From: Dehalobacterium formicoaceticum | GTDB taxonomy: Bacteria; Bacillota; Dehalobacteriia; Dehalobacteriales; Dehalobacteriaceae | Direction: 5' to 3' | NCBI RefSeq assembly: GCF_002224645.1 | Contig: NZ_CP022121.1 | Location: 2,424,501-2,488,500 of the forward strand | DNA length: 64,000 nucleotides | Part shown: positions 1 to 64,000 of the stretch, in pieces | How the letters are laid out: the number at the start of each line of letters is the position of its first letter | Numbering within the stretch: the stretch's first letter is position 1 | Notes under the pieces: generated by a model | What the model was told of the DNA's origin: nothing | What the model saw: the letters and a program-made list of their open reading frames with translations, nothing else | Database searches by the model: none | Position numbers and translations under genes: made by a program

Positions 1-480
1 GGTGGTACCGGCCAAATAGCACAAAAAATCATCCGGTGCCACCGGAAGAAAAATCGCGATTGCAAACCATTTGGCAAATTGACTCGCGTTTCCCGTCCAC
101 GTTTCATACTTTGCAATTGTTTTCTCGTTAAAAATAGAGTATAAAATTGGCTTACCGCAGTTTCTGGCAATGCAGAATGCCGTAATGGAACCAATGCAAA
201 TGCCAATATAATTGTAGAGTAAGCCTGTCCATGGACCGAACAGCAATACGCCCCCCAAGCAGCCGAGACCCCCCGGAAGGATTGGAACGACCACCTGGAC
301 AGCTTGAAAAGCGATAAAAACCAGCGCTCCGATTGCACCAAACCCTGCGATATATGCCTGCAAAGCCTCCAGAGACGTGAAAAGATGCCGATTGTAGGCA
401 TAAACAAAAAACGCGATACAAACTGCCAGGCTGAGTACAGAGAATGCGTTGATGGTTCTTTTTGTTAAGTTCTTTGACAT
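1..480 (-). CDS. TVP38/TMEM64 family membrane protein (partial, runs off window)
   Basis: Read on the minus strand from the ATG at 480, about 160 codons stay open to the window edge, so the C-terminus is missing. An N-terminal membrane helix (SVLSLAVCIAFFVYAY) is followed by a second hydrophobic region with a Pro/Gly-rich turn (VVPILPGGLGCLGG), then LFGPWTGLLYNYIG and a re-entrant-like FLPVAPDDFLCYLAG. This is the VTT/DedA-superfamily pattern of proteins proposed to act in lipid or polyprenyl-phosphate flipping. A weak GAGGT site precedes the ATG. It lies 114 bp downstream of the response regulator on the same strand, so it may be its target or operon partner. Another open frame at 152-541 is a shadow of this one. 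Confidence 0.85.
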   Translation of the reverse strand, partial: MSKNLTKRTINAFSVLSLAVCIAFFVYAYNRHLFTSLEALQAYIAGFGAIGALVFIAFQAVQVVVPILPGGLGCLGGVLLFGPWTGLLYNYIGICIGSITAFCIARNCGKPILYSIFNEKTIAKYETWTGNASQFAKWFAIAIFLPVAPDDFLCYLAGTT

Positions 481-594
481 AACATCTAACCTCATAATTA
501 AAAAATTCATTTGTTGCCTGTATTGAAACCAGTATAAGCAAGTGGATTAAACTTTGTCTATAATAGAGTTAAACTGCAGATAAAATATTATCAA

Positions 595-1284
595 TTACGC
601 CTTAAACCGGTAGCCCGCACCCCGGACAGTCTGGATATAACGAGGATTGCTCGGGTCTGCTTCTATTTTGTCCCGCAGCCGGTTAATGTGGACGGCAACA
701 GTGGCATTATCGCCCATGGCGTCCATACCCCAGATGCGCTCATAGAGCGTTTCGCGGCTGAACACCACGTCCATGTTAAGCATCATAAACAGCAGCAGTT
801 CATATTCTTTATTTTTCAGATCAATTTCTGTTTCGTTCATATAGACCCGGTGGGTATTGGTGTTGATGCGGATATTGCCCATGCTGATCTGCGTTGGTAC
901 GGTCTTGCCCGTCTGCTTCAATCGGGCGTACCGTGCCAGATGCGCCTTGACCCGCGCCACCAGCACGCTTGGCGAAAAGGGTTTTTCGATATAATCGTCC
1001 GCGCCGAGTCCAAGTCCGCGTATCTTGTCGATATCCTCCCGCCTAGCTGTGACCATCAGAATCGGAATATCCAGTGTCTCCCGCAGCTCACGGCAGACGG
1101 TAAAGCCATCCATACCGGGAAGCATAAGATCAAGCAGGATCAAATCAAAACCGCCCTTTAAAGCTTTTTCCATACCGCTCTTGCCGTCCGGCGCGATCTC
1201 TACCTCAAAATGGTCAATCACAAGGTAATCCCGCTCAATGGCGGCGATGGCGTTATCATCTTCTATTATCAATATTTTTTCCAT
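595..1284 (-). CDS. OmpR/PhoB-family DNA-binding response regulator
   Basis: 229 residues. The receiver domain (about 1-120) has the acidic pair E8-D9-D10, phospho-acceptor D52 in LILLDLMLPG, the switch Thr in MVTAR and the conserved Lys in EKPFSP. The C-terminal winged-helix domain (about 130-229) ends with NATVAVHINRLRDKIE and the typical IQTVRGAGYRF. The start ATG lies one base after the kinase stop codon, and its GGAGG ribosome-binding site sits inside the kinase 3-prime end, so the two are translationally coupled. The kinase gene is upstream of the regulator here, whereas regulator-first is the more common order. The signal and regulon cannot be told from sequence; the downstream TVP38-like gene is a candidate target. 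Confidence 0.96.
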   Translation of the reverse strand: MEKILIIEDDNAIAAIERDYLVIDHFEVEIAPDGKSGMEKALKGGFDLILLDLMLPGMDGFTVCRELRETLDIPILMVTARREDIDKIRGLGLGADDYIEKPFSPSVLVARVKAHLARYARLKQTGKTVPTQISMGNIRINTNTHRVYMNETEIDLKNKEYELLLFMMLNMDVVFSRETLYERIWGMDAMGDNATVAVHINRLRDKIEADPSNPRYIQTVRGAGYRFKA

Positions 1285-1285
1285 G

Positions 1286-2743
1286 TTATTCCTCCGCTTT
1301 TGGCAGCCAAATTAAGATTTCCAGACCGCAGTTTTCTTGGGACTTTGCCTTAATGGTTCCCTTCATGCGGTGTACCGCATTGGCTGCGATGGCAAGGCCA
1401 AGACCACTGCCGCGATGGGGGTTCTGCCGTGACTGATCACTGCGGTAAAACACCTCGAACAGATGGGGCAATGCATCCTCAGAAACACCTGGGCCATCAT
1501 CACAAAGAGACAGACAATATCCGTCGTTTTCCTCCTCCAAAGAAATGTCCAGATTTCCCGTCGCCTTAGTTTTATACTTTAAGCTGTTCTCGATAATGTT
1601 TGTGAGCACACGTCGAAGATGATCCGGGTCAGCCGCTATTGTCGCCGGCACAAGTACATTTATAGAGATGATAAGCCCCTTTTCCTCGTACTCTGCGCCC
1701 AGTGCTCGTACAAGCTGCCGCACCTCATCGTCAAGCCGCAGAAGTTCCGGATTGTCCGGGTACTCGCCCAGCTCCATTTTGGAGAACAAAAAGATCTTTG
1801 CCAGCATACGGTCGATGTCCTCGGCCTTGCTCTTTATGATTTCCAGATATCCTTTTTGGGCCTGGGGCGTTTTGGCAACACCGTCCAAAAGTCCCTCCAC
1901 ATAAGCGCGGATCGAGGTCAGCGGACTGCGCAGGTCATGTGAGATGCCGACAAGCAATTCCTTACGACTGTGCTCATGCTGCTGTAACAGCTCAACCGTT
2001 GTTTTCAGTCGGGTAGCCATTTCATTGAAGTCCGCACATATGGGAGTAAACTCGTCTTGCAAGTCATATTCGATGCGGTACTCTAAATTTCCTTCACTGA
2101 TCTGTCTTACTCCTTCGGAAAGAATATCCAGCGGGTGTTCGATCTTCTGAAACACAAATTTGGTAAGAAAGCGGTTCGTGAGCAGAATGGAGAAGAAGAT
2201 GGCAAATATCAGAATAATCGCCGACAGCGCAAGGGCAACCTTAAGAGTGCCATAGGATAGTTCCGATGGGCTGGCAAAGATCGCAATGCGGTAAACGATG
2301 CCGTCAATCTCCGTCTGCCGGACATACAGCTCTCGGCTCCCGTTGGAAACAAAGCCCTCGCCGCCCAATATGTTCACGGCTGCCAGCAGGGTCTTGTCGG
2401 CATCGGTACCAATTCCATACTGATAAATATTCTCGCCGGAGGAATCTACAGACAGCGTCATGGAGCTTTGGTCAAGGGCCTGGCTAAGTCCTGACAGTTC
2501 GTCTGGTCGGCCCTCGTGAGATATATCCTTTAGAGACTTCTCGATAATCAAGGCGATGCTCTGGCTGGCCCTATAAAAGTCCTTGCTATCCCCGAAACCG
2601 ATTCCCGCGCTGTGCGTAACTGCAAACCAGATTATGCCCACGCACACAAGGGCAATGAGTGTGGTGATCACTACCGGCAAGAGAATCATCAGGATATTTG
2701 AAATGACAAGCCGTTTTTTTATCGTCATATTTTTTATTGTCAT
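1286..2743 (-). CDS. Membrane sensor histidine kinase (HAMP-HisKA-HATPase)
   Basis: 485 residues. Helix 1 covers about residues 15-42 and helix 2 about 167-190, with an extracytoplasmic sensor of about 120 residues between them. A HAMP linker follows (190-245), then HisKA with the phospho-accepting H269 in GISHDLRSPLTS, then HATPase_c with the N box (NIIENSLKYK), G1 (DDGPGVSEDALPHLFEVFYR) and G2 (GSGLGLAIA). It is the cognate partner of the response regulator that follows after one base. The ligand is unknown; the periplasmic-side sensor resembles no domain I can name. ATG at 2743 is chosen, and a second in-frame ATG is five codons downstream. Confidence 0.95.
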   Translation of the reverse strand: MTIKNMTIKKRLVISNILMILLPVVITTLIALVCVGIIWFAVTHSAGIGFGDSKDFYRASQSIALIIEKSLKDISHEGRPDELSGLSQALDQSSMTLSVDSSGENIYQYGIGTDADKTLLAAVNILGGEGFVSNGSRELYVRQTEIDGIVYRIAIFASPSELSYGTLKVALALSAIILIFAIFFSILLTNRFLTKFVFQKIEHPLDILSEGVRQISEGNLEYRIEYDLQDEFTPICADFNEMATRLKTTVELLQQHEHSRKELLVGISHDLRSPLTSIRAYVEGLLDGVAKTPQAQKGYLEIIKSKAEDIDRMLAKIFLFSKMELGEYPDNPELLRLDDEVRQLVRALGAEYEEKGLIISINVLVPATIAADPDHLRRVLTNIIENSLKYKTKATGNLDISLEEENDGYCLSLCDDGPGVSEDALPHLFEVFYRSDQSRQNPHRGSGLGLAIAANAVHRMKGTIKAKSQENCGLEILIWLPKAEE

Positions 2744-2938
2744 ATAAAGTACCGCCTTGCTGACTTATATTCTAAATTATAGCATAGACTTTTTATTCGG
2801 TTTTAAACCCAACATAAACAATGTCGAAAGGAAAGCTTGTTTTTCCCTTTAAAATAATCTATTATCCATAGTTTAAGAATAGTTTAACTTTGTTTTCGGT
2901 GGAGTTTAAGTCGGGGGATTATAATATTCAAGTAAGGC

Positions 2939-3050
2939 TAAAGTGAACTCGTCCAGCTAAGCTGGACATCGAGACTTCGGTGAGGGACTCTACCCCCACC
3001 GAAGCAAAAAGTGGAACTCCCACTTATAGAAGTAGGAGTCTTGAAATTGG
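2939..3050. repeat. Three consecutive hairpins; dispersed element also present at 44444-44486
   Basis: Three perfect or near-perfect hairpins stand in a row: GTCCAGC/GCTGGAC (2951-2967), CTTCGGTG/CACCGAAG (2975-3004) and ACTCCcACTT/AAGTaGGAGT (3016-3039). The flanks AAGTGAACTCG and AGTCTTGAAATT recur, inverted, around a single hairpin at 44444-44486, so this is a dispersed repeat. Subterminal hairpins of this kind are typical of IS200/IS605 ends, but no transposase is linked to either copy, so that identity is a guess. The rest of the gap 2744-3128 holds only AT-rich sequence, presumably the promoters of the kinase and dedA. Confidence 0.6.
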
Positions 3051-3128
3051 ATAAAAAGTGGTTAAAAGTGGTTATAGGTTGGGTTAGAGTTATTTCAATA
3101 ATCAATAATATGGGTTAGGAGAAGTGAA

Positions 3129-3239
3129 ATGGGCAGTGTAATGAGCTTTATAGATATTTTTTTACATCTGGATCAACATTTAAGTATTTATATAAATGAA
3201 TATAGCATATTTATCTATTTTATACTATTTGCCATGTAA
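3129..3239 (+). pseudogene. dedA 5-prime fragment, interrupted by IS66 element
   Basis: ATG at 3129 opens MGSVMSFIDIFLHLDQHLSI and continues through a hydrophobic stretch to residue 35 at the insertion point. There the first IS base completes an ATG codon that is followed by TAA. The same frame resumes after the IS at 5755. Joined across the insertion (one 46-bp copy removed), the product is about 215 residues, the usual DedA length. The gene is therefore inactivated by the insertion rather than decayed. Confidence 0.9.
3190..3235 (+). repeat. 46-bp direct repeat flanking the IS66 element (left copy)
   Basis: Identical to 5753-5798. The two copies abut the IS termini exactly. They lie within the dedA coding frame, so loss of one copy with the IS would restore the gene. 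IS66 elements normally leave 8-bp duplications; 46 bp is unusual. Confidence 0.95.
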
Positions 3240-3319
3240 GCGTCAAATACTACCCACATATTCTTTTGAATCTAGCTATGAGATAATGTCTCCATGATAA
3301 CTATAAGGAGGCCTGCTCA

Positions 3320-3637
3320 TTGACCAAAGTTGAAAAGTGCCAAATGTGGAAATCCAGGGTGAATGAATTTAAATCGAGTGGCCAAACGGCTACAGCATGG
3401 TGCACAGCACATGAATTGAAGATCAATCAGCTGCGCTACTGGATGCGTAAGTTTAAGTCAGAAAGCAAGTCAGCAGAGAAGAAAATGCAGTGGCTTTCCG
3501 TGGAGATCGGCGGGTTAGAAGTAAGCGAACCTCAAGAAGCTTTGCCCGTTCGTGTAGGCAAAGCAACTATTGAAGTGCGTCCGGGATTCAATCCCAAACT
3601 TCTCTCTGATGTCGTTAAGACGCTATCAGTTATTTGA
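3320..3637 (+). CDS. tnpA: IS66 accessory protein TnpA (HTH)
   Basis: 105 residues starting at a TTG eight bases after AAGGAGG. It has the IS66 Orf1 helix-turn-helix pattern: MWKSRVNEFKSSGQTATAWC, then INQLRYWMRKF. It is thought to assist transposition by binding the IS ends. It is convergent with tnpC and overlaps its last codons by 12 bp (3626-3637), an inverted arrangement relative to canonical IS66 elements. Confidence 0.88.
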   Translation: MTKVEKCQMWKSRVNEFKSSGQTATAWCTAHELKINQLRYWMRKFKSESKSAEKKMQWLSVEIGGLEVSEPQEALPVRVGKATIEVRPGFNPKLLSDVVKTLSVI

Positions 3638-5218
3638 AGAAACTTTGCAGGATTCCGGAAGCGTGTCCGACCATGGGAGCAAAGCATCCAGTTGAGCCAT
3701 ATTTCCCAAGTCAATGTTGGGCAACTTCTCAAATAGATACGTCAAATAATGAAAAGGGCTCAGATGGTTGGCCTTTGCCGTCTCAATCATGCTGTAGATG
3801 ATTGCACTGGCCGTAGCACCCTTCGGAGTGTTACTGAAGAGGAAGTTTTTTCTTCCGATTACGAAAGGCTTGATGGCTCGTTCTGCTCGGTTATTACTGA
3901 TTTCCAGCCGACCATCAAGCAAGAACGCGCACAGTTTATCCCACTGCTTCAGGCTGTAATCAATGGCTTTTCCTAAAGCACTTTTCGGAAGAACCTGTCT
4001 TTTCTTCGTTCTTAACCAGGCTTCGAAGACATCAAGAACCGGTTTGCTTTGTTCCAAACGCTTGTCGTATCGCTCGTCAGCATCCAGATCCTTGAACCCT
4101 TGCTCTAGGTGAAAAAGCTGGTTACAATAATCCAGCCCTTCTTTCGCAACAGAAGATGTCTGGTCGGAGCCTTTTGGCAAGGCTTTGAGTGCATCAGAAA
4201 AATACCTTCTGGCATGAGCGAAGCAACCGACCGGTTTGACACCTGGAATGCCGTTATACCCTATATAGCCATCAGTATGCAAATATCCATTAAAACCGTC
4301 AAGCATGTTTTGCGGATGCTTACTGGCTCTGGTCGTACGATAGTCATAAAGATAGATCGGCACATCCGTATGACCTGTAGCATACAGCCACATATATGAT
4401 TTGTTAGCGGCTGTTCTTCCTTCTTCACGCAGCACTTGCAATATCGTTTCATCCGCATGTAAAATCTCATGCTCAATTAGCTTGGTATGCATGCGGTTGT
4501 ACAGATGAACAAGCCAATCATTCGCACCGTGAATCATCCAGTTGGCCATTGTTTGGCGAGATAAATCAATACCAAAGTGTTTGAATTGCTGCTCCTGCCG
4601 GTAAAGCGGAACAGCTAAAGTATATTTTCGATCCATCACAAACGCCATTAAAGACGGTGAGACAAAGCTACCCGGAAGCACAGGGGCAGGCATTGGTGCA
4701 GTGATCACCGGCGTGGAGATGTCATTTTTCTCACAGTTACGGCATGTATATACGTGTCGCACGTGTTTGACTACCTTAACCTGAGCTGGAATAACCTTGA
4801 TCTCCTTTCGGATTTCTTTACTCATCTGATGTAAATGCTCACCACACTGTGGGCAAGTTTGTGCTTCATCCGATAAGGGGTATTCCACAGTCTCTACGGG
4901 AAGATCATCAAGCATTTTGTCGTTCTTGCCCTTGGTCTTGCGTCTTTTATATGTAATTTCCTCAACCGTTGGTTCAGATGCCTTAGGATCGGCTTCTTGT
5001 TCCGCTTCATCGAAGAAACTTAATTGATCTGGATTGGTTTTCTCGCTGGATGCACCGAATCGCCGCTTCTGGCTTAAAAGGAACTGTTCTTCGTACCATT
5101 TCAGCTTAGCGGACAACTCTTCGATTTGGTGCTCTTGAACAGAAATTTTGTCCTTAAGACTTTGTATATGTTCATCCGTTTGAGGATGGTTTGCGTCTGA
5201 TTCAGTTATGTTTTCCAT
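3626..5218 (-). CDS. tnpC: IS66 transposase TnpC
   Basis: 530 residues, full length. An N-terminal coiled coil (about 15-55) is followed by a zinc-finger-like CPQCG...CRNC pair, then the DDE catalytic core: HADETILQV (first Asp), HTDGYIGYN (second Asp) and the SNNRAERAIKPFVIGRKNFLF block carrying the Glu. No internal stops. Cotranscribed with tnpB, which lies 72 bp upstream on the same strand. Confidence 0.95.
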   Translation of the reverse strand: MENITESDANHPQTDEHIQSLKDKISVQEHQIEELSAKLKWYEEQFLLSQKRRFGASSEKTNPDQLSFFDEAEQEADPKASEPTVEEITYKRRKTKGKNDKMLDDLPVETVEYPLSDEAQTCPQCGEHLHQMSKEIRKEIKVIPAQVKVVKHVRHVYTCRNCEKNDISTPVITAPMPAPVLPGSFVSPSLMAFVMDRKYTLAVPLYRQEQQFKHFGIDLSRQTMANWMIHGANDWLVHLYNRMHTKLIEHEILHADETILQVLREEGRTAANKSYMWLYATGHTDVPIYLYDYRTTRASKHPQNMLDGFNGYLHTDGYIGYNGIPGVKPVGCFAHARRYFSDALKALPKGSDQTSSVAKEGLDYCNQLFHLEQGFKDLDADERYDKRLEQSKPVLDVFEAWLRTKKRQVLPKSALGKAIDYSLKQWDKLCAFLLDGRLEISNNRAERAIKPFVIGRKNFLFSNTPKGATASAIIYSMIETAKANHLSPFHYLTYLFEKLPNIDLGNMAQLDALLPWSDTLPESCKVSSNN

Positions 5219-5290
5219 GGCTTTATTATATCATTTTTCGCTAATGAAAGATAGCCAAAAACCGCATAGAATCAAGGTTTTTCGCAGTTT

Positions 5291-5653
5291 TTATATGATG
5301 ATTCTCTCGCTTATTTCCGGATTGGCACTTGCCTGATGAAGGGGTAAACCATCGAGCAGCCATCGAAATTCTCGCTGGCTGACAGCAAGTGACTGGCTAT
5401 TGCCATCTGGCCACTGAAAGTGTCCTTTCTCGAGGCGCTTGTAATGGAGCCAGAATCCATCGCCACCCCATTCTAGGACTTTGACTTTGTCCTTTTTGCG
5501 ATTACAAAAGACAAAAAGATGCCTAGAGAATGGATCCAAGCGGAAATGCTCTTGCACGATTACAGCCAAGCCATCGATAGACTTGCGAAGATCCGTTGCG
5601 CCGGCTGCAAGATAAACCGTGTCTACTCGGCCTAACATCATAGCCACACTCAC
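5291..5653 (-). CDS. tnpB: IS66 accessory protein TnpB
   Basis: 120 residues with the hallmark YLAAGATDLRKSIDGLAVIV at the N-terminus and LFVFCNRKKDKVKVLEWGGDGFWLHYKRLEKG in the middle (IS66 Orf2 family). This protein is needed for transposition but its biochemical role is not settled. The start is GTG at 5653; an ATG four codons downstream is the alternative. Its promoter must lie within the 100 bp up to the right IS end. Confidence 0.94.
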   Translation of the reverse strand: MSVAMMLGRVDTVYLAAGATDLRKSIDGLAVIVQEHFRLDPFSRHLFVFCNRKKDKVKVLEWGGDGFWLHYKRLEKGHFQWPDGNSQSLAVSQREFRWLLDGLPLHQASANPEISERIII

Positions 5654-5752
5654 TTCCTTGTGATTGTCATGGAGGAGGTTTTGTCCCTCTTTTCGAATTC
5701 ATTATCTCATAGTAAGAAAAGGACGAATATGTGGGTTTGATTTGACGCTTAC

Positions 5753-5798
5753 ATATAAATGAATATAGCATATTTATCTATTTTATACTATTTGCCAT
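5753..5798 (+). repeat. 46-bp direct repeat flanking the IS66 element (right copy)
   Basis: Identical to 3190-3235 and directly adjacent to the right terminal inverted repeat. Confidence 0.95.
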
Positions 5799-6339
5799 TA
5801 TATTTTGTGAAACAGGTCTTGTGTTGACACCATTCCTGCCGGGGGACTTGCTTGTATTTACTACAGGTGCGTTAGCAGCGGCCGGTTCAATAAAGGTCCT
5901 GCCGATTTATCTGATTTTTTGTGTTGCTGCTATCGCCGGAGATACCTTAAATTATGCAATAGGACATTTTTTTGGGTACAAGGTTTCTGCGCATGAAAAT
6001 ATGCGCTTTATAAAAAGAGAATACCTTGAGCGCACAAACAAATTCTTTAAAAAACACGGTGGTAAAACCATTATCATTGCCAGATTTGTCCCTATCATCC
6101 GAACATTTGCACCATTTGTGGCCGGAGTGGGTATCATGCCTTATGGTGAGTTTGCTCTATTTAATGTAGCAGGTGGAATTTCCTGGGTAACAATTGCATT
6201 ATTCAGCGGATATTTCTTTGGCAATTTGACCTTTGTTAAAGATAACTTAAGCCTGGTTATATTGGGAATCATTGCAGTTTCATTGATTCCTGTGGTCATT
6301 ACATTGATAAAAAACGAATTGGCGATAAATGAGAGATAA
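5753..6339 (+). pseudogene. dedA 3-prime fragment (DedA-family membrane protein)
   Basis: Open in the same frame as the fragment at 3129. It encodes the characteristic DedA sequence LTPFLPGDLLVFTTGALAA, then AAIAGDTLNYAIGHFFGYK, the GGKTIIIARFVPIIRTFAPFVAG motif with its conserved Arg and Pro residues, and two C-terminal membrane helices. DedA proteins support membrane homeostasis and polyprenyl-phosphate or lipid transport. A GTG at 5821 could in principle restart translation, but that product would lack the first helix. Downstream is a stem-loop at 6412-6451. Confidence 0.9.
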
Positions 6340-6411
6340 GTTTTTTATTCATTGCTATATGAATGGAAAGGTTAAACCTATTGACATGTTTATTAGTAAA
6401 GTTATTATGTA

Positions 6412-6451
6412 ATTAGGGGTCAAGTGCCTCGAAACGGCTCTTAACCCCTAA
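6412..6451 (+). terminator. Stem-loop downstream of dedA
   Basis: TTAGGGGTcAAG pairs with CTTaACCCCTAA around a 16-base loop. The following T-tract is weak (ACTCATTT), so this is a possible terminator or RNA 3-prime end. Confidence 0.5.
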
Positions 6452-6554
6452 CTCATTTAAGATATTCTACATCAAATTTTTAGGTTTACACAAATCCCGG
6501 GACACTACCTAAATTTATAGATCAGTCATCATCTTTTGTTTAAATTCCCCAGTC

Positions 6555-6698
6555 CTAGTCTTTCACACGCACCTTCACTTTAAAAGAGTTATTTTTAATT
6601 TCTAATTTTTTCTTACAACCATCATCCGATTGTCTTATTCTTACTTTTAATTTATCATCACATTTATCATCGCAACTTGAATTTCTATTCTTAGTCAT
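6555..6698 (-). CDS. Small hypothetical protein, 47 aa
   Basis: ATG at 6698 preceded by GGAGGGTGGCC, a strong ribosome-binding site. The product is highly charged: MTKNRNSSCDDKCDDKLKVR, then IRQSDDGCKKKLEIK, ending in VKVRVKD. It contains three Cys residues and Asp-Asp pairs but no membrane segment. I recognise no family. The good site and clean reading frame favour a real small gene; the short length and repeat-rich surroundings argue for caution. Confidence 0.5.
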   Translation of the reverse strand: MTKNRNSSCDDKCDDKLKVRIRQSDDGCKKKLEIKNNSFKVKVRVKD

Positions 6699-6821
6699 GG
6701 CCACCCTCCTAATATTTTTTTTACTCTCTGCCACAATCTTATTACGATATATTTTATGAAAAGGTGGACAAAAAGGTGCCGGATAATGAAAAGGCTTGGT
6801 ACGGGGATTGCGTGGCCGGGT

Positions 6822-7020
6822 AGAACAGGGGACGGTTCTTTGTTCTAGTATTGAAAAATCTTACTAACAATAAAACCGTTAAGTCTGGATATCTGTGCCA
6901 AACAAAGAACCGTCCCCTGTTTGTAAGTATCTGTGCCAAACAAAGAACCGTCCCCTGTTTGTAGACCCTGTTTGTAAGACCCTGTTTGTAAGACCCTGTT
7001 TGTTCCCCCTGTTTGTTCTA
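6822..7020. repeat. REP-like palindromic repeat, family 1, copy 1
   Basis: Opens with AGAACAGGGGACGGTTCTTT and closes at 6901-6922 with the inverted form AACAAAGAACCGTCCCCTGT. The spacer between them (ATTGAAAAATCTTACTAACA and following) is shared with the copy at 12236-12336. The right arm is repeated again at about 6937-6960, followed by degenerating CCCTGTTTGT units to about 7020. The open frame 6895-7101 in this stretch is made of these repeats and is not counted as a gene. Confidence 0.9.
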
Positions 7021-7206
7021 GAAAAGGGATCAAAAGCTGGGGATAACGATAATATTCAAAATGAAAACGACAATGAAGATCTTGCCGGATATGAAGACTA
7101 AGAACTGAACTAACCCAACTCCTCCTTAGAGTGGAGTGCTATAATTAAAGTGCAGTCCAAAATCGCAAGGAAATGATATACTAAAAATACAAAGGAGCGA
7201 TTTTGG

Positions 7207-7497
7207 ATGGCAAAAAGTTACACAAAAGAGGAACGCATTGAAGCTCTAAAACTAGCTAATGAAATAGGGGCAGCGGCAGCAGCCCAACGATTGGGAATTA
7301 AAGAAGGTACAATTTACGGTTGGAAAGCCCGAGCCAAGAAACAAAAAATGGTATTTGATAGTAACGGCCGGCAAATGAGCGAAGAAGAAATCAAAGCAGA
7401 AAATGACAGACTTCGCAAGGAATTAAAACAAGCCCGGGAAGACATAGAAATACTTCAGGATGCTTTAGGTTTTTTCGCAAAAAGCCGGAGGAAGTAA
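7207..7497 (+). CDS. IS3-family OrfA (HTH protein)
   Basis: 96 residues. A helix-turn-helix occupies about residues 8-40 (ERIEALKLANEIGAAAAAQR, GIKEGTIYGWKARAK), followed by a leucine-zipper-like coiled coil (IKAENDRLRKELKQAREDIE ILQDALGFF). This is the DNA-binding half of an IS3-type transposase. AAAGGAG lies upstream. OrfB is in the -1 frame; A-runs at 7477-7481 and 7496-7501, the latter overlapping the OrfA stop, are candidate slippage sites for an OrfAB fusion. Confidence 0.92.
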   Translation: MAKSYTKEERIEALKLANEIGAAAAAQRLGIKEGTIYGWKARAKKQKMVFDSNGRQMSEEEIKAENDRLRKELKQAREDIEILQDALGFFAKSRRK

Positions 7498-7511
7498 AAA
7501 AGGATCAGCGG

Positions 7512-8366
7512 ATGAAGTACATTGAATTACGCAGCCAGGAAAGAAAATGGAGCGTAGCGGCATTATGTCGGGTACTTCAGGTAAGCGAATCCGGCTATTA
7601 TAAATACCTTAGAAATAAAAGTAAACCCTACAAATATGCTGATCTATTAAAACAGATTTATGATCTCTTGAAAGAAGATCCGGAAAACGCAAATTATGGA
7701 GTTAAAAGAATATATCAATACCTAATGAATAATAAAAATTATGAAGGTAGCTATAGCACTATATACAGAATATGTAAAGAAAACAATCTAATGATCCATT
7801 GTAAAAGAAGGCCAAAAGGAATAACGAAAGCCGATTCTGAGGCACAAAAAGCAGAGAACCTCATAAACCAGGATTTTACAGCACAAAATCCCAATGAAAA
7901 ATGGTTAATGGATATTACCGAAATACCTTGTAAAAACGGGAAGCTCTATCTTGCGCCAGTACTTGACTGCTACGACGGCAGCATACGTGGTTTTAAAATG
8001 GATACTAATATGAAAGCCGAACTTTGCGTAGAGGCCTTTAAACATGCCTGTCGCAATGATGGGGCCAGGGGAAGCCAATTTACCAGCGGTATCTTCAGAA
8101 ACACCTTAACTCAATATGGGGCAATACAAAGCATGAGCAGTGTCGGCCGTTGTTATGACAATGCTAGAATGGAGAGCTTTTTTGCCACCCTAAAAAAAGA
8201 AAAACTATATCAGATGGATACTACAAAAATGACTACAGCAGAGGTTAAAACAGTAATATACAGGTATATTTGTTACTATAATTTAAGGCGTATTTATAGT
8301 ACGAACAATGGATGGCCCCCAATGATATTTAGGGGAATGTATTACCAAAATCAAATAGCAGCCTAA
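7512..8366 (+). CDS. IS3-family OrfB transposase with internal catalytic deletion
   Basis: 284 residues. N-terminal HTH_21 region (SVAALCRVLQVSESGYYKYL), then an rve integrase core with the first Asp in WLMDITEIPCKNGKLYLAPV and the Glu in NARMESFFATLKKEKLYQ. The second catalytic block of this family (a HSDRGSQYTS-type motif) is here reduced to CRNDGARGSQFTSG. By comparison with the family, about eight residues including the catalytic Asp are missing, consistent with an in-frame deletion between two Arg-Gly codon pairs. The frame is otherwise intact. Confidence 0.88.
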   Translation: MKYIELRSQERKWSVAALCRVLQVSESGYYKYLRNKSKPYKYADLLKQIYDLLKEDPENANYGVKRIYQYLMNNKNYEGSYSTIYRICKENNLMIHCKRRPKGITKADSEAQKAENLINQDFTAQNPNEKWLMDITEIPCKNGKLYLAPVLDCYDGSIRGFKMDTNMKAELCVEAFKHACRNDGARGSQFTSGIFRNTLTQYGAIQSMSSVGRCYDNARMESFFATLKKEKLYQMDTTKMTTAEVKTVIYRYICYYNLRRIYSTNNGWPPMIFRGMYYQNQIAA

Positions 8367-8400
8367 ATTGACTTTTTAAAATATAGTCCGATTGTTTTAT

Positions 8401-8588
8401 GAAACCCCGGTGGCCTTGACATCCACCCCACGCGTGTCGTTATTAAATTACCGACGGGCGGCTCCGAGAAACATAATGTTTCATATAAGCCCGTCTAAAA
8501 ACTATTTTAACACGCTTGGGGACCCCGTCTGTAAAGGCTCCCCTTCGGCACCTAAGTAGCCCAAGTGGTAATTATCTCTGGGCTCACC
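8401..8588 (-). ncRNA. Candidate structured non-coding RNA (possibly raiA-motif-like)
   Basis: Read on the minus strand the segment is GC-rich compared with its surroundings and folds into nested helices. AGCCCA/TGGGCT forms near the 5-prime end. CCCCAaGCGTGT pairs with ACACGCgTGGGG across about 80 nt. Inside lies GACGGGC/GCCCGTC, capped by a GAAACATTATGTTTC hairpin. GGTGG/CCACC forms at the 3-prime end. Several stems are perfect and the segment has no reading frame. It resembles my memory of the raiA-motif RNA of Firmicutes, but I cannot verify this. The IS3 element lies just beyond its 3-prime end. The rest of the gap to 8733 shows nothing else. Confidence 0.5.
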
Positions 8589-8733
8589 AAAAAACATTAA
8601 TAGTTTTCATTAATTCTTAAACATGTTTTCAATGGTGGTGCTATTTTAGAAAGAGTAAATTTCCATTTTCAATTAAACTAATATTTTATCCTTGCGCTTT
8701 TTTACTGAACCAATATTGACAAATCCAAAGAGT

Positions 8734-9465
8734 TTAAAAATTCAAAGGAAGAAAAGTAACCATGTGTTCCCAAGCAGTTTTTAGATCATAGTACTTTAAT
8801 ACTCCTGCTGTGATTTTTTGAGCGATAAGATCTAAGTACTGAGGGTCTTCTAATTTTTTTTGTTCTCTAGGATTACTTAGGTAACCGATTTCTACCAGTA
8901 CAGCAGGAATTTTAGTATTACACAGCATAAAACATTTACTGTTTTTTGACAGCCTTTTTCTAATTTCGGGAACAGTTCTGAGTTCTTCCTGAATGTAATT
9001 AGCTAGCATTTTACCATTTAATGATTTCGGATGGTAAAATGCTTCTGCGCCTTCATAGGCGTTTTTATTGTTGCTGTTAACATGGACGGTCAATAGTATT
9101 TCCGCATTGCTGGAATTTATTATTTTGATTCTTTCTGTTAGGTCATAGCGTTTTGCTTCTTTTCCATGCAGACCTTTTATTGCATGGTTATAATCACCAT
9201 TACGGGTTAGTACTACCAAAAATCCTTTGTTTTCAAGATGTTCTTTTAATTTTTTACAAATTATTAGATTGATATCTTTTTCCAGAACATTGCCGGAAAC
9301 TGCTCCTGGGTCATAACCTCCATGCCCCGGATCTATGGCAATAATAGGGGAACCCGGTGCTTGAGCAATAATGCCATAATTGCCATAACCCGGGGAAGCT
9401 ATTGCTATTTGGGATAAAATAACAAGGAAGAACATTACTGTAGTGAGAATAAATCTTTTATGCAT
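8734..9465 (-). CDS. N-acetylmuramoyl-L-alanine amidase, CwlD-like
   Basis: 243 residues with a signal peptide (about 1-24). The Amidase_3 domain has zinc ligands in IIAIDPGHGGYDPGA, the Glu of EKDINL and the His of LLTVHVNSN, and the catalytic Glu in AVLVEIGYLSNPREQ. It cleaves the amide bond between MurNAc and the stem peptide. The size and short signal-plus-catalytic layout match CwlD, which makes muramic delta-lactam in spore cortex, suggesting a spore-former; housekeeping amidases of similar size exist. It is 34 bp downstream of the deacetylase gene on the same strand, so they are probably cotranscribed. Confidence 0.9.
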   Translation of the reverse strand: MHKRFILTTVMFFLVILSQIAIASPGYGNYGIIAQAPGSPIIAIDPGHGGYDPGAVSGNVLEKDINLIICKKLKEHLENKGFLVVLTRNGDYNHAIKGLHGKEAKRYDLTERIKIINSSNAEILLTVHVNSNNKNAYEGAEAFYHPKSLNGKMLANYIQEELRTVPEIRKRLSKNSKCFMLCNTKIPAVLVEIGYLSNPREQKKLEDPQYLDLIAQKITAGVLKYYDLKTAWEHMVTFLPLNF

Positions 9466-9499
9466 AATTGCCCCCTTAGATTTATTAGTTTCATAAGTA

Positions 9500-10360
9500 C
9501 TATTTGACTAATTCAGATAGGTAGACGAACTCTATTCCTTTGTTCTCCATGATTGGGATCATTTCCTGAAGAGCTTGGGCGGTTTTTTCACCGCCTAAAC
9601 CGACGTGACCAATGCCTATTGCACCGCCATTGGTCAATGCTCTATCAGCTAATAAGTCTAATTGTTTTTTTATGTGTGATATGCTTTTATCATTATCGAG
9701 AAAAATATCTCTTTTAACGCAGGGTATTTTCATCTGATGAGCCAAAGGTATTATGAGGGAGTGCTCATCTGTTCCGCTATCTAAGACAAAAAAGTTTTTT
9801 TCTTTAGCCGCTTCTAGTACCGGTCGAATTAAATTTTCATTTGAACAAATTAATGATCCCATGTGATTATTGAAACCTATCGCGCCGGGAATTGCCGCTA
9901 AGTCTAAAGATGCCCTGTGTTTAATTTGGTTGGTATTCATTGTGGAAACAATGGCACCCGGACCTAACCAACTGGACTTACCTTTTTTGGGTTCCATGGG
10001 TAAGTGGACTATGATTTCGAATCCGCTTTTTGCTCCTTTGTTCGCCGCTATTTGCGAAAATTCCAGGTTAGGCATAACTGCAAAGGTCAAAGGTTTACGG
10101 ATAGACATCATTTCTTCTATACCTGATTGATTGAATTGTCCAAAATCATCAATAACGATGGCTACTTTAGCTTTACGATTATTTGTATTTATCGGATTGA
10201 CGCCATTTTTTTCCTGCCCTAAGGGTAGTAGAATAGTTTTTTCCTCTTTATTTACATTTTTTACATAATTAATAGGTAAGTAATAGATAAAGGTCAATAC
10301 AGCTATAAAACATAATACTAAACAGGCAACAAATAATTTTTTCCCGTGTTGCTTACCCAT
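9500..10360 (-). CDS. Divergent polysaccharide deacetylase family protein
   Basis: 286 residues. One N-terminal membrane anchor (about 8-28), a Lys-rich linker, then a NodB-like barrel with VAIVIDDFG (metal-binding Asp pair), FEIIVHLPMEP, FNNHMGS and AIGIGHVGLGG. This is the divergent polysaccharide deacetylase (YibQ/DUF610) pattern. The substrate is unknown; the partner amidase next to it suggests cell-wall glycan. No other gene is seen upstream between 10361 and 10668. Confidence 0.88.
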   Translation of the reverse strand: MGKQHGKKLFVACLVLCFIAVLTFIYYLPINYVKNVNKEEKTILLPLGQEKNGVNPINTNNRKAKVAIVIDDFGQFNQSGIEEMMSIRKPLTFAVMPNLEFSQIAANKGAKSGFEIIVHLPMEPKKGKSSWLGPGAIVSTMNTNQIKHRASLDLAAIPGAIGFNNHMGSLICSNENLIRPVLEAAKEKNFFVLDSGTDEHSLIIPLAHQMKIPCVKRDIFLDNDKSISHIKKQLDLLADRALTNGGAIGIGHVGLGGEKTAQALQEMIPIMENKGIEFVYLSELVK

Positions 10361-10668
10361 TTTTCATCCTCTTTTCAAATAATTAATAATTATAATGGAA
10401 TTGTCCACAAGTATATATTTTGCAGATTACTTAAAAAAAATAGTGGAAAGTTATGTTTAAATATTTCCTACAACTCAATGAATAAAATACAATTCCGGCT
10501 CCAGAGAATTTTCATTGAGGAATGTCTTCTTTGATGAAAGTACATTAAAATCAATGTCATGACCAATATGTTGTTAAGTCTAATTGATAATAGTATAATT
10601 ATGCAAAATGGTGTTAGGCAATTATGTCGAAATGAGATAACAATAGGGAATGGTGAGGAGGCGGGCAG

Positions 10669-10731
10669 ATAAATTTATTTAATATCATTCCGGAAGATTT
10701 TTTCAAACCATTAACCAGCAAATATATATAA
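10669..10731 (+). pseudogene. 5-prime relic of a gene resembling Wadjet JetA (DUF5716)
   Basis: After GAGGAGG at 10655-10661 the sequence reads ATA then [19 protein letters not shown] and a stop. The usual start of DUF5716/JetA-like proteins as I remember it is very similar. The expected ATG is ATA here and the frame ends after 20 codons. The assignment rests on about 19 residues and is tentative. Confidence 0.35.
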
Positions 10732-10734
10732 AAC

Positions 10735-10883
10735 CTTGTGAGGAAGTCCGTGGTATATGTTTTCTGCAAAAGGGCATCGCCGATGTATTTTTCATTTTGC
10801 AGAATTTGATTGATGATGCTGGTGTACCACTTTTCATGGCCTGCGCTATTCAGAATACCGTCGGCCTCAAGGCCTCGGGCTAT
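10735..10883 (-). pseudogene. Fragment of a large serine recombinase
   Basis: The minus strand reads [20 protein letters not shown] then [20 protein letters not shown] and [10 protein letters not shown], the pattern of the Recombinase domain of large serine integrases. No start codon and no catalytic N-terminal domain are present. It directly abuts the relic at 10669-10731, marking a past integration/deletion scar. Confidence 0.8.
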
Positions 10884-10889
10884 TTAAGT

Positions 10890-10914
10890 AGAACAGGGAA
10901 TGGTTCTTTGTTCT
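10890..10914. repeat. REP-like repeat, family 1, partial copy
   Basis: AGAACAGGGAATGGTTCTTT matches the left arm of the copies at 6822 and 12236 with two substitutions; the right arm is absent. Confidence 0.8.
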
Positions 10915-11011
10915 TGATGTAAATACCCTGTATAAAAAGCGGATTGAATGGTGTGATCAAAGGGAAAATAATCAGGGAAGAATAAATAACGATAAAGGAG
11001 CATGATAAAAA

Positions 11012-12196
11012 ATGAAAAAACTAGTCAAAAACAATGTTTTTTGGGTCGGCAAAGTAGATTGGGAACTTCAAAAATTTCACGGCAACGAATATTCAACTCA
11101 TAAAGGCTCCACTTATAATTCCTATTTGATTCAGGAAGAAAAGACCGTTCTGATTGATACGGTCTGGGCTCCTTTTGCCGGAGAGTTTGTTGATAACCTG
11201 GACAGGGAAATCGATTTGAATAAAATTGATTTTATCATTGCTAATCACGGAGAAGTTGACCACAGCGGCGCTCTTCCCGAATTAATGAAGCAGATTCCGG
11301 ACAAGCCGATTTACTGCACTGCGAGCGCGGTCAATTCCCTGAAGGGCCAGTATCATCAAGACTGGAATTTTCAGGTTGTTAAGACCGGAGATAAAATTGA
11401 TATCGGGAATGGAAAAGAACTCGTTTTTGTCGAAATGAAAATGCTTCATTGGCCGGACAGCATGGCAACTTATTTAACCAAGGATAATATTTTATTCAGC
11501 AACGATGCTTTCGGACAGCATTTAGCCACAGAGCAGCTGTTTAACGATCAGGTTGACCAGTGCGATCTATTCAATGAGGCTACTAAGTATTACGCGAATA
11601 TCCTGACCCCGTTCAGCCCCATCTTAAGAAAAAAGCTGGACGAAGTCATCGCGTTGAACCTTCCGATTGAAGTGATCGCGACGAGTCATGGCGTTATTTG
11701 GCGGGACAATCCCATGCAGATCATTGAAAAATACGCCCAGTGGTCAAATAATTATCAGGAGAATCAAATTGTTATTATCTATGACACCATGTGGAACGGC
11801 ACAAAGCTGCTCGCTGAAAAAATAGCGGAAGGAATCAGGCTGGCTGATCCTGACGTGGTTGTTAAGGTCCATAATCTTTCCAAGAGCGATGAGAACGATC
11901 TGATTACCGAGGTTTTTAAATCAAAAACCGTCGTTATCGGTTCGCCGACAATTTCAAACAGCATTCTGCATTCGGTGGCTGGGTTTATCCATCTTATGAA
12001 AGAGCTTAAATTCAAAGAGAAAAAAGCGGCGGCCTTCGGTTGCTATGGTTGGAGCGGAGAATCGGTAAAGGTTATTAATGAGCTGATGGAAAACGCGGGA
12101 TTTAAAGTTGTGTCGGAAGGCTATAGAAACCAATGGAACCCGGATGATGCAGCGCAAAAGTCGGCGGTGGACTTTGGCAAAACAATTGCCGAATAA
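11012..12196 (+). CDS. Flavodiiron protein (FprA-type A flavoprotein)
   Basis: 394 residues. The N-terminal metallo-beta-lactamase-like domain carries the di-iron ligands H79, E81, D83, H84 (ANHGEVDHSG), H146 (LHWPDS), D165 (SNDAFGQH) and H226 (TSHGVIW). The C-terminal flavodoxin domain starts near 253, with the FMN loop YDTMWNGT and GSPTISNS. It reduces O2 to water, or NO to N2O, using reduced rubredoxin, protecting an anaerobe. There is no fused rubredoxin, so an external donor is needed. AAAGGAG precedes the ATG. It stands alone, followed by a REP-like repeat. Confidence 0.95.
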   Translation: MKKLVKNNVFWVGKVDWELQKFHGNEYSTHKGSTYNSYLIQEEKTVLIDTVWAPFAGEFVDNLDREIDLNKIDFIIANHGEVDHSGALPELMKQIPDKPIYCTASAVNSLKGQYHQDWNFQVVKTGDKIDIGNGKELVFVEMKMLHWPDSMATYLTKDNILFSNDAFGQHLATEQLFNDQVDQCDLFNEATKYYANILTPFSPILRKKLDEVIALNLPIEVIATSHGVIWRDNPMQIIEKYAQWSNNYQENQIVIIYDTMWNGTKLLAEKIAEGIRLADPDVVVKVHNLSKSDENDLITEVFKSKTVVIGSPTISNSILHSVAGFIHLMKELKFKEKKAAAFGCYGWSGESVKVINELMENAGFKVVSEGYRNQWNPDDAAQKSAVDFGKTIAE

Positions 12197-12235
12197 TAAC
12201 AGATAACATCAAGCAATTTCAAGCTGTTCCCGAGT

Positions 12236-12396
12236 AGAACAGGGGACGGTTCTTTGTTCTAGCATTGAAAAATCTTACTAACAATAAATCCGTTAAGTCT
12301 GGATATCTGTGTCAAACAAAGAACCGTCCCCTGTTTGCCGTCTCCCCTGTTTGCCGTCCCCTGTTTGCCTTCTCCCCTGTTTGCCTTCCCCTGTAA
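12236..12396. repeat. REP-like palindromic repeat, family 1, copy 2
   Basis: Full copy at 12236-12336 with the same arms and spacer as 6822-6922 and only a few differences, followed by degenerating CCCTGTTTGCC units to about 12396. Confidence 0.9.
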
Positions 12397-12424
12397 TTTT
12401 TTTAAATTTAATCACAAAAAACAG

Positions 12425-12454
12425 TTGACAAAATTATGGGTTTTAGCATAAGAT
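12425..12454 (+). promoter_or_regulatory. Putative sigma-A promoter of the riboswitch-controlled CDF gene
   Basis: TTGACA (12425) and TAAGAT (12449) with an 18-bp spacer, about 50 bp before the aptamer. Confidence 0.55.
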
Positions 12455-12499
12455 TTATAGGAGCTGACAATTTAATACTATAAATACTTTAAATACTTT

Positions 12500-12620
12500 A
12501 AATAGATCAGGCGATACACTTTTTTAGTGTATAGGGTCGGGCAGGCGTAATGCCGGCAACAGGGAAAATACCTGTGGGACTATAATTATCAACAAATTAT
12601 AGACCCATGGGTATTTTTTT
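12500..12620 (+). promoter_or_regulatory. NiCo (czcD-motif) riboswitch with terminator
   Basis: The aptamer region 12504-12604 shows GATCAGGCG, a short stem (ATACACT/AGTGTAT), then GGGTCGGGCAGG, GCCGGCAACAGGG and CCTGTGGGAC, which is the four-helix layout I associate with the Ni/Co-binding czcD motif. CTATAATT/AATTATAG closes the last stem. AAAATACC...TGGG (12565-12578) can pair with CCCATGGGTATTTT (12604-12617), followed by a T-run, giving an intrinsic terminator. Metal binding would be expected to prevent termination. The downstream gene is a cation-efflux transporter, which fits. The identity is by remembered consensus and gene context. Confidence 0.75.
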
Positions 12621-12776
12621 AAACACAGAAGGATAGATAATATAAATAGTTAGATTGACATTTTCATTGGTATTTATATTTATAGTTAGATTAATATTAG
12701 GATTAATATGATTTAAAGGTAAGGTTAGATTTAAAGAGTATATCCCCAAGGGAAATAATTGATAAGGTGGATAATT

Positions 12777-13664
12777 ATGACTGATCATACTTATAAAAAA
12801 GTGAGACAGGTACTTTGGATTATTCTTTTTGCCAACCTGGGGGTTGCATTTCTGAAGATATTTGTTGGTAACATCATCAATAGTTCCAGTATGACCGCTG
12901 ATGGGTTTCATTCTCTAACTGACGGTTCTTCTAATATCGTGGGGTTGATCGGGATACGATATGCATCCAAGCCGGTTGATGAGGATCACCCATATGGACA
13001 TGGCAAGATTGAGATGCTGACAGGGCTTTTTATTGCCGGCATGCTTTTCTTTATTGGCGTAAACATCATTTTAAATGCCATCAGCAGGTTCATGAACCCT
13101 GTCGCACCTGACATTACGATGGCAAGCCTGATTGCTCTTCTTGCCACACTCTTGGTCAATATTTTTGTAAGCTACTATGAATTCAGTACAGGTAAGAAGC
13201 TGGGCAGCCCGATTCTAATCTCCGACTCTATGCATACCAGAAGTGACATCTATGTCTCACTGGGTGTACTGGTGACTTTAATAGCTATCAAGATTGGTTT
13301 ACCTCCAATCATTGACCCGATTGCTTCTCTTGTTGTAGCTGGTTTTATTATGCATGCAGCTTATGAAATTTTCAAAAATAATGGCGAAATACTAGTTGAT
13401 AAGGTAGTGGTAGATACAGAAAAAATCAGGAATATTGCTCTTGGCTTTGAGCAAGTTAAGGATGCCCATAACATTCGGAGCCGAGGTTGTGAACATGATC
13501 TTCATATCGATATGCATGTAATGATCGAGCCTGACATGAGTGTTGAAGAATCTCATAAGTTGATGCATAATATTGAAGACAAAATCAAGGAGGAAATTAA
13601 CAATAATGTTCAGGTCATCGTGCATATTGAGCCTTATTATGCAAAGGTTGAAGTGCTTGACTGA
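12777..13664 (+). CDS. Cation diffusion facilitator (CDF) transporter
   Basis: 295 residues from the ATG at 12777, chosen because AAGGTGG lies six bases upstream; a TTG at 12759 also opens the frame. Six membrane helices. Transport-site motifs are ADGFHSLTDGSSN in helix 2 and SDSMHTRSDIYVS in helix 5 (Asp/His metal ligands), with HPYGHGKIE between helices. The cytoplasmic C-terminal ferredoxin-like domain is His-rich (HDLHIDMHVMIEP). It exports divalent cations by proton exchange. The preceding NiCo-type riboswitch suggests Ni2+ or Co2+ export. A terminator follows at 13716-13752. Confidence 0.94.
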   Translation: MTDHTYKKVRQVLWIILFANLGVAFLKIFVGNIINSSSMTADGFHSLTDGSSNIVGLIGIRYASKPVDEDHPYGHGKIEMLTGLFIAGMLFFIGVNIILNAISRFMNPVAPDITMASLIALLATLLVNIFVSYYEFSTGKKLGSPILISDSMHTRSDIYVSLGVLVTLIAIKIGLPPIIDPIASLVVAGFIMHAAYEIFKNNGEILVDKVVVDTEKIRNIALGFEQVKDAHNIRSRGCEHDLHIDMHVMIEPDMSVEESHKLMHNIEDKIKEEINNNVQVIVHIEPYYAKVEVLD

Positions 13665-13715
13665 TTATGGTGTGCAGCCACAACATGCTTCCCCTAAAAA
13701 TTGATCAAATTCAAA

Positions 13716-13752
13716 TGAGCTCCCACTTCTATTAAGAGGGAGCTCATTTTTT
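13716..13752 (+). terminator. Terminator after CDF gene
   Basis: AATGAGCTCCC pairs with GGGAGCTCATT, followed by TTTTTT. Confidence 0.85.
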
Positions 13753-13822
13753 CTTCAGGTGGGGTAGATATCCCATCTGAAGTCCGATGTCGACACTATT
13801 CTTTACTATGTGAGAACGGTGT

Positions 13823-14953
13823 TTAGTAGGTGATCCCTTTCAGCGGTGGCAGCGGGCAATTTTCCATCTGCCAGAAGTTCAACAGCACCTTGGATAGTGC
13901 CAACTTGTCCAGACGGCCGGCCACGCTCAGTTCCACGGTTTCTGCCTTGCCCTCGCGCACTTTGGGCACAAAGTCCGGGTCAATGATCACTGCCCGGGCT
14001 AACGCTGCGATATCGGTGTAACGCAAGGCATTCAACGCATCGTCCGGTGTCAGGATGCTGCCTGCCAGCATCATTGGTACTCTGCCGCCGATGCTCTTGT
14101 ATACTGTTTGCGCGATTGGTTCGCCCTGACCGCCGGCGCCCGGCATAGCTTTGTAGTCTGCCGAGGAGACATGCAGATAGTCAGCGCCGCCGTCGATTAC
14201 TTTGGCAATCAGCTTGACGGAATCATCCACGGTATAACCTACGTTTTCGCCATGTACTTCTTCGGGGGAGATGCGGTAGCCAACGATGAACTCCTTGCCG
14301 GCCTTTTCAGCGGCCACTTCCTTTACTTTTTTCAACACCGCCAGCGGAAAGGCCATCCGCTTTTCAAAACTGCCACCCCAATCATCGGTACGGGTGTTGG
14401 AGTAGGCTGAGAAAAACTGTTGCAGCAGGTAGTGGTTGGCGCCATGAATCTCGACCCCGTCGAAACCCGCTTCCACAGCGCGGCGCGTGGCTTGGCCGTA
14501 ATCATCGATAATAGAAAGGATCTGCTCGTCTGTGAGCGCTTCGGGCACGTAATTTAAAAAAGGAAAATCAATAGCGCTGGGGGCCAGTACCTTGCCATAG
14601 CGCTGATAAGCACCTAGCGCTTCACGTCCGGCGTTGTGCAGCTGCATGATCGCCTTGTTCCCCTTAGCCTTGATGATATCGGCCAGTTTCTTCAATCCCG
14701 GGACTTTATCATCATTGTACACGGTAAGCTGGTTGGGCATGCCCAATCCTTCTTCCGATACTGCTGCCGCGTCGGTGATAATCAGAGCTCCCGTATCGTT
14801 GCGCAGTTCAAAGTAATCATAGTCCTCCTGCCCGATAGAACCGTCTTCGTTGGAGGCGAAGATCAACATCGGCGCCATAGCAAATCGGTTATCCACCTGC
14901 ACTTCGTTTCCCAGAGTGATGGGTTCAAAAAGAGCTTTGTATTTGTTGTTCAT
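13823..14953 (-). CDS. NADH:flavin oxidoreductase, old yellow enzyme family
   Basis: 376 residues forming one FMN-binding TIM barrel. Visible motifs are NRFAMAPM near the N-terminus, the substrate-binding His-Gly-Ala-Asn region (GFDGVEIHGANHYLLQQFFS), NTRTDDWGGSFEKRMAFPLA and the phosphate-binding C-terminal part (MMLAGSILTPDDALNAL). There are no Cys clusters, so this is the short OYE form rather than the iron-sulfur dienoyl-CoA reductase form. It reduces activated C=C bonds or nitro groups with NAD(P)H; the true substrate is unknown. AAAGGAAA lies before the ATG. It is divergent from the sigma-54 regulator. Confidence 0.92.
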   Translation of the reverse strand: MNNKYKALFEPITLGNEVQVDNRFAMAPMLIFASNEDGSIGQEDYDYFELRNDTGALIITDAAAVSEEGLGMPNQLTVYNDDKVPGLKKLADIIKAKGNKAIMQLHNAGREALGAYQRYGKVLAPSAIDFPFLNYVPEALTDEQILSIIDDYGQATRRAVEAGFDGVEIHGANHYLLQQFFSAYSNTRTDDWGGSFEKRMAFPLAVLKKVKEVAAEKAGKEFIVGYRISPEEVHGENVGYTVDDSVKLIAKVIDGGADYLHVSSADYKAMPGAGGQGEPIAQTVYKSIGGRVPMMLAGSILTPDDALNALRYTDIAALARAVIIDPDFVPKVREGKAETVELSVAGRLDKLALSKVLLNFWQMENCPLPPLKGITY

Positions 14954-15236
14954 TATATTTTTCCTTTCTATATGTATTTATCATTCATTATAACATTTTC
15001 CCCATTAACCATACACATATTCTATCTAATTTTCCTGTTATAATAAAGGGAGGGCTCTTGCACGAGGCAGGTGATCCGGTTTCAATAATGCAGTTGTAAT
15101 CGTGCAGGGGTGTTCTTTTCAATTTATGATGATATAATATATCGAGAAGAGGCATCATGTGCAATATAGATTGTATATTAAATGATATCACGTAAGAGAG
15201 CTACCAGATTTTGAATCCAGCGGGGGTGATGTTTTC

Positions 15237-16718
15237 ATGGAAAGAGATTTCTTTAGCAGTAACACCGTTTTACGAGAAATATTTGACCATTTAAGTGATG
15301 CTGTTTATTTTGTTGATCACCAGGGTATCATCCTCTACATGAACAAAGCAGCGGAAAAACTGGATGGTTATACATTGCAACAGGCGGAAGGTCATACGGT
15401 CACAGAACTATACGGTCTGGATACTGTGCAAAGCCCTCTGCTCCGTGTGACTGCCAGCAAAGAACCCCTCTATGACCATACTTTACGCTATGACGTTAAT
15501 AACAGGGAAGTTTACAAGATTTGCAATACTTTTCCTATTGAATTTCCGGACGGCACTTGGGGAGCTTTTTCCATTCAAAAAGATGTTACCAAGTTAAAGG
15601 AAACTATTGAAAAAAACATTGAATTACAAAAAAAGTTTTTTAAATATCATGACGAAACACCAGTCAAGGGAGAAAAAGAGGGAAAGCTTTTTACATTTAA
15701 TGATATTATCGGTAATCACCCCTTGCTGCAAGAATGTAAGAATCTGGCGTATAATGCGGCCCAAAGTGACGCACCTATTTTCTTGTGCGGGCGCACGGGG
15801 ACAGGTAAAGAACTGTTTGCCCAAAGTATTCACTCGGCCAGCAAAAGAAAAAATGAGACATTTTTGGCAATAAACTGTGCCGCTATTCCTGAAACCCTGC
15901 TGGAAGGATTACTCTTTGGAACGGAAAAGGGTGTTTTTACCGGTGCGATAGAACGAAAGGGTCTCTTTGAGCAGGCGGACGGAGGCACCTTGTTTTTGGA
16001 TGAAATTAATTCGATGCCCCTATCGTCCCAATCCAAGCTGCTCCGGGTGATCGAAGATAAGTATGTTACACCCTTGGGCAGTAAAGAAAAAATTAAAATC
16101 AACACCAGAATTATCAGTAGCTGCAATGTATTTCCCAGGGAGGCGATAAAAAAACAGCAGATCCGGGAAGATTTATTCTATCGCCTGGCCGTGATCAATA
16201 TTTTGATTCCTTCATTGGAAGAAAGAAAAAGCGATGTTTTTCTTCTGGCCAATCATTTTATCTCCCAGTATAACGCCAAGTATGGTAAGAAGGTTCAGTC
16301 CATGGATGATGAAGTGACAAACTTCATTATGGATTATCCTTGGCCGGGCAATGTACGCCAATTGAAATACAGTATTGAATGTGCCATGAATTTGGTTAAT
16401 GATGATGAAGTTACGATTAAGAAACAACATTTACCCTTCTATTTGAAAGAGGGTTTAGAATACGGCCATGATTCCCTTACGTTGTCCAACTTGGATTTAC
16501 CGGCGGGGAAGCTTAATCCACCCATTACTGCCCCGGAAATGCCTAAAGATAATGCATCGGGGGAGGTTAATATTTTGTCCTCCATCCGGCAAAATGAGAA
16601 GGAAAAAATCATCGCCGCATTAATCAAAAATCAAGGTCACATCACGAATAGCGCTCAAGAATTGGGTGTGTCCCGACAGACGCTGGTTTACCGCATGAAA
16701 AAATATGGTATTAAATAA
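15237..16718 (+). CDS. PAS-containing sigma-54 enhancer-binding activator
   Basis: 493 residues. An N-terminal PAS domain (about 10-125) is the likely ligand sensor. The AAA+ domain (about 150-390) has Walker A GRTGTGKE, the sigma-54 contact loop in the variant form GVFTGA, Walker B GGTLFLDEI and the arginine-finger region REDLFYRLAV. A Fis-type helix-turn-helix lies at the C-terminus (GHITNSAQELGVSRQTLVYR). It needs sigma-54 RNA polymerase; a good -24/-12 promoter lies 232 bp downstream of its stop, in front of the grd operon, its probable target. ATG chosen with GGGGGTG upstream. There is no receiver domain, so control is probably by a small molecule. Confidence 0.95.
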   Translation: MERDFFSSNTVLREIFDHLSDAVYFVDHQGIILYMNKAAEKLDGYTLQQAEGHTVTELYGLDTVQSPLLRVTASKEPLYDHTLRYDVNNREVYKICNTFPIEFPDGTWGAFSIQKDVTKLKETIEKNIELQKKFFKYHDETPVKGEKEGKLFTFNDIIGNHPLLQECKNLAYNAAQSDAPIFLCGRTGTGKELFAQSIHSASKRKNETFLAINCAAIPETLLEGLLFGTEKGVFTGAIERKGLFEQADGGTLFLDEINSMPLSSQSKLLRVIEDKYVTPLGSKEKIKINTRIISSCNVFPREAIKKQQIREDLFYRLAVINILIPSLEERKSDVFLLANHFISQYNAKYGKKVQSMDDEVTNFIMDYPWPGNVRQLKYSIECAMNLVNDDEVTIKKQHLPFYLKEGLEYGHDSLTLSNLDLPAGKLNPPITAPEMPKDNASGEVNILSSIRQNEKEKIIAALIKNQGHITNSAQELGVSRQTLVYRMKKYGIK

Positions 16719-16750
16719 GAAACAAAAAATATTCAGGATATGATGATGAT

Positions 16751-16786
16751 AAGCCCACCGTACAAGGTGGGCTTGTTTTCTTTTTC
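16751..16786 (+). terminator. Terminator after sigma-54 activator
   Basis: AAGCCCACC/GGTGGGCTT hairpin followed by a T-rich tract. Confidence 0.88.
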
Positions 16787-16949
16787 ACAATATGCATCAA
16801 AACCTACCTTATTTTGCTTTTTGCATTAATTTTTATAATCGTTAAGTAATCATCCCTCAGGAACTTTGTACTATTTGGAACATTTATTTTTCTAGTGTTA
16901 CCTGCCTTTAACAGCTATAATTCCAAAAATAATTTTATCATCCAACAAC

Positions 16950-16966
16950 TTGGCATAACTTTTGCT
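16950..16966 (+). promoter_or_regulatory. Sigma-54 (-24/-12) promoter of the grd operon
   Basis: TTGGCATAACTTTTGCT: GG and GC elements ten bases apart, close to the TGGCAC-N5-TTGC consensus, 69 bp before the first grd start codon. The region 16787-16949 upstream would hold the activator sites; I could not define one clearly. Confidence 0.85.
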
Positions 16967-17034
16967 AATATAATAACTTTAGATTTTCAGTAAAGAATAA
17001 CTTTAGTTTTTCATTAAAGAAAGGAGTGTTAAAT

Positions 17035-18360
17035 TTGAAACTCGAAATAGGAAATTTCTATGTGAAGGATATTGTTTTTGGGGAAAAGACCTCTTATAAG
17101 AGCGGTATCCTGACCATCGATAAAAAAGAAGCTTTGGACTTTATCTGTCAGGACGAGCATATCACAGAAGCCGAACTTTATATCGCTAAACCGGGAGACA
17201 AAATTCGTATGTGCCCGGTAAAGGAAGCAATTGAACCCCGGGTAAGGTTAAATTGCGGTCCCCTCTTTCCGGGATTTACCGGAGAATTAATGCCTGTAGG
17301 AGAAGGAAAGACCCATGCACTTAAAGACTGCTGTGTCACTGTCGTGGGCAAACACTGGGGTGGATTCCAGGATGGCTTCATCGATATGAGCGGTGAAGGA
17401 GCAAAATACACCTACTACTCCCAGTTGATAAATATTGTGTTGGTAGCTGATACTGATGAGGATTTTGAAAAGCATGAGCAGCAGAAGAAAAACAAGGCGT
17501 TAAGACTGGCAGGCCACAAACTGGCTGAGTTTATCGCTTCATGTGTGCAAGATTTGGTGCCGGAAGAGACGGAAGTTTATCAGTTGGATCCTGTTTTAAA
17601 CAGGGATCCGGAAGTAATGAAGCTGCCCAAGGTGGTACTGGTGCTTCAGCCTCAGTCTCAGATGGAAGAAAGCGGATACAATGACCTGCTTTATGGCTGG
17701 GACACCAATCACATGGTACCCACATTTATGCATCCAAATGAAGTGCTGGATGGCTCGATTATTTCAGGAAGCTTTATGCCCTGTTCTTCCAAGTGGTCCA
17801 CCTATGACTTTCAGAACTTTCCTGTAATTAAGAGGCTGTATCAAGAACATGGCAAGACATTAAACTTCTTAGGGGTCATCATGTCAAATCTTAATGTCGC
17901 CCTGGAACAAAAAGAAAGATCTGCTCTCTTTGTGGCCCAGATCGCAAAATCCCTGGGCGCCGACGGGGCGATTGTTGCGGAAGAAGGCTATGGAAATCCG
18001 GATGCCGACTTTGTGGCATGCATCGTAGCTCTGGAGGATGCAGGAGTTAAAACCGTGGGTATCACCAACGAGTGTACCGGAAGAGACGGAGCATCACAAC
18101 CTCTGGTCACAATGGACGAAAAACTTACTGCCATCGTTTCCTGTGGTAATGTATCAGAAATAATTGAACTTCCTCCCATGGAGACAGTGTTAGGAGAATT
18201 GGAAGCTCTGGGCAGAGACGGTTGTTCCGGCGGCTGGTCAACAGACGAAATCCTGGGACCATCCGTCAGAGAAGACGGTTCTGTGATTATGGAAAACAAC
18301 GCGATGTTCTGTGGTGATCAGGTTGTAGGATGGTCCCCCAAGACCGTCAAAGCATTTTAA
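17035..18360 (+). CDS. Glycine/sarcosine/betaine reductase protein B, alpha/beta proprotein (GrdE/GrdG/GrdI family)
   Basis: 441 residues from the TTG at 17035, placed eight bases after AAGGAG; this gives the family start MKLEIGNFYVKDIVFGEKTS. It belongs to the substrate-binding component of the selenoprotein reductase that converts glycine, sarcosine or betaine to acetyl phosphate. The family is made as a proprotein cleaved at a Cys to form a pyruvoyl cofactor; the conserved region NECTGRDGASQPLVTMD followed by AIVSCGNVSE is present. Which of the three substrates applies cannot be decided from sequence alone. First gene of the operon behind the sigma-54 promoter, 13 bp before the next gene. 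No grdC or grdD is in the window. Confidence 0.9.
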   Translation: MKLEIGNFYVKDIVFGEKTSYKSGILTIDKKEALDFICQDEHITEAELYIAKPGDKIRMCPVKEAIEPRVRLNCGPLFPGFTGELMPVGEGKTHALKDCCVTVVGKHWGGFQDGFIDMSGEGAKYTYYSQLINIVLVADTDEDFEKHEQQKKNKALRLAGHKLAEFIASCVQDLVPEETEVYQLDPVLNRDPEVMKLPKVVLVLQPQSQMEESGYNDLLYGWDTNHMVPTFMHPNEVLDGSIISGSFMPCSSKWSTYDFQNFPVIKRLYQEHGKTLNFLGVIMSNLNVALEQKERSALFVAQIAKSLGADGAIVAEEGYGNPDADFVACIVALEDAGVKTVGITNECTGRDGASQPLVTMDEKLTAIVSCGNVSEIIELPPMETVLGELEALGRDGCSGGWSTDEILGPSVREDGSVIMENNAMFCGDQVVGWSPKTVKAF

Positions 18361-18373
18361 GGAGGTGTAAGCT

Positions 18374-19684
18374 ATGGCAAAAGCAATATTATATATCAAC
18401 CAGTTTTTTGGCCAGATCGGCGGGGAAGACAAAGCTGATATTGCGCCTATGATCCAGGAAGGCTTGGTTGGACCGGCCAACGAGCTTGTAAAACATTTGG
18501 ACGCAGATGTTACCCATACGATCATCTGCGGTGATAACTATATGGGGTCCAATACCGAAGATGCGGTTAATACCATCTTAGAGTTTCTTAAGGACAAGGA
18601 AATGGATATCTTTTTAGCCGGTCCTGCTTTTCAGGCCGGAAGATATGGCAGCGCTTGCGGTCACATCTGTAAAGCCGTAAAAGAAAAATTTAACATCCCG
18701 GTGGTCACATCGATGCACGAAGAGAACCCTGGGGTAGAGATGTTCCAGAAGGATATGTATATCATGAGGGGCGGCAAGAGTGCCGCCAAAATGAGAGAAG
18801 ACATCAAAAATATGGCCCGCCTTGGCAACAAACTCTTAAAAGGCGAGGCTATTCTGGAAGCTGCCCTGGAAGGATATTATCCCAGAGGCATCAGACACCA
18901 AGTGTGGCTGGATGACAAAAAACCGGCTGCCGACAGAGTTGTAGAAATGCTGATCAAAAAATTGAATGGCGAACCCTATGAAACGGAATTACCGATTCCT
19001 AAAATGGATCGGGTACCGATTGCTCCTCCTATCGCAGATTTAAGTAAAGCTAATATTGCCCTGATCACAAGCGGCGGTATTGTTCCCGTGGACAATCCGG
19101 ACAGAATCCAATCAGCCTCTGCTACCAGGTGGGGCCGATACAACATTGAAGGCTTGGATGATCTAAAGAGCGGCGTATACAAAACTGTTCATGCCGGATT
19201 TGACCCGGCTGCAGCAGATGCAGATCCGGATGTAATTACTCCGGTAGATGCTCTGAGGGCTTATGAAAAGGAAGGAAAGATCGGTAAGCTGCATAATTTC
19301 TTCTATTCCACGGTAGGTACCGGCACAACACAGGCAGAAGCAGCAAGAATGGCCCAAGAGATGATACCCTATCTAAGAGAAGATCATGTGGACGGTATTA
19401 TTCTCACCTCCACCTGAGGCACCTGTACACGTTGCGGTGCAACGATGGTAAAAGAGTTAGAACGGGCAGGATTCCCTGTGGTCCAAATGGCTAATTTGAT
19501 TCCGGTGGCGACAACTGTAGGTTCCAACAGAATAGTACCCACCATTTCCATCCCCTATCCTTTGGGCGACCCGGGGACAGATAAAAAGGAACAATGGAAA
19601 CTTCGTTATCACCGGGTAGGCGTTGCCCTGGATTCATTAACGCAAGATGTACAAGAACAAACTGTGTTCAAAGTTAAAATATAA
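18374..19684 (+). CDS. Glycine/sarcosine/betaine reductase protein B, selenoprotein subunit (GrdB/GrdF/GrdH family)
   Basis: 436 residues when the in-frame TGA at 19415-19417 is read as selenocysteine (U348). The sequence around it is ILTST-U-GTCTRCGATMVKEL, the family active site, and the frame continues to 19684. Both halves match the family and the length is as expected. The selenocysteine attacks the substrate bound as a Schiff base on the pyruvoyl subunit and passes a carboxymethyl group to GrdA. GGAGG lies upstream. A SECIS-like hairpin follows the UGA. Automatic annotation would wrongly split this gene at 19417. Confidence 0.95.
19418..19443 (+). promoter_or_regulatory. Bacterial SECIS-like hairpin
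   Basis: GCACC (19419) pairs with GGTGC (19436-19440) just downstream of the UGA codon, at the position needed for SelB-directed selenocysteine insertion. Confidence 0.7.
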
Positions 19685-19770
19685 ATTATTTTCGTTAATT
19701 AACTATATTTAACTATATATGACTGCTTCCGTAATGAGTAAAATTTTAGAATATGAAAGGGGTAAACACC

Positions 19771-20214
19771 ATGCTAAAAGGCAAAAAAGTGGCAGTAATT
19801 GGTGACCGGGACGGCATCCCCGGGCCTGCCATGGAAGAATGTTTGAAATCAGCCGGGGCAGAAGTAGTATTCTCCACTACTGAATGCTTTGTCTGAACAG
19901 CGGCAGGCGCAATGGACCTGGAAAACCAATCCAGGATCAAAGATTTGGCAGAGAAATACGGAAAAGAAGATTTAATAGTTGTTCTGGGCGGGGCTGAAGC
20001 AGAGGCTTCCGGTCTTGCCGCCGAAACCGTATCTGTCGGTGATCCTACTTTTGCCGGTCCATTATCCGGAGTCTCGTTGGGACTCAAAGCTTATCATATT
20101 TTTGAACTTAAAGATGAAATTGATCCAGCTGTTTATGACGAACAAATCAGCATGATGGAAATGGTTCTTGATGTAGACGAAATTATGAACGAAGTTAAGA
20201 CATATCGAAAGTAA
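19771..20214 (+). CDS. grdA: Glycine reductase selenoprotein A
   Basis: 147 residues with the in-frame TGA at 19894-19896 read as selenocysteine. The redox motif is C39-F-V-U42 followed by [11 protein letters not shown], the hallmark of GrdA. This small carrier accepts the carboxymethyl group from protein B as a selenoether and delivers it to protein C, being re-reduced by thioredoxin. GAAAGGGG precedes the ATG. An alternative reading starting at the internal ATG after the UGA (19912) is a truncated artefact. It is the last gene of the operon; the terminator is at 20246-20309. Confidence 0.97.
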
Positions 20215-20245
20215 GTCTTATATTTATCATGGCGCCATAAAAATT

Positions 20246-20309
20246 GAAGACTGTCAGAGCAAAAACTTTAAAGATCCTGAGTTTTTGCCCGGCAGTCTTC
20301 TTTTTTTTT
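20246..20309 (+). terminator. Terminator after grdA; same sequence family as 35118-35175
   Basis: GAAGACTG...GCAAAAAC pairs with GTTTTTGC...CAGTCTTC, followed by nine T. The arms and even the CCTGA loop bases recur at 35118-35175. Confidence 0.9.
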
Positions 20310-20324
20310 AAAAGCTTATGGTTA

Positions 20325-20482
20325 AACAGGAAACTAAATATTGTTGATATTATTAGGGGAAAATATGCTATACTAAAAAAAATAAAATTATCGTAAGGGA
20401 CATTATGTGACGAAAACAGCGCAGCAGGAGCTGCGTATTTTTTAGTCAATCATGATTATAGTCAAATAGGGAGGTTTGTTTA
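20325..20482 (+). promoter_or_regulatory. Conserved leader A (promoter plus structured 5-prime UTR) of the CoA-transferase operon
   Basis: Homologous to 24380-24525. Shared blocks are GGAAACTAAATATTGTT, an extended -10 ATATGCTATACT, GACGAAAACA, CGCAG...CTGC and TTTTAGTCAATCAT. The transcribed part folds as one long hairpin (TGAC, AAAA, GCGCAGC, loop AGGA, GCTGCGT, TTTT, GTCA). GGGAGG then leads to the TTG start. I recognise no known riboswitch. Confidence 0.7.
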
Positions 20483-21493
20483 TTGTTCTGGAGTGGACTT
20501 TCACCTGATGACGCCAGAGAATTCCTGGCGAACAAAGACAAGTCAAAAAGAGATAAAAGGATGACCTTGACTGAGGCGGTAAAAACTTTTGTCAAAGACG
20601 GAGATACCTTGGGTATCGGGGGATTTGTCAACAGTCGCCAACCAGTAGCCATTATCCACGAAATCATCCGGCAGGGAGGATGCAACCTAACCTTAAATTT
20701 TCATTCCGCCGGATTAGCCCCGGAGCTTTTAGCCGGTGCGATGGCCCTTAATCCTTCTCATGTTTCAATAAAGCGCATGGAATTTGCTTATTTTGCTCAT
20801 GAATTTGCCGGAATATCATCCATGTTTCGCTATCTGGCCGAAAAGGGTTTAACGGAACTTGAAGACTGGAGCAATTATAATATGTCCGCCCGTTTTAAGG
20901 CCGGGTCAATCGGACTTCCTTTCATGCCTGTCCGGAGCCCATTAGGCAGTGACGTCATGGCCGGTAACCGGTCCAAAACCATGGATTGTCCTTTTACCGG
21001 CCGTCCCATTGGTCTTGTACCGGCAGCTCATCCCAATGTGGGATTAATCCATGTACAGGAGGCGGATATCTATGGGAATTGCCGCATTAATGGACAAACC
21101 TTTACCTGCCCGGAAATTGCCATGGCCTCTGCTCATACCATTATCACCTGTGAAAAGCTGGTGGATCACGAAATAATAACGGCTAATCCCACCCAAACCA
21201 GTATCCCTTTCTTTGCCGTGGATGCGGTCGTGGAAATTCCTTTTGGTGCTTTCCCCGGTATGTGTCATGATCATTATTATTTCGGGCAGACACATATTGC
21301 CGATTTTAAAATGAAAACGGAAGCTTTTCGTCAAGGGGACGCCAGGGGACTGGAAGATTATTACCATAAATATATCTTTGATGTCACTGATTTTGACGGA
21401 TTTATCAGCCAGATTCCTTATCAAGAGCTGAAATACAGCCGGCAGGCAGAAGGACGATCCCTGGACCTGCAAAAGTTTTTGGAAGTATATTGA
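20483..21493 (+). CDS. CoA-transferase family I, subunit A (glutaconate CoA-transferase-like)
   Basis: 336 residues starting at TTG after GGGAGG. The N-terminal extension precedes MTLTEAVKTFVKDGDTLGIG GF; conserved family stretches are LGLPF-type GLPFMPV, AHPNVGLIHVQEADIYGNCR and TIITCEKLVDHEII. The length and pattern match the A subunit of glutaconate-type CoA-transferases. It works as a heterodimer or tetramer with the next gene, moving CoA between a carboxylic acid and acetyl- or another acyl-CoA. The substrate is not clear: no hydroxyglutarate-pathway genes are nearby. Shares its leader type with the xanthine-dehydrogenase-like operon. Confidence 0.85.
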   Translation: MFWSGLSPDDAREFLANKDKSKRDKRMTLTEAVKTFVKDGDTLGIGGFVNSRQPVAIIHEIIRQGGCNLTLNFHSAGLAPELLAGAMALNPSHVSIKRMEFAYFAHEFAGISSMFRYLAEKGLTELEDWSNYNMSARFKAGSIGLPFMPVRSPLGSDVMAGNRSKTMDCPFTGRPIGLVPAAHPNVGLIHVQEADIYGNCRINGQTFTCPEIAMASAHTIITCEKLVDHEIITANPTQTSIPFFAVDAVVEIPFGAFPGMCHDHYYFGQTHIADFKMKTEAFRQGDARGLEDYYHKYIFDVTDFDGFISQIPYQELKYSRQAEGRSLDLQKFLEVY

Positions 21494-21511
21494 GAAGGGG
21501 AGGGATGAATT

Positions 21512-22321
21512 TTGAAACAATACGCCGCAGATTATACTCCTCAGGAAATGCTGGTGGCGGCCGGTTCCCGCCAACTAGAGGACAATAAGGTGATCTTTGC
21601 CGGAACAGGACTGCCGATGGTGGGCATTACCCTGGCTCAATTAACCCATGCACCGGGCATTATACCTGTATTTGAAGCCGGAGCGGTGGGGTCTTCCCTA
21701 ACGAGAGGCCTTCCTTTATCAGTGGGTGATTCCAGAACCAGCTGCAAAGCTCATTATATGCAAGGTTTGAGTTCGGCTTTTGAACTCACCCAAAGGGGTT
21801 TTATTGATATCGGTTTTATCGGCGGGGCGGAGATTGATCCTTATGGCAATCTTAATTCTACGATGATGGGGTGTTTTCCTGAAGAATACCAAAAGCCCAA
21901 GGTAAGGCTGCCGGGGAGCGGAGGTGCCGGTGATATGGCATGCTCCTGCACTAATACCATCATCATTATGGCCCATGAACCACGCCGCTTTGCCCCCAGG
22001 TTGAATTACTATACCAGTATGGGTTATTTTGACGGAAAACCCGGAGCACGAAAAGCGGCCGGCTTGCAGGGAAATGGCCCGGCCCGGGTAATCACGACCA
22101 AAGCATTGATGGGCTTTGATGAGGAAACAAAACGCATGAAGATTCTCGCCACCATGCCGGGGGAAACCGTGGCCAGTGTCCAGGATATGACAGGTTTTCC
22201 TCTTTTGGTGGATGATAATGTCTATGAATTTGAACCGCCTACCGTGGAAGAGATCGGTTTAATACGGGAAGTAATTGATCCCTTAGGTTATTTTGTTAAA
22301 AAAACATTAAAGAGTAGCTGA
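21512..22321 (+). CDS. CoA-transferase family I, subunit B (glutaconate CoA-transferase-like)
   Basis: 269 residues from the TTG at 21512 (GGGGAGGGA upstream), 18 bp after subunit A. The catalytic Glu is E55 in IIPVFEAGAVGS, the residue that forms the glutamyl-CoA thioester in this family. LPLSVGDSR and PGSGGAGDMACSCTNTIIIM (oxyanion-hole type SGGA) follow. Partner of the preceding gene. The length agrees with GctB-type subunits. Confidence 0.88.
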   Translation: MKQYAADYTPQEMLVAAGSRQLEDNKVIFAGTGLPMVGITLAQLTHAPGIIPVFEAGAVGSSLTRGLPLSVGDSRTSCKAHYMQGLSSAFELTQRGFIDIGFIGGAEIDPYGNLNSTMMGCFPEEYQKPKVRLPGSGGAGDMACSCTNTIIIMAHEPRRFAPRLNYYTSMGYFDGKPGARKAAGLQGNGPARVITTKALMGFDEETKRMKILATMPGETVASVQDMTGFPLLVDDNVYEFEPPTVEEIGLIREVIDPLGYFVKKTLKSS

Positions 22322-22357
22322 AAAGTATGACCGCTCATGGAAGGGAGATTTAATGAA

Positions 22358-22984
22358 ATGAGAATTAGAATGAGAATTAGAAATAAAATTAATAGGCATT
22401 TTTTAATGATATTTTGTGTCATGCTGCTGCTTTCGTCTGGCTGTGCTCAAAAAGAAGAAAATATTACCTTTCGTGGGGTAATAGAAGATATTACTGAAAA
22501 CAGTATCCTGGTAACTGTTACCGGGGATAGTACCGATTTTGATAAAGCCAGTGTCGATATTTCCCATGCAGAACGTAAAGTTCAACTTTCGGTGGGTCAA
22601 GGGGTTGAGATAACGATCTTACCTGAAATTCGCGAAAGTTATCCCGTTCAGGTTACAGGAATAGAGATTCGTCCTATTAATCAAAAAATTTCCGCCCAAG
22701 AGGCCAAAGCCATGATCGATGGGGAAGAGGAAGTCATTATTCTTGATGTGCGTACTCGTAGTGAGTACCAGGCAGGGCATATTGAAGGTTCTGTGCTTTT
22801 GCCAAATACCGAAATCAAGGAAAAGGCTGCTCAGGTGCTCCCGGATCAAAACGCAAAAATCCTTATCTACTGCCGCAGCGGCAACAGAAGTGCCCAAGCG
22901 GCAAAACTTCTGCTGGAAATGGGCTATACCAATGTTTATGACTTTGGCGGCATTATTGATTGGCCATACGGGATTGTTCAATAA
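22358..22984 (+). CDS. Rhodanese-domain lipoprotein
   Basis: 208 residues from the ATG at 22358 (GGGAG ten bases upstream; an ATG at 22337 also opens the frame without a binding site). Signal peptide with lipobox LLSSGC, a small beta-rich domain (about 35-105), then a rhodanese domain (about 110-205) with the active-site loop YCRSGNRSAQAA (catalytic Cys present). It is probably an extracytoplasmic sulfurtransferase or persulfide-binding protein anchored to the membrane. The N-terminus MRIRMRIRNK comes from a short tandem duplication. 36 bp after the CoA-transferase B gene and possibly cotranscribed. Confidence 0.88.
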   Translation: MRIRMRIRNKINRHFLMIFCVMLLLSSGCAQKEENITFRGVIEDITENSILVTVTGDSTDFDKASVDISHAERKVQLSVGQGVEITILPEIRESYPVQVTGIEIRPINQKISAQEAKAMIDGEEEVIILDVRTRSEYQAGHIEGSVLLPNTEIKEKAAQVLPDQNAKILIYCRSGNRSAQAAKLLLEMGYTNVYDFGGIIDWPYGIVQ

Positions 22985-23128
22985 GTTAAATGCCTGGAAA
23001 TCTTTTAATACCAATTATCCAACTGCTTTCGTCAAGAAACTGGGATATTAGTCTATGCTGCTAAACAAAAATTTGATATAGTATTAATTATTATCCGATT
23101 AGATTCGAGAAAGAAAAGGAGATATTTT

Positions 23129-24079
23129 ATGGAAAGAAATATATTAGGGGCAACGGGAATGGAAGTATCGCCCCTTTGCTTTGGGGCATTGCCTTTGGGA
23201 CCATTACAGAAGAATCTTCCCTTACCCGAAGGAGCTGCTTTAATCCGCAAGGGATTGGAGCAGGGAATTAATTTTATTGATACGGCAGAAAGCTATTTTA
23301 CTTATCCATACATTAAAGAGGCATTGACCGGCTTTACCGGGGAAGTAATTATCTCATCTAAATCGATGGCGACAACTTACGAAGATATGGAAAAGGCTGT
23401 TTTTGATGGATTGTCTGCTTTAGAAAGAAGCTATTTTGATATTTTTCACCTTCATGCCGCCCGCACCAAAAGGACTGTTTTTGAAGAACGCGGGGGAGCT
23501 TTTCAATGTTTAAAGGATCTGAAGAAAAAAGGTGTCATCCGCGCCATCGGCATTGCCACTCATGCAATTGAGGTGGTAGAAGGAGCAGCGGAAGAAAAGG
23601 ATATTGATGTGGTTTTCCCCCTGATTAACCAAGCCGGACTGGGTATTGTGGGAGGTACTAAGGAGGAGATGATCCGCGCCATTACCCAGGCTCATCAAAA
23701 AGGGAAAGGGCTTTTTGCGATGAAAGCTTTGGCAGGAGGTAATTTGATTGATCAAGTGAAGGAATCTTATGATTTTGTCCTGGGAATTCCTGGGATCAGT
23801 TCAGTTGCCGTAGGAATGGTGGAAGAAAGGGAATTGGAGATCAATGTAAAATTGTTTAATCATGAAGAGGTTATCTTGGATCCAATTGACCAGGTTAAGG
23901 CGAAGAAAAGGTTATGGATCTTTAAGGATGGCTGTATTGGTTGCGGCGCTTGTGTGGATGCCTGCCCCAACAATGCTTTAATGTTAAAGGATGATAAAGC
24001 TGAAGTCGATACAGAGCGTTGTATTTTGTGCGGTTATTGCAGTCCTCATTGCCCTCAGTTTGCCATACGGCTGTTTTAG
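23129..24079 (+). CDS. Aldo/keto reductase with C-terminal 2[4Fe-4S] ferredoxin domain
   Basis: 316 residues. The aldo/keto reductase barrel occupies about 1-250 (INFIDTAESYFTYPYIKEAL, GVIRAIGIATH, ISSVAVGM). The C-terminus has two 4Fe-4S motifs, CIGCGACVDACPNNA and CILCGYCSPHCPQFA. These fusions are common in anaerobes; the substrate is unknown and the electron donor is probably ferredoxin or NAD(P)H. AAAAGGAG precedes the ATG. A terminator at 24138-24168 ends the unit. Confidence 0.93.
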   Translation: MERNILGATGMEVSPLCFGALPLGPLQKNLPLPEGAALIRKGLEQGINFIDTAESYFTYPYIKEALTGFTGEVIISSKSMATTYEDMEKAVFDGLSALERSYFDIFHLHAARTKRTVFEERGGAFQCLKDLKKKGVIRAIGIATHAIEVVEGAAEEKDIDVVFPLINQAGLGIVGGTKEEMIRAITQAHQKGKGLFAMKALAGGNLIDQVKESYDFVLGIPGISSVAVGMVEERELEINVKLFNHEEVILDPIDQVKAKKRLWIFKDGCIGCGACVDACPNNALMLKDDKAEVDTERCILCGYCSPHCPQFAIRLF

Positions 24080-24137
24080 ACAAAGGGATTAAAGAAAAAA
24101 CAGAACCATATAATATTGATAATATTTATTTATGAAT

Positions 24138-24168
24138 AAAAGGCCTTTCCAAAATGGAGAGGCTTTTT
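24138..24168 (+). terminator. Terminator after aldo/keto reductase
   Basis: GCCTTTCC/GGAGAGGC hairpin (one G-T pair) followed by TTTTT. Confidence 0.82.
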
Positions 24169-24170
24169 AC

Positions 24171-24347
24171 GCTGAGGTGAGAGTGATCGCACGGAAAGCT
24201 CATGCCGGGTGCGATTATCTGCCGACAAGCGGAGATGTGAATAATGATGGTCAGGTGAACATTCTGGATGTTGTCATGACAATCAATTTCTTGTTGGAGA
24301 AAAATACGCCAAATGAAGCCGAGTTTATTGATAAAAAATATCATTGA
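24171..24347 (+). pseudogene. Orphan dockerin-type-I module fragment
   Basis: An open frame to the stop at 24345 encodes GDVNNDGQVNILDVVMTINF-LLEKN, a dockerin calcium-binding repeat (Asp/Asn ligands spaced as in an EF-hand loop). Only one and a half repeats exist, with no signal peptide and no catalytic domain. The frame can be extended to an ATG at 24132 only through the terminator of the previous gene. Most likely the tail of a lost extracellular enzyme. Confidence 0.65.
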
Positions 24348-24379
24348 CAGAAAACAATAAATAAAAACTTATTGTTAAT

Positions 24380-24525
24380 CGGGAAACTAAATATTGTTTA
24401 TCAGGAAACAATATGATATACTAAAAAAAATTATATAAAGCGATATTATGAGACGAAAACAACGCAGGAACTGCATATTTTAGTCAATCATTCTTATTAC
24501 TATTATATAGGGGAGGTAATGTAGA
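24380..24525 (+). promoter_or_regulatory. Conserved leader B of the xanthine-dehydrogenase-like operon
   Basis: Homologous to leader A (20325-20482). A perfect palindrome ATATTGTTT/AAACAATAT overlaps the -35 region (TTGTTT, 17 bp, TATACT), a likely operator. The RNA part conserves GACGAAAACA, CGCAG-GAA-CTGC and TTTTAGTCAATCAT. GGGGAGGT precedes the TTG start at 24526. Confidence 0.7.
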
Positions 24526-25410
24526 TTGTTTACGGATTATATTTTCCCATCAACAGTCGAGGAAGGGATAAAAGCGCTTCAAGAGGCTAATGGTAGGGGA
24601 CGGATTATTGCCGGCGGAACCGACATTTTACTTGACCTTGAAAACGGTAAGTATCACGCTGAATTACTTGTTGACATTTCCCGAATACCGGAACTTCAGG
24701 AAATCGGCATTGAAAACGACACCCTCGTGATTGGAGCCGCAGTAAACTTAACCACCATATCTTGTTCCGATTTGGTCAAGAAATACGCACCGTCACTTGC
24801 CAAAGCGGCAGGCAGGGTAGGTGCACTCCAAATTGGAAACGTAGCGACATTAGCCGGAAACGTAGTGACGGCTCAACCAGCGGCCGATGGGGCAATGGCC
24901 TTGGCCACCTTGGAACCGGAATTCATCATAGAAGGGCCGGAGGGACAGCGCAAAGCATCTATGAGCGAAATGTATGCAGGGTTCGCAAAAAGCAAAGTTG
25001 ACAGTACCAAAGAGATCATCACATATATTAGAATTCCTTGTCAAAAAGACGGCGAAGCAGCTGAATTTGAAAGACTGGGTATGAGAGAACATCTTGCCTT
25101 ACCCATGCTTAACACCTCAGTTGCGGCAAGGCAGGAAAATGGGAAATTTGAATGGGTAAGAATCGCGATGGGACCTGTGGGTGTCGGCCCGGTAAGAGCG
25201 AAAAAAGCCGAAGCATGGCTGGCACATAAAGATATTACGAAAGAGAATATTCAACAGGCTGCCCAATTGGTATTGGAAGATGCCAACCCAAGAAGCAACC
25301 CTGTTCGCGGATCCAGGGAATATCGGATGAAAACTTTACCGATAATTGTAGCACAAGCGCTCAATAGCGTTGCCGGACAATTAGGTTTTGGGGGTGATTT
25401 GAGTGATTAA
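24526..25410 (+). CDS. Molybdopterin dehydrogenase FAD-binding subunit (CoxM/XdhB-type)
   Basis: 294 residues, TTG start eight bases after GGGGAGGT. FAD-binding motifs are RIIAGGTDILLDL and the second loop ALQIGNVATLAGNVVTAQPA; the C-terminal CO-dehydrogenase flavoprotein domain is present. It carries electrons from the molybdenum/2Fe-2S subunit to NAD+ or another acceptor. The stop overlaps the start of the next gene by 8 bp. Purine (xanthine) is a plausible substrate because an NCS2-type permease remnant lies in the same cluster, but related enzymes oxidise other heterocycles. Confidence 0.9.
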   Translation: MFTDYIFPSTVEEGIKALQEANGRGRIIAGGTDILLDLENGKYHAELLVDISRIPELQEIGIENDTLVIGAAVNLTTISCSDLVKKYAPSLAKAAGRVGALQIGNVATLAGNVVTAQPAADGAMALATLEPEFIIEGPEGQRKASMSEMYAGFAKSKVDSTKEIITYIRIPCQKDGEAAEFERLGMREHLALPMLNTSVAARQENGKFEWVRIAMGPVGVGPVRAKKAEAWLAHKDITKENIQQAAQLVLEDANPRSNPVRGSREYRMKTLPIIVAQALNSVAGQLGFGGDLSD

Positions 25411-27538
25411 GAATATTAGCTTCACTCTGAATGGGGAAAAAAGGGAAATCAAAGTTGAAGCTTCACTGAGACTTTTGGACGTGTTAAGAGATCATTTGGC
25501 TTTAACAGGAACGAAATGCGGCTGCGGGGAAGGGGAATGCGGAGCATGCACAGTAGTTGTAAACGGACAGGCCATAAACTCCTGTTTGGTTCCCATTGGG
25601 AAAGCCCAAGATGCGGATATATGGACTGTTGAAGGGTTACAAAATGGGGATGAACTACATCCGGTTCAAGAGGCCTTCCTTGAAATGGGCGCGGTGCAGT
25701 GCGGCTTTTGTACTCCCGGGATGCTGATGAGTGCAAAAGCTCTGCTGGACAGAAATCAGTCTCCAACACCTGAGGATATCGAAAAAGCGTTAGGCGGAAA
25801 CATTTGCAGATGCACGGGATTCGTAAAAATCATTGAGGCGGTAAAATATGCTGCGGCAAAGATGCGCGGCGAGAATCCATCCAAAGATGATTACCGCACC
25901 CTTGAAAAGTCCAGCATTGTCGCGGGGGAACAACGCCAGGATGTGGAGACTCCAAAGGGCAGGGTATTTGGCAAACGCCTTTGGGATGTGGATGGCGTTG
26001 CCAAGGTTACCGGTGCTCTTAAATTTGCCGCCGACTACGAAACTGAAGACATGCTTTACGGTGCTTTGGTATGGGCTCCCATTGCCTGCGGTAAGCTAGA
26101 AGGGCTTGATACGGTTGAGGCAGAAAAGCAGCCTGGTGTTGTAAAGATATTGACGTATAAGGATGTGCCGGGAGAAAACGCATTTGGTTGCTTTAAACTT
26201 GATCAGCCGGTATTTTGCAGGGATAAGATTAACTTCTATGGGGATATGCTGGCGTTGGTCATAGCGGAGGACATGGCAACCGCCCGCAGAGCCGCGAAGC
26301 TGGTTAAGGTAGATGTCGAAGAGACCGATGGTGCTTATACAATGGAGGACGGTATTGCCAAAGATTTGGTGATGGCATCCGTTGATCACGAAATGGGTGA
26401 TGTTGAAACGGGGCGAGAAATGGCATACCTGCATCTAAGGGGCGACTTTGACATGGAGCGTGTGGAACATGGCTATCTTGAGCCGGAAGCAGCAATGGGC
26501 GTATGGCACGGTGACGACGGTGTGCAGGTTATTTCATGTACTCAATCCCCTTTTGAGATTCGCAAGATGCTAACTAAGGTTCTTAATCTACCGGAGGATA
26601 AGATACAGGTTACTGCATCTCCCCTGGGCGGAGCTTTCGGCGGCAAGTGTGATACCTACATTGAGTCGGCGGCGGCCGTCGCGGCAATCGCTGTGCAGCG
26701 GCCTGTGATGATCCCCCTTAACCGGGAAGAGTCAATGAAGTTAACCACAAAACGCCATGCCTTTAAGAACCATTATGAACTGGGCCTCTCAGAAGAAGGC
26801 AAGATTTTGTATCTGGACACAGATATCGTCTCAGATGCGGGCTCGTATACAATTTTGAGTCCAGGGGTTTTACAGCAGGCCTGCATTTTTTCCGGAGGTC
26901 CATACGAAATTCCCAACATTAAGGTGCGAGGACGAACGATAAGAACAAATAACTCCCAGGGAGGAGCCTTCCGGGGGTTTGGCATCAATCAGTCGGCAAT
27001 ATGTATCGAAACCCTTCTGGATGAGGCAGCGGAAAAACTCAACATCGATCCCTTCGAACTGCGCAGAAGGAACGCACTGAAGGTAGGATCCACAACTGTC
27101 ACCGGGGAGATTCTCAAACAAAGCGTGGGCATTATCGACACTATTAATGAATGTCAGAAGATTGTTGAACGGGAGCGCCCCCGTTTTGAAGCCATGTACC
27201 CTGAGGGGAAAAAAGGACGCAAGGTGCTGGGTATTGGCATGGCCAGCGGTTTTAAAAATGTCGGTGTCGGTAAGGGCTTGGCGGATGACGGGGGCTGCAT
27301 CCTGACAATATTGCCTGATGGCAGGATTGAGATGCGCGCCTCGGGCGTTGATATGGGTCAGGGTTTCCGTACAGCTATGATCCAGATCGCCGCAGAAAAG
27401 CTGGGCAGAGATCCTGAGGATTTCATTATTGTTTCGGGAGACACAAATGAGACCCTGCACCATAATCAGATCGTCAGTGGGCATGTATACCATGCTGGCC
27501 GATTGGGAAAATCAGACTTTGTCTGTGAATCGGGTTAA
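25403..27538 (+). pseudogene. Xanthine-dehydrogenase-like [2Fe-2S]/molybdopterin fusion subunit, 3-prime truncated
   Basis: 711 codons are open. Residues 1-160 are the 2Fe-2S part (TKCGCGEGECGACTV and CGFCTPGM...ICRCTGF). From about 190 the molybdopterin-binding subunit follows (SPLGGAFGGKCDTYIES, GGAFRGFGINQS). The homologous sequence stops near NETLHHNQIVS (about 27478); the last 13 or so residues are out of family and read into permease DNA in the wrong frame. The C-terminal 150-200 residues, including the catalytic Glu motif of the family, are missing, so the enzyme is probably non-functional. The cause looks like a deletion joining this gene to the permease fragment. An assembly join is the alternative. 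Confidence 0.85.
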
Positions 27539-28055
27539 CAGAGGTTTGTTCTCCGAGGTGTTGGGTTGTACTCTCGGGTCAGTTTTCGGTGGTATTGCCA
27601 CTACATCGTATCCGGAGAATATCGGCATAATCCGCGTGTCTGGTATCGGGAGCCGTTATGTTACTTTAACTGCAGGCATCTTGGCGCTTATTCTTGGTCT
27701 GCTGCCTAAGGTTGGTGTGTTTATTGCATCAATTCCTGCGCCGGTGTTAAGTGGAGCAAGTACAATTCTTTTCGGTATCATTGCCTTCAGTGGTATTCAA
27801 ATGTTGGCAGGTGTAGAGTGGGATGAATTAAATATGGCTGTAGCTGCACCAGCTTTTATTATTGGTCTGGGTACAATGTGGATGCCCGCCGATGTGTTGG
27901 CGTTGTTGCCGCTTTCTATTCAAGGCATCTTCACCCAGCCGATGCTGGTAGGTTTGATCCTCCTTATTGTTTTAAACGCGATTATCAATATGGTTATTCG
28001 CCCATACCTTGAAAAAAAACAAGACAAGCATGATTCAGCTAAGGCTGCTGTTTAA
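27480..28055 (+). pseudogene. C-terminal half of an NCS2 (xanthine/uracil-type) permease
   Basis: Reads MLADWENQTLSVNRVNRGLF, then GIATTSYPENIGIIRVSGI and four hydrophobic segments ending in an Asn/Ile-rich helix, matching the second half of nucleobase:cation symporter-2 proteins. The N-terminal part (about 200 or more residues) is absent and there is no ribosome-binding site. The fragment begins at the deletion junction inside the dehydrogenase gene. Confidence 0.85.
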
Positions 28056-28106
28056 TATTCAGCGATATTTTTTAGTAAATAATAAAAAAAGGAGCGAATA
28101 ATTTAA

Positions 28107-28796
28107 ATGAATGCATATTTCGACAATGTTAAAAAGCCGGTAACTGACAAAATACTTCAAGATCTGTATTTGGATGCTAACAAGACTGCGGTAATCACAA
28201 TTGACATGTATAATGGGCATTTAAGCGAAGATCCTGATTGCCCTTGCCCGGCCCTAAGGGGTCGGGAGATAATTGAACCTATTAACAATTTTACTGCTGC
28301 TTGCCGTGAGTTGGAAGTACCGGTAATTCATGTACGCTCGACTCTCCGTAAGGACGGTTCTGACGACATTAAGGGAAATATTAGTGCTTGGAGACTGGTA
28401 TTTCCGATGACGGTAGGCCCGATTCCCGGGATAGAACAGCATGCCTTGGAAGGAAGCAAATGGACTGAGTTTGCAGTTGATGTCAGGGATAGCGACTATA
28501 TCGTAAATGGTAAAAAAAGACTTAGTGCTTTTTATCCCACTGATTTAGAATTATTGTTGCGTAATCTGCATAAGGAAACAATAGTTTTATTAGGTGCTAT
28601 GACTGACTGTTGTGTTCTTAATACAGCTTTTGATGGGGCAAACCGGGATTTCCGTATTGTTCTCCCACAGGATCTCACCCGAGGTTCCGAACATTTAGAA
28701 GAGGCTGCTTGCCGCATTGTCTCTTTACATTTGGGACTCGTAGTTGATTCGTCAGAATTATTGGAAGAATGGCGTAACCAAAAGTCTAAAAGATAG
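28107..28796 (+). CDS. Isochorismatase-family cysteine hydrolase
   Basis: 229 residues. The Asp-Lys-Cys catalytic triad of the family is visible: Asp in VITIDMYNGHL, Lys in NGKKRLSAF and Cys in GAMTDCCVLNTAFD. Members hydrolyse amides such as N-carbamoylsarcosine, ureidoacrylate or nicotinamide. Given its position after dehydrogenase and permease genes, an N-carbamoyl or cyclic-amide breakdown product is a reasonable guess, and N-carbamoylsarcosine would link to the Grd system, but this is inference. AAAGGAG precedes the ATG. Confidence 0.85.
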   Translation: MNAYFDNVKKPVTDKILQDLYLDANKTAVITIDMYNGHLSEDPDCPCPALRGREIIEPINNFTAACRELEVPVIHVRSTLRKDGSDDIKGNISAWRLVFPMTVGPIPGIEQHALEGSKWTEFAVDVRDSDYIVNGKKRLSAFYPTDLELLLRNLHKETIVLLGAMTDCCVLNTAFDGANRDFRIVLPQDLTRGSEHLEEAACRIVSLHLGLVVDSSELLEEWRNQKSKR

Positions 28797-28828
28797 TCTA
28801 AAATTAATAGTGACTTTACTATGAGTAA

Positions 28829-28920
28829 ATACGGCATGTTTGAGGTATAGCCTGTACATCATCTGATAAATAAATCTTATTGAAGTACTGGTTTGTTGCC
28901 TTATATTTAACATGCCGTAT
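28829..28920. repeat. 12-bp inverted repeat with a 68-bp loop
   Basis: ATACGGCATGTT (28829-28840) and AACATGCCGTAT (28909-28920) are perfect complements downstream of the hydrolase gene. No T-run follows, so it is not a standard terminator. Confidence 0.7.
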
Positions 28921-28990
28921 TCTCATTATTAAGAAACTTTAAAAGTGATTTAAAAGTGTAAAGTATAATGTAATTACTCAACTCTCACAT

Positions 28991-29283
28991 CTAAAAAATG
29001 TAAATTACGTAGCTCCTTGTAATACTGTGTCCGTTGAAGCTTCCAAAAGGAGTCTCAAAGTCCTTCTTAACTACATAACCATTATACCCGTAAAAGTATA
29101 ACGGCGCAAGTGGCAATATAGATATTTTTTATTTTTGTTGGGTTCTAAACAGGCTTTAGTTTAAATGGAATAATCAAAAATACCTATAAACAGAGTTCTT
29201 AGCGTCAGCAAAACTCTTCCACGATGCGGGTGGGGGGGCTTAACAGCATAATCATAGGTGTTCAGTTCCTTGCCTCCAAACAT
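28991..29283 (-). other. Two short orphan reading frames, possible gene relics
   Basis: On the minus strand 29283-29161 reads MFGGKELNTYDYAVKPPHPH then RGRVLLTLRTLFIGIFDYSI. The frame at 29116-28991 reads LPLAPLYFYGYNGYVVKKDF then ETPFGSFNGHSITRSYVIYI-F. Neither has a ribosome-binding site. The GKELNTYDY string faintly recalls Rhs/YD-repeat proteins. I do not claim function. Apart from the inverted repeat and the marR promoter, nothing else is seen between 28797 and 29476. Confidence 0.25.
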
Positions 29284-29402
29284 AACGCGGGTTTGCAGAA
29301 ATGCTAACACGCGTTTTAGGTTTACTCTGCATGGAATCGTGCGCGATTCAAGGGATGCATCCTTTTCAAGGAAATAATAATGTTAGTAGGAAAAAGATAT
29401 TG

Positions 29403-29431
29403 TTGACGGAGGAAAAGAAAATGCATTAAAA
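29403..29431 (+). promoter_or_regulatory. Putative promoter of marR-type gene
   Basis: TTGACG and TTAAAA separated by 17 bp, 45 bp before the ATG. Confidence 0.5.
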
Positions 29432-29476
29432 TGGTCTCAGAACAAAAATATGGTGGAGATAAAGTGGAGATAAAAT

Positions 29477-29974
29477 ATGATGAGGAAACCTAAATCAAAT
29501 CCTGAGATATTGTTATCAAAATATTTAGAAATGCACGATAAGGATGACATACTAACCAAGTCAGATTCCAGATATCTAATTGAAGGTTATGGGGTTTCTG
29601 AGACTAACTGCGTGGATAAAATTGGAGTTTTGGATCAACCAAATGTAACGAAAATTGCGAAGGAACTAAACTTGAGCCGCGGTGCTGTAAGTAAAATCAT
29701 AAAAAAACTAATTTCCAGCGGAGATGTGGTATCTTACCAAAACCCCGGAAATAAAAAGGAAATATACTACCAACTGACAGAAAAGGGACAGTTACTATTT
29801 ATAGAACATCAAAAGAGGCATGAATCATGGAAAGAACGGCAGCTCAAATTTTTTGAGAATATGCAGCAAGATGAACTGGCAGTGGTATGTAATTTTTTCA
29901 CCGAATTTAACAAGAACTTAGAACGACAAATCAGGGAATCAAAGAAAAAGAAGCTTCCCATTAACCAAGATTAA
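29477..29974 (+). CDS. MarR-family transcriptional regulator
   Basis: 165 residues. The winged helix-turn-helix is at about 55-110: VTKIAKELNLSRGAVSKIIK (recognition helices) and the wing with EIYYQLTEKGQ. C-terminal helices form the dimer interface and end in a Lys-rich tail. It regulates an unknown target; the only close gene is the convergent cytochrome, so the target may be elsewhere or itself. GGTGGAGATAAA lies upstream of the ATG. Confidence 0.9.
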   Translation: MMRKPKSNPEILLSKYLEMHDKDDILTKSDSRYLIEGYGVSETNCVDKIGVLDQPNVTKIAKELNLSRGAVSKIIKKLISSGDVVSYQNPGNKKEIYYQLTEKGQLLFIEHQKRHESWKERQLKFFENMQQDELAVVCNFFTEFNKNLERQIRESKKKKLPINQD

Positions 29975-29980
29975 AAAGGG

Positions 29981-30014
29981 AAAGGATGCAGCGCCATGGC
30001 TGCATCCTTTTATA
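29981..30014. terminator. Bidirectional terminator between marR and cytochrome genes
   Basis: AAAGGATGCAGC pairs with GCTGCATCCTTT around GCCATG; T- and A-rich flanks on both sides serve both convergent genes. Confidence 0.88.
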
Positions 30015-31395
30015 TGGATAACAAAAACTCTCTTAAATCCCTTTTCTCATTTTCCGTTAACTTAAGTTTAAACAAATTATTATAATGATTTATTACTTCA
30101 TTTAGGTCAGCAAACCGTCCGTCATGATAAAATCCTCCTTTTTGGTGGGTCCAAAGTCCGGCCAAGGGGGCAGTTCTGTACATGTTATCGGGAGATCTAT
30201 CGGCCTGAAAGGCATCGATACCCATTTCCTTAGGTGTATGCATATTCCATCCCGGTTCACTGTACAAGGGGGGGACATGGCATCTGGCGCATGTAGCTTT
30301 GCCATTAAAGAGAGTTTCGCCCCGTGCAGCGGCTTCCTTGTTATAGCTGCTCTCCGGAGCTTTTGGCGCCGTCAGTGCCAATTGGTAAAGATGGAGATCC
30401 GGCAGTTTGGAACTAATCAAATCAGGGCTGTTTCTGATATTCCAATCTCCGGTTTTCACGGCAATGGGATATTTTTTTGGATCATTTAATCTGGGATCAA
30501 AAAAGGTACCCTTGCCCCCCATTTGAGTATTGGCGACATAAGCATTCCAATGGGGGACAGATCCCCAGCCGGTCCAGGTATGGAGATTAATACCGGAGAG
30601 ACCAAAGGCGGGGGGCAGTAAGGTAGCTGCCGATTTTCCATCAGGGCGGAAACCTTTGCCGTCCTCAAGGAGCACAGCATCATATTTTCCCGGGCCCCAA
30701 CCGGCCAGCACCTTTTTTACTGTAGGAACATCTACACCTAAGCGATCCGCAATAACATTAATATTAGGCGCCAGGCTGATGATGGCCCCGACATTTAAAT
30801 CCCTGTTGGCCCGCCCGTCCAGTCTTTTTCCAATGCCAGGTGCCAGGGAGTCGTCTACGGTGGAATGGCATAAGGCACATTGAATTCCCATGGAGGTAAG
30901 TTTTCCCGCTTCATCAAAGAAACCTGTGACACCGAGCACCGCATTGTTTTTGAGAAGGGCCAGGGTATTGGCCGGATCATCCAGATCCACTTTACCCGCC
31001 TTTAACTGCCTTACTAAACTCGGAGGCAAAGCTTGGGCATCAACCTTTAGACCAACGGCTAAAGCATCTTTCGGACTAAGCCCCGGGCCCACACCACCCA
31101 ACTTTTCCCCTGCGATAGCCTGATGCAGCTTCAGGGTATCCCCCCAATAGGCTTCATCGCCAAAGGTATCAAAGCGAAAAATTTGCTGACCATTTTTGAG
31201 TCTCTCAGGAGTGCTTTTTTCCATATCAGGAGATAATGAATTGGCTTGGGGATTAACAATGGATAGCAAATCATTCAAGGATGCAGTAGGAGCAGAGGAT
31301 TCATTCTCCTTATTCATTGACATTATTCCGGATATACCGGCCAGAATAAGTATGCCGGAAAAGACAGCAATCATGGTTTTAGATCTTTTAGACAT
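30010..31395 (-). CDS. Di-haem cytochrome c / cytochrome c peroxidase-like protein
   Basis: 461 residues. A single N-terminal membrane anchor or uncleaved signal (about 8-26) directs it outside the membrane. Two c-haem motifs, CALCH (mid-protein) and CARCH (C-terminal third), plus the C-terminal YRTAPLAGLWTHQKGGFYHDGRF block, place it in the di-haem peroxidase/MauG-like superfamily. It could reduce peroxides or act in extracellular electron transfer. Multihaem proteins are uncommon in fermentative clostridia. GGGAGG lies five bases before the ATG. Confidence 0.85.
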   Translation of the reverse strand: MSKRSKTMIAVFSGILILAGISGIMSMNKENESSAPTASLNDLLSIVNPQANSLSPDMEKSTPERLKNGQQIFRFDTFGDEAYWGDTLKLHQAIAGEKLGGVGPGLSPKDALAVGLKVDAQALPPSLVRQLKAGKVDLDDPANTLALLKNNAVLGVTGFFDEAGKLTSMGIQCALCHSTVDDSLAPGIGKRLDGRANRDLNVGAIISLAPNINVIADRLGVDVPTVKKVLAGWGPGKYDAVLLEDGKGFRPDGKSAATLLPPAFGLSGINLHTWTGWGSVPHWNAYVANTQMGGKGTFFDPRLNDPKKYPIAVKTGDWNIRNSPDLISSKLPDLHLYQLALTAPKAPESSYNKEAAARGETLFNGKATCARCHVPPLYSEPGWNMHTPKEMGIDAFQADRSPDNMYRTAPLAGLWTHQKGGFYHDGRFADLNEVINHYNNLFKLKLTENEKRDLREFLLSI

Positions 31396-31514
31396 CGTAT
31401 TCCTCCCTCAATTATTGTAATCGAGGGTATTTTAGCCGATTTTTTCGATAATATACCGTGATTAAATGTTCCTGGAAGGAATTAATCTAAGAAGTGGTCA
31501 TATAAGATGAATAA

Positions 31515-31545
31515 GTTGACAGGCGGTGTCAGGCACCACCTGTCA
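31515..31545. repeat. REP-like palindrome, family 2, copy 1
   Basis: TGACAGGcGGTG and CACCaCCTGTCA arms around TCAGG. The surrounding gap 31396-32136 holds two more copies and no gene. A GGTGACATTTTCACTGAC stretch nearby (31577-31594) may be an old insertion-sequence end. Confidence 0.85.
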
Positions 31546-31689
31546 TATTTTCACTGATTAAAACTACTCACTTTTAGGTGACATTTTCACTGACTATTGA
31601 CACCATTTTTGCATAGTAATTTTTGCATAGTAAATGACTTTATTGTGTTTTTAAAATATCTTTATGAAATTCGAATGAGTGTTATTACG

Positions 31690-31720
31690 TTGACAGGCGA
31701 TGTCAGGCACCACCTGTCAT
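31690..31720. repeat. REP-like palindrome, family 2, copy 2
   Basis: Same as copy 1 with one substitution in the left arm (TGACAGGCGATG). Confidence 0.85.
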
Positions 31721-32087
31721 TACACAAACATACACAACAATAAATCGCTAAAATTTGACAAAAAAATTAGCCCTTTAGGCTTTGTTTTATCAGTGTGTAG
31801 AGTTTTAAGTTACTTTATTTGCTTCCGAAGAGACGAATTTTATAGTCGCGCTTCTATTTTTTATTAAAAATAGGGTTAATGACAAATTGCGACAAAATTT
31901 GTGGAATATAAATGTTACAATAAGAAAAATTGAAGTAGGTGCTTTCTAGGTGTGGCAACATCACCAGAAATCGTCAAGCATTGTCATTTAACGATTATTC
32001 AATTAGATTGTAAATAATTTTATTAAACTTATTTATTCGAAGGAAGGGAGGAACATTATGTGAAGTGCATCCCAAATGTTGGACAAT

Positions 32088-32118
32088 TGACAGGCGGTGT
32101 CAGTCACCGCCTGTCAAC
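32088..32118. repeat. REP-like palindrome, family 2, copy 3
   Basis: TTGACAGGCGGTG and CACCGCCTGTCAA, perfectly self-complementary arms. It lies just past the pabC stop and could act as its transcription stop. Confidence 0.85.
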
Positions 32119-32136
32119 TTATTCCTTTTTCTGATA

Positions 32137-32862
32137 TCAGATATCGCGCTCATATTCCTGGCGGATTTGGCAGGTGATTTTTCCGATGCTCAGTTCAAGA
32201 TCCTCAAATTGGACGATGGGCATAATGCCAAGCAAGGAATTAGTGATGAAAATTTCATCAAATTCCTGAACCTCATTCTGACTAATAATTGTTTCAAAGG
32301 CATCATACTTTTCGATCACATACCCGCGCACGATTCCATTGATCATCCCGCACTTTAGATCTGGGGTATAAAGATCATTTCCTTTCACAAAGAAGATATT
32401 GCTGGTTGCTCCTTCTGTGATTTCTCCTTTTGTATTCAAAAACAGGGGTTCATCATATCCACTTTCTTTCGCTTGTCTTTTTTCCCAGATATTATCAGCA
32501 AAGTTTAATGATTTTAGATAGGTAAAAGGGGATGTTTCATTTCTGATGATCGGGCTGATTCCAATGCGCATCCCTTTTTGAAAATCATCTTCTTTGTACC
32601 CGCTGTCCCGCACCGTAAAGAAGATATTTTCCTCTGAGACCATAATCTTTAAAGCGGTATTATTTAAGTTATTTTGCTCAATATAAGCCAATACATCTGA
32701 CCCTTTGATATCCTGTTTGATTTTTAATACTCTTAAGGCGCTGCTCAACCGCTTCAAATGTTCACATAAAAACACAGCCTGTCCGTTTTTAATTAATATT
32801 GTTTCAAATGCTCCTAATCCAAACATAAAGCCATCGTCTAAAATCATATTTTTTTCTTTCAT
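32137..32862 (-). CDS. pabC: Aminodeoxychorismate lyase (class IV PLP aminotransferase fold)
   Basis: 241 residues from the ATG at 32862, chosen because GAGG lies six bases upstream; TTG codons further up also open the frame. PLP-fold class IV motifs: MFGLGAFETILI near the N-terminus, the PLP lysine in TYLKSLNFADNIWEKRQAKE and the phosphate-binding GEITEGATSNIFFVKG. It releases pyruvate from aminodeoxychorismate to give p-aminobenzoate for folate. It follows pabA and pabB in the same operon. A branched-chain aminotransferase-like role is less likely given the neighbours. Confidence 0.88.
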   Translation of the reverse strand: MKEKNMILDDGFMFGLGAFETILIKNGQAVFLCEHLKRLSSALRVLKIKQDIKGSDVLAYIEQNNLNNTALKIMVSEENIFFTVRDSGYKEDDFQKGMRIGISPIIRNETSPFTYLKSLNFADNIWEKRQAKESGYDEPLFLNTKGEITEGATSNIFFVKGNDLYTPDLKCGMINGIVRGYVIEKYDAFETIISQNEVQEFDEIFITNSLLGIMPIVQFEDLELSIGKITCQIRQEYERDI

Positions 32863-32983
32863 CGTCAACCTCAATCAACCTCATTTCGTGATCAGCCGCC
32901 GCCTATCATGATTTTTCAAACCCTCTGTTGCCAATGATATCTATATTATCTATGACATCTATGGCATCTAAGATGCAAGATGC

Positions 32984-34453
32984 CTAAAATTCTGACAATG
33001 CCTCAAACAAGGCCTTGGCTTTTTGCAGGGTTTCATCATATTCAAACTCCAATTCAGATTCGCAAGTGATGCCGCCGCCGGCCCCAATATGATAAAACCC
33101 GTCAATATACACGGCGGTGCGGATGACAATATTAAAATCAAAGCTGCCGTCTAAAGAAATATAGCCCATGGAACCGGTATAGAGTCCCCGTTGCCCATGT
33201 TCCAATTCATCAATGATTTCCATCGCCCGATGCTTTGGCGCCCCAGTAATGGAGCCTCCCGGAAACGCAGCCTTGATTAAATCCACAACGGTATACCCCG
33301 GCCTTAAAACTCCGCTGATATCCGAAACGAGATGATGTACCGTCGCATATGATTCTACCTGAAACAGTTCGTTAACAACAACACTGCGTTCAACACAGAC
33401 CTTGTTCAAATCATTGCGCTCCAAATCCACAATCATCAATAATTCACTTTTATCCTTGTCGGAATTTTGCAGTTCTTTTTTCAGCTGTTCGTCTTCCCAT
33501 GGGGTTTGGCCCCTTTTCCTGGTCCCTTTAATCGGCCGGGTATGGATAACTCCTTCCTTCATCACCATAAATCTTTCGGGAGAGGCAGAGATAATTTGAA
33601 AATCACCATAATTAAAATATCCGCCAAAGGTGGAAGGGTTGCTGATGCGTAACTTTAAAAAGAATTGATAGGGTGTAAGACGGCTCCTCACTTTAAAATT
33701 CTGGGTCATATTGGCGATGTAAATATCTCCTTCGACGATGTAATCGATCATTTTCTGAACAGCGCTCAAGTATTGATCTTTGGTGAAATTAGGTTGAATT
33801 GAGAAAGTCTCTGTTTTTTTAAAATCTTTAGTGTCATTTAAATTATTTATTTCATTTAGATCATTAAGATCATTTAGATAATTTAGATCACCTGGTTTAT
33901 TTATCCCACCTGGATCATCGACAATTTTCGTGTTATATGTTCCAAAGGAAAGAAGGTTGATCTTTTCTTCTAATCCTTTAATTGACATCTCCGCATCTTC
34001 CAGCTCGCCATTGGCAATTAAATATACTTTTTTTTCTTTTAAATCTTCAATGATAAAATTATCATAAAAATTCCAAATACATTCGGGGATCTGATCATGA
34101 TCCTTATGCTCATGCCGGGTTGCTATTTTTTCGATCTTTCTGCCATAATCATAGGAAAAATAGCCGATTCCTCCTTTTACGATGGGCAGGGTGGTGTGGT
34201 TTTCTTCCTTTTCTTTTAAAATATATTCATTAAGATATTCCTCAAAATTCTCCTCACTTTCAACTCCATTGATAAAAAATCGTCCATCTTTTAAGATCAG
34301 GGTAAGATATTCATTAATCCCAATGATAGAATATCGGCCCATTTCATTTTCCAGGGAAGAATCAAGAAACACGGCATTTTTGTCCCGGCAAAAAAGATCA
34401 AAGATCCGACTGCACGGTTGATAAGATGCCAATTCTTTAATAACTGTCTTCAT
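32984..34453 (-). CDS. pabB: Aminodeoxychorismate synthase component I
   Basis: 489 residues from the ATG at 34453, one base after the pabA stop (TGA-T-ATG) with GGAGG in the pabA end. The N-terminal domain is at about 1-190. The chorismate-binding domain (about 225-485) has TRPIKGTRKRG, LMIVDLERNDLNKVC, PGGSITGAPKHRAMEIID and IRTAVYIDGFYHIGAGGGIT. It aminates chorismate with ammonia from PabA. Between the domains lies an odd low-complexity linker (NYLNDLNDLNEINNLNDTK) encoded by a short tandem repeat. TrpE is an alternative, but the pabC neighbour favours PabB. Confidence 0.9.
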   Translation of the reverse strand: MKTVIKELASYQPCSRIFDLFCRDKNAVFLDSSLENEMGRYSIIGINEYLTLILKDGRFFINGVESEENFEEYLNEYILKEKEENHTTLPIVKGGIGYFSYDYGRKIEKIATRHEHKDHDQIPECIWNFYDNFIIEDLKEKKVYLIANGELEDAEMSIKGLEEKINLLSFGTYNTKIVDDPGGINKPGDLNYLNDLNDLNEINNLNDTKDFKKTETFSIQPNFTKDQYLSAVQKMIDYIVEGDIYIANMTQNFKVRSRLTPYQFFLKLRISNPSTFGGYFNYGDFQIISASPERFMVMKEGVIHTRPIKGTRKRGQTPWEDEQLKKELQNSDKDKSELLMIVDLERNDLNKVCVERSVVVNELFQVESYATVHHLVSDISGVLRPGYTVVDLIKAAFPGGSITGAPKHRAMEIIDELEHGQRGLYTGSMGYISLDGSFDFNIVIRTAVYIDGFYHIGAGGGITCESELEFEYDETLQKAKALFEALSEF

Positions 34454-34454
34454 A

Positions 34455-35054
34455 TCAGACTGCCAGCCTCCATTTCCCATATTCTTCAGATAAGGCAATA
34501 AAATTCTTTAGCAGCTCATGACCAAATTGAGTCAGGACGGCTTCGGGATGAAACTGCACGCCATAAATAGCATTTGCGGGATTGCTGACAGCCATGACAG
34601 CACCATCTTCTGCTACGGCATCAATGATTAACTTAGATGGTACCGTATTTTCATTAATCACCAGGGAATGATATCTGGTCACCTGATATCTCTGAGGCAG
34701 ATTTTGAAATAAATTCCTTCCGTTATGAAGGATCCCGGTAACCTTTCCGTGCATGGGTCTTTTTCCTTTCTCAATACTGGCCCCATGCTCATATCCTATG
34801 ATTTGGCATCCCAAACAAACCCCCAGGATCGGGATCTTACCGGTAAAGGCTCTTACGATCTCACCTGATACGCCGCAGTCTTCGGGATTTTTCGGACCGG
34901 GTGAAATAATAATACCTTTTAATTCCTTCATTTCTTCGATCTCTGGCACCGTGATTTCATCATTTTTAACGACCTTAACGATTTCACCTAGTTCATGAAA
35001 ATAGGAGACTAAATTATAGACAAATGAGTCATAGTTATCAATCATCAAATACAT
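34455..35054 (-). CDS. pabA: Aminodeoxychorismate synthase glutaminase (PabA/TrpG)
   Basis: 199 residues, class I glutamine amidotransferase. IDNYDSFVYNLVSYF at the N-terminus, oxyanion IISPGP, nucleophile Cys in GVCLGCQIIGYEHG and the His-Glu pair in YGVQFHPEAVLTQFG. It supplies ammonia to PabB; in many bacteria the same protein also serves TrpE. First gene of the pab operon. A long hairpin lies 60 bp upstream. Confidence 0.93.
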   Translation of the reverse strand: MYLMIDNYDSFVYNLVSYFHELGEIVKVVKNDEITVPEIEEMKELKGIIISPGPKNPEDCGVSGEIVRAFTGKIPILGVCLGCQIIGYEHGASIEKGKRPMHGKVTGILHNGRNLFQNLPQRYQVTRYHSLVINENTVPSKLIIDAVAEDGAVMAVSNPANAIYGVQFHPEAVLTQFGHELLKNFIALSEEYGKWRLAV

Positions 35055-35117
35055 TTTTTCACCCTACCTTTTGAAATTAATTTGTCAATACCATAGTGCA
35101 GCCTGCCAAAAATAAAG

Positions 35118-35175
35118 AAAGACCGCCAAAGCAAAGACGTAAGTTACCTGAGTCTTTGTCTGGCAGTCTTCTTTT
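35118..35175. terminator. Long hairpin upstream of pabA, same family as 20246-20309
   Basis: AAAGACCGCCA...GCAAAGAC pairs with GTCTTTG...TGGCAGTCTT. T-rich tracts lie on both sides, so it could stop transcription in either direction. On the minus strand it lies between any distal promoter and pabA, so attenuation is possible. Confidence 0.65.
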
Positions 35176-35573
35176 CATTCAAGCTCTGATCAAGCCCTGA
35201 TCTAATGATGATCATGTCCAGTTAATTATCGCGCTTAAAAATAAAAAGGCACACCCGTTTAAATTCATTTGTTTGTTGTTAGGTTTATCTATTTGTTGCT
35301 TGGTTTTATATTTTGTTTGTTTTCAAAATGTGCTATATGGCTACATATTAAACGACAGGCCTACGTATGTCAAGGTGGGAAATCTGAAACAAAGCCATTA
35401 ATTTGCTATTAAGTTTTCTAATGTTCGTGGTTAATCTATTTAAAAATGAGGAGGAAAATGATATAATTTTGCGAATTAAGAGATGTGAAGGGGGTGTTGC
35501 TGAGTCAGATCATATTATCGATCCTATTATTGATCCAATTATTGATCCAATTAACTTTAGACAGGAGGAAAAG

Positions 35574-36785
35574 ATCATCAAAAAACAATTTTATGCAATT
35601 TATGGATTCTTATTAATGCTGATGATGGGGTTGATTTATGCCTGGTCAATTTTTGTGGCGCCTTTGGAGCTGGAATTTGGATGGGATCGGACGCAGACAT
35701 CACTTATTTTTTCTATTTCCATGATTTTCTTTTGCCTGGGCGGATTGACCAGCGGCTTTTTGCGGCAAAGATTTCCCTTGAGACGGATTCTGATGCTTTC
35801 CGGATTGTTCATTCTGGCCGGCTTTCTTCTTGCCTCCAGAACCACTCAACTATGGCATATTTTCGTATCTTACGGCGTATTTTGCGGTTTTGGCGTCGGT
35901 GTCACCTACAATTGCCTGATCAGTTCCCTGACGGCAATGTTTGAAAGGAAGGGGCTAATCTCAGGGGTCTTGCTCTTCGCCTTTGGATTAGGCGGCATGA
36001 TCCTGGGAGCCGTTGCGACCGGCCTGATTAGCTCCATCGGCTGGAGAAACACCTTTATGACTTTTGGGATCGGTGATTTTGTGCTCATCTTTATCGGAGC
36101 CCTGCTTATTCGCGAACAGGTACATCAACCGGATCCGAAGAAACTTTCTACTGCCGGTTCATCTTCTGCAGCCGGTACCGCTCATGAATATACCGCAATA
36201 GAAATGATTAAGTCCAGGAGCTTCCATCTTTTTATGCTGTGGGTCATCAGCTGCTCTATTGCCGGGTTGATGCTGATCGCACATGCCGGTCCCATTGTCC
36301 GTGACCAAGGGATGGATGCTGCTTTTGCCGCCTTGATCGTTGGCATTGTCTCACTTTCCAACGGATCGGGCAGAATCCTGACGGGGCTTTCCTTTGACCG
36401 GTCAGGTTTTTCCACTAGCATAACCTTATCCTGTATTTGTGGATTAATCGGCTCGCTGCTGCTGCTGCTGTTTTTCAAGACGGGAATTATTGCTGCCTTC
36501 ATTGCCGGCTGCATCTTTATCGGAATTATATACGGCAGCGGCCCCACCTTATCGGCAAGCTTCATTCGGACCCGTTTCGGCAACAAGAATTTTGCCCTTA
36601 ACTTCAGCATTACCAATCTTAGCCTGATCGTATCTTCCTCCATCGGGCCCACCTTGGCAGGCTCTATCAGAACCCAAACAGGAACCTATGCTTCTGCCAT
36701 GGTTGTGATGCTGGGATTTGTCATCTTCATGTCCCTTATGGCCTACTTACTCGTCAACCACGTCAAAAAAAGCTCGTACTCGTAA
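35574..36785 (+). CDS. MFS transporter, OFA (oxalate/formate antiporter) type, with non-AUG start
   Basis: About 400 residues, twelve membrane helices. Family pattern KKQFYAIYGFLLMLMMGLIY-AWSIFVAPLE at the start, GCGFGVGVTYNC in helix 4-5 and a central hydrophilic loop around residues 190-210. It exchanges organic anions; the substrate is unknown. AGGAGG at 35563-35568 is followed, five and eight bases later, by two in-frame ATC codons (35574, 35577) exactly where the family has its ATG. In-frame TTG (35403) and ATG (35421) codons exist further upstream but lack a binding site and would add an odd IIDPIIDPIIDP extension. I place the start at the ATC pair. An alternative is a mutated start. 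Confidence 0.8.
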   Translation: MIKKQFYAIYGFLLMLMMGLIYAWSIFVAPLELEFGWDRTQTSLIFSISMIFFCLGGLTSGFLRQRFPLRRILMLSGLFILAGFLLASRTTQLWHIFVSYGVFCGFGVGVTYNCLISSLTAMFERKGLISGVLLFAFGLGGMILGAVATGLISSIGWRNTFMTFGIGDFVLIFIGALLIREQVHQPDPKKLSTAGSSSAAGTAHEYTAIEMIKSRSFHLFMLWVISCSIAGLMLIAHAGPIVRDQGMDAAFAALIVGIVSLSNGSGRILTGLSFDRSGFSTSITLSCICGLIGSLLLLLFFKTGIIAAFIAGCIFIGIIYGSGPTLSASFIRTRFGNKNFALNFSITNLSLIVSSSIGPTLAGSIRTQTGTYASAMVVMLGFVIFMSLMAYLLVNHVKKSSYS

Positions 36786-36965
36786 GTTAGAAAAAGAGTG
36801 TGCTGAGTGTTAAGAGTGTGCTGAATCTGAAGAGTATGATTTGAAATATTGTTTTTAATGTCATAATTTCAGGCTATTGAGGTTAAAATAATAAAGCAGT
36901 AGGGATCAACCGATTTTGACATCAGGTGAAGTTTACTCCATCTGATGCCAGGAAGGTTAACCGGG

Positions 36966-37024
36966 AACTAACTGCCACTAATGCCGGCTTTATTAAGAAG
37001 CAAAGGTATTAGTGGCAGTTAGTT
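36966..37024. repeat. 17-bp perfect inverted repeat
   Basis: AACTAACTGCCACTAAT (36966-36982) and ATTAGTGGCAGTTAGTT (37008-37024) form a strong stem with a 25-base loop, 30 bp before the next gene. There is no T-run; it could be a 5-prime UTR structure or an mRNA stabiliser. Confidence 0.75.
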
Positions 37025-37054
37025 ATTAGATCAATAAATGGGGAGGAACCGAAG

Positions 37055-37516
37055 GTGAAATCTGACAAGCTGTTGGTTGCCGGGCTGTGCGGCGTGATTG
37101 CAGTAATTTTACATGAAATATTTGGACGTATCTTGATATTTTTCGGTATCGGTAAATATAGTGTTTTCCAATTAAGCAGTTTTGTGATCACAATTGATCG
37201 GCCCAGTGGAACTATCGGATTGGTAACGGCTTCACTAGTGGCTATTACCATCGCTCTTCTCTATTATGTCGCTCTAAAAATCTCCGGCTTTAATTATGTG
37301 ATGATCAAAGGTATCTTTGCCGGGTTATTCGGTTGGGTATTTTGTGAACTGATTTATACCTGGTTGGTGGAAGGGCCTGGTCTCATCCCCCTGCGGCCGA
37401 TGAGTGACTATTATTTGCAAATAGGTGGGGCAGGTGTATTTGGCTTAATTCTCGGTTTTTTATTCCAAAAATTTATTGTTGCCCCGGAGAAATCAAGAAA
37501 TAAGGGAAACATTTAA
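37055..37516 (+). CDS. Hypothetical membrane protein, four predicted helices
   Basis: 153 residues starting at GTG with GGGGAGGA upstream. Hydrophobic segments at about 6-28, 52-75, 83-103 and 125-143. Local motifs LHEIFGRILIFFGIG and FAGLFGWVFCELIYTWLVEG. I do not recognise the family. It stands between a strong inverted repeat and a terminator, so it is a single-gene unit. Confidence 0.75.
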   Translation: MKSDKLLVAGLCGVIAVILHEIFGRILIFFGIGKYSVFQLSSFVITIDRPSGTIGLVTASLVAITIALLYYVALKISGFNYVMIKGIFAGLFGWVFCELIYTWLVEGPGLIPLRPMSDYYLQIGGAGVFGLILGFLFQKFIVAPEKSRNKGNI

Positions 37517-37556
37517 TGAAAATAATTTAGTTTTCATAGCAGAAAGGTTACAGTTT

Positions 37557-37588
37557 AGGGGACCAGAGAGGTTCCCTTTTATTATTTT
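37557..37588 (+). terminator. Terminator after membrane protein
   Basis: AGGGgACC/GGTtCCCT hairpin followed by TTTTATTATTTT. Confidence 0.8.
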
Positions 37589-37712
37589 ATTGATTGGGAT
37601 ATCAAATAAAGCCAAACTTCTATCAGCAGGTGAGAAGAGTTGGTAATTATGATCCAAAGATCAGGTTTTTTATGGTATACTAATCGAAACGTCCCCGTGC
37701 CACGCTTTTAAA

Positions 37713-38639
37713 ATGATAAAATGGATTGGAAAAATAATGAGCAGAAAATCATTTAGATCAATGATATTTTTAGTGTTGATTGCGCTTGCGATCTTGGCGA
37801 TAACAATCAATGTTTATGATTTGAAGATTAATTTTAGCGGATTATTTGGTAAGGATAAAATTGATGATTATGCCAGCAAATACATTTGCGTCTTAGACAG
37901 AGAAAATGGGCAGATCGAATACGAAAAAAATGCTGATTCCAGGGCTTATCCAGCTTCTCTGACCAAGATTATGACAGCAATTGTCGCCCTGGAACATATT
38001 GATGATTTATCGGCCGTGGCGCCCATCGATGTAGCCACCTATAAAGAAATGGTAGCCAATAATGCTTCCATGGCTGGTTTTTATGGTAAGGAAAGGGTAA
38101 CTTATCGGGATCTTCTTTATGGAACGATACTGACTTCGGGGGGTGAGGCTTGCAATTCCCTGGCGATTCATGCGGCGGGTAGTGTTGAAAATTTTGTGAA
38201 ATTGATGAATGACAAGGCGGCGGAGCTTGAGTTAAAAAACAGCCATTTTACCAGTCCGGAAGGTCTTCATCATAAAGAGCAGTACAGCTCCGCATATGAT
38301 CTGGCAAAGTTATTGGATTATGCCTTGGAAAACGGACATTTTAAAGCGATTTTTACGAAAGGAACCTTTAAAACCACGGCTACGGCGGACCATCCCCAAG
38401 GTATCATCCTGGAGTCAACGGTGCTGTCAAAGCTGGCGGGGATGCCTCAGGGAGACACAGAAATTATCGGCGGAAAATCCGGGACAACCCCTGAAGCAGG
38501 ACAATGTTGGGCAACACTTGGGGTAAAAAACGGGCGGGAATATATTTGCATCGTTATGGGCACACCATTAAATGATATCAGCAATCCCGATATGAAACAA
38601 ATGGATGATACACTGCGGTTATATGATCGGATTGACTGA
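37713..38639 (+). CDS. D-alanyl-D-alanine carboxypeptidase-like protein (peptidase S11)
   Basis: 308 residues. An N-terminal membrane anchor (about 18-36) precedes the penicillin-binding fold with active-site S-x-x-K in PASLTKIMTA, the SGG-type second motif in LTSGGEACNSLA (replacing S-x-N) and K-S-G-T in IGGKSGTTPEAG. It trims or regulates peptidoglycan stem peptides. It lacks the long C-terminal domain of PBP5-type enzymes. Two start codons are possible (37713 and 37737); neither has a strong binding site. Confidence 0.88.
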   Translation: MIKWIGKIMSRKSFRSMIFLVLIALAILAITINVYDLKINFSGLFGKDKIDDYASKYICVLDRENGQIEYEKNADSRAYPASLTKIMTAIVALEHIDDLSAVAPIDVATYKEMVANNASMAGFYGKERVTYRDLLYGTILTSGGEACNSLAIHAAGSVENFVKLMNDKAAELELKNSHFTSPEGLHHKEQYSSAYDLAKLLDYALENGHFKAIFTKGTFKTTATADHPQGIILESTVLSKLAGMPQGDTEIIGGKSGTTPEAGQCWATLGVKNGREYICIVMGTPLNDISNPDMKQMDDTLRLYDRID

Positions 38640-38886
38640 CCAACAGTAATCTTGTTTCACCAATTAAATTCATTTAGAATCATTTAACCTAATTTAAATC
38701 AAATTCAAGTAGATTCAAGTATAATAAAGTAAATTCGTTTGGATTTGTTGAAATTTGTTAATAAATGTCTTTATTAAGTTTATGGTTTCCAAAAATTATT
38801 TCAGGAAATTAGTTCAGGAAACCATCAGCTATTGTAATTGTTGCTTCTATGTTATTGTTGCTGCTATGCAAGAGAGGAGGGATTTT

Positions 38887-39723
38887 GTGCATTTCGTAGT
38901 TTGCTTAAAGCAGGTACCGGATACGTCAGAGGTGAGGATTGATCCCGAGACCAACACCCTGATGCGGGAAGGGGTGCCCTCAATTATTAATCCCTATGAT
39001 ATCCATAGTTTGGAAGAGGCTCTGCGTCTCCGTGAAAAGATGGGCGGACGAGTAACCATCATCAGCATGGGCCCCATGCAGGCCAAGGAGGCTCTGAAAA
39101 AAGCCATGTCCTACGGGGCAGATCGGGCCATTCTTTTGAGTGACCGGGCCTTTGGCGGCTCTGATACCCTGGCAACCTCTTATATTCTGGCCACGGCATT
39201 GGAAAAATTAAATGAAACAGAACCTATCGATCTGTTGCTGGCCGGTAAAGAAGCCATTGACGGCGACACCGCCCAGACCGGGCCCGGTATTGCCCAGCGC
39301 CTGGGCTTTCCCCAGCTTACTTATGTGATCAAAGTGAGAGAGCTGACATCAACCGCTATCACCGTGGAGCGGAAAACGGAGCATGGCCGCCAGGTGGTGC
39401 AGGCAGAACTGCCCGCCTTGCTCACTGTAGAAAAGGAACTGAACGATTTACGTTATGCCACCTTACCCAATGTGATGAAAGCATCCGGCTATCAACCGGA
39501 AATTTGGGATGCCAAAACCTTACCCTTTGATAAGACTCAAATGGGCCTTAAAGGATCGCCTACCAGTGTGACCCGAATTTTTGCGCCCCTGGGACGGAGC
39601 GGAGGAGAAATCGTCGATGGCAGCAAGGACCCGGCGGGTACTGCCGCCGTCATCGTGCAAAAGATTTTCCAGCAAAATATCATTGTAAAAAGTCCCCATA
39701 TGAAGGGAGGGACTCAATCATGA
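38887..39723 (+). CDS. fixA: Electron-transfer flavoprotein beta subunit, FixA type
   Basis: 278 residues from the GTG at 38887, placed after GAGAGGAGGG; the open frame extends upstream but that part is not family-like. Start sequence MHFVVCLKQVPDTSEVRIDP and ALLTVEKELNDLRYATLPN are typical EtfB/FixA. With FixB it binds FAD (and AMP or a second FAD) and, in FixABCX, takes electrons from NADH and splits them between ferredoxin and a high-potential acceptor. The stop overlaps the fixB start (ATGA). Confidence 0.94.
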   Translation: MHFVVCLKQVPDTSEVRIDPETNTLMREGVPSIINPYDIHSLEEALRLREKMGGRVTIISMGPMQAKEALKKAMSYGADRAILLSDRAFGGSDTLATSYILATALEKLNETEPIDLLLAGKEAIDGDTAQTGPGIAQRLGFPQLTYVIKVRELTSTAITVERKTEHGRQVVQAELPALLTVEKELNDLRYATLPNVMKASGYQPEIWDAKTLPFDKTQMGLKGSPTSVTRIFAPLGRSGGEIVDGSKDPAGTAAVIVQKIFQQNIIVKSPHMKGGTQS

Positions 39724-41045
39724 CCGTTGTTGTTGACAAGGCAAAATGTATTGGCTGCGGTGCCTGCGTGGTAGAATGTCCTGTAGAAGCTCTAGAACTT
39801 GTCGATGGGGTGGCGGTGGTTGATCCGGAAAAATGCCAGGATCTGGGTCACTGCGTCAAAGTCTGTCCCACCGATGCCCTTTCATTACCCCAATTGCCCA
39901 TGGGGGCTAAAGAAACACCTGCCGAAAAAAGCGGAGCCGCCTTTGATGTGCAGGAGCCTTTGCCGGAAGGGATCAAAGAATATACGGATAAGGATCATAC
40001 AGCCCCAAAGCCGACCAGTACTGACGTTCAAGGTGATGATCAGGGTTGGCACGGGGTTTGGGTGATTATTGAAGTCAATAGGGGAGTAGTCGCGCCTGTG
40101 TCCTGGGAATTGTTAGGTGAAGGGCGCAAGCTGGCTGATACCATCGGCTGTGAGCTTTGCGGCGTGATCATCGGATTTGAGATCGAAGATGTAGTTCCCC
40201 AAGCATTTGCCTATGGCGCGGAGAAGGTCTACCTGGTGGATCACCCTGTGCTGAAGGATTACCGTACAGAACCCTATACAGCTGCAATGGCAGACATCGC
40301 CAATCAGTACCGCCCGGAGATAATTCTGATGGGAGCCACCTCTATGGGACGTGATGTCTTTCCTGCCGTGGCCACCAAGCTGCAGACGGGGCTTACCGCC
40401 GACTGCACGGTGCTGGGTATTGATTCGGAGACGAAAAACCTGCAGCAAACCCGACCCGCCTTTGGGGGTAATATTATGGCGACCATTCTTTGCCGGACAA
40501 GCCGTCCCCAAATGGCGACAGTACGGCCCAGAGTGATGGAAATGCCGCCCAAGGTAGAGGGACGGACCGGTGAAATCATTATCGCCCCCTTTAATCATGG
40601 GGAAGATGATTTTCGTACTAAGGTTATTGAGTTTATCCCCGCAGTTGCCGGGAATGCTTTCCTGGATAAGGCAGAAATCATTGTTTCCGTTGGTTTGGGG
40701 CTTGGGGCCAAAAGGCATTTGGCCATGGCTCAGGAATTGGCTGACGTTTTGGGGGCAACCCTGGCCGGATCCCGGGGAGCGGTGGAGGCAGGCTGGTTAA
40801 CCCATGATCAGCAGGTGGGGCAATCGGGGGTGACGGTGCGGCCCAAGGTTTATATCGCCATCGGTATTTCCGGTGCCATTCAGCATCTGGCCGGCATGGC
40901 CACCTCAGATTTTATCATTGCCATTAATAATGATCCGGAGGCGCCCATTTTTTCCGTGGCCAATTTTGGCATATCAGGGGATCTTTTTCAAATCGTACCG
41001 GCACTGACGGAAGAATTTAAAAAACGATTGGGCAGCGGTAATTAA
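39720..41045 (+). CDS. fixB: Electron-transfer flavoprotein alpha subunit, FixB type, with N-terminal ferredoxin domain
   Basis: 441 residues. Residues 1-60 carry two 4Fe-4S-type Cys clusters (CIGCGACVVECP and CQDLGHCVKVCP; the second lacks one Cys of the usual spacing, having Leu-Gly-His before the second Cys). A linker follows, then an EtfA domain with the C-terminal FAD-binding LAGSRGAVEAGWL, VYIAIGISGAIQHLAGM and AINNDPEAPIFSVANFGI. The fused ferredoxin is common in clostridial bifurcating or butyryl-CoA-type systems. Translationally coupled to fixA. Confidence 0.94.
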   Translation: MTVVVDKAKCIGCGACVVECPVEALELVDGVAVVDPEKCQDLGHCVKVCPTDALSLPQLPMGAKETPAEKSGAAFDVQEPLPEGIKEYTDKDHTAPKPTSTDVQGDDQGWHGVWVIIEVNRGVVAPVSWELLGEGRKLADTIGCELCGVIIGFEIEDVVPQAFAYGAEKVYLVDHPVLKDYRTEPYTAAMADIANQYRPEIILMGATSMGRDVFPAVATKLQTGLTADCTVLGIDSETKNLQQTRPAFGGNIMATILCRTSRPQMATVRPRVMEMPPKVEGRTGEIIIAPFNHGEDDFRTKVIEFIPAVAGNAFLDKAEIIVSVGLGLGAKRHLAMAQELADVLGATLAGSRGAVEAGWLTHDQQVGQSGVTVRPKVYIAIGISGAIQHLAGMATSDFIIAINNDPEAPIFSVANFGISGDLFQIVPALTEEFKKRLGSGN

Positions 41046-41146
41046 TTAATGGTTTAATAAACATAATGATTTAATGATTTGATAAATTAATGTCTTAATG
41101 AATCAATGGATGAAAATATTTAATGTCATACAGAGGAGGTGCAAGA

Positions 41147-42439
41147 GTGGAAAACTTTGATGTGATTGTCGTAGGCGGCGGCCCGGCAGGCTTGTCTGCT
41201 GCAATTAGCGCAGCTCGTGCCGGGATGAAAACCGTGGTCATCGAAAGGGGCGACTACCCGGGCACTAAGAATATGATGGGGGGAATTCTGTACACTGACC
41301 CCACTGATGATGTGGTGCCAGAATTTTGGAAGGAAGCACCTTTGGAACGGCCGATTATTGAACAGCGCTTTGGCATGCTTAGCGGTGATCAGTCGGTCAT
41401 GGCCGCATACCGGGATCCGGTATGGGCGGATGAACCTTATAATGCCCATTCTATTTTTCGCGTGCCTTTTGACCGTTGGCTGGCGCAACAAGCAGAAAAA
41501 GCCGGTGTGATGATTATTACGGAAACCGTGGTGATTGATTTCCTTTATCAGGATCAAAAAGTGGTCGGAGTGCGCACGGGACGGGAAGAAGGGGAATTAG
41601 GAGCCAAAATGGTCATCCTTGCGGAAGGGGTTAATAATTTCCTGGCTGTACAGGCAGGGCTGGCCTATCCTTTAACAACGCACACTGTGGCCGTTGCTGT
41701 AAAGGAAGTCATCGCCTTACCTTCGGAAACCATCGAAGACCGTTTCTGTCTGGAGAAAGGGCAGGGGGCAACCATCGAATTATATGGTGATTCCACTGAC
41801 GGCATGATGGGCTCCGCCTTTATCTATACCAATAGAGAATCCTTGTCCGTGGGTGTGGGTGCTTTGCTGGAACCCTTGATCCAAAAGCACTGGACGCCCA
41901 ATGATCTGATCGAAGCCTTTAAAGCAAAGCCTTATGTGAAGCGCCTCTTGCAAGGGGGAGAAACCAAGGAATATCTGGCCCATTTAATCCCTGAAGGAGG
42001 ATATGACCAGATGCCCAAGATCTACCGCCGGGGTTTACTGGTGGCGGGAGACACGGCAATGCTGATGAATTCCTTAAACCGGGAGGGTGCCAACATGGCC
42101 ATGACCTCGGGGAAAATCGCCGGGGAAGTAGCGGCACAGTCCATCCAAAGGGATGATTTCAGCGACCAGGCCATGGCGGTTTATGAATCCCGCTTGCGTG
42201 ATTCTTTTGTTATGAAAGATATGAAGCATTATCGCCATATGGGTAAATTCTTGGAAGAGAACCCTCATCTATTGGAAGAATACCCGGATATGGCTGCCCA
42301 GGTGCTCAAGATGTATTTAACTGTGGACGGAATCCCTAAAAAACAGCGGCAAAAGGAGATCCTGAAAAAGGTTTATCAAATACGTTCAAAAAGAGGTTTA
42401 CTCAAGGATATTTATGGAGCATGGAGGGCATTTCTATGA
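41147..42439 (+). CDS. fixC: FixC-type flavoprotein (ETF:quinone oxidoreductase-like)
   Basis: 430 residues from the GTG at 41147 (GAGGAGG seven bases upstream). The N-terminal dinucleotide-binding motif is DVIVVGGGPAGLSAAISAAR; a second FAD motif is GLLVAGDTAMLMNSLNREGA. It belongs to the FixC/ETF-QO flavoprotein family and, with FixX, passes electrons from FixAB to a quinone or other high-potential acceptor. The stop overlaps fixX (ATGA). Confidence 0.94.
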   Translation: MENFDVIVVGGGPAGLSAAISAARAGMKTVVIERGDYPGTKNMMGGILYTDPTDDVVPEFWKEAPLERPIIEQRFGMLSGDQSVMAAYRDPVWADEPYNAHSIFRVPFDRWLAQQAEKAGVMIITETVVIDFLYQDQKVVGVRTGREEGELGAKMVILAEGVNNFLAVQAGLAYPLTTHTVAVAVKEVIALPSETIEDRFCLEKGQGATIELYGDSTDGMMGSAFIYTNRESLSVGVGALLEPLIQKHWTPNDLIEAFKAKPYVKRLLQGGETKEYLAHLIPEGGYDQMPKIYRRGLLVAGDTAMLMNSLNREGANMAMTSGKIAGEVAAQSIQRDDFSDQAMAVYESRLRDSFVMKDMKHYRHMGKFLEENPHLLEEYPDMAAQVLKMYLTVDGIPKKQRQKEILKKVYQIRSKRGLLKDIYGAWRAFL

Positions 42440-42717
42440 ATCTAAATGATAAGTTGTATCTGGTGCGCTTTAATACGGATCAATCCAGTCATATTCATAT
42501 TATCGACGGAAAAGTCTGTCTCGAACAATGTATTGATAAACCCTGTACCCGGTTTTGTCCCTCTCATGTTTACCAGTGGGATGAGGAAGAAAAACGGATT
42601 GCCGTGGGCTATGAAGGCTGTCTGGAATGCGGTACCTGCCGTATCGGCTGTCCTTACGGCAATATTGACTGGCATTATCCCAGGGGCGGCTTCGGCGTCT
42701 CCTGGAAAAACGGTTAA
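42436..42717 (+). CDS. fixX: FixX ferredoxin-like protein
   Basis: 93 residues from the ATG at 42436 (GGAGGG upstream), overlapping the fixC stop by four bases. Cys-rich: CIDKPCTRFCP and CLECGTCRIGCPYGNIDWHY PRGGFGV, the ETF-QO-type single 4Fe-4S pattern. Completes the fixABCX operon. There is no nif gene in the window, so here the complex probably serves fermentative or acetogenic redox balance. Confidence 0.94.
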   Translation: MNLNDKLYLVRFNTDQSSHIHIIDGKVCLEQCIDKPCTRFCPSHVYQWDEEEKRIAVGYEGCLECGTCRIGCPYGNIDWHYPRGGFGVSWKNG

Positions 42718-42818
42718 GAAAATATTAATTTACCGGTGGGCAGGCACATTCTTTCTCTCTGCATCATAGATTAGAATTAGCTTAAAATTTGCCTATGATG
42801 ATGAAAGGAATGAGCTTC

Positions 42819-43409
42819 ATGTATCGTTTTCCCAGAATGTATCCCTGTCCATATCATATGCAGAACCAAATGTATCAGGCCGGACAGATGTCTCAATGTC
42901 CCTACTGTACCAATATGCCCATGCATAACCCCAGCCAATTGATGATGACGCAGCATCAATGTCTCCCCTGTCCCGATCAGTCGCCGGCGGGCACACCTAT
43001 CCGGCTGATGGATTATGGGCCGAATCCTTTTGCTGTCAATATTGAGGAAGCCACTACCCAGAATGATAACTACCGTCTTGCTTTATGGACCGGTGAACAT
43101 TTGCAGTTGACCTTAATGAGTATCGATGTGGGGGGAGATATTGGCTTAGAAATACATCCTCACGTTGATCAATTCATTCGCATTGAAGAAGGTCAGGGAC
43201 TGGTGCAAATGGGTGACAGAAGGGATCAATTGGATTTTCAGGCTAATGTTTGTGCAGATTTTATTTTTATTATTCCGGCCGGCAAATGGCATAATCTGAC
43301 TAACACAGGCAACACGCCGATTAAATTGTATTCGATCTATGCTCCGCCCAATCATCCTCATGGTACGATTCATCAAACGAAGGAAGATGCGGAAGAGCAA
43401 CATGACTAA
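42819..43409 (+). CDS. Cupin-domain protein with Met/Cys/His-rich N-terminus
   Basis: 196 residues from the ATG at 42819 (AAAGGA nine bases upstream; an upstream TTG at 42789 is possible). The first 60 residues are rich in Met, Cys, His and Pro with CPYH, CPYC and CLPCP motifs, a possible metal-binding arm or spore-coat-like segment. The C-terminal cupin_2 barrel has metal-ligand motifs GLEIHPHVDQFIRIEEGQG and IPAGKWHNLTNTG. Enzymatic function is unknown; similar cupins are isomerase-like or metal-binding. Terminator at 43472-43498. Confidence 0.82.
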   Translation: MYRFPRMYPCPYHMQNQMYQAGQMSQCPYCTNMPMHNPSQLMMTQHQCLPCPDQSPAGTPIRLMDYGPNPFAVNIEEATTQNDNYRLALWTGEHLQLTLMSIDVGGDIGLEIHPHVDQFIRIEEGQGLVQMGDRRDQLDFQANVCADFIFIIPAGKWHNLTNTGNTPIKLYSIYAPPNHPHGTIHQTKEDAEEQHD

Positions 43410-43471
43410 AAGTGAGAATACATATAGCAAATAACCTTATACCTTTAAAACGGACACTTTCCGAAAACGGG

Positions 43472-43498
43472 AAAAACACGGTCGCCCCGTGTTTTTTT
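43472..43498 (+). terminator. Terminator after cupin gene
   Basis: AACACGG/CCGTGTT hairpin followed by seven T. Confidence 0.85.
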
Positions 43499-43673
43499 CA
43501 TTTTCCCATAGATTTATTTCCTGATTGTCTGATAGTCTGATAATCTGATAGTATAAAGAAAGGGATATCGATGGACCCCACTTGTATAATAGTAAAATAC
43601 AGGGTAAACTAAATATGTGGTAAATTTTACTTAGCGAATTTTATTTAGAAGACTTAAAAGGGAGGAAAGAGTT

Positions 43674-44336
43674 ATGGATGTTATTGAAGCTTTACAAACC
43701 CGTCGCAGTTTCAGGGCTTATAAACCGGATACAGTAGATCAAGACACGATCAGGAAGATTGTCGAGGCAGCTAATCATGCTCCTTCATGGGCCAACACTC
43801 AGCCGTGGGAGTTTTATGTTGCTTCCGGGCAGCCACTGGAGAATTTGCGCCGGCGATGTGTGGAAAATTTCCGCAATGGGGTTGCCATGGAGCCGGATAT
43901 TCCTTTTGCAAAAGAATGGCCGGAAGCCCATAAAAGTCGTACCTTCAAGATGGGAGCAGCAAGATTTGAAACTTTAGGCATCGACAGGGATGATCAAGAA
44001 GGCAGAACAAAACTTACGGAAAATAATTTCAGATTTTTTGGTGCTCCGGTAATGATATTTCCCTGTATGGACCGCAATTTGCCCCAATGGTCCTTGTATG
44101 ATATGGGAGCTGTGTCACAAAGTATCATGCTGGCGGCGCAGCATTATGGATTAAATACCGTAACTGCAATCATGATGGCAGCTTATCCCCAAATTATCAG
44201 GGAAGAGCTAAAGGTACCGGACGAGCTCTCGATTGTGATTGGAATTGCTTTGGGCTATGGTGATGCCGAAAGCGTTCAGAATAATTACGTCACTGAAAGA
44301 CGTCCCCTTAATGAGATTCTGCATATTCAGGGATGA
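43674..44336 (+). CDS. Nitroreductase-family protein
   Basis: 220 residues. FMN-binding family features: MDVIEALQTRRSFRAYKPDT at the N-terminus, NHAPSWANTQPWEFYV, the DMGAVSQSIMLAAQHYGLNT helix and the C-terminal GIALGYGD. It uses NAD(P)H to reduce nitro compounds, quinones or other acceptors; the physiological substrate is unknown. GGGAGGAAAG precedes the ATG. A single-gene unit with its own terminator. Confidence 0.9.
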   Translation: MDVIEALQTRRSFRAYKPDTVDQDTIRKIVEAANHAPSWANTQPWEFYVASGQPLENLRRRCVENFRNGVAMEPDIPFAKEWPEAHKSRTFKMGAARFETLGIDRDDQEGRTKLTENNFRFFGAPVMIFPCMDRNLPQWSLYDMGAVSQSIMLAAQHYGLNTVTAIMMAAYPQIIREELKVPDELSIVIGIALGYGDAESVQNNYVTERRPLNEILHIQG

Positions 44337-44405
44337 TAAGTAAAATTAAAAATGGATCTCTTGGATCTCTTATGACGAAGCGCGGATCTTAAAGATTATT
44401 AAAGG

Positions 44406-44440
44406 TAAAAGCCAGGGAATTAACAGATACCCTGGCTTTA
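44406..44440 (+). terminator. Terminator after nitroreductase gene
   Basis: AAAGCCAGGG/CCCTGGCTTT hairpin; the T-tract is short. Confidence 0.75.
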
Positions 44441-44443
44441 TCA

Positions 44444-44486
44444 AATTTCAAGACCTTTATTCAGCTTTAGCTGAACGAGTTCACTT
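44444..44486 (-). repeat. Short copy of the hairpin element seen at 2939-3050
   Basis: On the minus strand: AAGTGAACTCG, then TTCAGC/GCTGAA hairpin, then GGTCTTGAAATT. It keeps the flanks and first hairpin of the element at 2939-3050 but lacks the other two hairpins. The rest of the gap 44337-44668 shows no further feature. Confidence 0.65.
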
Positions 44487-44668
44487 CCCACCGTATTTCA
44501 TAATCTGTCTGAACAATGTTTCTGTAACTACCTCTTTAAATAATATCCCAAAAGTGTATAATTATATTAAACTTTGTATCGGAAGAACGGCCCATATCAC
44601 TCCATGTAACGGGTTGTCAGACTATAAACTTGGCCGATGCCTAATCTGCTTTTTATGGAGGAAGTCCA

Positions 44669-45571
44669 GTGACCACAGCAATTATCAGTAACATTCAGAA
44701 ATATTCCATTCATGACGGGCCTGGTATTCGCAGTACCGTCTTCTTAAAAGGCTGCCCTCTTCGTTGTGCCTGGTGCCATAATCCGGAAAATCTGTCCTTT
44801 CAACCGGAGATCCTTTATTATCAGGATAAATGTATCGGCTGCAACTCCTGCCTGGAAGCCTGTCCCAGTCAGGCACTGAGCGCATCTGACCAGGGTATCA
44901 ATATCGACAAAGAGGCGTGTACCCAATGCGGCACCTGCAGCGAACTTTGTCCCACCCTGGCTCTGGAAAAGCTGGGCCAGGAAATGACTGTCGCAGAGGT
45001 ACTGGCAGAAGTAAGTAAGGATGAAATCTTTTATCAGCAAAGCAAAGGCGGAGTGACTCTGAGCGGGGGAGAACCCCTGAGCCAGTTGGAGTTTGCGGTG
45101 GAATTTCTGAAACGCTGCCAAGAACGTGGTTACCATACCACCGTGGATACCAGCGGTTTTGTCCCGGAAGCAGCATTTGATGCTGTGTTGCCTTATGTAG
45201 ATTTGTTTCTGTACGATCTCAAGCTTTTAGATGATGATGCACACCAAAGGCATGTGCAAGCACCGGCGGCTCCGGTCTTAAGCAATCTTCGTCATCTCGT
45301 GGAAAAAGGAGCCCAGGTATGGATTAGAGTCCCTGTCATTCCAACCATCAATGATGCACCGGAACAGATCCGAAGCATCGGTGCCTTGATGCAAGAATTG
45401 AAATTAAAGGAGATCTATTTACTCCCATATCATAAAATGGCAGAAGCAAAATATCAACGCATGCACCTGCCCTACACGATCTCCCATATTGAAGAGCCCA
45501 CATCAGAGCAGATGCAGGAACTGTTGGAAATTCTCCGCAATTTGGGATTAAATGTGCATCTAGGAGGTTAA
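44669..45571 (+). CDS. hypE: Glycyl-radical-enzyme activase, HypE-type (radical SAM)
   Basis: 300 residues, GTG start after GGAGGAAGT. The radical SAM cluster is CPLRCAWC, with IHDGPGIRSTVFLKG before it. Two inserted 4Fe-4S ferredoxin motifs follow (CIGCNSCLEACP, CTQCGTCSELCP), as in PFL-activase-like proteins of the hydroxyproline, glycerol and choline systems. SAM-binding GGVTLSGGEPL is present. It installs the glycyl radical on the next gene product, whose start lies 5 bp downstream, so they form one operon. Confidence 0.93.
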   Translation: MTTAIISNIQKYSIHDGPGIRSTVFLKGCPLRCAWCHNPENLSFQPEILYYQDKCIGCNSCLEACPSQALSASDQGINIDKEACTQCGTCSELCPTLALEKLGQEMTVAEVLAEVSKDEIFYQQSKGGVTLSGGEPLSQLEFAVEFLKRCQERGYHTTVDTSGFVPEAAFDAVLPYVDLFLYDLKLLDDDAHQRHVQAPAAPVLSNLRHLVEKGAQVWIRVPVIPTINDAPEQIRSIGALMQELKLKEIYLLPYHKMAEAKYQRMHLPYTISHIEEPTSEQMQELLEILRNLGLNVHLGG

Positions 45572-45576
45572 CTAAT

Positions 45577-48003
45577 ATGGCTATTAATATGGAAACTAAA
45601 GTAGAAACTGAAGAGGAAACCAAAACGAATAAAAACCTGGGCATGAACGCGCGGATCCAAAAATTGCGTCAGCAAAGCGTCAGCACTGTGCCCACCATCT
45701 CCATCGAACGTGCCCTGCTGATGACGGAGGCTTATCAAAAATATCAGGGCAAGGTCTCGATCCCGGTGCTTCGTGCCTTGTCTTTTAAACATCTTTGTGA
45801 AAACAAAACGATTGTCATCCTGGATGGGGAACTGATTGTAGGCGAAAGGGGTCCCAAGCCGCAGTCCGCCCCCACCTACCCGGAGCTGTGCTGCCATACC
45901 ATGGAAGACTTCGAAATCATGGATCAGCGTGATAAGATCTTTTTTAAGGTCAGCGACGAGGCAAAAACGATCCAGGAAGAGGTGATCATCCCCTTTTGGC
46001 AGGGTAAAGCCATCCGTGATTTAATTATGGAGCAAATGACGCCTGAATGGCATGCTTGCTACGAAGCAGGTATTTTTACAGAATTTATGGAGCAGCGTTC
46101 CCCCGGTCATACGGTTTGTGACGATAAGATCTATCACAAGGGCATGCTGGATTTTAAAGCTGAGATCAAAGAACAGCTTGCCCGGCTGGATTATGTTCAT
46201 GATTTTGATGCCTATAATAAGCAAGAAGAGTTAAAGGCCATGGATATTGCCTGCGATGCCCTGATCATTTTTGCCCGGCGCCATGCGGCATTGGCCCGGG
46301 AAATGGCCGCAGCATGCACTGATGCATTGCGCAAAGCAGAGCTTTTTAAGATTGCCGAGAATTGTGAATGGGTTCCGGCCCATGCGCCGAGAACGTTCCA
46401 TGAAGCCCTGCAGATGTACTGGTTTGTCCATCTGGGTGTGATCACGGAGCTGAACACATGGGATGCTTTTTGTCCCGGACATCTGGATCAGCATCTGGAT
46501 CCTTTTTATCAAAAAGAAGTTGCCGCGGGCAGCCTTACCCGGGAAAGCGCCATGGAATTGCTGGAAAGCTTTTGGGTGAAGTTTAACAATCAACCGGCAC
46601 CGCCCAAGGTGGGCATTACTTTGAAAGAGAGCGCCACCTATACCGATTTTTGCAACATCAACATTGGCGGTATGAAGGGTGACGGCTCCAACGGGGTCAG
46701 TGAGGTTTCTTATCTGCTCTTGGACATTATCAAGGATATGCGGATTTTGCAGCCCTCGACCAACGTGCAGATCAGCAAAAAGAATCCAGATAAATTCGTC
46801 ATCGAAGCGGGGCGGGTGATCAGAGAAGGTATGGGTTTTCCCTCTGTCTTTAACCATGATGCGGTGGTTATGGAGCTGCTGCGTCAGGGCAAGAGCCTGG
46901 AAGATGCCCGCAAAGGCGGCACCTCCGGGTGTGTGGAAGTGGGTGCCTTTGGCAAGGAGGCCTATATTCTCACCGGTTACTTTAACATGGTCAAGGTACT
47001 GGAGATCACCCTGCATAATGGGATTGATCCCCAAACAGGGAAGAAAATCGGCTTGGAAACCGGGGATGCCCGGGACTTTAAGTCCATGGATGATTTAATG
47101 GAAGCGTTCAAAAAGCAGATCGCCTACTTCATCGATGTGGATATTCGGGGCAACAATGTCATTGAAAAAATGTATGCCCAATATATGCCTTCTCCTTTTA
47201 TGAGCGTGATTATCGAAGACTGTATCACCAAAGGCAAGGACTATAACGCGGGCGGCGCCCGTTACAACAGCCGTTACATCCAATTTGTCGGCCTGGGCTC
47301 CATCACCGACTGCTTCAGTTCCATCAAAAAGCATGTTTTTGATGATCAATCTTTGTCCATGGATCAGCTGCTCACTGTACTTGGGGCGGACTTTCAAGGT
47401 TATGAAAAAGAACGCCAGATTTTTTTGAATAAGACGCCCAAATATGGCAATGACGACGACCGGGCAGACAGCTTGATCATGGATATGTTCGAAATCATCT
47501 ACGAACTAACCAACGGCAGACCCACCCCCAACGGCGGTCAGTACCGGGTAGAAATGCTGCCCACCACCTGTCATGTATACTTCGGCTCTGTCATTGGAGC
47601 GACCCCAGATGGCCGGAAAGCCGGGGTAGCTCTCTCCGAAGGGATTTCACCGGTACAGGGAGCGGACAGATGCGGCCCCACGGCCGTGATCAAATCAGCG
47701 GCCAAGCTGGATCAGCTGCGCACCGGCGGCGCATTGCTCAATCAGAAGTTTACCCCCGGCGTACTAGCAGGAGAGACCGGTCTGGAAGGTTTGAAGGATT
47801 TGATCCGGGCATATTTCGCTCTGGACGGTCATCATATTCAGTTCAATGTGGTGGACAGTAAAATGCTTCAGGATGCCCAACGTCATCCGGAAAATTACCA
47901 TGACCTGATTGTGCGAGTAGCCGGGTACAGCGATTACTTTAATAACCTGACCAGGGAATTGCAGGACGAGATTATTCAACGCACGGAACAGACTGGATTC
48001 TAG
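45577..48003 (+). CDS. hypD: trans-4-Hydroxy-L-proline dehydratase (glycyl radical enzyme HypD)
   Basis: 808 residues. Active-site thiyl Cys C452 and base E454 are in GTSGCVEVGAFGKEAY; the radical Gly is G783 in IVRVAGYSDYFNN. From memory, the characterised Clostridioides difficile HypD uses F152, H160, D278, S334, C434, E436, Y450, T645 and G765. Every one is found here exactly 18 residues later (F170, H178, D296, S352, C452, E454, Y468, T663, G783). The reaction is removal of water from trans-4-hydroxyproline to give pyrroline-5-carboxylate, which is then reduced to proline and used in Stickland fermentation. An N-terminal extension of about 18 residues is Glu/Thr/Lys-rich (METKVETEEETKTNKN). 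No proC-like gene follows here. Confidence 0.92.
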   Translation: MAINMETKVETEEETKTNKNLGMNARIQKLRQQSVSTVPTISIERALLMTEAYQKYQGKVSIPVLRALSFKHLCENKTIVILDGELIVGERGPKPQSAPTYPELCCHTMEDFEIMDQRDKIFFKVSDEAKTIQEEVIIPFWQGKAIRDLIMEQMTPEWHACYEAGIFTEFMEQRSPGHTVCDDKIYHKGMLDFKAEIKEQLARLDYVHDFDAYNKQEELKAMDIACDALIIFARRHAALAREMAAACTDALRKAELFKIAENCEWVPAHAPRTFHEALQMYWFVHLGVITELNTWDAFCPGHLDQHLDPFYQKEVAAGSLTRESAMELLESFWVKFNNQPAPPKVGITLKESATYTDFCNINIGGMKGDGSNGVSEVSYLLLDIIKDMRILQPSTNVQISKKNPDKFVIEAGRVIREGMGFPSVFNHDAVVMELLRQGKSLEDARKGGTSGCVEVGAFGKEAYILTGYFNMVKVLEITLHNGIDPQTGKKIGLETGDARDFKSMDDLMEAFKKQIAYFIDVDIRGNNVIEKMYAQYMPSPFMSVIIEDCITKGKDYNAGGARYNSRYIQFVGLGSITDCFSSIKKHVFDDQSLSMDQLLTVLGADFQGYEKERQIFLNKTPKYGNDDDRADSLIMDMFEIIYELTNGRPTPNGGQYRVEMLPTTCHVYFGSVIGATPDGRKAGVALSEGISPVQGADRCGPTAVIKSAAKLDQLRTGGALLNQKFTPGVLAGETGLEGLKDLIRAYFALDGHHIQFNVVDSKMLQDAQRHPENYHDLIVRVAGYSDYFNNLTRELQDEIIQRTEQTGF

Positions 48004-48114
48004 GGGAAATAGATGTAGGAAAAATCGATGTATTGGCTTATAATAATCTTAATGCAAGGATAATATAATGAGGCTATTATTAATGAAGCTATTACAAAAA
48101 TAGGAGGGTTAAAT

Positions 48115-48612
48115 ATGCTAAGTTATGTGGTTGCTATTTCCCAAAACAATGTCATTGGCAAGGAACAAGGCCTCCCCTGGCATCTTCCGGATGATGCAAA
48201 ATTCTTTAAGGAGGTGACCCTTTCCCAAAGCAAAACCATGATCATGGGGCGTAAGACCTTTGAATCATTGCCCAAGGTACTGCCGGGAAGAAAGCATATC
48301 ATCCTCACACGCAATGAAGATTATCAGGTCAATGATGAGAATGTTGTGGTTATCCATAATTTGGATGATCTAAAGCCCATGATTGAAGCTCCGGAAGAGT
48401 ATTTTGTTATCGGCGGGGCAAAGATATTTAACTTGCTTTTTCCCTACGTGGAGAAAATGTATCTGACGGAAATTCATGAAGATTTTCCGGGAGACACCTT
48501 TTTCCCCAGCTATGACAGGGGAGAGTGGAAGGTTATCGAGCAAAAGGAAGGCACCGTGGACGAAAAGAATCACTACAAGCATACCTTTTTTATACTGGAG
48601 AAAATCAAATAG
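48115..48612 (+). CDS. folA: Dihydrofolate reductase
   Basis: 165 residues. LSYVVAISQNNVIGKEQGLPWHLPDD at the N-terminus (substrate Asp in the LPDD motif), the NADPH-binding MGRKTFESLP and the YFVIGGAKIFNLL motif. It reduces dihydrofolate to tetrahydrofolate. AGGAGGG precedes the ATG. Together with pabABC the window carries several folate genes. A clear terminator at 48636-48682 follows. Confidence 0.95.
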   Translation: MLSYVVAISQNNVIGKEQGLPWHLPDDAKFFKEVTLSQSKTMIMGRKTFESLPKVLPGRKHIILTRNEDYQVNDENVVVIHNLDDLKPMIEAPEEYFVIGGAKIFNLLFPYVEKMYLTEIHEDFPGDTFFPSYDRGEWKVIEQKEGTVDEKNHYKHTFFILEKIK

Positions 48613-48635
48613 CCTGAGTATCCTAGAATTAAGCG

Positions 48636-48682
48636 TGTCAAGGGAACGGAATTGTCGAAACTGCGTTCCCTTGACATTTTTT
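48636..48682 (+). terminator. Terminator after folA
   Basis: TGTCAAGGGAACG pairs perfectly with CGTTCCCTTGACA, followed by TTTTTT. Confidence 0.93.
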
Positions 48683-48791
48683 GAATAAGTAAGATCAAAT
48701 GTAAGCAATAAGGCCGGGAACAGGCACTTTTCTGATTTTCACTTTAGGGAAAACCGAATTTCATTACTAATTTAGAAGGGAATTGATCCCA

Positions 48792-49484
48792 ATGTCAGAT
48801 CATAAAAAAGAACCCAGAATCAAAATCACGCATAATGGACCTTATCTTGTATCAGGTAAGGTACCACTATACGAAAAAATCATTGTACCAGTAGGAAAGC
48901 ATTATGTGCTCCAAGATGGACGTGAACTGCCCCAATCTGATGTATATGCACTTTGCCGCTGCGGCAAATCAAAAAACACTCCATTTTGTGATGGAAGCCA
49001 TGAGAAGGTCGGTTTTGTGGGCGAAGAAACTGCTTCAAAAACAAAATATGAAGACAGAGCCGATTATATGGAAGGACCTGGTATTGACTTATTAGATGAT
49101 CATAGGTGTGCTCTTGCCCGTTTTTGCCATCAAGAAAAAGGAGATGCCTGGGAATTAACGGCAAGATCCGATCAAGATGACTGTAAAAAGGAAGCAATTC
49201 AGGCAGCATGTGAGTGCCCGTCCGGACGACTGACAGCTGTTGAAAAGACCGGGGCAAGAATTGAACCCACATATGAACCATCAATTGAGATCATTCAGGA
49301 CCCGGAAAAGGGTGTTAGTGCAGGTATTTTTGTTAAGGGAAATATTCCTATCGAATCATCAGATGGCGAAACATATGAAATCAGAAATAGGGTTGCTCTG
49401 TGTCGGTGCGGTAGGTCAGGAAATAAGCCATTTTGTGATGTGTCACATGTATCTGGGAGATTTAAAGATAAAGACAAAGAATGA
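48792..49484 (+). CDS. Iron-sulfur protein with two CDGSH domains
   Basis: 230 residues from the ATG at 48792 (AGAAGGGA upstream). Two CDGSH-type 2Fe-2S motifs: CRCGKSKNTPFCDGSH near residues 55-72 and CRCGRSGNKPFCDVSH near the C-terminus. They flank a middle region with an additional Cys cluster (CALARFC, CECP) resembling a Fer4_19/DUF1271-type domain. Probably a redox or iron-sulfur-handling protein; no partner is evident. A decayed partial copy of its 5-prime end lies at 51100-51258. Confidence 0.92.
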   Translation: MSDHKKEPRIKITHNGPYLVSGKVPLYEKIIVPVGKHYVLQDGRELPQSDVYALCRCGKSKNTPFCDGSHEKVGFVGEETASKTKYEDRADYMEGPGIDLLDDHRCALARFCHQEKGDAWELTARSDQDDCKKEAIQAACECPSGRLTAVEKTGARIEPTYEPSIEIIQDPEKGVSAGIFVKGNIPIESSDGETYEIRNRVALCRCGRSGNKPFCDVSHVSGRFKDKDKE

Positions 49485-49689
49485 TGGAGATAGTTTATTA
49501 ACTTTCCTTAAACCATGGTGCTTGCATCATGGTAATTCTTTTTTTTCTGCAAGATAGCTGCTTCGCCCTTGAGTTTAGCGATATATCCGGATCCTTAGCG
49601 AGCATTAACAATATCATAACAGAAAAATATCGACAAGTATCCTCATTATGATGCTTATACCGTGCCAGAAGTTTCGTTACAAGACTCCA

Positions 49690-49740
49690 AGCAGCAAACA
49701 GTCAGGAAGGTTATACAACTTTCCTGACTGTTTGCTGCTT
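49690..49740. terminator. Bidirectional terminator between CDGSH gene and copper-amine-oxidase-domain gene
   Basis: GCAGCAAACAGTCAGGAAG and CTTTCCTGACTGTTTGCTGC form a near-perfect 19-bp stem and reach the stop codon of the minus-strand gene. The remaining gap 49485-49689 shows nothing else. Confidence 0.9.
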
Positions 49741-50998
49741 ACTCACTCCTAATCATACTCTTGCCCCATGAGTTCAGGAGACCATTTTGGGAATCAACTT
49801 TCTTTTCCTCCATTTTAATATTTACTATTTTTAGCTCTTCATCCCAGTGAACTTGGGCACCTAACAATTCTGCAATGAAACGGGTCGGAAGGAATATCCG
49901 ATTTTGACAAAGACGGGGCGGAATTTCCGGGTTTTCTTTGCTGCCGTTAATCCACAATTCAATCGTATTAGGGGAAGATCGTTGGGGGAGCAAGGATTTG
50001 TCTGTATTCACCAATACTCTTTTCGCTGCCCCGTCCCATACCACTTTTGCCCCCAGTCCTGACATGAGAGCGCGCAGGGGAACCATAAGACGGCCCTGTT
50101 CCAGGTATGGGGGAGCATCCGTAACCACCAATTGTTCGTTAACCGTTAACAAGGGATCCGGATTGGGTGCGACAACTTGGTAAGGCATTGATTCTCCCCC
50201 AGAATAAAAGATATAAAGGGAGTATTTGCCCGGAGTAATAGGCACCATTTCACCCTTTAAATTTTCCCCAAAGGGAGGCATCGTAATTTGGCTATTATAT
50301 CGCCCTAATTTAACCGGAATGGAACCAATATACAAAGCATCCTTGGTGGGGAACCACCTTCCGTTGACCGCTTCATATTGATTTCCGCCAAAATCACCGC
50401 GCAGAGGTCCGATAAAAAGATTTATCTCATTTTTCTCTATATGTTCCCCTTGCACTGTATAGGCTTTCCCCAGTACCATCCTGTCCGGCAGTGAAATATT
50501 ACTCTCCGGCACGTGAAAAAGTTCGAGCAGATTATTATACTGGACGGCAACCCCTGGATCCACACCAAAAGGTTCTTGCCCGGGTAAGGATAAATTAGCC
50601 ATATCAGACGACAGAAACTGAATCGCAATCGTAGTATCATTTTTTAGCTTCAGAACCAGGTCCGTATCAAAGAAAGCGTTCCAGGCATCCTGTTCATAGT
50701 GTTTGATCGGGTGCTTGCTCATGGCATTGACTGCCTCAACTATTTTTTTCAGAGCAGGAAGATCTTCTTCCCGTTGATAAAACAGAGGCAGATAAGTTAA
50801 ATCAGCTTGCCCTGCTTCCACGTAGTTAATATCCTCTACATGAAGTTCGTAAATATTTTGTTCTTCTCCCAGTGCCGCCACTGGGCTGGCCAGGGTGATC
50901 ATAGTGCAGGTAAAAATCAAATTGGCCAGCAGCTTCCTCAAAATATACAGCATCTCAGCTTCCATGATAAGGTTCTTTTTTTGGCAAAAATTATTCAC
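49739..50998 (-). CDS. Exported protein with C-terminal copper amine oxidase N-like domain
   Basis: 419 residues from the GTG at 50998, nine bases after AAGGAGG (a GTG nine bases earlier touches the binding site). Signal peptide around residues 20-43 ending ASPVAALG. The middle region is unrecognised. At about 290-400 lies a copper-amine-oxidase N-terminal-like domain with the repeated phrases RLMVPLRALMSGLGAKVVWD and RIFLPTRFIAELLGAQVHWD. In Firmicutes this domain is a common surface or peptidoglycan-associated module and usually not an oxidase. Confidence 0.85.
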   Translation of the reverse strand: MNNFCQKKNLIMEAEMLYILRKLLANLIFTCTMITLASPVAALGEEQNIYELHVEDINYVEAGQADLTYLPLFYQREEDLPALKKIVEAVNAMSKHPIKHYEQDAWNAFFDTDLVLKLKNDTTIAIQFLSSDMANLSLPGQEPFGVDPGVAVQYNNLLELFHVPESNISLPDRMVLGKAYTVQGEHIEKNEINLFIGPLRGDFGGNQYEAVNGRWFPTKDALYIGSIPVKLGRYNSQITMPPFGENLKGEMVPITPGKYSLYIFYSGGESMPYQVVAPNPDPLLTVNEQLVVTDAPPYLEQGRLMVPLRALMSGLGAKVVWDGAAKRVLVNTDKSLLPQRSSPNTIELWINGSKENPEIPPRLCQNRIFLPTRFIAELLGAQVHWDEELKIVNIKMEEKKVDSQNGLLNSWGKSMIRSE

Positions 50999-51099
50999 GG
51001 GTAACACCTCCTTCTTCCAATTACTTAAAAAGACGTATAAAACATGGAAAAAGTTCCTGCCTTGTTTGCGATAATATCACTTAGATTATATTTATAATG

Positions 51100-51258
51100 A
51101 AAATGGATTGATCCATGTAAGATCATAAAAAATAAGCCAAAATTAAAAATCACGTACAATGGACTATATCATGTATCAGGTAGGGTACAACTATATGAAA
51201 AAATCATTATACCGGTAGGAAGGCATTATTAAATCCAAGATGGACGTGAGCTGCCTCG
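51100..51258 (+). pseudogene. Decayed duplicate of the CDGSH gene 5-prime end
   Basis: Aligns with 48778-48930 over about 150 bp: shared blocks GATCATAAAAAA, AAAATCACG, TGTATCAGGTA, GAAAAAATCATT and CCAAGATGGACGTGA. The start is followed at once by a stop (ATGTAA) and more stops occur, so it is dead. The gap 50999-51452 otherwise holds only AT-rich sequence and the promoter region of the next gene. Confidence 0.88.
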
Positions 51259-51452
51259 CAGAATATGGTTTAAGCGGTCTCTAATGGTTACCCAAAGGAG
51301 GATTTCACAATTCCGCGGATAAAATACAGGAACTTTTCCCGTTAAAAATTGGTCTATAAATAAGATGAATATCTTGGGTAAATAATTGACAAGGGGTGAA
51401 GGCCTATTAAAAAGAGATTAGATTTCAAAAAAACTGATTTGGAGGCGGTAGA

Positions 51453-53921
51453 ATGAAAAAGATCATGCTCATTGCTATGATTTGGTTGTTGGTGACTACT
51501 ACTGGTCCAGCATTGGCGGTAAATATTAATGAATATAATCAAGACCTGGAATTAAACACATTTCAAGACAGCATTATTATGTCGTTAAACACGGATAAAG
51601 CTTTTGTTAATGGGAGAGAGATGTCGGGTAAAAAACCAATTCTGGAGAATGGCAGAACCATGGTGCCTCTGCGCTTTCTGGCAGAAAATTTGCAGGCAAA
51701 AGTAGACTGGCATCCAACAAAAAAAGAAGTGCAGATCAATGATGGGAAGAAAAAAATATTATTAACCATCGGTAGTAAAGATATGTTGGTGAATGGGGCG
51801 AAAATCAAAATTGACGATCCGGCAATACTCAGAAATGGAACTACATATTTGTCGTTTCAGACTATAGGGGATGCTTTGGGAAAAACGACAGAGTTCAAAA
51901 ATGACGGCAAATTAATCATGGTCAGCAATCAACCAATGGATTTGAATCTGACCGCTCTGAATACCTTAAAGGCATCATTTGACGAAAATTATCAAGTGCT
52001 TTATGGTGATACCTGGGTGATAATTGCTGAAAAAAACAATCGATTATATGGCTGGGATCTGAATAACCGTAATGATTTTACGGACTTGGGTGACAATTTC
52101 ACTAATGAACGGCTGAAGGAAGGGAAAGAACTTTATTTATCATTTCATATTGGGGACAGTACCATGGGTTCAGACCAAATATTTGCCATCTATCCCGATA
52201 AAGAAGTGAAGTTTATTTACTCTACTGATCTATTGGGGATGAAAGAAAAAGACGGCTGGTTATATATGCTGGTTGAAAATAACTTTTGGGCCATGATGCT
52301 CGATTCCATTGAATTGAGGAAAAAGTTCAGCGGAAATCTAATCAGATTAAATATTGCTGAAGCCATCACTTACCATGAAACAGCAAATAATGATGTTCCT
52401 TTTCAAGCGCAACAATTAGGTGAACCAGGCTATTTTTATGGCATACATCCAATTGTCGGCGATTATTATGGGAGAATAATTGTTCGTGAATTGAAAAGGG
52501 ATCGCAACAGTTATATGTTTGACTGGGCAATAAAAGATGACGCGATTTACGCCATTGGAGTTGATTTTACTTCCGATCAAGCAGATAAAACCGTTGCTCA
52601 ATATAAAATACCTTTTACCGGCAGAAGTCATGAAAAAATCCCAGCGACAGATGATGCGCCGGAACAATTAAGTGAAATTTTGGCCCGAGGACTGGCCGAT
52701 ACAGACATCGATTTAAAAGATATTGAAAATGGGATCCTCATTGAGCATAGCTCTTTCGACCTGAATCAAGACGGCAGGTCAGACGAAATGTATATGATTG
52801 CCAGCTCAATGAGTATCGATAATTATTTTACTGCCCCGGCATATTTTATTTACATCACTTCTCCTGACGATAAGTTTCGCATTATTCAACTGGATTTTCC
52901 TCCTATTGACTTAACGGAGGGAAACATCAATATTCAGTATGGCGATATCAGCGGAGATAAAATCCCGGAAATCTTTTATTCTGTGGATTATCCTCAACCG
53001 GAGCATGTGGAAAGATCGCCTCATATGCTGCAATATTCCCCCGAAACCGGAAAATTCTCGGACCTGGATATTGCAGGGGAAAATGATTTTCTCATCCGGG
53101 ATTGGGGCATTGAAAAGAATAGTGAAAATAATAATGAAGAAGCGGAATTGTGGCTGGATCTTAAAAAGAACATCCATGATGACCAGGGTATACGCCATTA
53201 CTTTCGCCTGTATCAAGATAGGTTGATAAAGCGGGAGAATTATGACAGAATAACCAATCCGGATATCAGCCATGAACAAGATCGGGAGGCAGTATTTGCC
53301 GATAGCAATTTGGAAAATATCGTGCGCAAGGAAATTGATAAATATGAGGGTCCAATTTATCAAAGTGAGTTAAAAGGGATTACCCGTTTATGGGCCGGGG
53401 GGAAAATGATATCCAACCTGAAAGGAATTGAATATTTGGCTGATGTTGAGGAGGTGGATTTCTCCGGAAACATAATCGAGGATTTACACCCGGTTGAGAA
53501 GCTGGTTAATTTAAAAGAAGCTGATTTTTCCGCAAACAAGATCCGTGATTTCAGCCCTCTCAACAAGCTAAATGCGCTGACGACATTGGATCTGTCATTT
53601 TGTGATATATCGGATCTTCAATCCCTTGGTGAAATGCCCAACCTGAAATCCCTTGATTTGGACTATAACAAGATTACTGATTTACGTCCGCTGGCAAAGC
53701 TGAAGGGATTACAGAATCTTTATTTATATAGCAACCAGATTAAAAGTATTGATCCGCTGGCCGCATTAACCAATTTGGAGAACCTGTCACTGCAGGAAAA
53801 TCAAATTAAGGATGTTAGTCCGTTAAAAGACTTGACTTCTTTACAATCCTTGGGACTAACAGGAAATCCGATCAGCAATCTTGATGTATTGTCAACTTTG
53901 GAAGATACGTTTATTTATTGA
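51453..53921 (+). CDS. Surface protein with copper amine oxidase N-like domain and C-terminal leucine-rich repeats
   Basis: 822 residues, ATG after GGAGGCGG. Signal peptide 1-22 (LIAMIWLLVTTTGPALA). A copper-amine-oxidase-N-like domain follows at about 45-170 (RTMVPLRFLAENLQAKVDWH, GTTYLSFQTIGDALGKTTEF), then a long middle region resembling a beta-propeller or repeat domain with Asp-rich turns. The last 150 residues are internalin-type LRRs of 22 residues (LVNLKEADFSANKIRDFSPL, LKGLQNLYLYSNQIKSIDPL). Probably cell-surface adhesion or sensing. No sortase or SLH motif seen. Confidence 0.9.
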   Translation: MKKIMLIAMIWLLVTTTGPALAVNINEYNQDLELNTFQDSIIMSLNTDKAFVNGREMSGKKPILENGRTMVPLRFLAENLQAKVDWHPTKKEVQINDGKKKILLTIGSKDMLVNGAKIKIDDPAILRNGTTYLSFQTIGDALGKTTEFKNDGKLIMVSNQPMDLNLTALNTLKASFDENYQVLYGDTWVIIAEKNNRLYGWDLNNRNDFTDLGDNFTNERLKEGKELYLSFHIGDSTMGSDQIFAIYPDKEVKFIYSTDLLGMKEKDGWLYMLVENNFWAMMLDSIELRKKFSGNLIRLNIAEAITYHETANNDVPFQAQQLGEPGYFYGIHPIVGDYYGRIIVRELKRDRNSYMFDWAIKDDAIYAIGVDFTSDQADKTVAQYKIPFTGRSHEKIPATDDAPEQLSEILARGLADTDIDLKDIENGILIEHSSFDLNQDGRSDEMYMIASSMSIDNYFTAPAYFIYITSPDDKFRIIQLDFPPIDLTEGNINIQYGDISGDKIPEIFYSVDYPQPEHVERSPHMLQYSPETGKFSDLDIAGENDFLIRDWGIEKNSENNNEEAELWLDLKKNIHDDQGIRHYFRLYQDRLIKRENYDRITNPDISHEQDREAVFADSNLENIVRKEIDKYEGPIYQSELKGITRLWAGGKMISNLKGIEYLADVEEVDFSGNIIEDLHPVEKLVNLKEADFSANKIRDFSPLNKLNALTTLDLSFCDISDLQSLGEMPNLKSLDLDYNKITDLRPLAKLKGLQNLYLYSNQIKSIDPLAALTNLENLSLQENQIKDVSPLKDLTSLQSLGLTGNPISNLDVLSTLEDTFIY

Positions 53922-54056
53922 TGTTGAATTTCTCTCAAGTAGGTTAATCTATTGTGGCCGGTTTTTCAATGACTACGGTGGCCTACTATTAGATTACCAT
54001 AGACAGCCGGACTGAAGATAGTTAAAGGAAAGCATCAAATAGTTTAAAGAAATAGA

Positions 54057-54099
54057 AAAAAAGCTTAAGAACGCCAGACAGGCATTCTTAAGCTTTTTT
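54057..54099 (+). terminator. Terminator after LRR surface protein
   Basis: AAAAGCTTAAGAA...GCC pairs with GGC...TTCTTAAGCTTTT, followed by T. Confidence 0.88.
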
Positions 54100-54164
54100 A
54101 ATGATGAAAATGAAACAAACATTATGCAGTGGTTTTTAATTGATAAACATGAAATGTGAGGGTT

Positions 54165-54209
54165 GCAAAAAGCTGCATCAAGCAAATATTAAAACGTATT
54201 TCAATACAT
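54165..54209 (-). ncRNA. Candidate crRNA-like guide RNA (degenerate repeat plus guide) targeting the cas6 leader
   Basis: On the minus strand 54209-54198 reads ATGTATTGAAAT, identical to the last 12 bases of the CRISPR repeat including the 8-nt handle. The next bases, from 54197 downwards, are ACGTTTTAATATTTGCT then TGAT. These match the minus strand at 54366-54346 (cas6 5-prime UTR) at 18 of 21 positions, with mismatches at 6, 8 and 18. The target is preceded by TCA (54369-54367). A weak second repeat-like block (AACC, then CACATT and ATG spaced as in the repeat) begins about 29 bases into the guide. It probably guides Cascade to repress the cas operon, as known for CreR/CreA-type RNAs. Transcription is not shown by sequence. 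Confidence 0.6.
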
Positions 54210-54227
54210 TTGTTTGTTTCATTTTAT

Positions 54228-54255
54228 AGTATATCCTAAAATATTAGTTTATCAA
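54228..54255 (-). promoter_or_regulatory. Minus-strand promoter of the crRNA-like RNA
   Basis: TTGATA (54255-54250) and TATACT (54233-54228) with a 16-bp spacer; the predicted start near 54221 lies about 12 nt before the repeat fragment. It is divergent from the cas promoter. Confidence 0.65.
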
Positions 54256-54297
54256 CAAAAATATAAAACTAGTAAATTTCATAAATCTCTGAAAAGA

Positions 54298-54326
54298 TTG
54301 ACATTCCGCAGAGAATGATATATTAT
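54298..54326 (+). promoter_or_regulatory. cas operon promoter
   Basis: TTGACA (54298) and TATTAT (54321) with a 17-bp spacer. Transcription would start near 54333, so the guide target (54346-54366) lies in the early 5-prime UTR. Confidence 0.75.
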
Positions 54327-54390
54327 GAATTAACAAACCATTATTATCTAGCAAATATAATAACGTTGAGATTGAAAGGTGGTGAAAAAG

Positions 54391-55086
54391 TTGAACCATT
54401 ATCATGAAATCGTATTTACAATTCAATTTTTAAAGGATGTCACATTTGACGAGGTGCAATCGGGGATTGCGGAACTCATAAACCGAAGCATGCTGCTGGA
54501 TGAGGAACTAAAAAATTTCCATCATCAAAGAGGGTATAAACTATACTGTTTTTCCGCTCCGTATCCTTTGGAGCAAGATAAGATTTATCGGGAAGGTCGA
54601 ATGTACTGTTTTAATCTGCGCACAATGCATTTAAACTTTGCTTTAAAGATTAAGCAATATTTATCGAAGACTCATGGGATTGCTAAGGTCATTTCAAGTG
54701 ACTTAAAAAACTATTCTTTTAAGCACATTAATGAATTAATAACCCTAACACCTATCGTATGCACTTTGAACAATAGATGTTGGTTACATAATGATGGAAT
54801 CGCACTTCTATCAGAAAGACTGCATCTAAACGCATATAAGAAATGCAAAAGCCTAGACGATTCATTTGAAGAAACGGCAGAATTCTTTTTTGACAGAATA
54901 GAAATTCTTAACAAAGTCGCAATTAAAATCAAGTACAAAGGTAAGAATACTATATTGCTCGGACACAAAATTAAGCTATCTGTAAAACCTCAACCATGGG
55001 CTCAGCAGATGGCCAATATCGTGCTGGCATCCGGTGCTTTGGAAAAAAATAGTCTGGGATTAGGATACTGTTTGGCCAGGAGGTGA
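54391..55086 (+). CDS. cas6: CRISPR repeat endonuclease Cas6
   Basis: 231 residues from TTG at 54391 (AAAGGTGG eight bases upstream; GTG at 54379 or 54382 are alternatives). The Cas6 RAMP fold is indicated by the C-terminal glycine-rich loop GALEKNSLGLGYCLA. It cuts the precursor CRISPR RNA within each repeat, leaving the 8-nt handle ATTGAAAT on each crRNA. First gene of the cas operon. A His or Tyr catalytic residue cannot be assigned from sequence alone. Confidence 0.92.
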   Translation: MNHYHEIVFTIQFLKDVTFDEVQSGIAELINRSMLLDEELKNFHHQRGYKLYCFSAPYPLEQDKIYREGRMYCFNLRTMHLNFALKIKQYLSKTHGIAKVISSDLKNYSFKHINELITLTPIVCTLNNRCWLHNDGIALLSERLHLNAYKKCKSLDDSFEETAEFFFDRIEILNKVAIKIKYKGKNTILLGHKIKLSVKPQPWAQQMANIVLASGALEKNSLGLGYCLARR

Positions 55087-55090
55087 AAGG

Positions 55091-56887
55091 ATGTTTAAGG
55101 AACTGCTCCAGGAGTTTATGAATCACCAGGTGCAAGATACTAAATTTGATGTGGACACGATTGTGATCCAGAATTATAAACTTAAACCAGGACTATATTT
55201 CCGCATAAGGGAAAATAATGAGACAGATTGCTATTTTGTCAAAAAGTCAACAGCACCTGACAATGACCCATTAGTGGAATGGTTTAAAGAAGCTGATTTT
55301 GCGAGTACCTTGATAGAAATGAATAAACCAATTGACCCCAAAAAACAAATCCATAGTAACAATATTTATACCTTGTTTTGTAAACACGATGTTTTTATAG
55401 GTGAGCGCGGTATTAACCCAGATTTAATGGAGCATATTGATCGTTATTTTGATGCTTTACCAAAGATCAAGGATAAAAAAAGTGAAGAAATTCTTGCAAC
55501 TGCCGGATATCAGCCTTTAAATACGGAAACTGTCGAAGAATGTAAAACGAAATTTTTGAATGTTTTAGATGCTATTAAAGACATGATTATCCAATACGAT
55601 ATTAAAGATAATAGCTATGTAAAGCTGTTCCTGGATGTGTCCCTTGAAAAATATCAATATGAAAGCGGCCGCTATTTATTGCCGCGCATATTCAACAGTA
55701 ACAATTATAACATTATGATGGATGAACAGGTAATTGGTCTTTCTAATGCAAATATGGGTATGAATGCTAAAAAACCTTATCTGGAGCATAAAACAACACA
55801 ATTTAAAGTTCCCTACCGAATTACTGCGGAGGATGGAGTTCTACTACATAAGTTCTTCTTGTGGCTGAATGGACTGGAACTAGAAGGAAAAACCCTTTAT
55901 ACCGGTTACATCCCTGTGGGAGTTCATTTGCCGGGACTATTTGCCGTAGCCAAGGATATAAAAGTTCGGAGTTCGGCCATGTATGTCAACCTGGATCGTG
56001 GCATCAATGTGACCATCGATGACTATGACTTTTTACCAAGATTTAATAACAGCATGGACAAACCCATTCGCTTTAAAGATTATTTTGAATCATCAAATTA
56101 CCCCAGTCAAAAATTGAACAAGTTAAACGAAGTGGAGACTCATATCAATTTATACCTATATGGCGGACATTTGATACGAAACTATTATACCGAAAGAGTA
56201 AAGGTTACGGATAATTTGTCACGAGAACTAGCCGTGCAAATTGTAACGTCACGGGATGCAATGCATGATTGGTTGAGGAAAGGAAATGAAGTACCGATTA
56301 GAAGTTGTGTGGACAAGGTTTCGATGGGCGTGCTCTTGGCTCGGTTACAGAACCTTGAATATGTATCTGCTTTAGCCCAAATGCTAAATGTAAGGCTGGC
56401 ACTTTTAAACTATTTTAACAAGGAGGAAAATGATATGGGTTATGTCATGGAAGAGACATATCTAAGTTTAAAGGACAAGGTGCTTAGCAAAAACAAAAAT
56501 GAGCATATTGCTTGCCAAAATTCTCTGGAATTTTATATAGCGGCAGGCCAGATTCTCTATTACTATTTCAGTTTAAGTGAAGCTCAGAAGATGCACTATG
56601 ATGTCTTTTTGAGGGGGATTGTTTCGGCTAAGAACATTCAAACTATTAAAGATGAACATTATAAATATCTTCATAAATATTCTTATGCTATCGACTATAA
56701 TAATCAGCGTTTTAATAACATGTTAAGCATTGTGACTTCTTACGCCCCCGAAAATGAAGAATCAATTGACCGTGATGCACTGTTATACGGATTTGCAGCT
56801 AATAATATTATTTACTTTAAAGATGATGATAAGAGTAAACAGGATAATAATGAAGTAAAACCGGATGAAAATGAAGGGGGTAAATGA
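55091..56887 (+). CDS. cas8b: Type I-B Cascade large subunit Cas8b
   Basis: 598 residues, four bases after the cas6 stop, with GGAGG in the cas6 end. It is the long, poorly conserved protein between cas6 and cas7, where subtype I-B has Cas8b (Csh1/TM1802 family). Such subunits recognise the PAM and recruit Cas3. The last residues are acidic and Lys-rich (DDDKSKQDNNEVKPDENEGG). The call rests on position, length and overall character rather than on a catalytic motif. Confidence 0.85.
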   Translation: MFKELLQEFMNHQVQDTKFDVDTIVIQNYKLKPGLYFRIRENNETDCYFVKKSTAPDNDPLVEWFKEADFASTLIEMNKPIDPKKQIHSNNIYTLFCKHDVFIGERGINPDLMEHIDRYFDALPKIKDKKSEEILATAGYQPLNTETVEECKTKFLNVLDAIKDMIIQYDIKDNSYVKLFLDVSLEKYQYESGRYLLPRIFNSNNYNIMMDEQVIGLSNANMGMNAKKPYLEHKTTQFKVPYRITAEDGVLLHKFFLWLNGLELEGKTLYTGYIPVGVHLPGLFAVAKDIKVRSSAMYVNLDRGINVTIDDYDFLPRFNNSMDKPIRFKDYFESSNYPSQKLNKLNEVETHINLYLYGGHLIRNYYTERVKVTDNLSRELAVQIVTSRDAMHDWLRKGNEVPIRSCVDKVSMGVLLARLQNLEYVSALAQMLNVRLALLNYFNKEENDMGYVMEETYLSLKDKVLSKNKNEHIACQNSLEFYIAAGQILYYYFSLSEAQKMHYDVFLRGIVSAKNIQTIKDEHYKYLHKYSYAIDYNNQRFNNMLSIVTSYAPENEESIDRDALLYGFAANNIIYFKDDDKSKQDNNEVKPDENEGGK

Positions 56888-56888
56888 A

Positions 56889-57818
56889 ATGAAGAAAAAC
56901 AATAGAGTATACGGTATTCTCGCCGTTGGAGCTTATATGGCAAATTTTAATGCGGATTTGTCAGGGTATCCCAAAACCACCGCGGATAATATTATTTTAG
57001 GCAGTGACAAAGCTTTAAAGTATCCTATGAAGCGGATGTGGATGATTCAAGGGGAACCGGTGCTATATATCAAGAGCATGCAAATTAAGGAAGATAAAGG
57101 AGGAGAAAAGCTACAGCCCCGAGATCTTAATGAAAGATATTCCTTCCTTTTCGGTAGTTTAGATGAAAAGACTTCTTCAAAGGAAGTCTTAGGAAAACTT
57201 TTTTCAGCCATTGATGTCATGAATTTTGGTGCTACCTTTGCTGAAAAAAAACAAAACATCAGTATTACAGGGGCAGTGCAGATTAATCAGGGGTTAAATC
57301 TCTACAAGGATACAGAGATACTTGTTCAAGATATTCTCTCACCTTTTCGCAATTCTAATGAGAAGAGTGAAGACAAGCTGGCCTCTTCCATGGGGACAAA
57401 AATTGTCACAGACGAAGCTCATTATGTTTACTCATTCTCGGTTAATCCGGCGAATTATCACGACTATATTGGATTAGCTAATGGCTTTGAAGGGTACACG
57501 CAGGAAGCTTATGACAAGTTCAAATGTGCAGCTCGAGTAGCAACGACTGCCTTTAATACCAACTCCAAAAGCGGTTGCGAAAATGAACTGGCCGTCTTTA
57601 TTGAATTAAAAGAAGAAAGCCAATTATTCTTAGCCAATTTGGATCGTTATGTCAGTGCGCAAAGGGATGGGGATCATATCCTTTATGATCTTTCAAAATT
57701 GGCCCAAGCTCTGGAGCCGCACTATGATCAGATTCAATCTGTGGAGATTTATTGCAATCTCGCGACAATCAAGGTAAATTGTGGTTCGCTGCCCGGCAAA
57801 GTAGAATCTATATATTAA
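56889..57818 (+). CDS. cas7: Type I-B Cascade backbone subunit Cas7 (Csh2 type)
   Basis: 309 residues from the ATG at 56889 (GGGGG upstream; the frame extends 24 bases further). N-terminus NNRVYGILAVGAYMANFNAD LSG and the middle motifs MNFGATFAEKKQNISITGAV-QINQGLN are the Csh2/Cas7 RRM-core pattern. Several copies coat the crRNA spacer and flip out every sixth base of the guide. The start is one base after the cas8b stop. Confidence 0.93.
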   Translation: MKKNNRVYGILAVGAYMANFNADLSGYPKTTADNIILGSDKALKYPMKRMWMIQGEPVLYIKSMQIKEDKGGEKLQPRDLNERYSFLFGSLDEKTSSKEVLGKLFSAIDVMNFGATFAEKKQNISITGAVQINQGLNLYKDTEILVQDILSPFRNSNEKSEDKLASSMGTKIVTDEAHYVYSFSVNPANYHDYIGLANGFEGYTQEAYDKFKCAARVATTAFNTNSKSGCENELAVFIELKEESQLFLANLDRYVSAQRDGDHILYDLSKLAQALEPHYDQIQSVEIYCNLATIKVNCGSLPGKVESIY

Positions 57819-57830
57819 GAGGTGGTGTTG

Positions 57831-58571
57831 ATGAAAAGCATCCGATTTACTCTGTCGGGGAAGGCCGCTTGCTTTCGCCAACCCGATGTAAACGCCCAGG
57901 TTTATTTTACCTATAATAATATTCATAAGGTCGCCTTATTAGGGCTGCTCGGGGCAATTCTGGGGTTAAGCGGATACCGAAATTACAAGCTATACGACCA
58001 GAAGGAACCAGATTACCCGGAATTTTATCAAGTGCTGTCGAGTCTGTATGTAGCAATTATCCCCAATGGGGAAAATGGCTATTTCACAAAGAAAATTCAG
58101 TATTTTAATAATAGCGTCGGATATGCCTCGAAAGAACAAGGCGGGAATCTTCAGGTGCGGGAACAATGGCTGGAACATCCCAGCTGGACGATCTTCCTTG
58201 CCCAGAATAACTTGCCGGATGGGACATGGGACAAGCTTTGTCACAGTTTACTCCATGGACAATGTATTTATATTCCTTATCTTGGGCGTAATGATTTTCC
58301 TGCTCAGATAGATGCGGTGAGTATGGTGGAACTAACTCCTACCCGTGCATCTCGAATTGATTCCTTGTTTAGATTCGACGGCGACCTTAGAGCATTGGAT
58401 GGAGGAGGACCATCCCAATATCTATTTGTAGAAAATGCCCCTCTAGCTTTAGTCCGGAAACATAACTTTTATGAATTTGCTCGTTTTATTTACACAAATG
58501 GCAATATTCCCATAGGATACCTGCCCGACCATTTATATACAGATGGTCAACGGCAATATTATTTCTATTAA
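57831..58571 (+). CDS. cas5: Type I-B Cascade subunit Cas5
   Basis: 246 residues from the ATG at 57831 (GAGGTGG upstream). N-terminal RAMP strand SIRFTLSGKAACFRQPDVNA followed by KVALLGLLGAILGLSGY, the typical Cas5 opening. It caps the 5-prime handle of the crRNA. 13 bp after cas7. Confidence 0.92.
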   Translation: MKSIRFTLSGKAACFRQPDVNAQVYFTYNNIHKVALLGLLGAILGLSGYRNYKLYDQKEPDYPEFYQVLSSLYVAIIPNGENGYFTKKIQYFNNSVGYASKEQGGNLQVREQWLEHPSWTIFLAQNNLPDGTWDKLCHSLLHGQCIYIPYLGRNDFPAQIDAVSMVELTPTRASRIDSLFRFDGDLRALDGGGPSQYLFVENAPLALVRKHNFYEFARFIYTNGNIPIGYLPDHLYTDGQRQYYFY

Positions 58572-58638
58572 GCACGATGTACAATGGGGTGGAAAGTAGG
58601 GAAAATGGCTTTCTATCCCATTGACAGGGGGTGACATT

Positions 58639-61023
58639 GTGAAAACTGTCGAATTATTAACTCCTGAAGCCATAAAAGATACGCGCTATCTCGCCCATAC
58701 CAGGATTGTTGGTGAAAGGAAAGAAACCGAAACCCTTCTGGCACATTCTGATCTAACTCTGCATTACCTTGCTATCTATTGTGATCAGAAGGGAATTGAG
58801 AACATTACAAAAGACTTGATCAAATGTTGTGGATTTTCTGATGAAGAAGGCGAAAAGGTTTATCAATTATTTTGCTATGCCATCTATTTACATGATTTTG
58901 GAAAGATCAACCCGCGTTATCAGTATCAGGTTTTAGAAAATAAAGATTTCCGGCTTATGATCAGGAAAGCAAACAATTCTCATCATGCTTTAGCTTCAAG
59001 TTATTTGTATATTGATTATATGTATCAAGTTCTATTAAAAAATCCTTCAGAAGCAATGAAGAAATGTCTGAGTGCATTCGCATATTGCATCTATAAACAC
59101 CATGGGGAATTAGGTGATGGAAGTCAGTTTTCTAAGTTGGAGCTTTGGGATGAAGAGTATTTTCAAAGTGTGCTTGATGAAAGTGTTTTTGAAGACATTC
59201 AATATTATATGCAGGAGTCTAAGTCGATTAAAGATCCTGTCAGCTTTTACATTCTTTGTCGATTACTTTACGCATTGATAACGGGCTGTGATTATTGTGC
59301 TACTGAAGAATTTATGACAGGTCAGCCGGTGCAGCCGATGGTGATCCAAAACAGAGGAGAAGACCTAAAGCAAAGCTATGATGAAAGTACCCTGGTCAAT
59401 AGCATCAGGCAGTTCCATAAGGATCCAAAAACTTTCCGAGGAACTCCAATCAATGCTCTGCGCAATGAAATATTTATTGAGTCAGAAGCTAATCTTAAGG
59501 AAAATCCGGAAGCTCATATTTATTATCTGGAGGCACCAACGGGAGCTGGAAAAACGAACATGGCCATCAATCTTAGTTTGCGTGTTCTTGAGATCGATCC
59601 GCAGATTAATAATATTTTCTACATATTCCCTTTTAATACTTTGGTGGAGCAAACAAAAGATACACTGTTGCCTTTTTTCGGAGATCAAATTGCAGTGGTT
59701 AATTCCCTTACTCCCGTTGTTATGGGTGGAGATGGTGAGAAAGACAATTATGAAGCAGCCTGGCTGGATCGCCTTTTTAATAACTATCCGATTGTTTTAA
59801 CTTCACATATCAATTTCTTTAATGCTTTGTTTGGGTGCGGACGGGAACGTTGCTTTCCGCTGCTTAAGCTATGTAATAGTGTAATCATTTTGGACGAAAT
59901 TCAAAGTTACAAGAATAGTATCTGGCGAGAAATCATTACTTTTCTCCAAGGCTACGCCCGGCAGCTAAATATGAAGATCATAATTATGTCGGCCACACTT
60001 CCTCAATTAGACTTGCTGCTTAAGACGGTCGAGGGCAAGTTTGTCTCATTAGTGAAGGATCCACAAAAGTATTATCAGCATCCTCTTTTTAAAGGAAGAG
60101 TTCATTTGGATTTCTCTTTGTTGGAAAAGGGTAAGATTACTATAGAAGAACTTAAAGATGAAGTATTACGGTTTAAAGATAAAAGAGTGTTAGTGGAATT
60201 CATTAAAAAAAAGACAGCCAGGGAATTTTTCGAACTTTGCAAGGAAGAATGTCATGCTGTTTTACTTACAGGTGACGATAATGGGGCAAGAAGAGAACAG
60301 ATCATAAAAAGGATTAATAACGGGGAAAAGATGGTTTTGATTGCAACGCAAGTAATCGAAGCTGGAGTCAACATTGATATGGAAATTGGTTTTAAGGATA
60401 TTTCTCTTCCGGATGCCGAAGAACAATTTTTGGGACGAATCAATCGGTCATGCTTGAACACTAGCGGTGCTGTTGCCTATTTCTTTGATCTTGACAATGA
60501 GGAAGTAATTTATCGGGGAGACGCTCGCTTGCGTTATTCCGTCAGGGATGTTGCTATTCGAAGAAAGGTAGAGGAGAAGCGTTTTGACGAAATTTATGCC
60601 CAGGTTTTTGCTGATTTGATTGCTAAGACCAGTATGGCAAATAAGATGAATTTGGCATACTTAGATAATGATTGTGTTCAGTTAAATTGTAAGCGCATAG
60701 AGGATCAGATGCGTTTAATTGATCAGAGTTATCAATTATTCATTCCATATATTTGGGAAGATTTAAATGGTTATGATGTGTGGGAAGAATATAGAGCTTT
60801 AGGTATGAATCGGGATATGGGATATGCTCAGCGAAAAATTGAATTTTCCAGGTTGGCATTAAAGATGTCTTATTTTACTTTTACCGTATTTCGAAACAAG
60901 ATACCATACGGGGTAGAAGAGTATGGCGGATATTATTTTATTGATGGCGGAGAGCAATTCGTCACAGACGGAGTGTTGGATCGGACGGCATTAGAGGAGT
61001 TTTACGGAGGGATGTTTTTATAA
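58639..61023 (+). CDS. cas3: Cas3 nuclease-helicase
   Basis: 794 residues from the GTG at 58639 (AGGGGGTGA upstream). The N-terminal HD nuclease has H36, H85-D86 (YLHDFGK), H115-H116 and H154-H155 (YKHHGELG) as metal ligands. The C-terminal superfamily 2 helicase follows: Walker A PTGAGKTNMA, Walker B ILDEIQSYKN, SATLPQ and motif VI EQFLGRINRS. It is recruited by target-bound Cascade and degrades the DNA strand. Fully intact HD and helicase motifs suggest active interference. Confidence 0.96.
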   Translation: MKTVELLTPEAIKDTRYLAHTRIVGERKETETLLAHSDLTLHYLAIYCDQKGIENITKDLIKCCGFSDEEGEKVYQLFCYAIYLHDFGKINPRYQYQVLENKDFRLMIRKANNSHHALASSYLYIDYMYQVLLKNPSEAMKKCLSAFAYCIYKHHGELGDGSQFSKLELWDEEYFQSVLDESVFEDIQYYMQESKSIKDPVSFYILCRLLYALITGCDYCATEEFMTGQPVQPMVIQNRGEDLKQSYDESTLVNSIRQFHKDPKTFRGTPINALRNEIFIESEANLKENPEAHIYYLEAPTGAGKTNMAINLSLRVLEIDPQINNIFYIFPFNTLVEQTKDTLLPFFGDQIAVVNSLTPVVMGGDGEKDNYEAAWLDRLFNNYPIVLTSHINFFNALFGCGRERCFPLLKLCNSVIILDEIQSYKNSIWREIITFLQGYARQLNMKIIIMSATLPQLDLLLKTVEGKFVSLVKDPQKYYQHPLFKGRVHLDFSLLEKGKITIEELKDEVLRFKDKRVLVEFIKKKTAREFFELCKEECHAVLLTGDDNGARREQIIKRINNGEKMVLIATQVIEAGVNIDMEIGFKDISLPDAEEQFLGRINRSCLNTSGAVAYFFDLDNEEVIYRGDARLRYSVRDVAIRRKVEEKRFDEIYAQVFADLIAKTSMANKMNLAYLDNDCVQLNCKRIEDQMRLIDQSYQLFIPYIWEDLNGYDVWEEYRALGMNRDMGYAQRKIEFSRLALKMSYFTFTVFRNKIPYGVEEYGGYYFIDGGEQFVTDGVLDRTALEEFYGGMFL

Positions 61024-61509
61024 ATGCTGACAGGAACTATTGTGAATTACTATACACATTGTCAAAGACAGTGCTGGTTATTTTCACATAATCTAAACAT
61101 GGAAGACAATTCGGAGGACGTTAGGATCGGCAAAGTGCTGCATGAACTGAAAAAGCAAGGAACGGAAGAAATCGCATTAGAAGGAATCAAGCTGGATAAG
61201 CTGACGGCGGAGTATGTCACGGAAATCAAAAAATCGGATGCCGATTTAGCTGCGGCGAAAGCCCAGTTGGAATTCTATTTAGTTACTCTGTATGACAAGG
61301 GGATTATACGCAAAGGTTGCTTAGAATGCCTGGAGAAGAATAAGCAAAGTAAAAGTGTCCACACATTAGTGATGTCGGAGGAAGATATCGAAGAACGGAA
61401 AGCTTATTATCGTCAGATCGAGGATTTCCTAGAACAAGAACAACCTCCATCTCCGGTTTTTAAGCCTATTTGCAAGAAATGTGCCTACTATGATTATTGC
61501 TTTATCTAG
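61024..61509 (+). CDS. cas4: Cas4 nuclease
   Basis: 161 residues, ATG directly after the cas3 stop. N-terminal C13 or C17 (HCQRQCW) and C-terminal C150, C153, C159 (ICKKCAYYDYC) form the 4Fe-4S site; the RecB-type catalytic motif includes LDKL and EIKKS. It trims prespacers and ensures a correct PAM during adaptation. Confidence 0.95.
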   Translation: MLTGTIVNYYTHCQRQCWLFSHNLNMEDNSEDVRIGKVLHELKKQGTEEIALEGIKLDKLTAEYVTEIKKSDADLAAAKAQLEFYLVTLYDKGIIRKGCLECLEKNKQSKSVHTLVMSEEDIEERKAYYRQIEDFLEQEQPPSPVFKPICKKCAYYDYCFI

Positions 61510-61527
61510 TTAAGGGAGGGATGAAGA

Positions 61528-62535
61528 ATCAGTAAGAGTAATGAGACGCGTTATATTTTTTCGTCCGGAGAGTTATTTCAAAAGGATTTTTCCATTGTAC
61601 TCCGTAAGGATGAGAAAAATATTTATTTACCAATAAAGGATACACGAGAATTATATTGCTTTAATGATATAACCCTCAGTACGAAAATGCTGCAGTTATT
61701 ATCAAAGGCAGGCATCATCGTTCATTTCTTTGGTTATCATGGAAACTATATCGGAACATTTTATCCGAAGGAGCAATTAATAAGCGGTAGGCTGACTGTC
61801 GCTCAGGCCTTAGCTTATAAAGATAAAAGAATGATGATTGCCGGGGCAATAGTTAAAGGAATTGCCCGTAATATCTATTTTGTGCTTTATCATTATTATC
61901 GTCATGGAAAAAATGAATTTAAGGATTACCTTGATTGGTTACGCAAAGATGTTCCGAATTTGGTTGATAAGACAAATGATATCAATCAACTGCTTCGTGT
62001 AGAAGGGGCGATCTGGGCAAAATTCTACCAAAGTTTCCGAACCATCTTACCGGAATCATTTGCGATGAACAAAAGGGTAAAAAGGCCTCCTGACAATCCC
62101 ATAAATGCTTTGATATCTTTTGGTAATTCCTTACTGTATACGAAGGTGATTACAGAAATCTATCACACCCACCTAGATCAAGCCATATCTTTTTTGCATG
62201 AGCCTGCAGAACGCCGCTTTTCATTAAGCTTAGATTTATCAGAAGTGTTTAAACCGGTGTTGGTTTTTAAGACGATATTCGACTGTGTTAATAATAGGAA
62301 GATTACCGTAGAGAAACATTTTGACAAAAAATTGAATTATGCCTTACTCAATGAAAGCGGGCGTAAAGTCTTTATTGAGGCGTTCGAGGAACGTCTGAAC
62401 CAGGCTTTTGAGCACCAAACTTTAAAAAGAAGGTGCAGCTATAAACATGCTATTAGACTGGATGGATATAAGTTAATTAAATTTATAATGGAGGAGAAAA
62501 GTTTTACCCCTTTTAGTTTGGAGGATAAGAAATGA
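61528..62535 (+). CDS. cas1: Cas1 integrase, apparent AUC start
   Basis: 335 residues if read from ATC at 61528, seven bases after GGGAGGG. The frame upstream of the first ATG (61687) clearly encodes the Cas1 N-terminal domain: NETRYIFSSGELFQKDFSIV, then IYLPIKDTRELYCFNDITL. It contains no ATG, GTG or TTG. Starting at 61687 would delete about 53 residues of the N-terminal beta domain. An out-of-frame ATG at 61521 stops after four codons. Metal-binding residues are in LLRVEGAIWAKFY (Glu), THLDQAISFLHE (His) and SLDLSEVFKP (Asp). Either AUC initiation, a recent start mutation or a one-base frameshift applies. It integrates spacers together with Cas2. Confidence 0.88.
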   Translation: MSKSNETRYIFSSGELFQKDFSIVLRKDEKNIYLPIKDTRELYCFNDITLSTKMLQLLSKAGIIVHFFGYHGNYIGTFYPKEQLISGRLTVAQALAYKDKRMMIAGAIVKGIARNIYFVLYHYYRHGKNEFKDYLDWLRKDVPNLVDKTNDINQLLRVEGAIWAKFYQSFRTILPESFAMNKRVKRPPDNPINALISFGNSLLYTKVITEIYHTHLDQAISFLHEPAERRFSLSLDLSEVFKPVLVFKTIFDCVNNRKITVEKHFDKKLNYALLNESGRKVFIEAFEERLNQAFEHQTLKRRCSYKHAIRLDGYKLIKFIMEEKSFTPFSLEDKK

Positions 62536-62816
62536 AAAATTTCAACTATAACTATGTAATTCTTTTTTATGATGTTGGCGAAAAACGTGTAACGAAGGTA
62601 TTCAAGATATGTAAGCAGTATCTGAAGCATTATCAAAAATCTGTTTTCAGGGGACATATCACTCCTGGAAACTTTTTGGAACTTAAGGGGAAACTCAAAA
62701 AAGTAATTGACCCGGAGTATGATTTTATAACATTTATTCAAACAATGAGTGAGTCATCTTTTCACGAAGAAAGTATGGGTAATACGGGCATTGATCCTGA
62801 GTCATTAATTATTTGA
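62532..62816 (+). CDS. cas2: Cas2
   Basis: 94 residues, overlapping the cas1 stop (ATGA). Ferredoxin-like fold with D14 in NYVILFYDVGEKRVTKVFKI and QYLKHYQKSVFRGHI. It bridges Cas1 dimers in the spacer-integration complex. Confidence 0.95.
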   Translation: MKNFNYNYVILFYDVGEKRVTKVFKICKQYLKHYQKSVFRGHITPGNFLELKGKLKKVIDPEYDFITFIQTMSESSFHEESMGNTGIDPESLII

Positions 62817-62992
62817 TTTTTTCCATGTTAGACTATATAGTTAAAGGGTAAGAAGCTTGATACAAGAGTGATGAGGGACGATAGAGATAAATTTTGTTAT
62901 AATTTAGTTCAGCATGGAAAAATGAGCGGTAAAAGCTGATGTAATACGGCTTAGCGGTTTTTACTAAACTGGAAAGCGGCCATTTTATCTTG
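62817..62992 (+). promoter_or_regulatory. CRISPR leader
   Basis: AT-rich 176 bp between cas2 and the first repeat, with a TATAAT box at 62898-62903 and no clear -35. The part just before the first repeat (GGCTTAGCGG, AAAGCGGCCA) is where new spacers would be added. Confidence 0.75.
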
Positions 62993-64000
62993 GCGGAACC
63001 TCCACATTGGATGTATTGAAATTTGAGCAAATCTTCATCGCTTATTTCATCAAACTTAGCGGAACCTCCACATTGGATGTATTGAAATCCAAGAAAGTAA
63101 TAAGCGGCGCGGGAGAGATGCGATAGCGGAACCTCCACATTGGATGTATTGAAATAGGACTTGGCTGAGTTTGAATTACTGGACAGAATAGCGGAACCTC
63201 CACATTGGATGTATTGAAATTTAATTCTAACTGTTATTAGATTTTTTTCTCCTTGCGCGGAACCTCCACATTGGATGTATTGAAATAGCGTTAATTTTAG
63301 CTGGTGTAAGTATTACGTCTGGGCGGAACCTCCACATTGGATGTATTGAAATAAACGACAGAATGATTGATAGACAAATTCGAGGAGTGCGGAACCTCCA
63401 CATTGGATGTATTGAAATTTGTTCTGCCATTGCTCCCGGATGTGGGGATATTTAGCGGAACCTCCACATTGGATGTATTGAAATTAATTTCCATAACCAC
63501 ACCTTCTAAACCATTGATAGCGGAACCTCCACATTGGATGTATTGAAATATCTCAAACTCATTTTCATTGTTCTGCCATTGCTCCGCGGAACCTCCACAT
63601 TGGATGTATTGAAATATAAACTTGTCCGCTTTCTCGGAAAAAATAAATGCAGCGGAACCTCCACATTGGATGTATTGAAATTGTTCCCTGCAAATCTGAT
63701 TTACTTTAAGCAAGTATTGCGGAACCTCCACATTGGATGTATTGAAATTAAAAGAATCCTGTTCCTCCGTATTCGACAGTGCTAGCGGAACCTCCACATT
63801 GGATGTATTGAAATTAGTTTGCATTATGCAGGTAATACACGCTGTAAAAGGCGGAACCTCCACATTGGATGTATTGAAATAAGCTAATAAACCAAATCTA
63901 TTTATTTGTCTAAACGCGGAACCTCCACATTGGATGTATTGAAATAAGTTAATAGAAATGTATATGTCTTTAAAAGGAAAAGCGGAACCTCCACATTGGA
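62993..64000 (+). CRISPR. CRISPR array, 15 complete repeats plus one cut by the window edge
   Basis: 30-bp repeats beginning GCGGAACCTCC and ending GTATTGAAAT, all identical, starting at 62993, 63059, 63126, 63191, 63257, 63323, 63389, 63455, 63520, 63586, 63652, 63719, 63785, 63851, 63916 and 63982 (partial). 15 spacers of 35-37 bp. The ATTGAAAT end gives the crRNA handle, so the array is transcribed on the plus strand away from cas2. Spacers 7 (63419-63454) and 9 (63550-63585) overlap by 18 bases of the same protospacer region. Reverse complements of several spacers are open reading frames, as expected for phage or plasmid genes. The protein-like frames on the minus strand here are repeat artefacts. 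Confidence 0.99.

Follow-up and report, generated by a model that had tools for sequence, protein, structure and literature searches.

Two operons of Dehalobacterium formicoaceticum, a bacterium with a complete genome of 3,766,545 bp, are preceded about 4 kb apart by homologous regulatory modules, referred to here as copies A and B. The pair has the appearance of a promoter with binding sites for protein that was duplicated locally long ago, not of a new RNA sensor. Somewhat favored among the explanations weighed below is a cis-regulatory module that was duplicated and is controlled by a local repressor, probably the MarR-family protein encoded at 29477-29974, with the hairpin of copy A acting at most as a weak attenuator. 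The window, the whole stretch of DNA that was analyzed, comprises 64,000 nucleotides, and all positions refer to it unless a genome position is indicated. The modules and the genes behind them are as follows.

20309..20459, + strand: copy A of the module (operator, extended -10 promoter, leader hairpin), preceding the CoA-transferase pair; blastn and shuffle control
20483..22321, + strand: the first genes behind copy A, encoding CoA-transferase subunits A and B from TTG starts; Pfam CoA_trans in both
24362..24497, + strand: copy B of the module, preceding the molybdenum hydroxylase genes; blastn and shuffle control
24526..27538, + strand: xanthine-dehydrogenase-like FAD subunit and truncated Mo/Fe-S subunit, after copy B; profile searches
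27429..28055, + strand: C-terminal fragment of an NCS2 xanthine permease, covering only 235-407 of 407 positions of the pbuX profile; Pfam Xan_ur_permease

The blocks which an earlier note had described as shared by the two leaders were all recovered in place, and homology was confirmed when the window was aligned to itself with blastn (151 columns, 76.8% identical, E 1.3e-24) as well as by a local alignment score of 137, compared with a maximum of 32 among 500 shuffled pairs. Identical letters occupied 117 of 136 ungapped columns, or 118 of 134 in the third of three alignment settings, and at its 3' end the module stops short of the ribosome-binding site and the TTG start codon in both operons. 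Substitutions between A and B were no more clustered than under random placement in any of the three settings (p 0.63-0.90), the longest identity run (20) and the sum of squared runs being reached by 63-90% of 5000 permutations. Identity in the hairpin region (40/44) did not differ significantly from that of the remainder (73/86; Fisher p 0.42). Thus, the supposedly conserved blocks are of the kind expected when a duplication diverges uniformly, and with two copies selection and shared ancestry are inseparable.

The genes served by the two promoters show no evident common pathway, which the earlier note had suggested examining. The nearest solved relative of CoA-transferase subunit A is glutaconate CoA-transferase (1poi), and the pair is followed by a rhodanese-domain protein and then by an aldo/keto reductase with a ferredoxin domain. 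Operon B continues behind the dehydrogenase genes with the permease fragment and an isochorismatase-fold hydrolase, and it is truncated. Because homology of the Mo subunit to its intact paralogue stops at 27454 and the permease begins only at profile position 235 in another frame, a deletion has fused the dehydrogenase and permease genes, which are joined out of frame (25403-28055, junction near 27454-27471). Operon B is accordingly damaged and may be decaying. No module was found upstream of the paralogous dehydrogenase operons in the same genome. Two of these, L144 (G000:C1:2041190-2044937) and L145 (2220628-2224376), are 99.8% identical over 3.8 kb; their Fe-S subunit has 173 residues in L145, and the listed frame in L144 starts later and has 122.

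Several further features of the window were recorded. A glycine/sarcosine/betaine reductase cluster (17026-20214) carries a selenocysteine TGA at 19415-19417 with a SECIS_4 element directly after it. Upstream of copy B, 24190-24330 encodes by eye a dockerin-like repeat (GDVNNDGQVNILDVV), possibly a gene remnant. An intergenic inverted-repeat element occurs in two copies (6816-6923 and 12230-12337; 96% identical) with the ends ACAGGGGACGGTTCTTTGTT and AACAAAGAACCGTCCCCTGT. From 62993 to 64000 there is a CRISPR-type array with at least 16 copies of the repeat GCGGAACCTCCACATTGGATGTATTGAAAT at 65-67 bp spacing, which runs past the end of the window.

The functional part of the module was sought in its DNA, where putative operator units lie next to presumed promoter elements.

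24370..24391, + strand: first operator unit of copy B, TATTGTTAATCGGGAAACTAAA; agrees with the 22-bp consensus without a mismatch
24392..24413, + strand: operator unit 2 of copy B, TATTGTTTATCAGGAAACAATA; 22 bp from unit 1, holding a perfect palindrome
20317..20338, + strand: operator unit 1 of copy A, TATGGTTAAACAGGAAACTAAA; 2 mismatches to the consensus
20369..20374, + strand: presumed -10 hexamer TATACT of copy A, with TG-N before it (extended -10)
24417..24422, + strand: hexamer TATACT of the presumed extended -10 promoter in copy B, lying 17 bp downstream of TTGTTT

The promoters were read from the sequence as extended -10 types (TGC-TATACT in A, TGA-TATACT in B), and neither was listed by a consensus promoter scan. 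In copy B the operator units stand in tandem, and the perfect palindrome TTGTTT-N6-AAACAA at 24394-24411 overlaps the promoter and spans the presumed -35 region, as the earlier note had described. In copy A the operator is imperfect: an insertion of 5 bp interrupts unit 2 (from 20339) at the place where B has its palindrome, and no equivalent palindrome is present. A genome-wide search with the 22-mer (up to 3 mismatches) yielded four sites, namely B twice (0 mismatches), A (2) and genome position 185548 (3; by eye the end of a reading frame), and none for the reversed control; the consensus was built from A and B, which makes its fit at these two partly circular. Since further sites are lacking, a global regulator is unlikely. 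The window holds 30 half-sites of the form TATTGTT/AACAATA. Four of these fall in the 61 bp of 24353-24413 in copy B, a density reached by none of the 41 other seven-letter permutations in the window (largest count three, by an overlapping word); the half-site at 24353 lies outside the duplicated part. With a 22-bp operator almost private to both promoters, the proposal of an operator-like element and of common control of the two operons is supported. Three exact matches of the operator pattern were found in viral contigs, some of which can be explained by chance, the collection being large.

A candidate for the binding protein is encoded close by.

29477..29974, + strand: MarR-family regulator, candidate operator binder; Pfam MarR E 1.3e-8
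29398..29415, + strand: half-sites resembling the operator, TATTGTT-N6-GGAAA, before the MarR gene; pattern search

Solved relatives of this protein include AdcR and a regulator of fatty-acid biosynthesis. The site before its gene has a spacer of 6 bp, compared with 5 bp in the consensus operator, and was matched by the loose pattern TATTGTTN{4,8}GGAAA, which hit 12 sites genome-wide (7 for the reversed control): eight in reading frames, two in copy B, one upstream of marR and one elsewhere. Within the window four sites were found with 0.17 expected, one of the four lying inside a glycine-reductase-type gene. As the pattern was devised after the marR upstream sequence had been viewed, the marR site is treated as a lead. 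As in promoters under local MarR repressors of the AdcR or FabT type, the palindromic operator is AT-rich and lies over the -35 region, target promoters are few, and a regulator gene with related half-sites before it is nearby. In the present case, however, the units lack symmetry and stand in tandem, copy A has a single, imperfect unit, and binding is predicted. The motif matches no operator that can be named. The Rex operator of Clostridia is TTGTTAA-N4-TTAACAA. An 18-bp span and the ends TTGTT/AACAA are common to it and the motif found here, but by eye B unit 2 differs at 3 of 14 fixed positions, and the search of the whole genome did not yield a set of sites for this motif.

From these observations a course of events may be outlined. 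An ancestral promoter region, operator and beginning of the 5' leader included, would have been duplicated across about 4 kb, one duplicate (A) now driving the CoA-transferase pair and the other (B) the xanthine-dehydrogenase-like genes. DNA would form the functional core, in the shape of 22-bp operator units that stand in tandem and overlap the -35 region, on which a local regulator could block or tune RNA polymerase. The probable binder is the MarR-family protein of 29477-29974, whose own gene is preceded by related half-sites. The leader hairpin would have been carried along in the duplication and might serve as a weak intrinsic attenuator in A; the hairpin of B is much weaker. Against a regulon of two promoters stand the broken unit 2 of copy A and the lack of an obvious common pathway of the operons.

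Any role of the leader RNA depends on the hairpins.

20408..20448, + strand: leader hairpin of copy A, terminator-like; -17.4 kcal/mol, z -4.5; terminator scan
24451..24486, + strand: leader hairpin of copy B, weakened, with a 4-bp inner stem and a 4-T run; -6.4 kcal/mol, z -2.4

The hairpin of A consists of an A-run, a 7-bp inner stem with five G-C pairs and a 4-base loop, followed by ATTTTTTA. The earlier note had described stems that differ in length and keep their pairing under selection. The length difference (7 and 4 bp) was found, and pairing is unchanged but not maintained by covariation: on the structure of A, both copies have letters at 11 of 14 pairs, all of them constant, three fall on gaps, and none of the 14 was changed on both sides or on either side, two sequences being compared. 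The strength of the fold was not kept. In the damaged operon B, the weak hairpin may be a matter of decay.

The terminator features of A would suit an attenuation leader, in which the hairpin is an intrinsic terminator opened by a ribosome, a protein or an alternative fold when the operon is needed. Likewise, the hairpin model built on A retrieves terminators elsewhere: all eight loci viewed among the 13 matched other genomes showed an A-run, a stem and a T-run. Small reading frames begin just 5' of the hairpin in both copies. Yet the short stem and four T of B were not called a terminator on the + strand, the minimum-energy folds of the leaders contain no competing antiterminator, and the small reading frames of A and B are unlike in frame and peptide. 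A leader peptide conserved between the copies was rejected: B can encode MRRKQRRNCIF, beginning with the ATG at 24448, whereas the ATG of A aligned with it is directly followed by TGA, and the other frame of A reads VTKTAQQELRIF from GTG. Copy A resembles the leader-terminator attenuators of Bacillota in that its leader, about 100 nt long, holds a terminator-like hairpin; the present case departs from them in that no antiterminator was seen, there is no T-box or other Rfam match, and the hairpin of B is not terminator-like. As an explanation of the pair, attenuation is considered unlikely. Neutral segmental duplication, which would leave a promoter before each operon and no common regulator, agrees with the random placement of substitutions, the lack of further copies and the broken operon B. 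It fits poorly with the same place and orientation of both copies before TTG-started genes, with the tandem units and with the extra half-site of B at 24353 outside the duplicated part, and is judged quite unlikely.

A ligand-sensing or protein-binding RNA, be it a new riboswitch class or a SECIS-like selenium sensor, is extremely unlikely. In its favor, the folds of A and B share the GCAG/CTGC core, A has ATG-TGA and then the hairpin, recalling selenocysteine elements, and the leaders neighbor a selenoprotein gene cluster with SECIS_4 at 19418-19455. B, however, has AGA in place of the TGA of A and folds far more weakly, there is no covariation, and no match lies inside either leader in Rfam 15 (gathering threshold for the window, E <= 10 for 20300-24560), which agrees with the statement of the earlier note that no known riboswitch class was recognized. 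A selenocysteine-type or SECIS element was rejected, UGA being present in A only and no Rfam SECIS match lying in either leader. In the same window a NiCo riboswitch scored well above gathering at 12493-12584.

The search for relatives of the leaders told against such an RNA as well: across 248 other genomes and 79 loci it brought up terminator-like or background matches and nothing that was convincing as a homologue. In the own genome two copies were returned by blastn, by the hairpin model R1 (E <= 0.1) and by the whole-module sequence model R2. A third R2 match there, at genome position 1341480 (E 0.014), is coding DNA at the start of a peptidase-like gene and was counted as chance. Across 249 genomes, the own included, R1 matched 14 (E <= 0.1), 13 of them others, and the eight viewed were terminator-like; no further member was recognized by covariance model in the 248 other genomes. 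At 79 loci of CoA-transferase homologues (51 + 28) R1 found no module (best match E 0.47) and the best R2 match outside A and B had E 0.11, while on 31 whole genomes (the own and 30 with CoA-transferase loci) R2 had no match with E under 0.01 apart from A and B themselves. When A and B were each compared by blastn with 61 genomes, the own included, only short weak matches were returned outside the own genome; those in the relatives G009, G025, G022 and G023 were judged to be stretches resembling coding DNA in two cases and -10 regions of generic promoters in the other two. A mobile element was also rejected, as blastn of A and B gave no match in plasmids and phages and the hairpin pattern none in viral contigs. 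The selected RNA proposed earlier thus finds no compensatory change, no constant strength, no clustered divergence and no convincing homologue beyond A and B; the earlier note had itself named just two copies and a lack of compensatory substitutions as signs of simple duplication, and this is largely what was found. That both leaders are the sole surviving members of a lineage-private regulatory RNA acting with the operator, for instance an A terminator held open by a bound protein, with DNA-level and RNA-level control in one module, is deemed very improbable.

A literature search brought up no regulatory study of these genes or leaders among the matches listed. With the duplicated module under a local, probably MarR-type repressor as the preferred reading, a candidate riboswitch would be replaced by a small regulon of two promoters in a bacterium fermenting dichloromethane. 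A duplicated promoter with few differences can mimic a conserved RNA structure if only two copies are compared.

Follow-up and report, generated by a model that had tools for sequence, protein, structure and literature searches.

The DNA upstream of the type I-B cas6 gene of Dehalobacterium formicoaceticum very probably encodes a crRNA-like RNA for cas autorepression (CreR), by which Cascade would be directed to the leader of its own operon. CreR is already known as a Cas-regulating crRNA-like RNA of type I and V-A systems (PMC12737573, PMC12948488). The variant found here, in anaerobic Bacillota, has its repeats arranged in a way for which we found no description in the open literature, including reviews of CreR. 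The gene, creR, lies in a window of 64,000 nucleotides, this being the whole stretch of DNA that was analysed. The features of the locus are as follows (coordinates are those of the window):

54233-54056, minus strand: creR, crRNA-like gene, divergent from the type I-B cas6 operon
54255-54228, minus strand: predicted creR promoter, -35 box TTGATA (54255-54250), 16 nt, -10 box TATACT (54233-54228), 10/12 consensus positions
54225-54212, minus strand: 5' strand of a predicted long-range stem, AAAATGAAACAAAC, beginning at about 54221 if the predicted start is correct
54209-54198, minus strand: repeat 1, 3' half only, ATGT and the 8-nt handle (ATTGAAAT), 12/12 relative to the array repeat
54197-54169, minus strand: guide (psi-spacer) of 29 nt, with 18 of its first 21 nt matching the cas6 leader
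54168-54139, minus strand: repeat 2, degenerate, TTGCAACCCTCACATTTCATGTTTATCAAT, 19/30 relative to the array repeat
54134-54124, minus strand: third repeat fragment, 5'-half-like, AACC-ACT-GCAT, the proposed missing half of repeat 1
54120-54107, minus strand: 3' strand of the predicted long-range stem, GTTTGTTTCATTTT, pairing with 54225-54212
54099-54056, minus strand: intrinsic terminator of the creR transcript, 19 pairs and a T tract (1 found, 0.1 expected)
54298-54326, plus strand: cas operon promoter, TTGACA-17-TATTAT, 11/12 consensus positions
54346-54366, plus strand: guide target in the cas6 5' leader, located between the ribosome-binding site (54375-54382) and the predicted start, close to the latter
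54367-54369, minus strand: PAM TCA, reading TGA on the plus strand
54379-55086, plus strand: cas6 (TIGR01877, E 3e-12, under the curated cut-off of the family)
55091-62816, plus strand: rest of the type I-B operon, i.e., large subunit, cas7, cas5 (Cas5b), cas3, cas4, cas1 (Cas1b), and cas2
62993-64000, plus strand: CRISPR array, with 30-nt repeats ending in ATTGAAAT

A crRNA-like gene divergent from cas6

A preliminary description of this region had pointed to a piece of the CRISPR repeat behind a promoter of its own. Both elements were recovered: ATGTATTGAAAT, on the minus strand at 54209-54198, is identical to the final 12 nt of the array repeat (GCGGAACCTCCACATTGGATGTATTGAAAT, 133 forward copies in the genome), and the TTGATA-16-TATACT promoter precedes it. 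The position of this promoter predicts a transcription start near 54221, and relatives have similar -10 motifs at the same position. The creR promoter and that of the cas operon, expected to start near 54333, are the two top promoter-like sites of the region. The true start of cas6 is probably the TTG at 54391. The large subunit, in the position of cas8, had no family match.

The repeat piece had been described as lying alone. It is indeed the only copy of ATGTATTGAAAT outside the array in the window (four copies are found outside array context genome-wide), but it is followed 29 nt later by the degenerate repeat 2, then by the third fragment and a strong terminator. Repeat 2 matches the array repeat at 19 of 30 positions, while the next-best place on that strand, repeat 1 itself aside, reaches 14/30. 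It keeps the 5' part of a repeat, with the AACC..ACAT-TTC-ATGT hairpin, and has lost the handle; its AACCNNNACAYNNNRTGT is retained in relatives. The handle is kept by repeat 1, a sharing of roles known from two-repeat creA genes (PMC8501985). The presence of this second repeat makes creR a standard two-repeat crRNA-like RNA, of the CreA/CreR design, instead of a lone handle. Its repeats are degenerate and its psi-spacer has 29 nt, against 34-38 in the array, which places it outside the definition of an ordinary mini-CRISPR array. We also considered whether repeat 2 and the third fragment might enclose a second guide, and rejected this because repeat 2 has lost its handle. The comparison of creR with Rfam gave no match to a known RNA.

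The match between guide and leader is as initially reported, with 54197-54177 fitting 54366-54346 at 18 of 21 positions, mismatches at 6, 8, and 18, and TCA 5' of the protospacer. The target also lies just after the predicted cas start, as had been proposed. The target site, TCAACGTTNTNATATTTGCT, occurs exactly once in the 3.77-Mb genome, in the cas6 leader, and none of 2,000 shuffled leaders matched the guide as well as the real one. In the creR locus the guide is preceded by AAT instead of TCA, so the creR gene is not its own target.

A few observations concern the surroundings of these genes. Directly downstream of creR and convergent with it, the window encodes an 822-aa protein with an internalin-like leucine-rich C-terminus (51453-53921), and the two genes probably have a common terminator. 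A 128-nt direct repeat (48804-48931 and 51128-51255, 82% identity) duplicates a piece of the gene at 48783-49484 (cysteine-rich, CDGSH-like by eye), and the duplicate sits just before the leucine-rich-repeat gene. The 133-repeat array is broken by about 2.7 kb between copies (G000:C1:2491399-2494112, outside the window), possibly by an insertion.

Guides and targets covary across relatives

Relatives were found via Cas6 and via a pattern combining the handle and repeat 2. Contig searches with a single Cas6 protein returned no loci and those with a Cas6 alignment returned 10. The creR layout upstream of cas6 is also present in 8 genomes: Desulforamulus aeronauticus, two Syntrophomonas, a Pelotomaculum MAG, Peptococcaceae CEB3, and three others designated G486, G251, and G424. 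The systems of G251 and G424 are the distant ones among the carriers. The pattern matched 4 of 398 phylum-wide genomes, each time at one of these creR loci beside cas6, and pattern searches in two further classes gave no more members. In D. aeronauticus, two arrays with unlike repeat 5' parts (7881-8966 and 18615-19277 of locus L020) flank one cas operon, and the creR handle fits the repeats of both. The guides and targets are:

Window: guide ACGTTTTAATATTTGCT, target ACGTTATTATATTTGCT
D. aeronauticus: guide TTGTTTATATATG, target the same 13
Syntrophomonas: guide ATGATTATTAGACAGT, target ATGATTATTAG[T or G]CAGT
Pelotomaculum MAG: guide ATGTTTTTTGTTCT, target ATGTTATTTGTTCT
CEB3: guide ATAATTTTTATAATGCG, target ATAATATTTATAATGCG
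G486: guide ATGTTTTATTACTATTAA, target ATGTTATATTATTATTAA
G251: guide ACTCTTTAGTTTGA, target ACTCTATAGTTACA
G424: guide TATATTTCTTTTCAATA, target TATATATCTTTACAATA

Guides and targets differ between lineages and match within each. Among six loci compared, each guide fits its own leader best and cross-species pairs are at background, except for the two Syntrophomonas. These two genomes have one common guide, and the nine loci thus represent eight independent guides. When all 17 positions were weighted equally, the best site of the leader was the proposed target in all nine loci, and under this unbiased scoring TCA was found 5' of the best site in 9/9.

Every sixth base is flipped out in type I-B Cascade (PMC11096372). 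The preliminary description had argued that, of the window's mismatches, only the one at position 8 should matter, and this fits the other loci, where mismatches sit at 6 and 12. Within guide positions 1-13 (those beyond were excluded), 10 of the 12 mismatches fall at 6 or 12, six at the former and four at the latter (binomial 3.6e-7, assuming that all positions are equally likely). The target base opposite position 12 differs between the two Syntrophomonas species. The target of G424 lies on the opposite, coding strand, with mismatches at 6, 12, and 18 and no match from 19 on, and the PAM of G251 shares bases with the -35 box TTGACA. Hence, the geometry relative to the promoter varies and the logic is kept.

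The identification of TCA as the PAM comes solely from the creR target sites. Searches of phages with the spacers gave one weak cross-host match and none for Syntrophomonas. The match, between a spacer of locus L052 (1803-1838) and a Paenibacillus phage gene annotated as chromosome segregation protein SMC / RecF-like, has 91% identity over 34 nt and a TAA flank. A single match of this kind makes the spacer targets uninformative on the PAM.

It had been suggested that the proposal be checked by covariation, and handle, guide, PAM, and target do covary in every close relative with a readable upstream region, except one. The exception, which counts against the proposal, is a Desulfotomaculum MAG (L019) with a closely related cas6: its guide gene is absent, its upstream region looks rearranged, and no consensus cas promoter like those of the other loci was found within about 550 nt upstream. 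Overall, the comparisons support the initial reading of this RNA as an autorepression guide.

A possible split repeat and a long-range stem

The repeats of this clade carry a hairpin, ACAT-NNN-ATGT, directly before the handle (ACAA-ACG-TTGT in G251, changed on both sides). In all six lineages with an ATTGAAAY handle, i.e., the window and five others, repeat 1 of creR consists of the 3' half only, and the 5' half of the hairpin is not adjacent to ATGT. All six have an AACC-N2-4-RCAY fragment after repeat 2 (chance 0.3-6% each), and the stretch that follows it is complementary to the bases immediately 5' of the ATGT of repeat 1. In the window the two arms (AAAATGAAACAAAC and GTTTGTTTCATTTT) make a 14-nt perfect inverted repeat with a duplex of -18.1 kcal/mol (P 4e-4). 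The arms are GGTAGGTTGAA and TTCAACCTACC in CEB3, and CCGCAACA and TGTTGCGG in Syntrophomonas. The arms vary from lineage to lineage while the parts derived from repeats are conserved, which led us to reject a mobile element with 14-bp terminal inverted repeats (54225-54107).

Compared with dinucleotide shuffles, the stem duplexes have P values of 2e-4 to 0.03 per lineage (Fisher 2.7e-11 over the six). The individual values are optimistic, since the stem was noticed by eye before the shuffle tests, and the stems of G486 and the window, being similar, are not fully independent. Replication across lineages is the stronger argument. In a cross matrix of the arms the own pair is strongest, and folding gives pairing probabilities near 1 for most of the outer stem in 6/6 lineages. 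At their inner end, the best duplexes join AUGU (GUGU in Pelotomaculum) with RCAU (or ACAC). At the level of sequence comparison, a covarying long-range stem is well supported. The AACC..RCAY fragment is absent from G251 and G424. Repeat 1 of G424 is contiguous with its own hairpin intact, and its repeat 2 has a compensated ACAC..GTGT. The test revealed no stem in G251 (P 0.36) and some pairing in G424 (P 0.008), which is unexplained.

With slightly better than even confidence, we read repeat 1 as a split, circularly permuted CRISPR repeat, with AUGU and the handle at the opening of the RNA, AACC-N2-4-ACAU at its close, and a long stem, specific to each lineage, in place of the hairpin loop. 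The two halves, at the two ends of the RNA, would thereby be joined into a rebuilt site that Cas6 may use and still cut. This amends the proposal that the 5' end of the RNA is set by its own promoter: the promoter precedes the handle as described, but it need not set the end alone, because a piece resembling the missing half of repeat 1 lies at the 3' end of the RNA.

Proposed mechanism and alternative explanations

The creR promoter, divergent to cas6, would drive a transcript of about 165 nt. Two processing events would then leave a crRNA-like RNA of about 59 nt: Cas6 would cut after the AUGU of repeat 2 and, at repeat 1, generate the 8-nt handle AUUGAAAU. Type I-B Cascade carrying this RNA would recognise TCA and about 17-21 nt of the cas6 leader, occupy the first tens of transcribed cas bases (54346-54366, for a start near 54333), and block transcription. 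The match, of at most about 21 nt, is short and imperfect, and should therefore not lead to lasting attack by Cas3. In the type I-B system of P. thermoglucosidasius, guides with up to 26 nt of complementarity bring about repression but neither interference nor cleavage (PMC10551041). A seed match alone suffices for repression by the CreA of H. hispanica, where every seed base at 1-5 and 7-11 mattered (PMC8501985). The guide of the window carries one true seed mismatch, at position 8, which counts against the autorepression reading. Repression would be lifted when ordinary crRNAs or anti-CRISPRs occupy Cascade, as titration by either releases CreR repression (PMC12737573).

The guide RNA could be real and its long stem serve only as a protective clamp sealing the ends. 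In that case the start site, or a different RNase, would define the 5' end of the guide, and the AACC fragment would be left over from a mini-array that had two spacers. We regard this as plausible, if rather less probable than a split repeat. It is in line with the predicted start of the window, at the base of the stem, and with the inner ATGU:GCAU pairs, which are weakly predicted there (p about 0.07), although forcing them costs only about 3 kcal/mol. The downstream flank of the AACC fragment also still resembles a whole shrunken repeat in some lineages. Yet all six lineages have the fragment at the inner end of the stem, with an AACC-to-stem spacing of 2-4 nt as compared to 3 in a normal repeat, and several relatives have their predicted start about 20 nt or more upstream of the handle, implying that the RNA is processed. 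The full split-repeat structure, when forced, lies 0-4 kcal/mol above the best fold.

Other explanations concern the function of the guide itself. The two-psiR architecture is common to CreA and CreR (PMC8501985, PMC12737573), and the RNA might be the CreA of a CreTA addiction module that represses a toxin RNA besides or instead of cas. However, every lineage has a conserved target between the guide and cas6, no toxin gene was seen in that interval, and the genome has the target pattern only once, which makes this very unlikely. We give an equally low probability to a guide that sends Cascade and Cas3 to the cas locus for nicking or priming, which would promote spacer acquisition or array turnover and not repression. 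Short guides are still able to prime adaptation in one type I-B system (PMC10551041), but self-priming of the chromosome would be costly, and in most lineages the targets are at or just after the cas promoters, as repression predicts. As for chance similarity, the region is AT-rich and the genome has 3 further handle-like 12-mers outside array context. Covariation excludes it nonetheless: eight independent guides have matching targets, with the same PAM and the same mismatch positions.

Comparison with known systems

The creR gene shares several features with CreR. Both have a degenerate mini-CRISPR adjoining cas genes (here psiR1 at 12/12 and psiR2 at 19/30, conserved in relatives), a guide that partly matches the cas promoter or leader next to a PAM (18/21 and TCA), and no toxin partner, there being no gene between the guide and cas6, although a tiny RNA toxin elsewhere may have escaped notice. 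The variant differs in having repeat 1 apparently split across the ends of the RNA and closed by the covarying stem, and in that most targets are at or just after the predicted start.

The two-psiR CreA of haloarchaeal CreTA (PMC8501985, PMC9458426) has the same psiR1-psiS-psiR2 order, a psiR1 that keeps the handle, a psiR2 that keeps the 3' handle, and a seed match that ignores the flipped-out base 6. It is processed to 8-nt and 22-nt handles (PMC8501985). The sequences that Cas6 would need to make the 8-nt handle at psiR1 and the 22-nt 3' handle at psiR2 are present in creR, whose psiR2 has kept the hairpin and lost the handle. In contrast with CreA, creR has no toxin and its target is the cas6 leader; the psiR1 of CreA is contiguous and its repeats lack a conserved hairpin, whereas those studied here have ACAT-NNN-ATGT. 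The one-psiR CreA of Haloarcula hispanica also has a guide whose 5' handle comes from a degenerate repeat, and differs by the presence of psiR2 in creR. In the autorepression of Cas9 by tracr-L, the effector is likewise guided to its own promoter by a short match, but this system is type II and its RNA is derived from the tracrRNA and not from a repeat.

Implications

We found no description of split, permuted, or long-range paired CRISPR repeats in the open literature. If the split repeat is true, it is a new way of encoding a guide RNA, with the guide freed from a looped precursor and two repeats too unlike to recombine or to grow as an array. It would also explain why such genes escape array finders, and single-guide repression tools might adopt it as a recombination-proof format. 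Its processing would reveal what Cas6 requires of a repeat. More broadly, the comparison of these loci points to a type I-B Cascade turned on its own operon in anaerobic Bacillota, with independent guide-target pairs that evolve together and tolerated mismatches that trace the six-base geometry of the effector.
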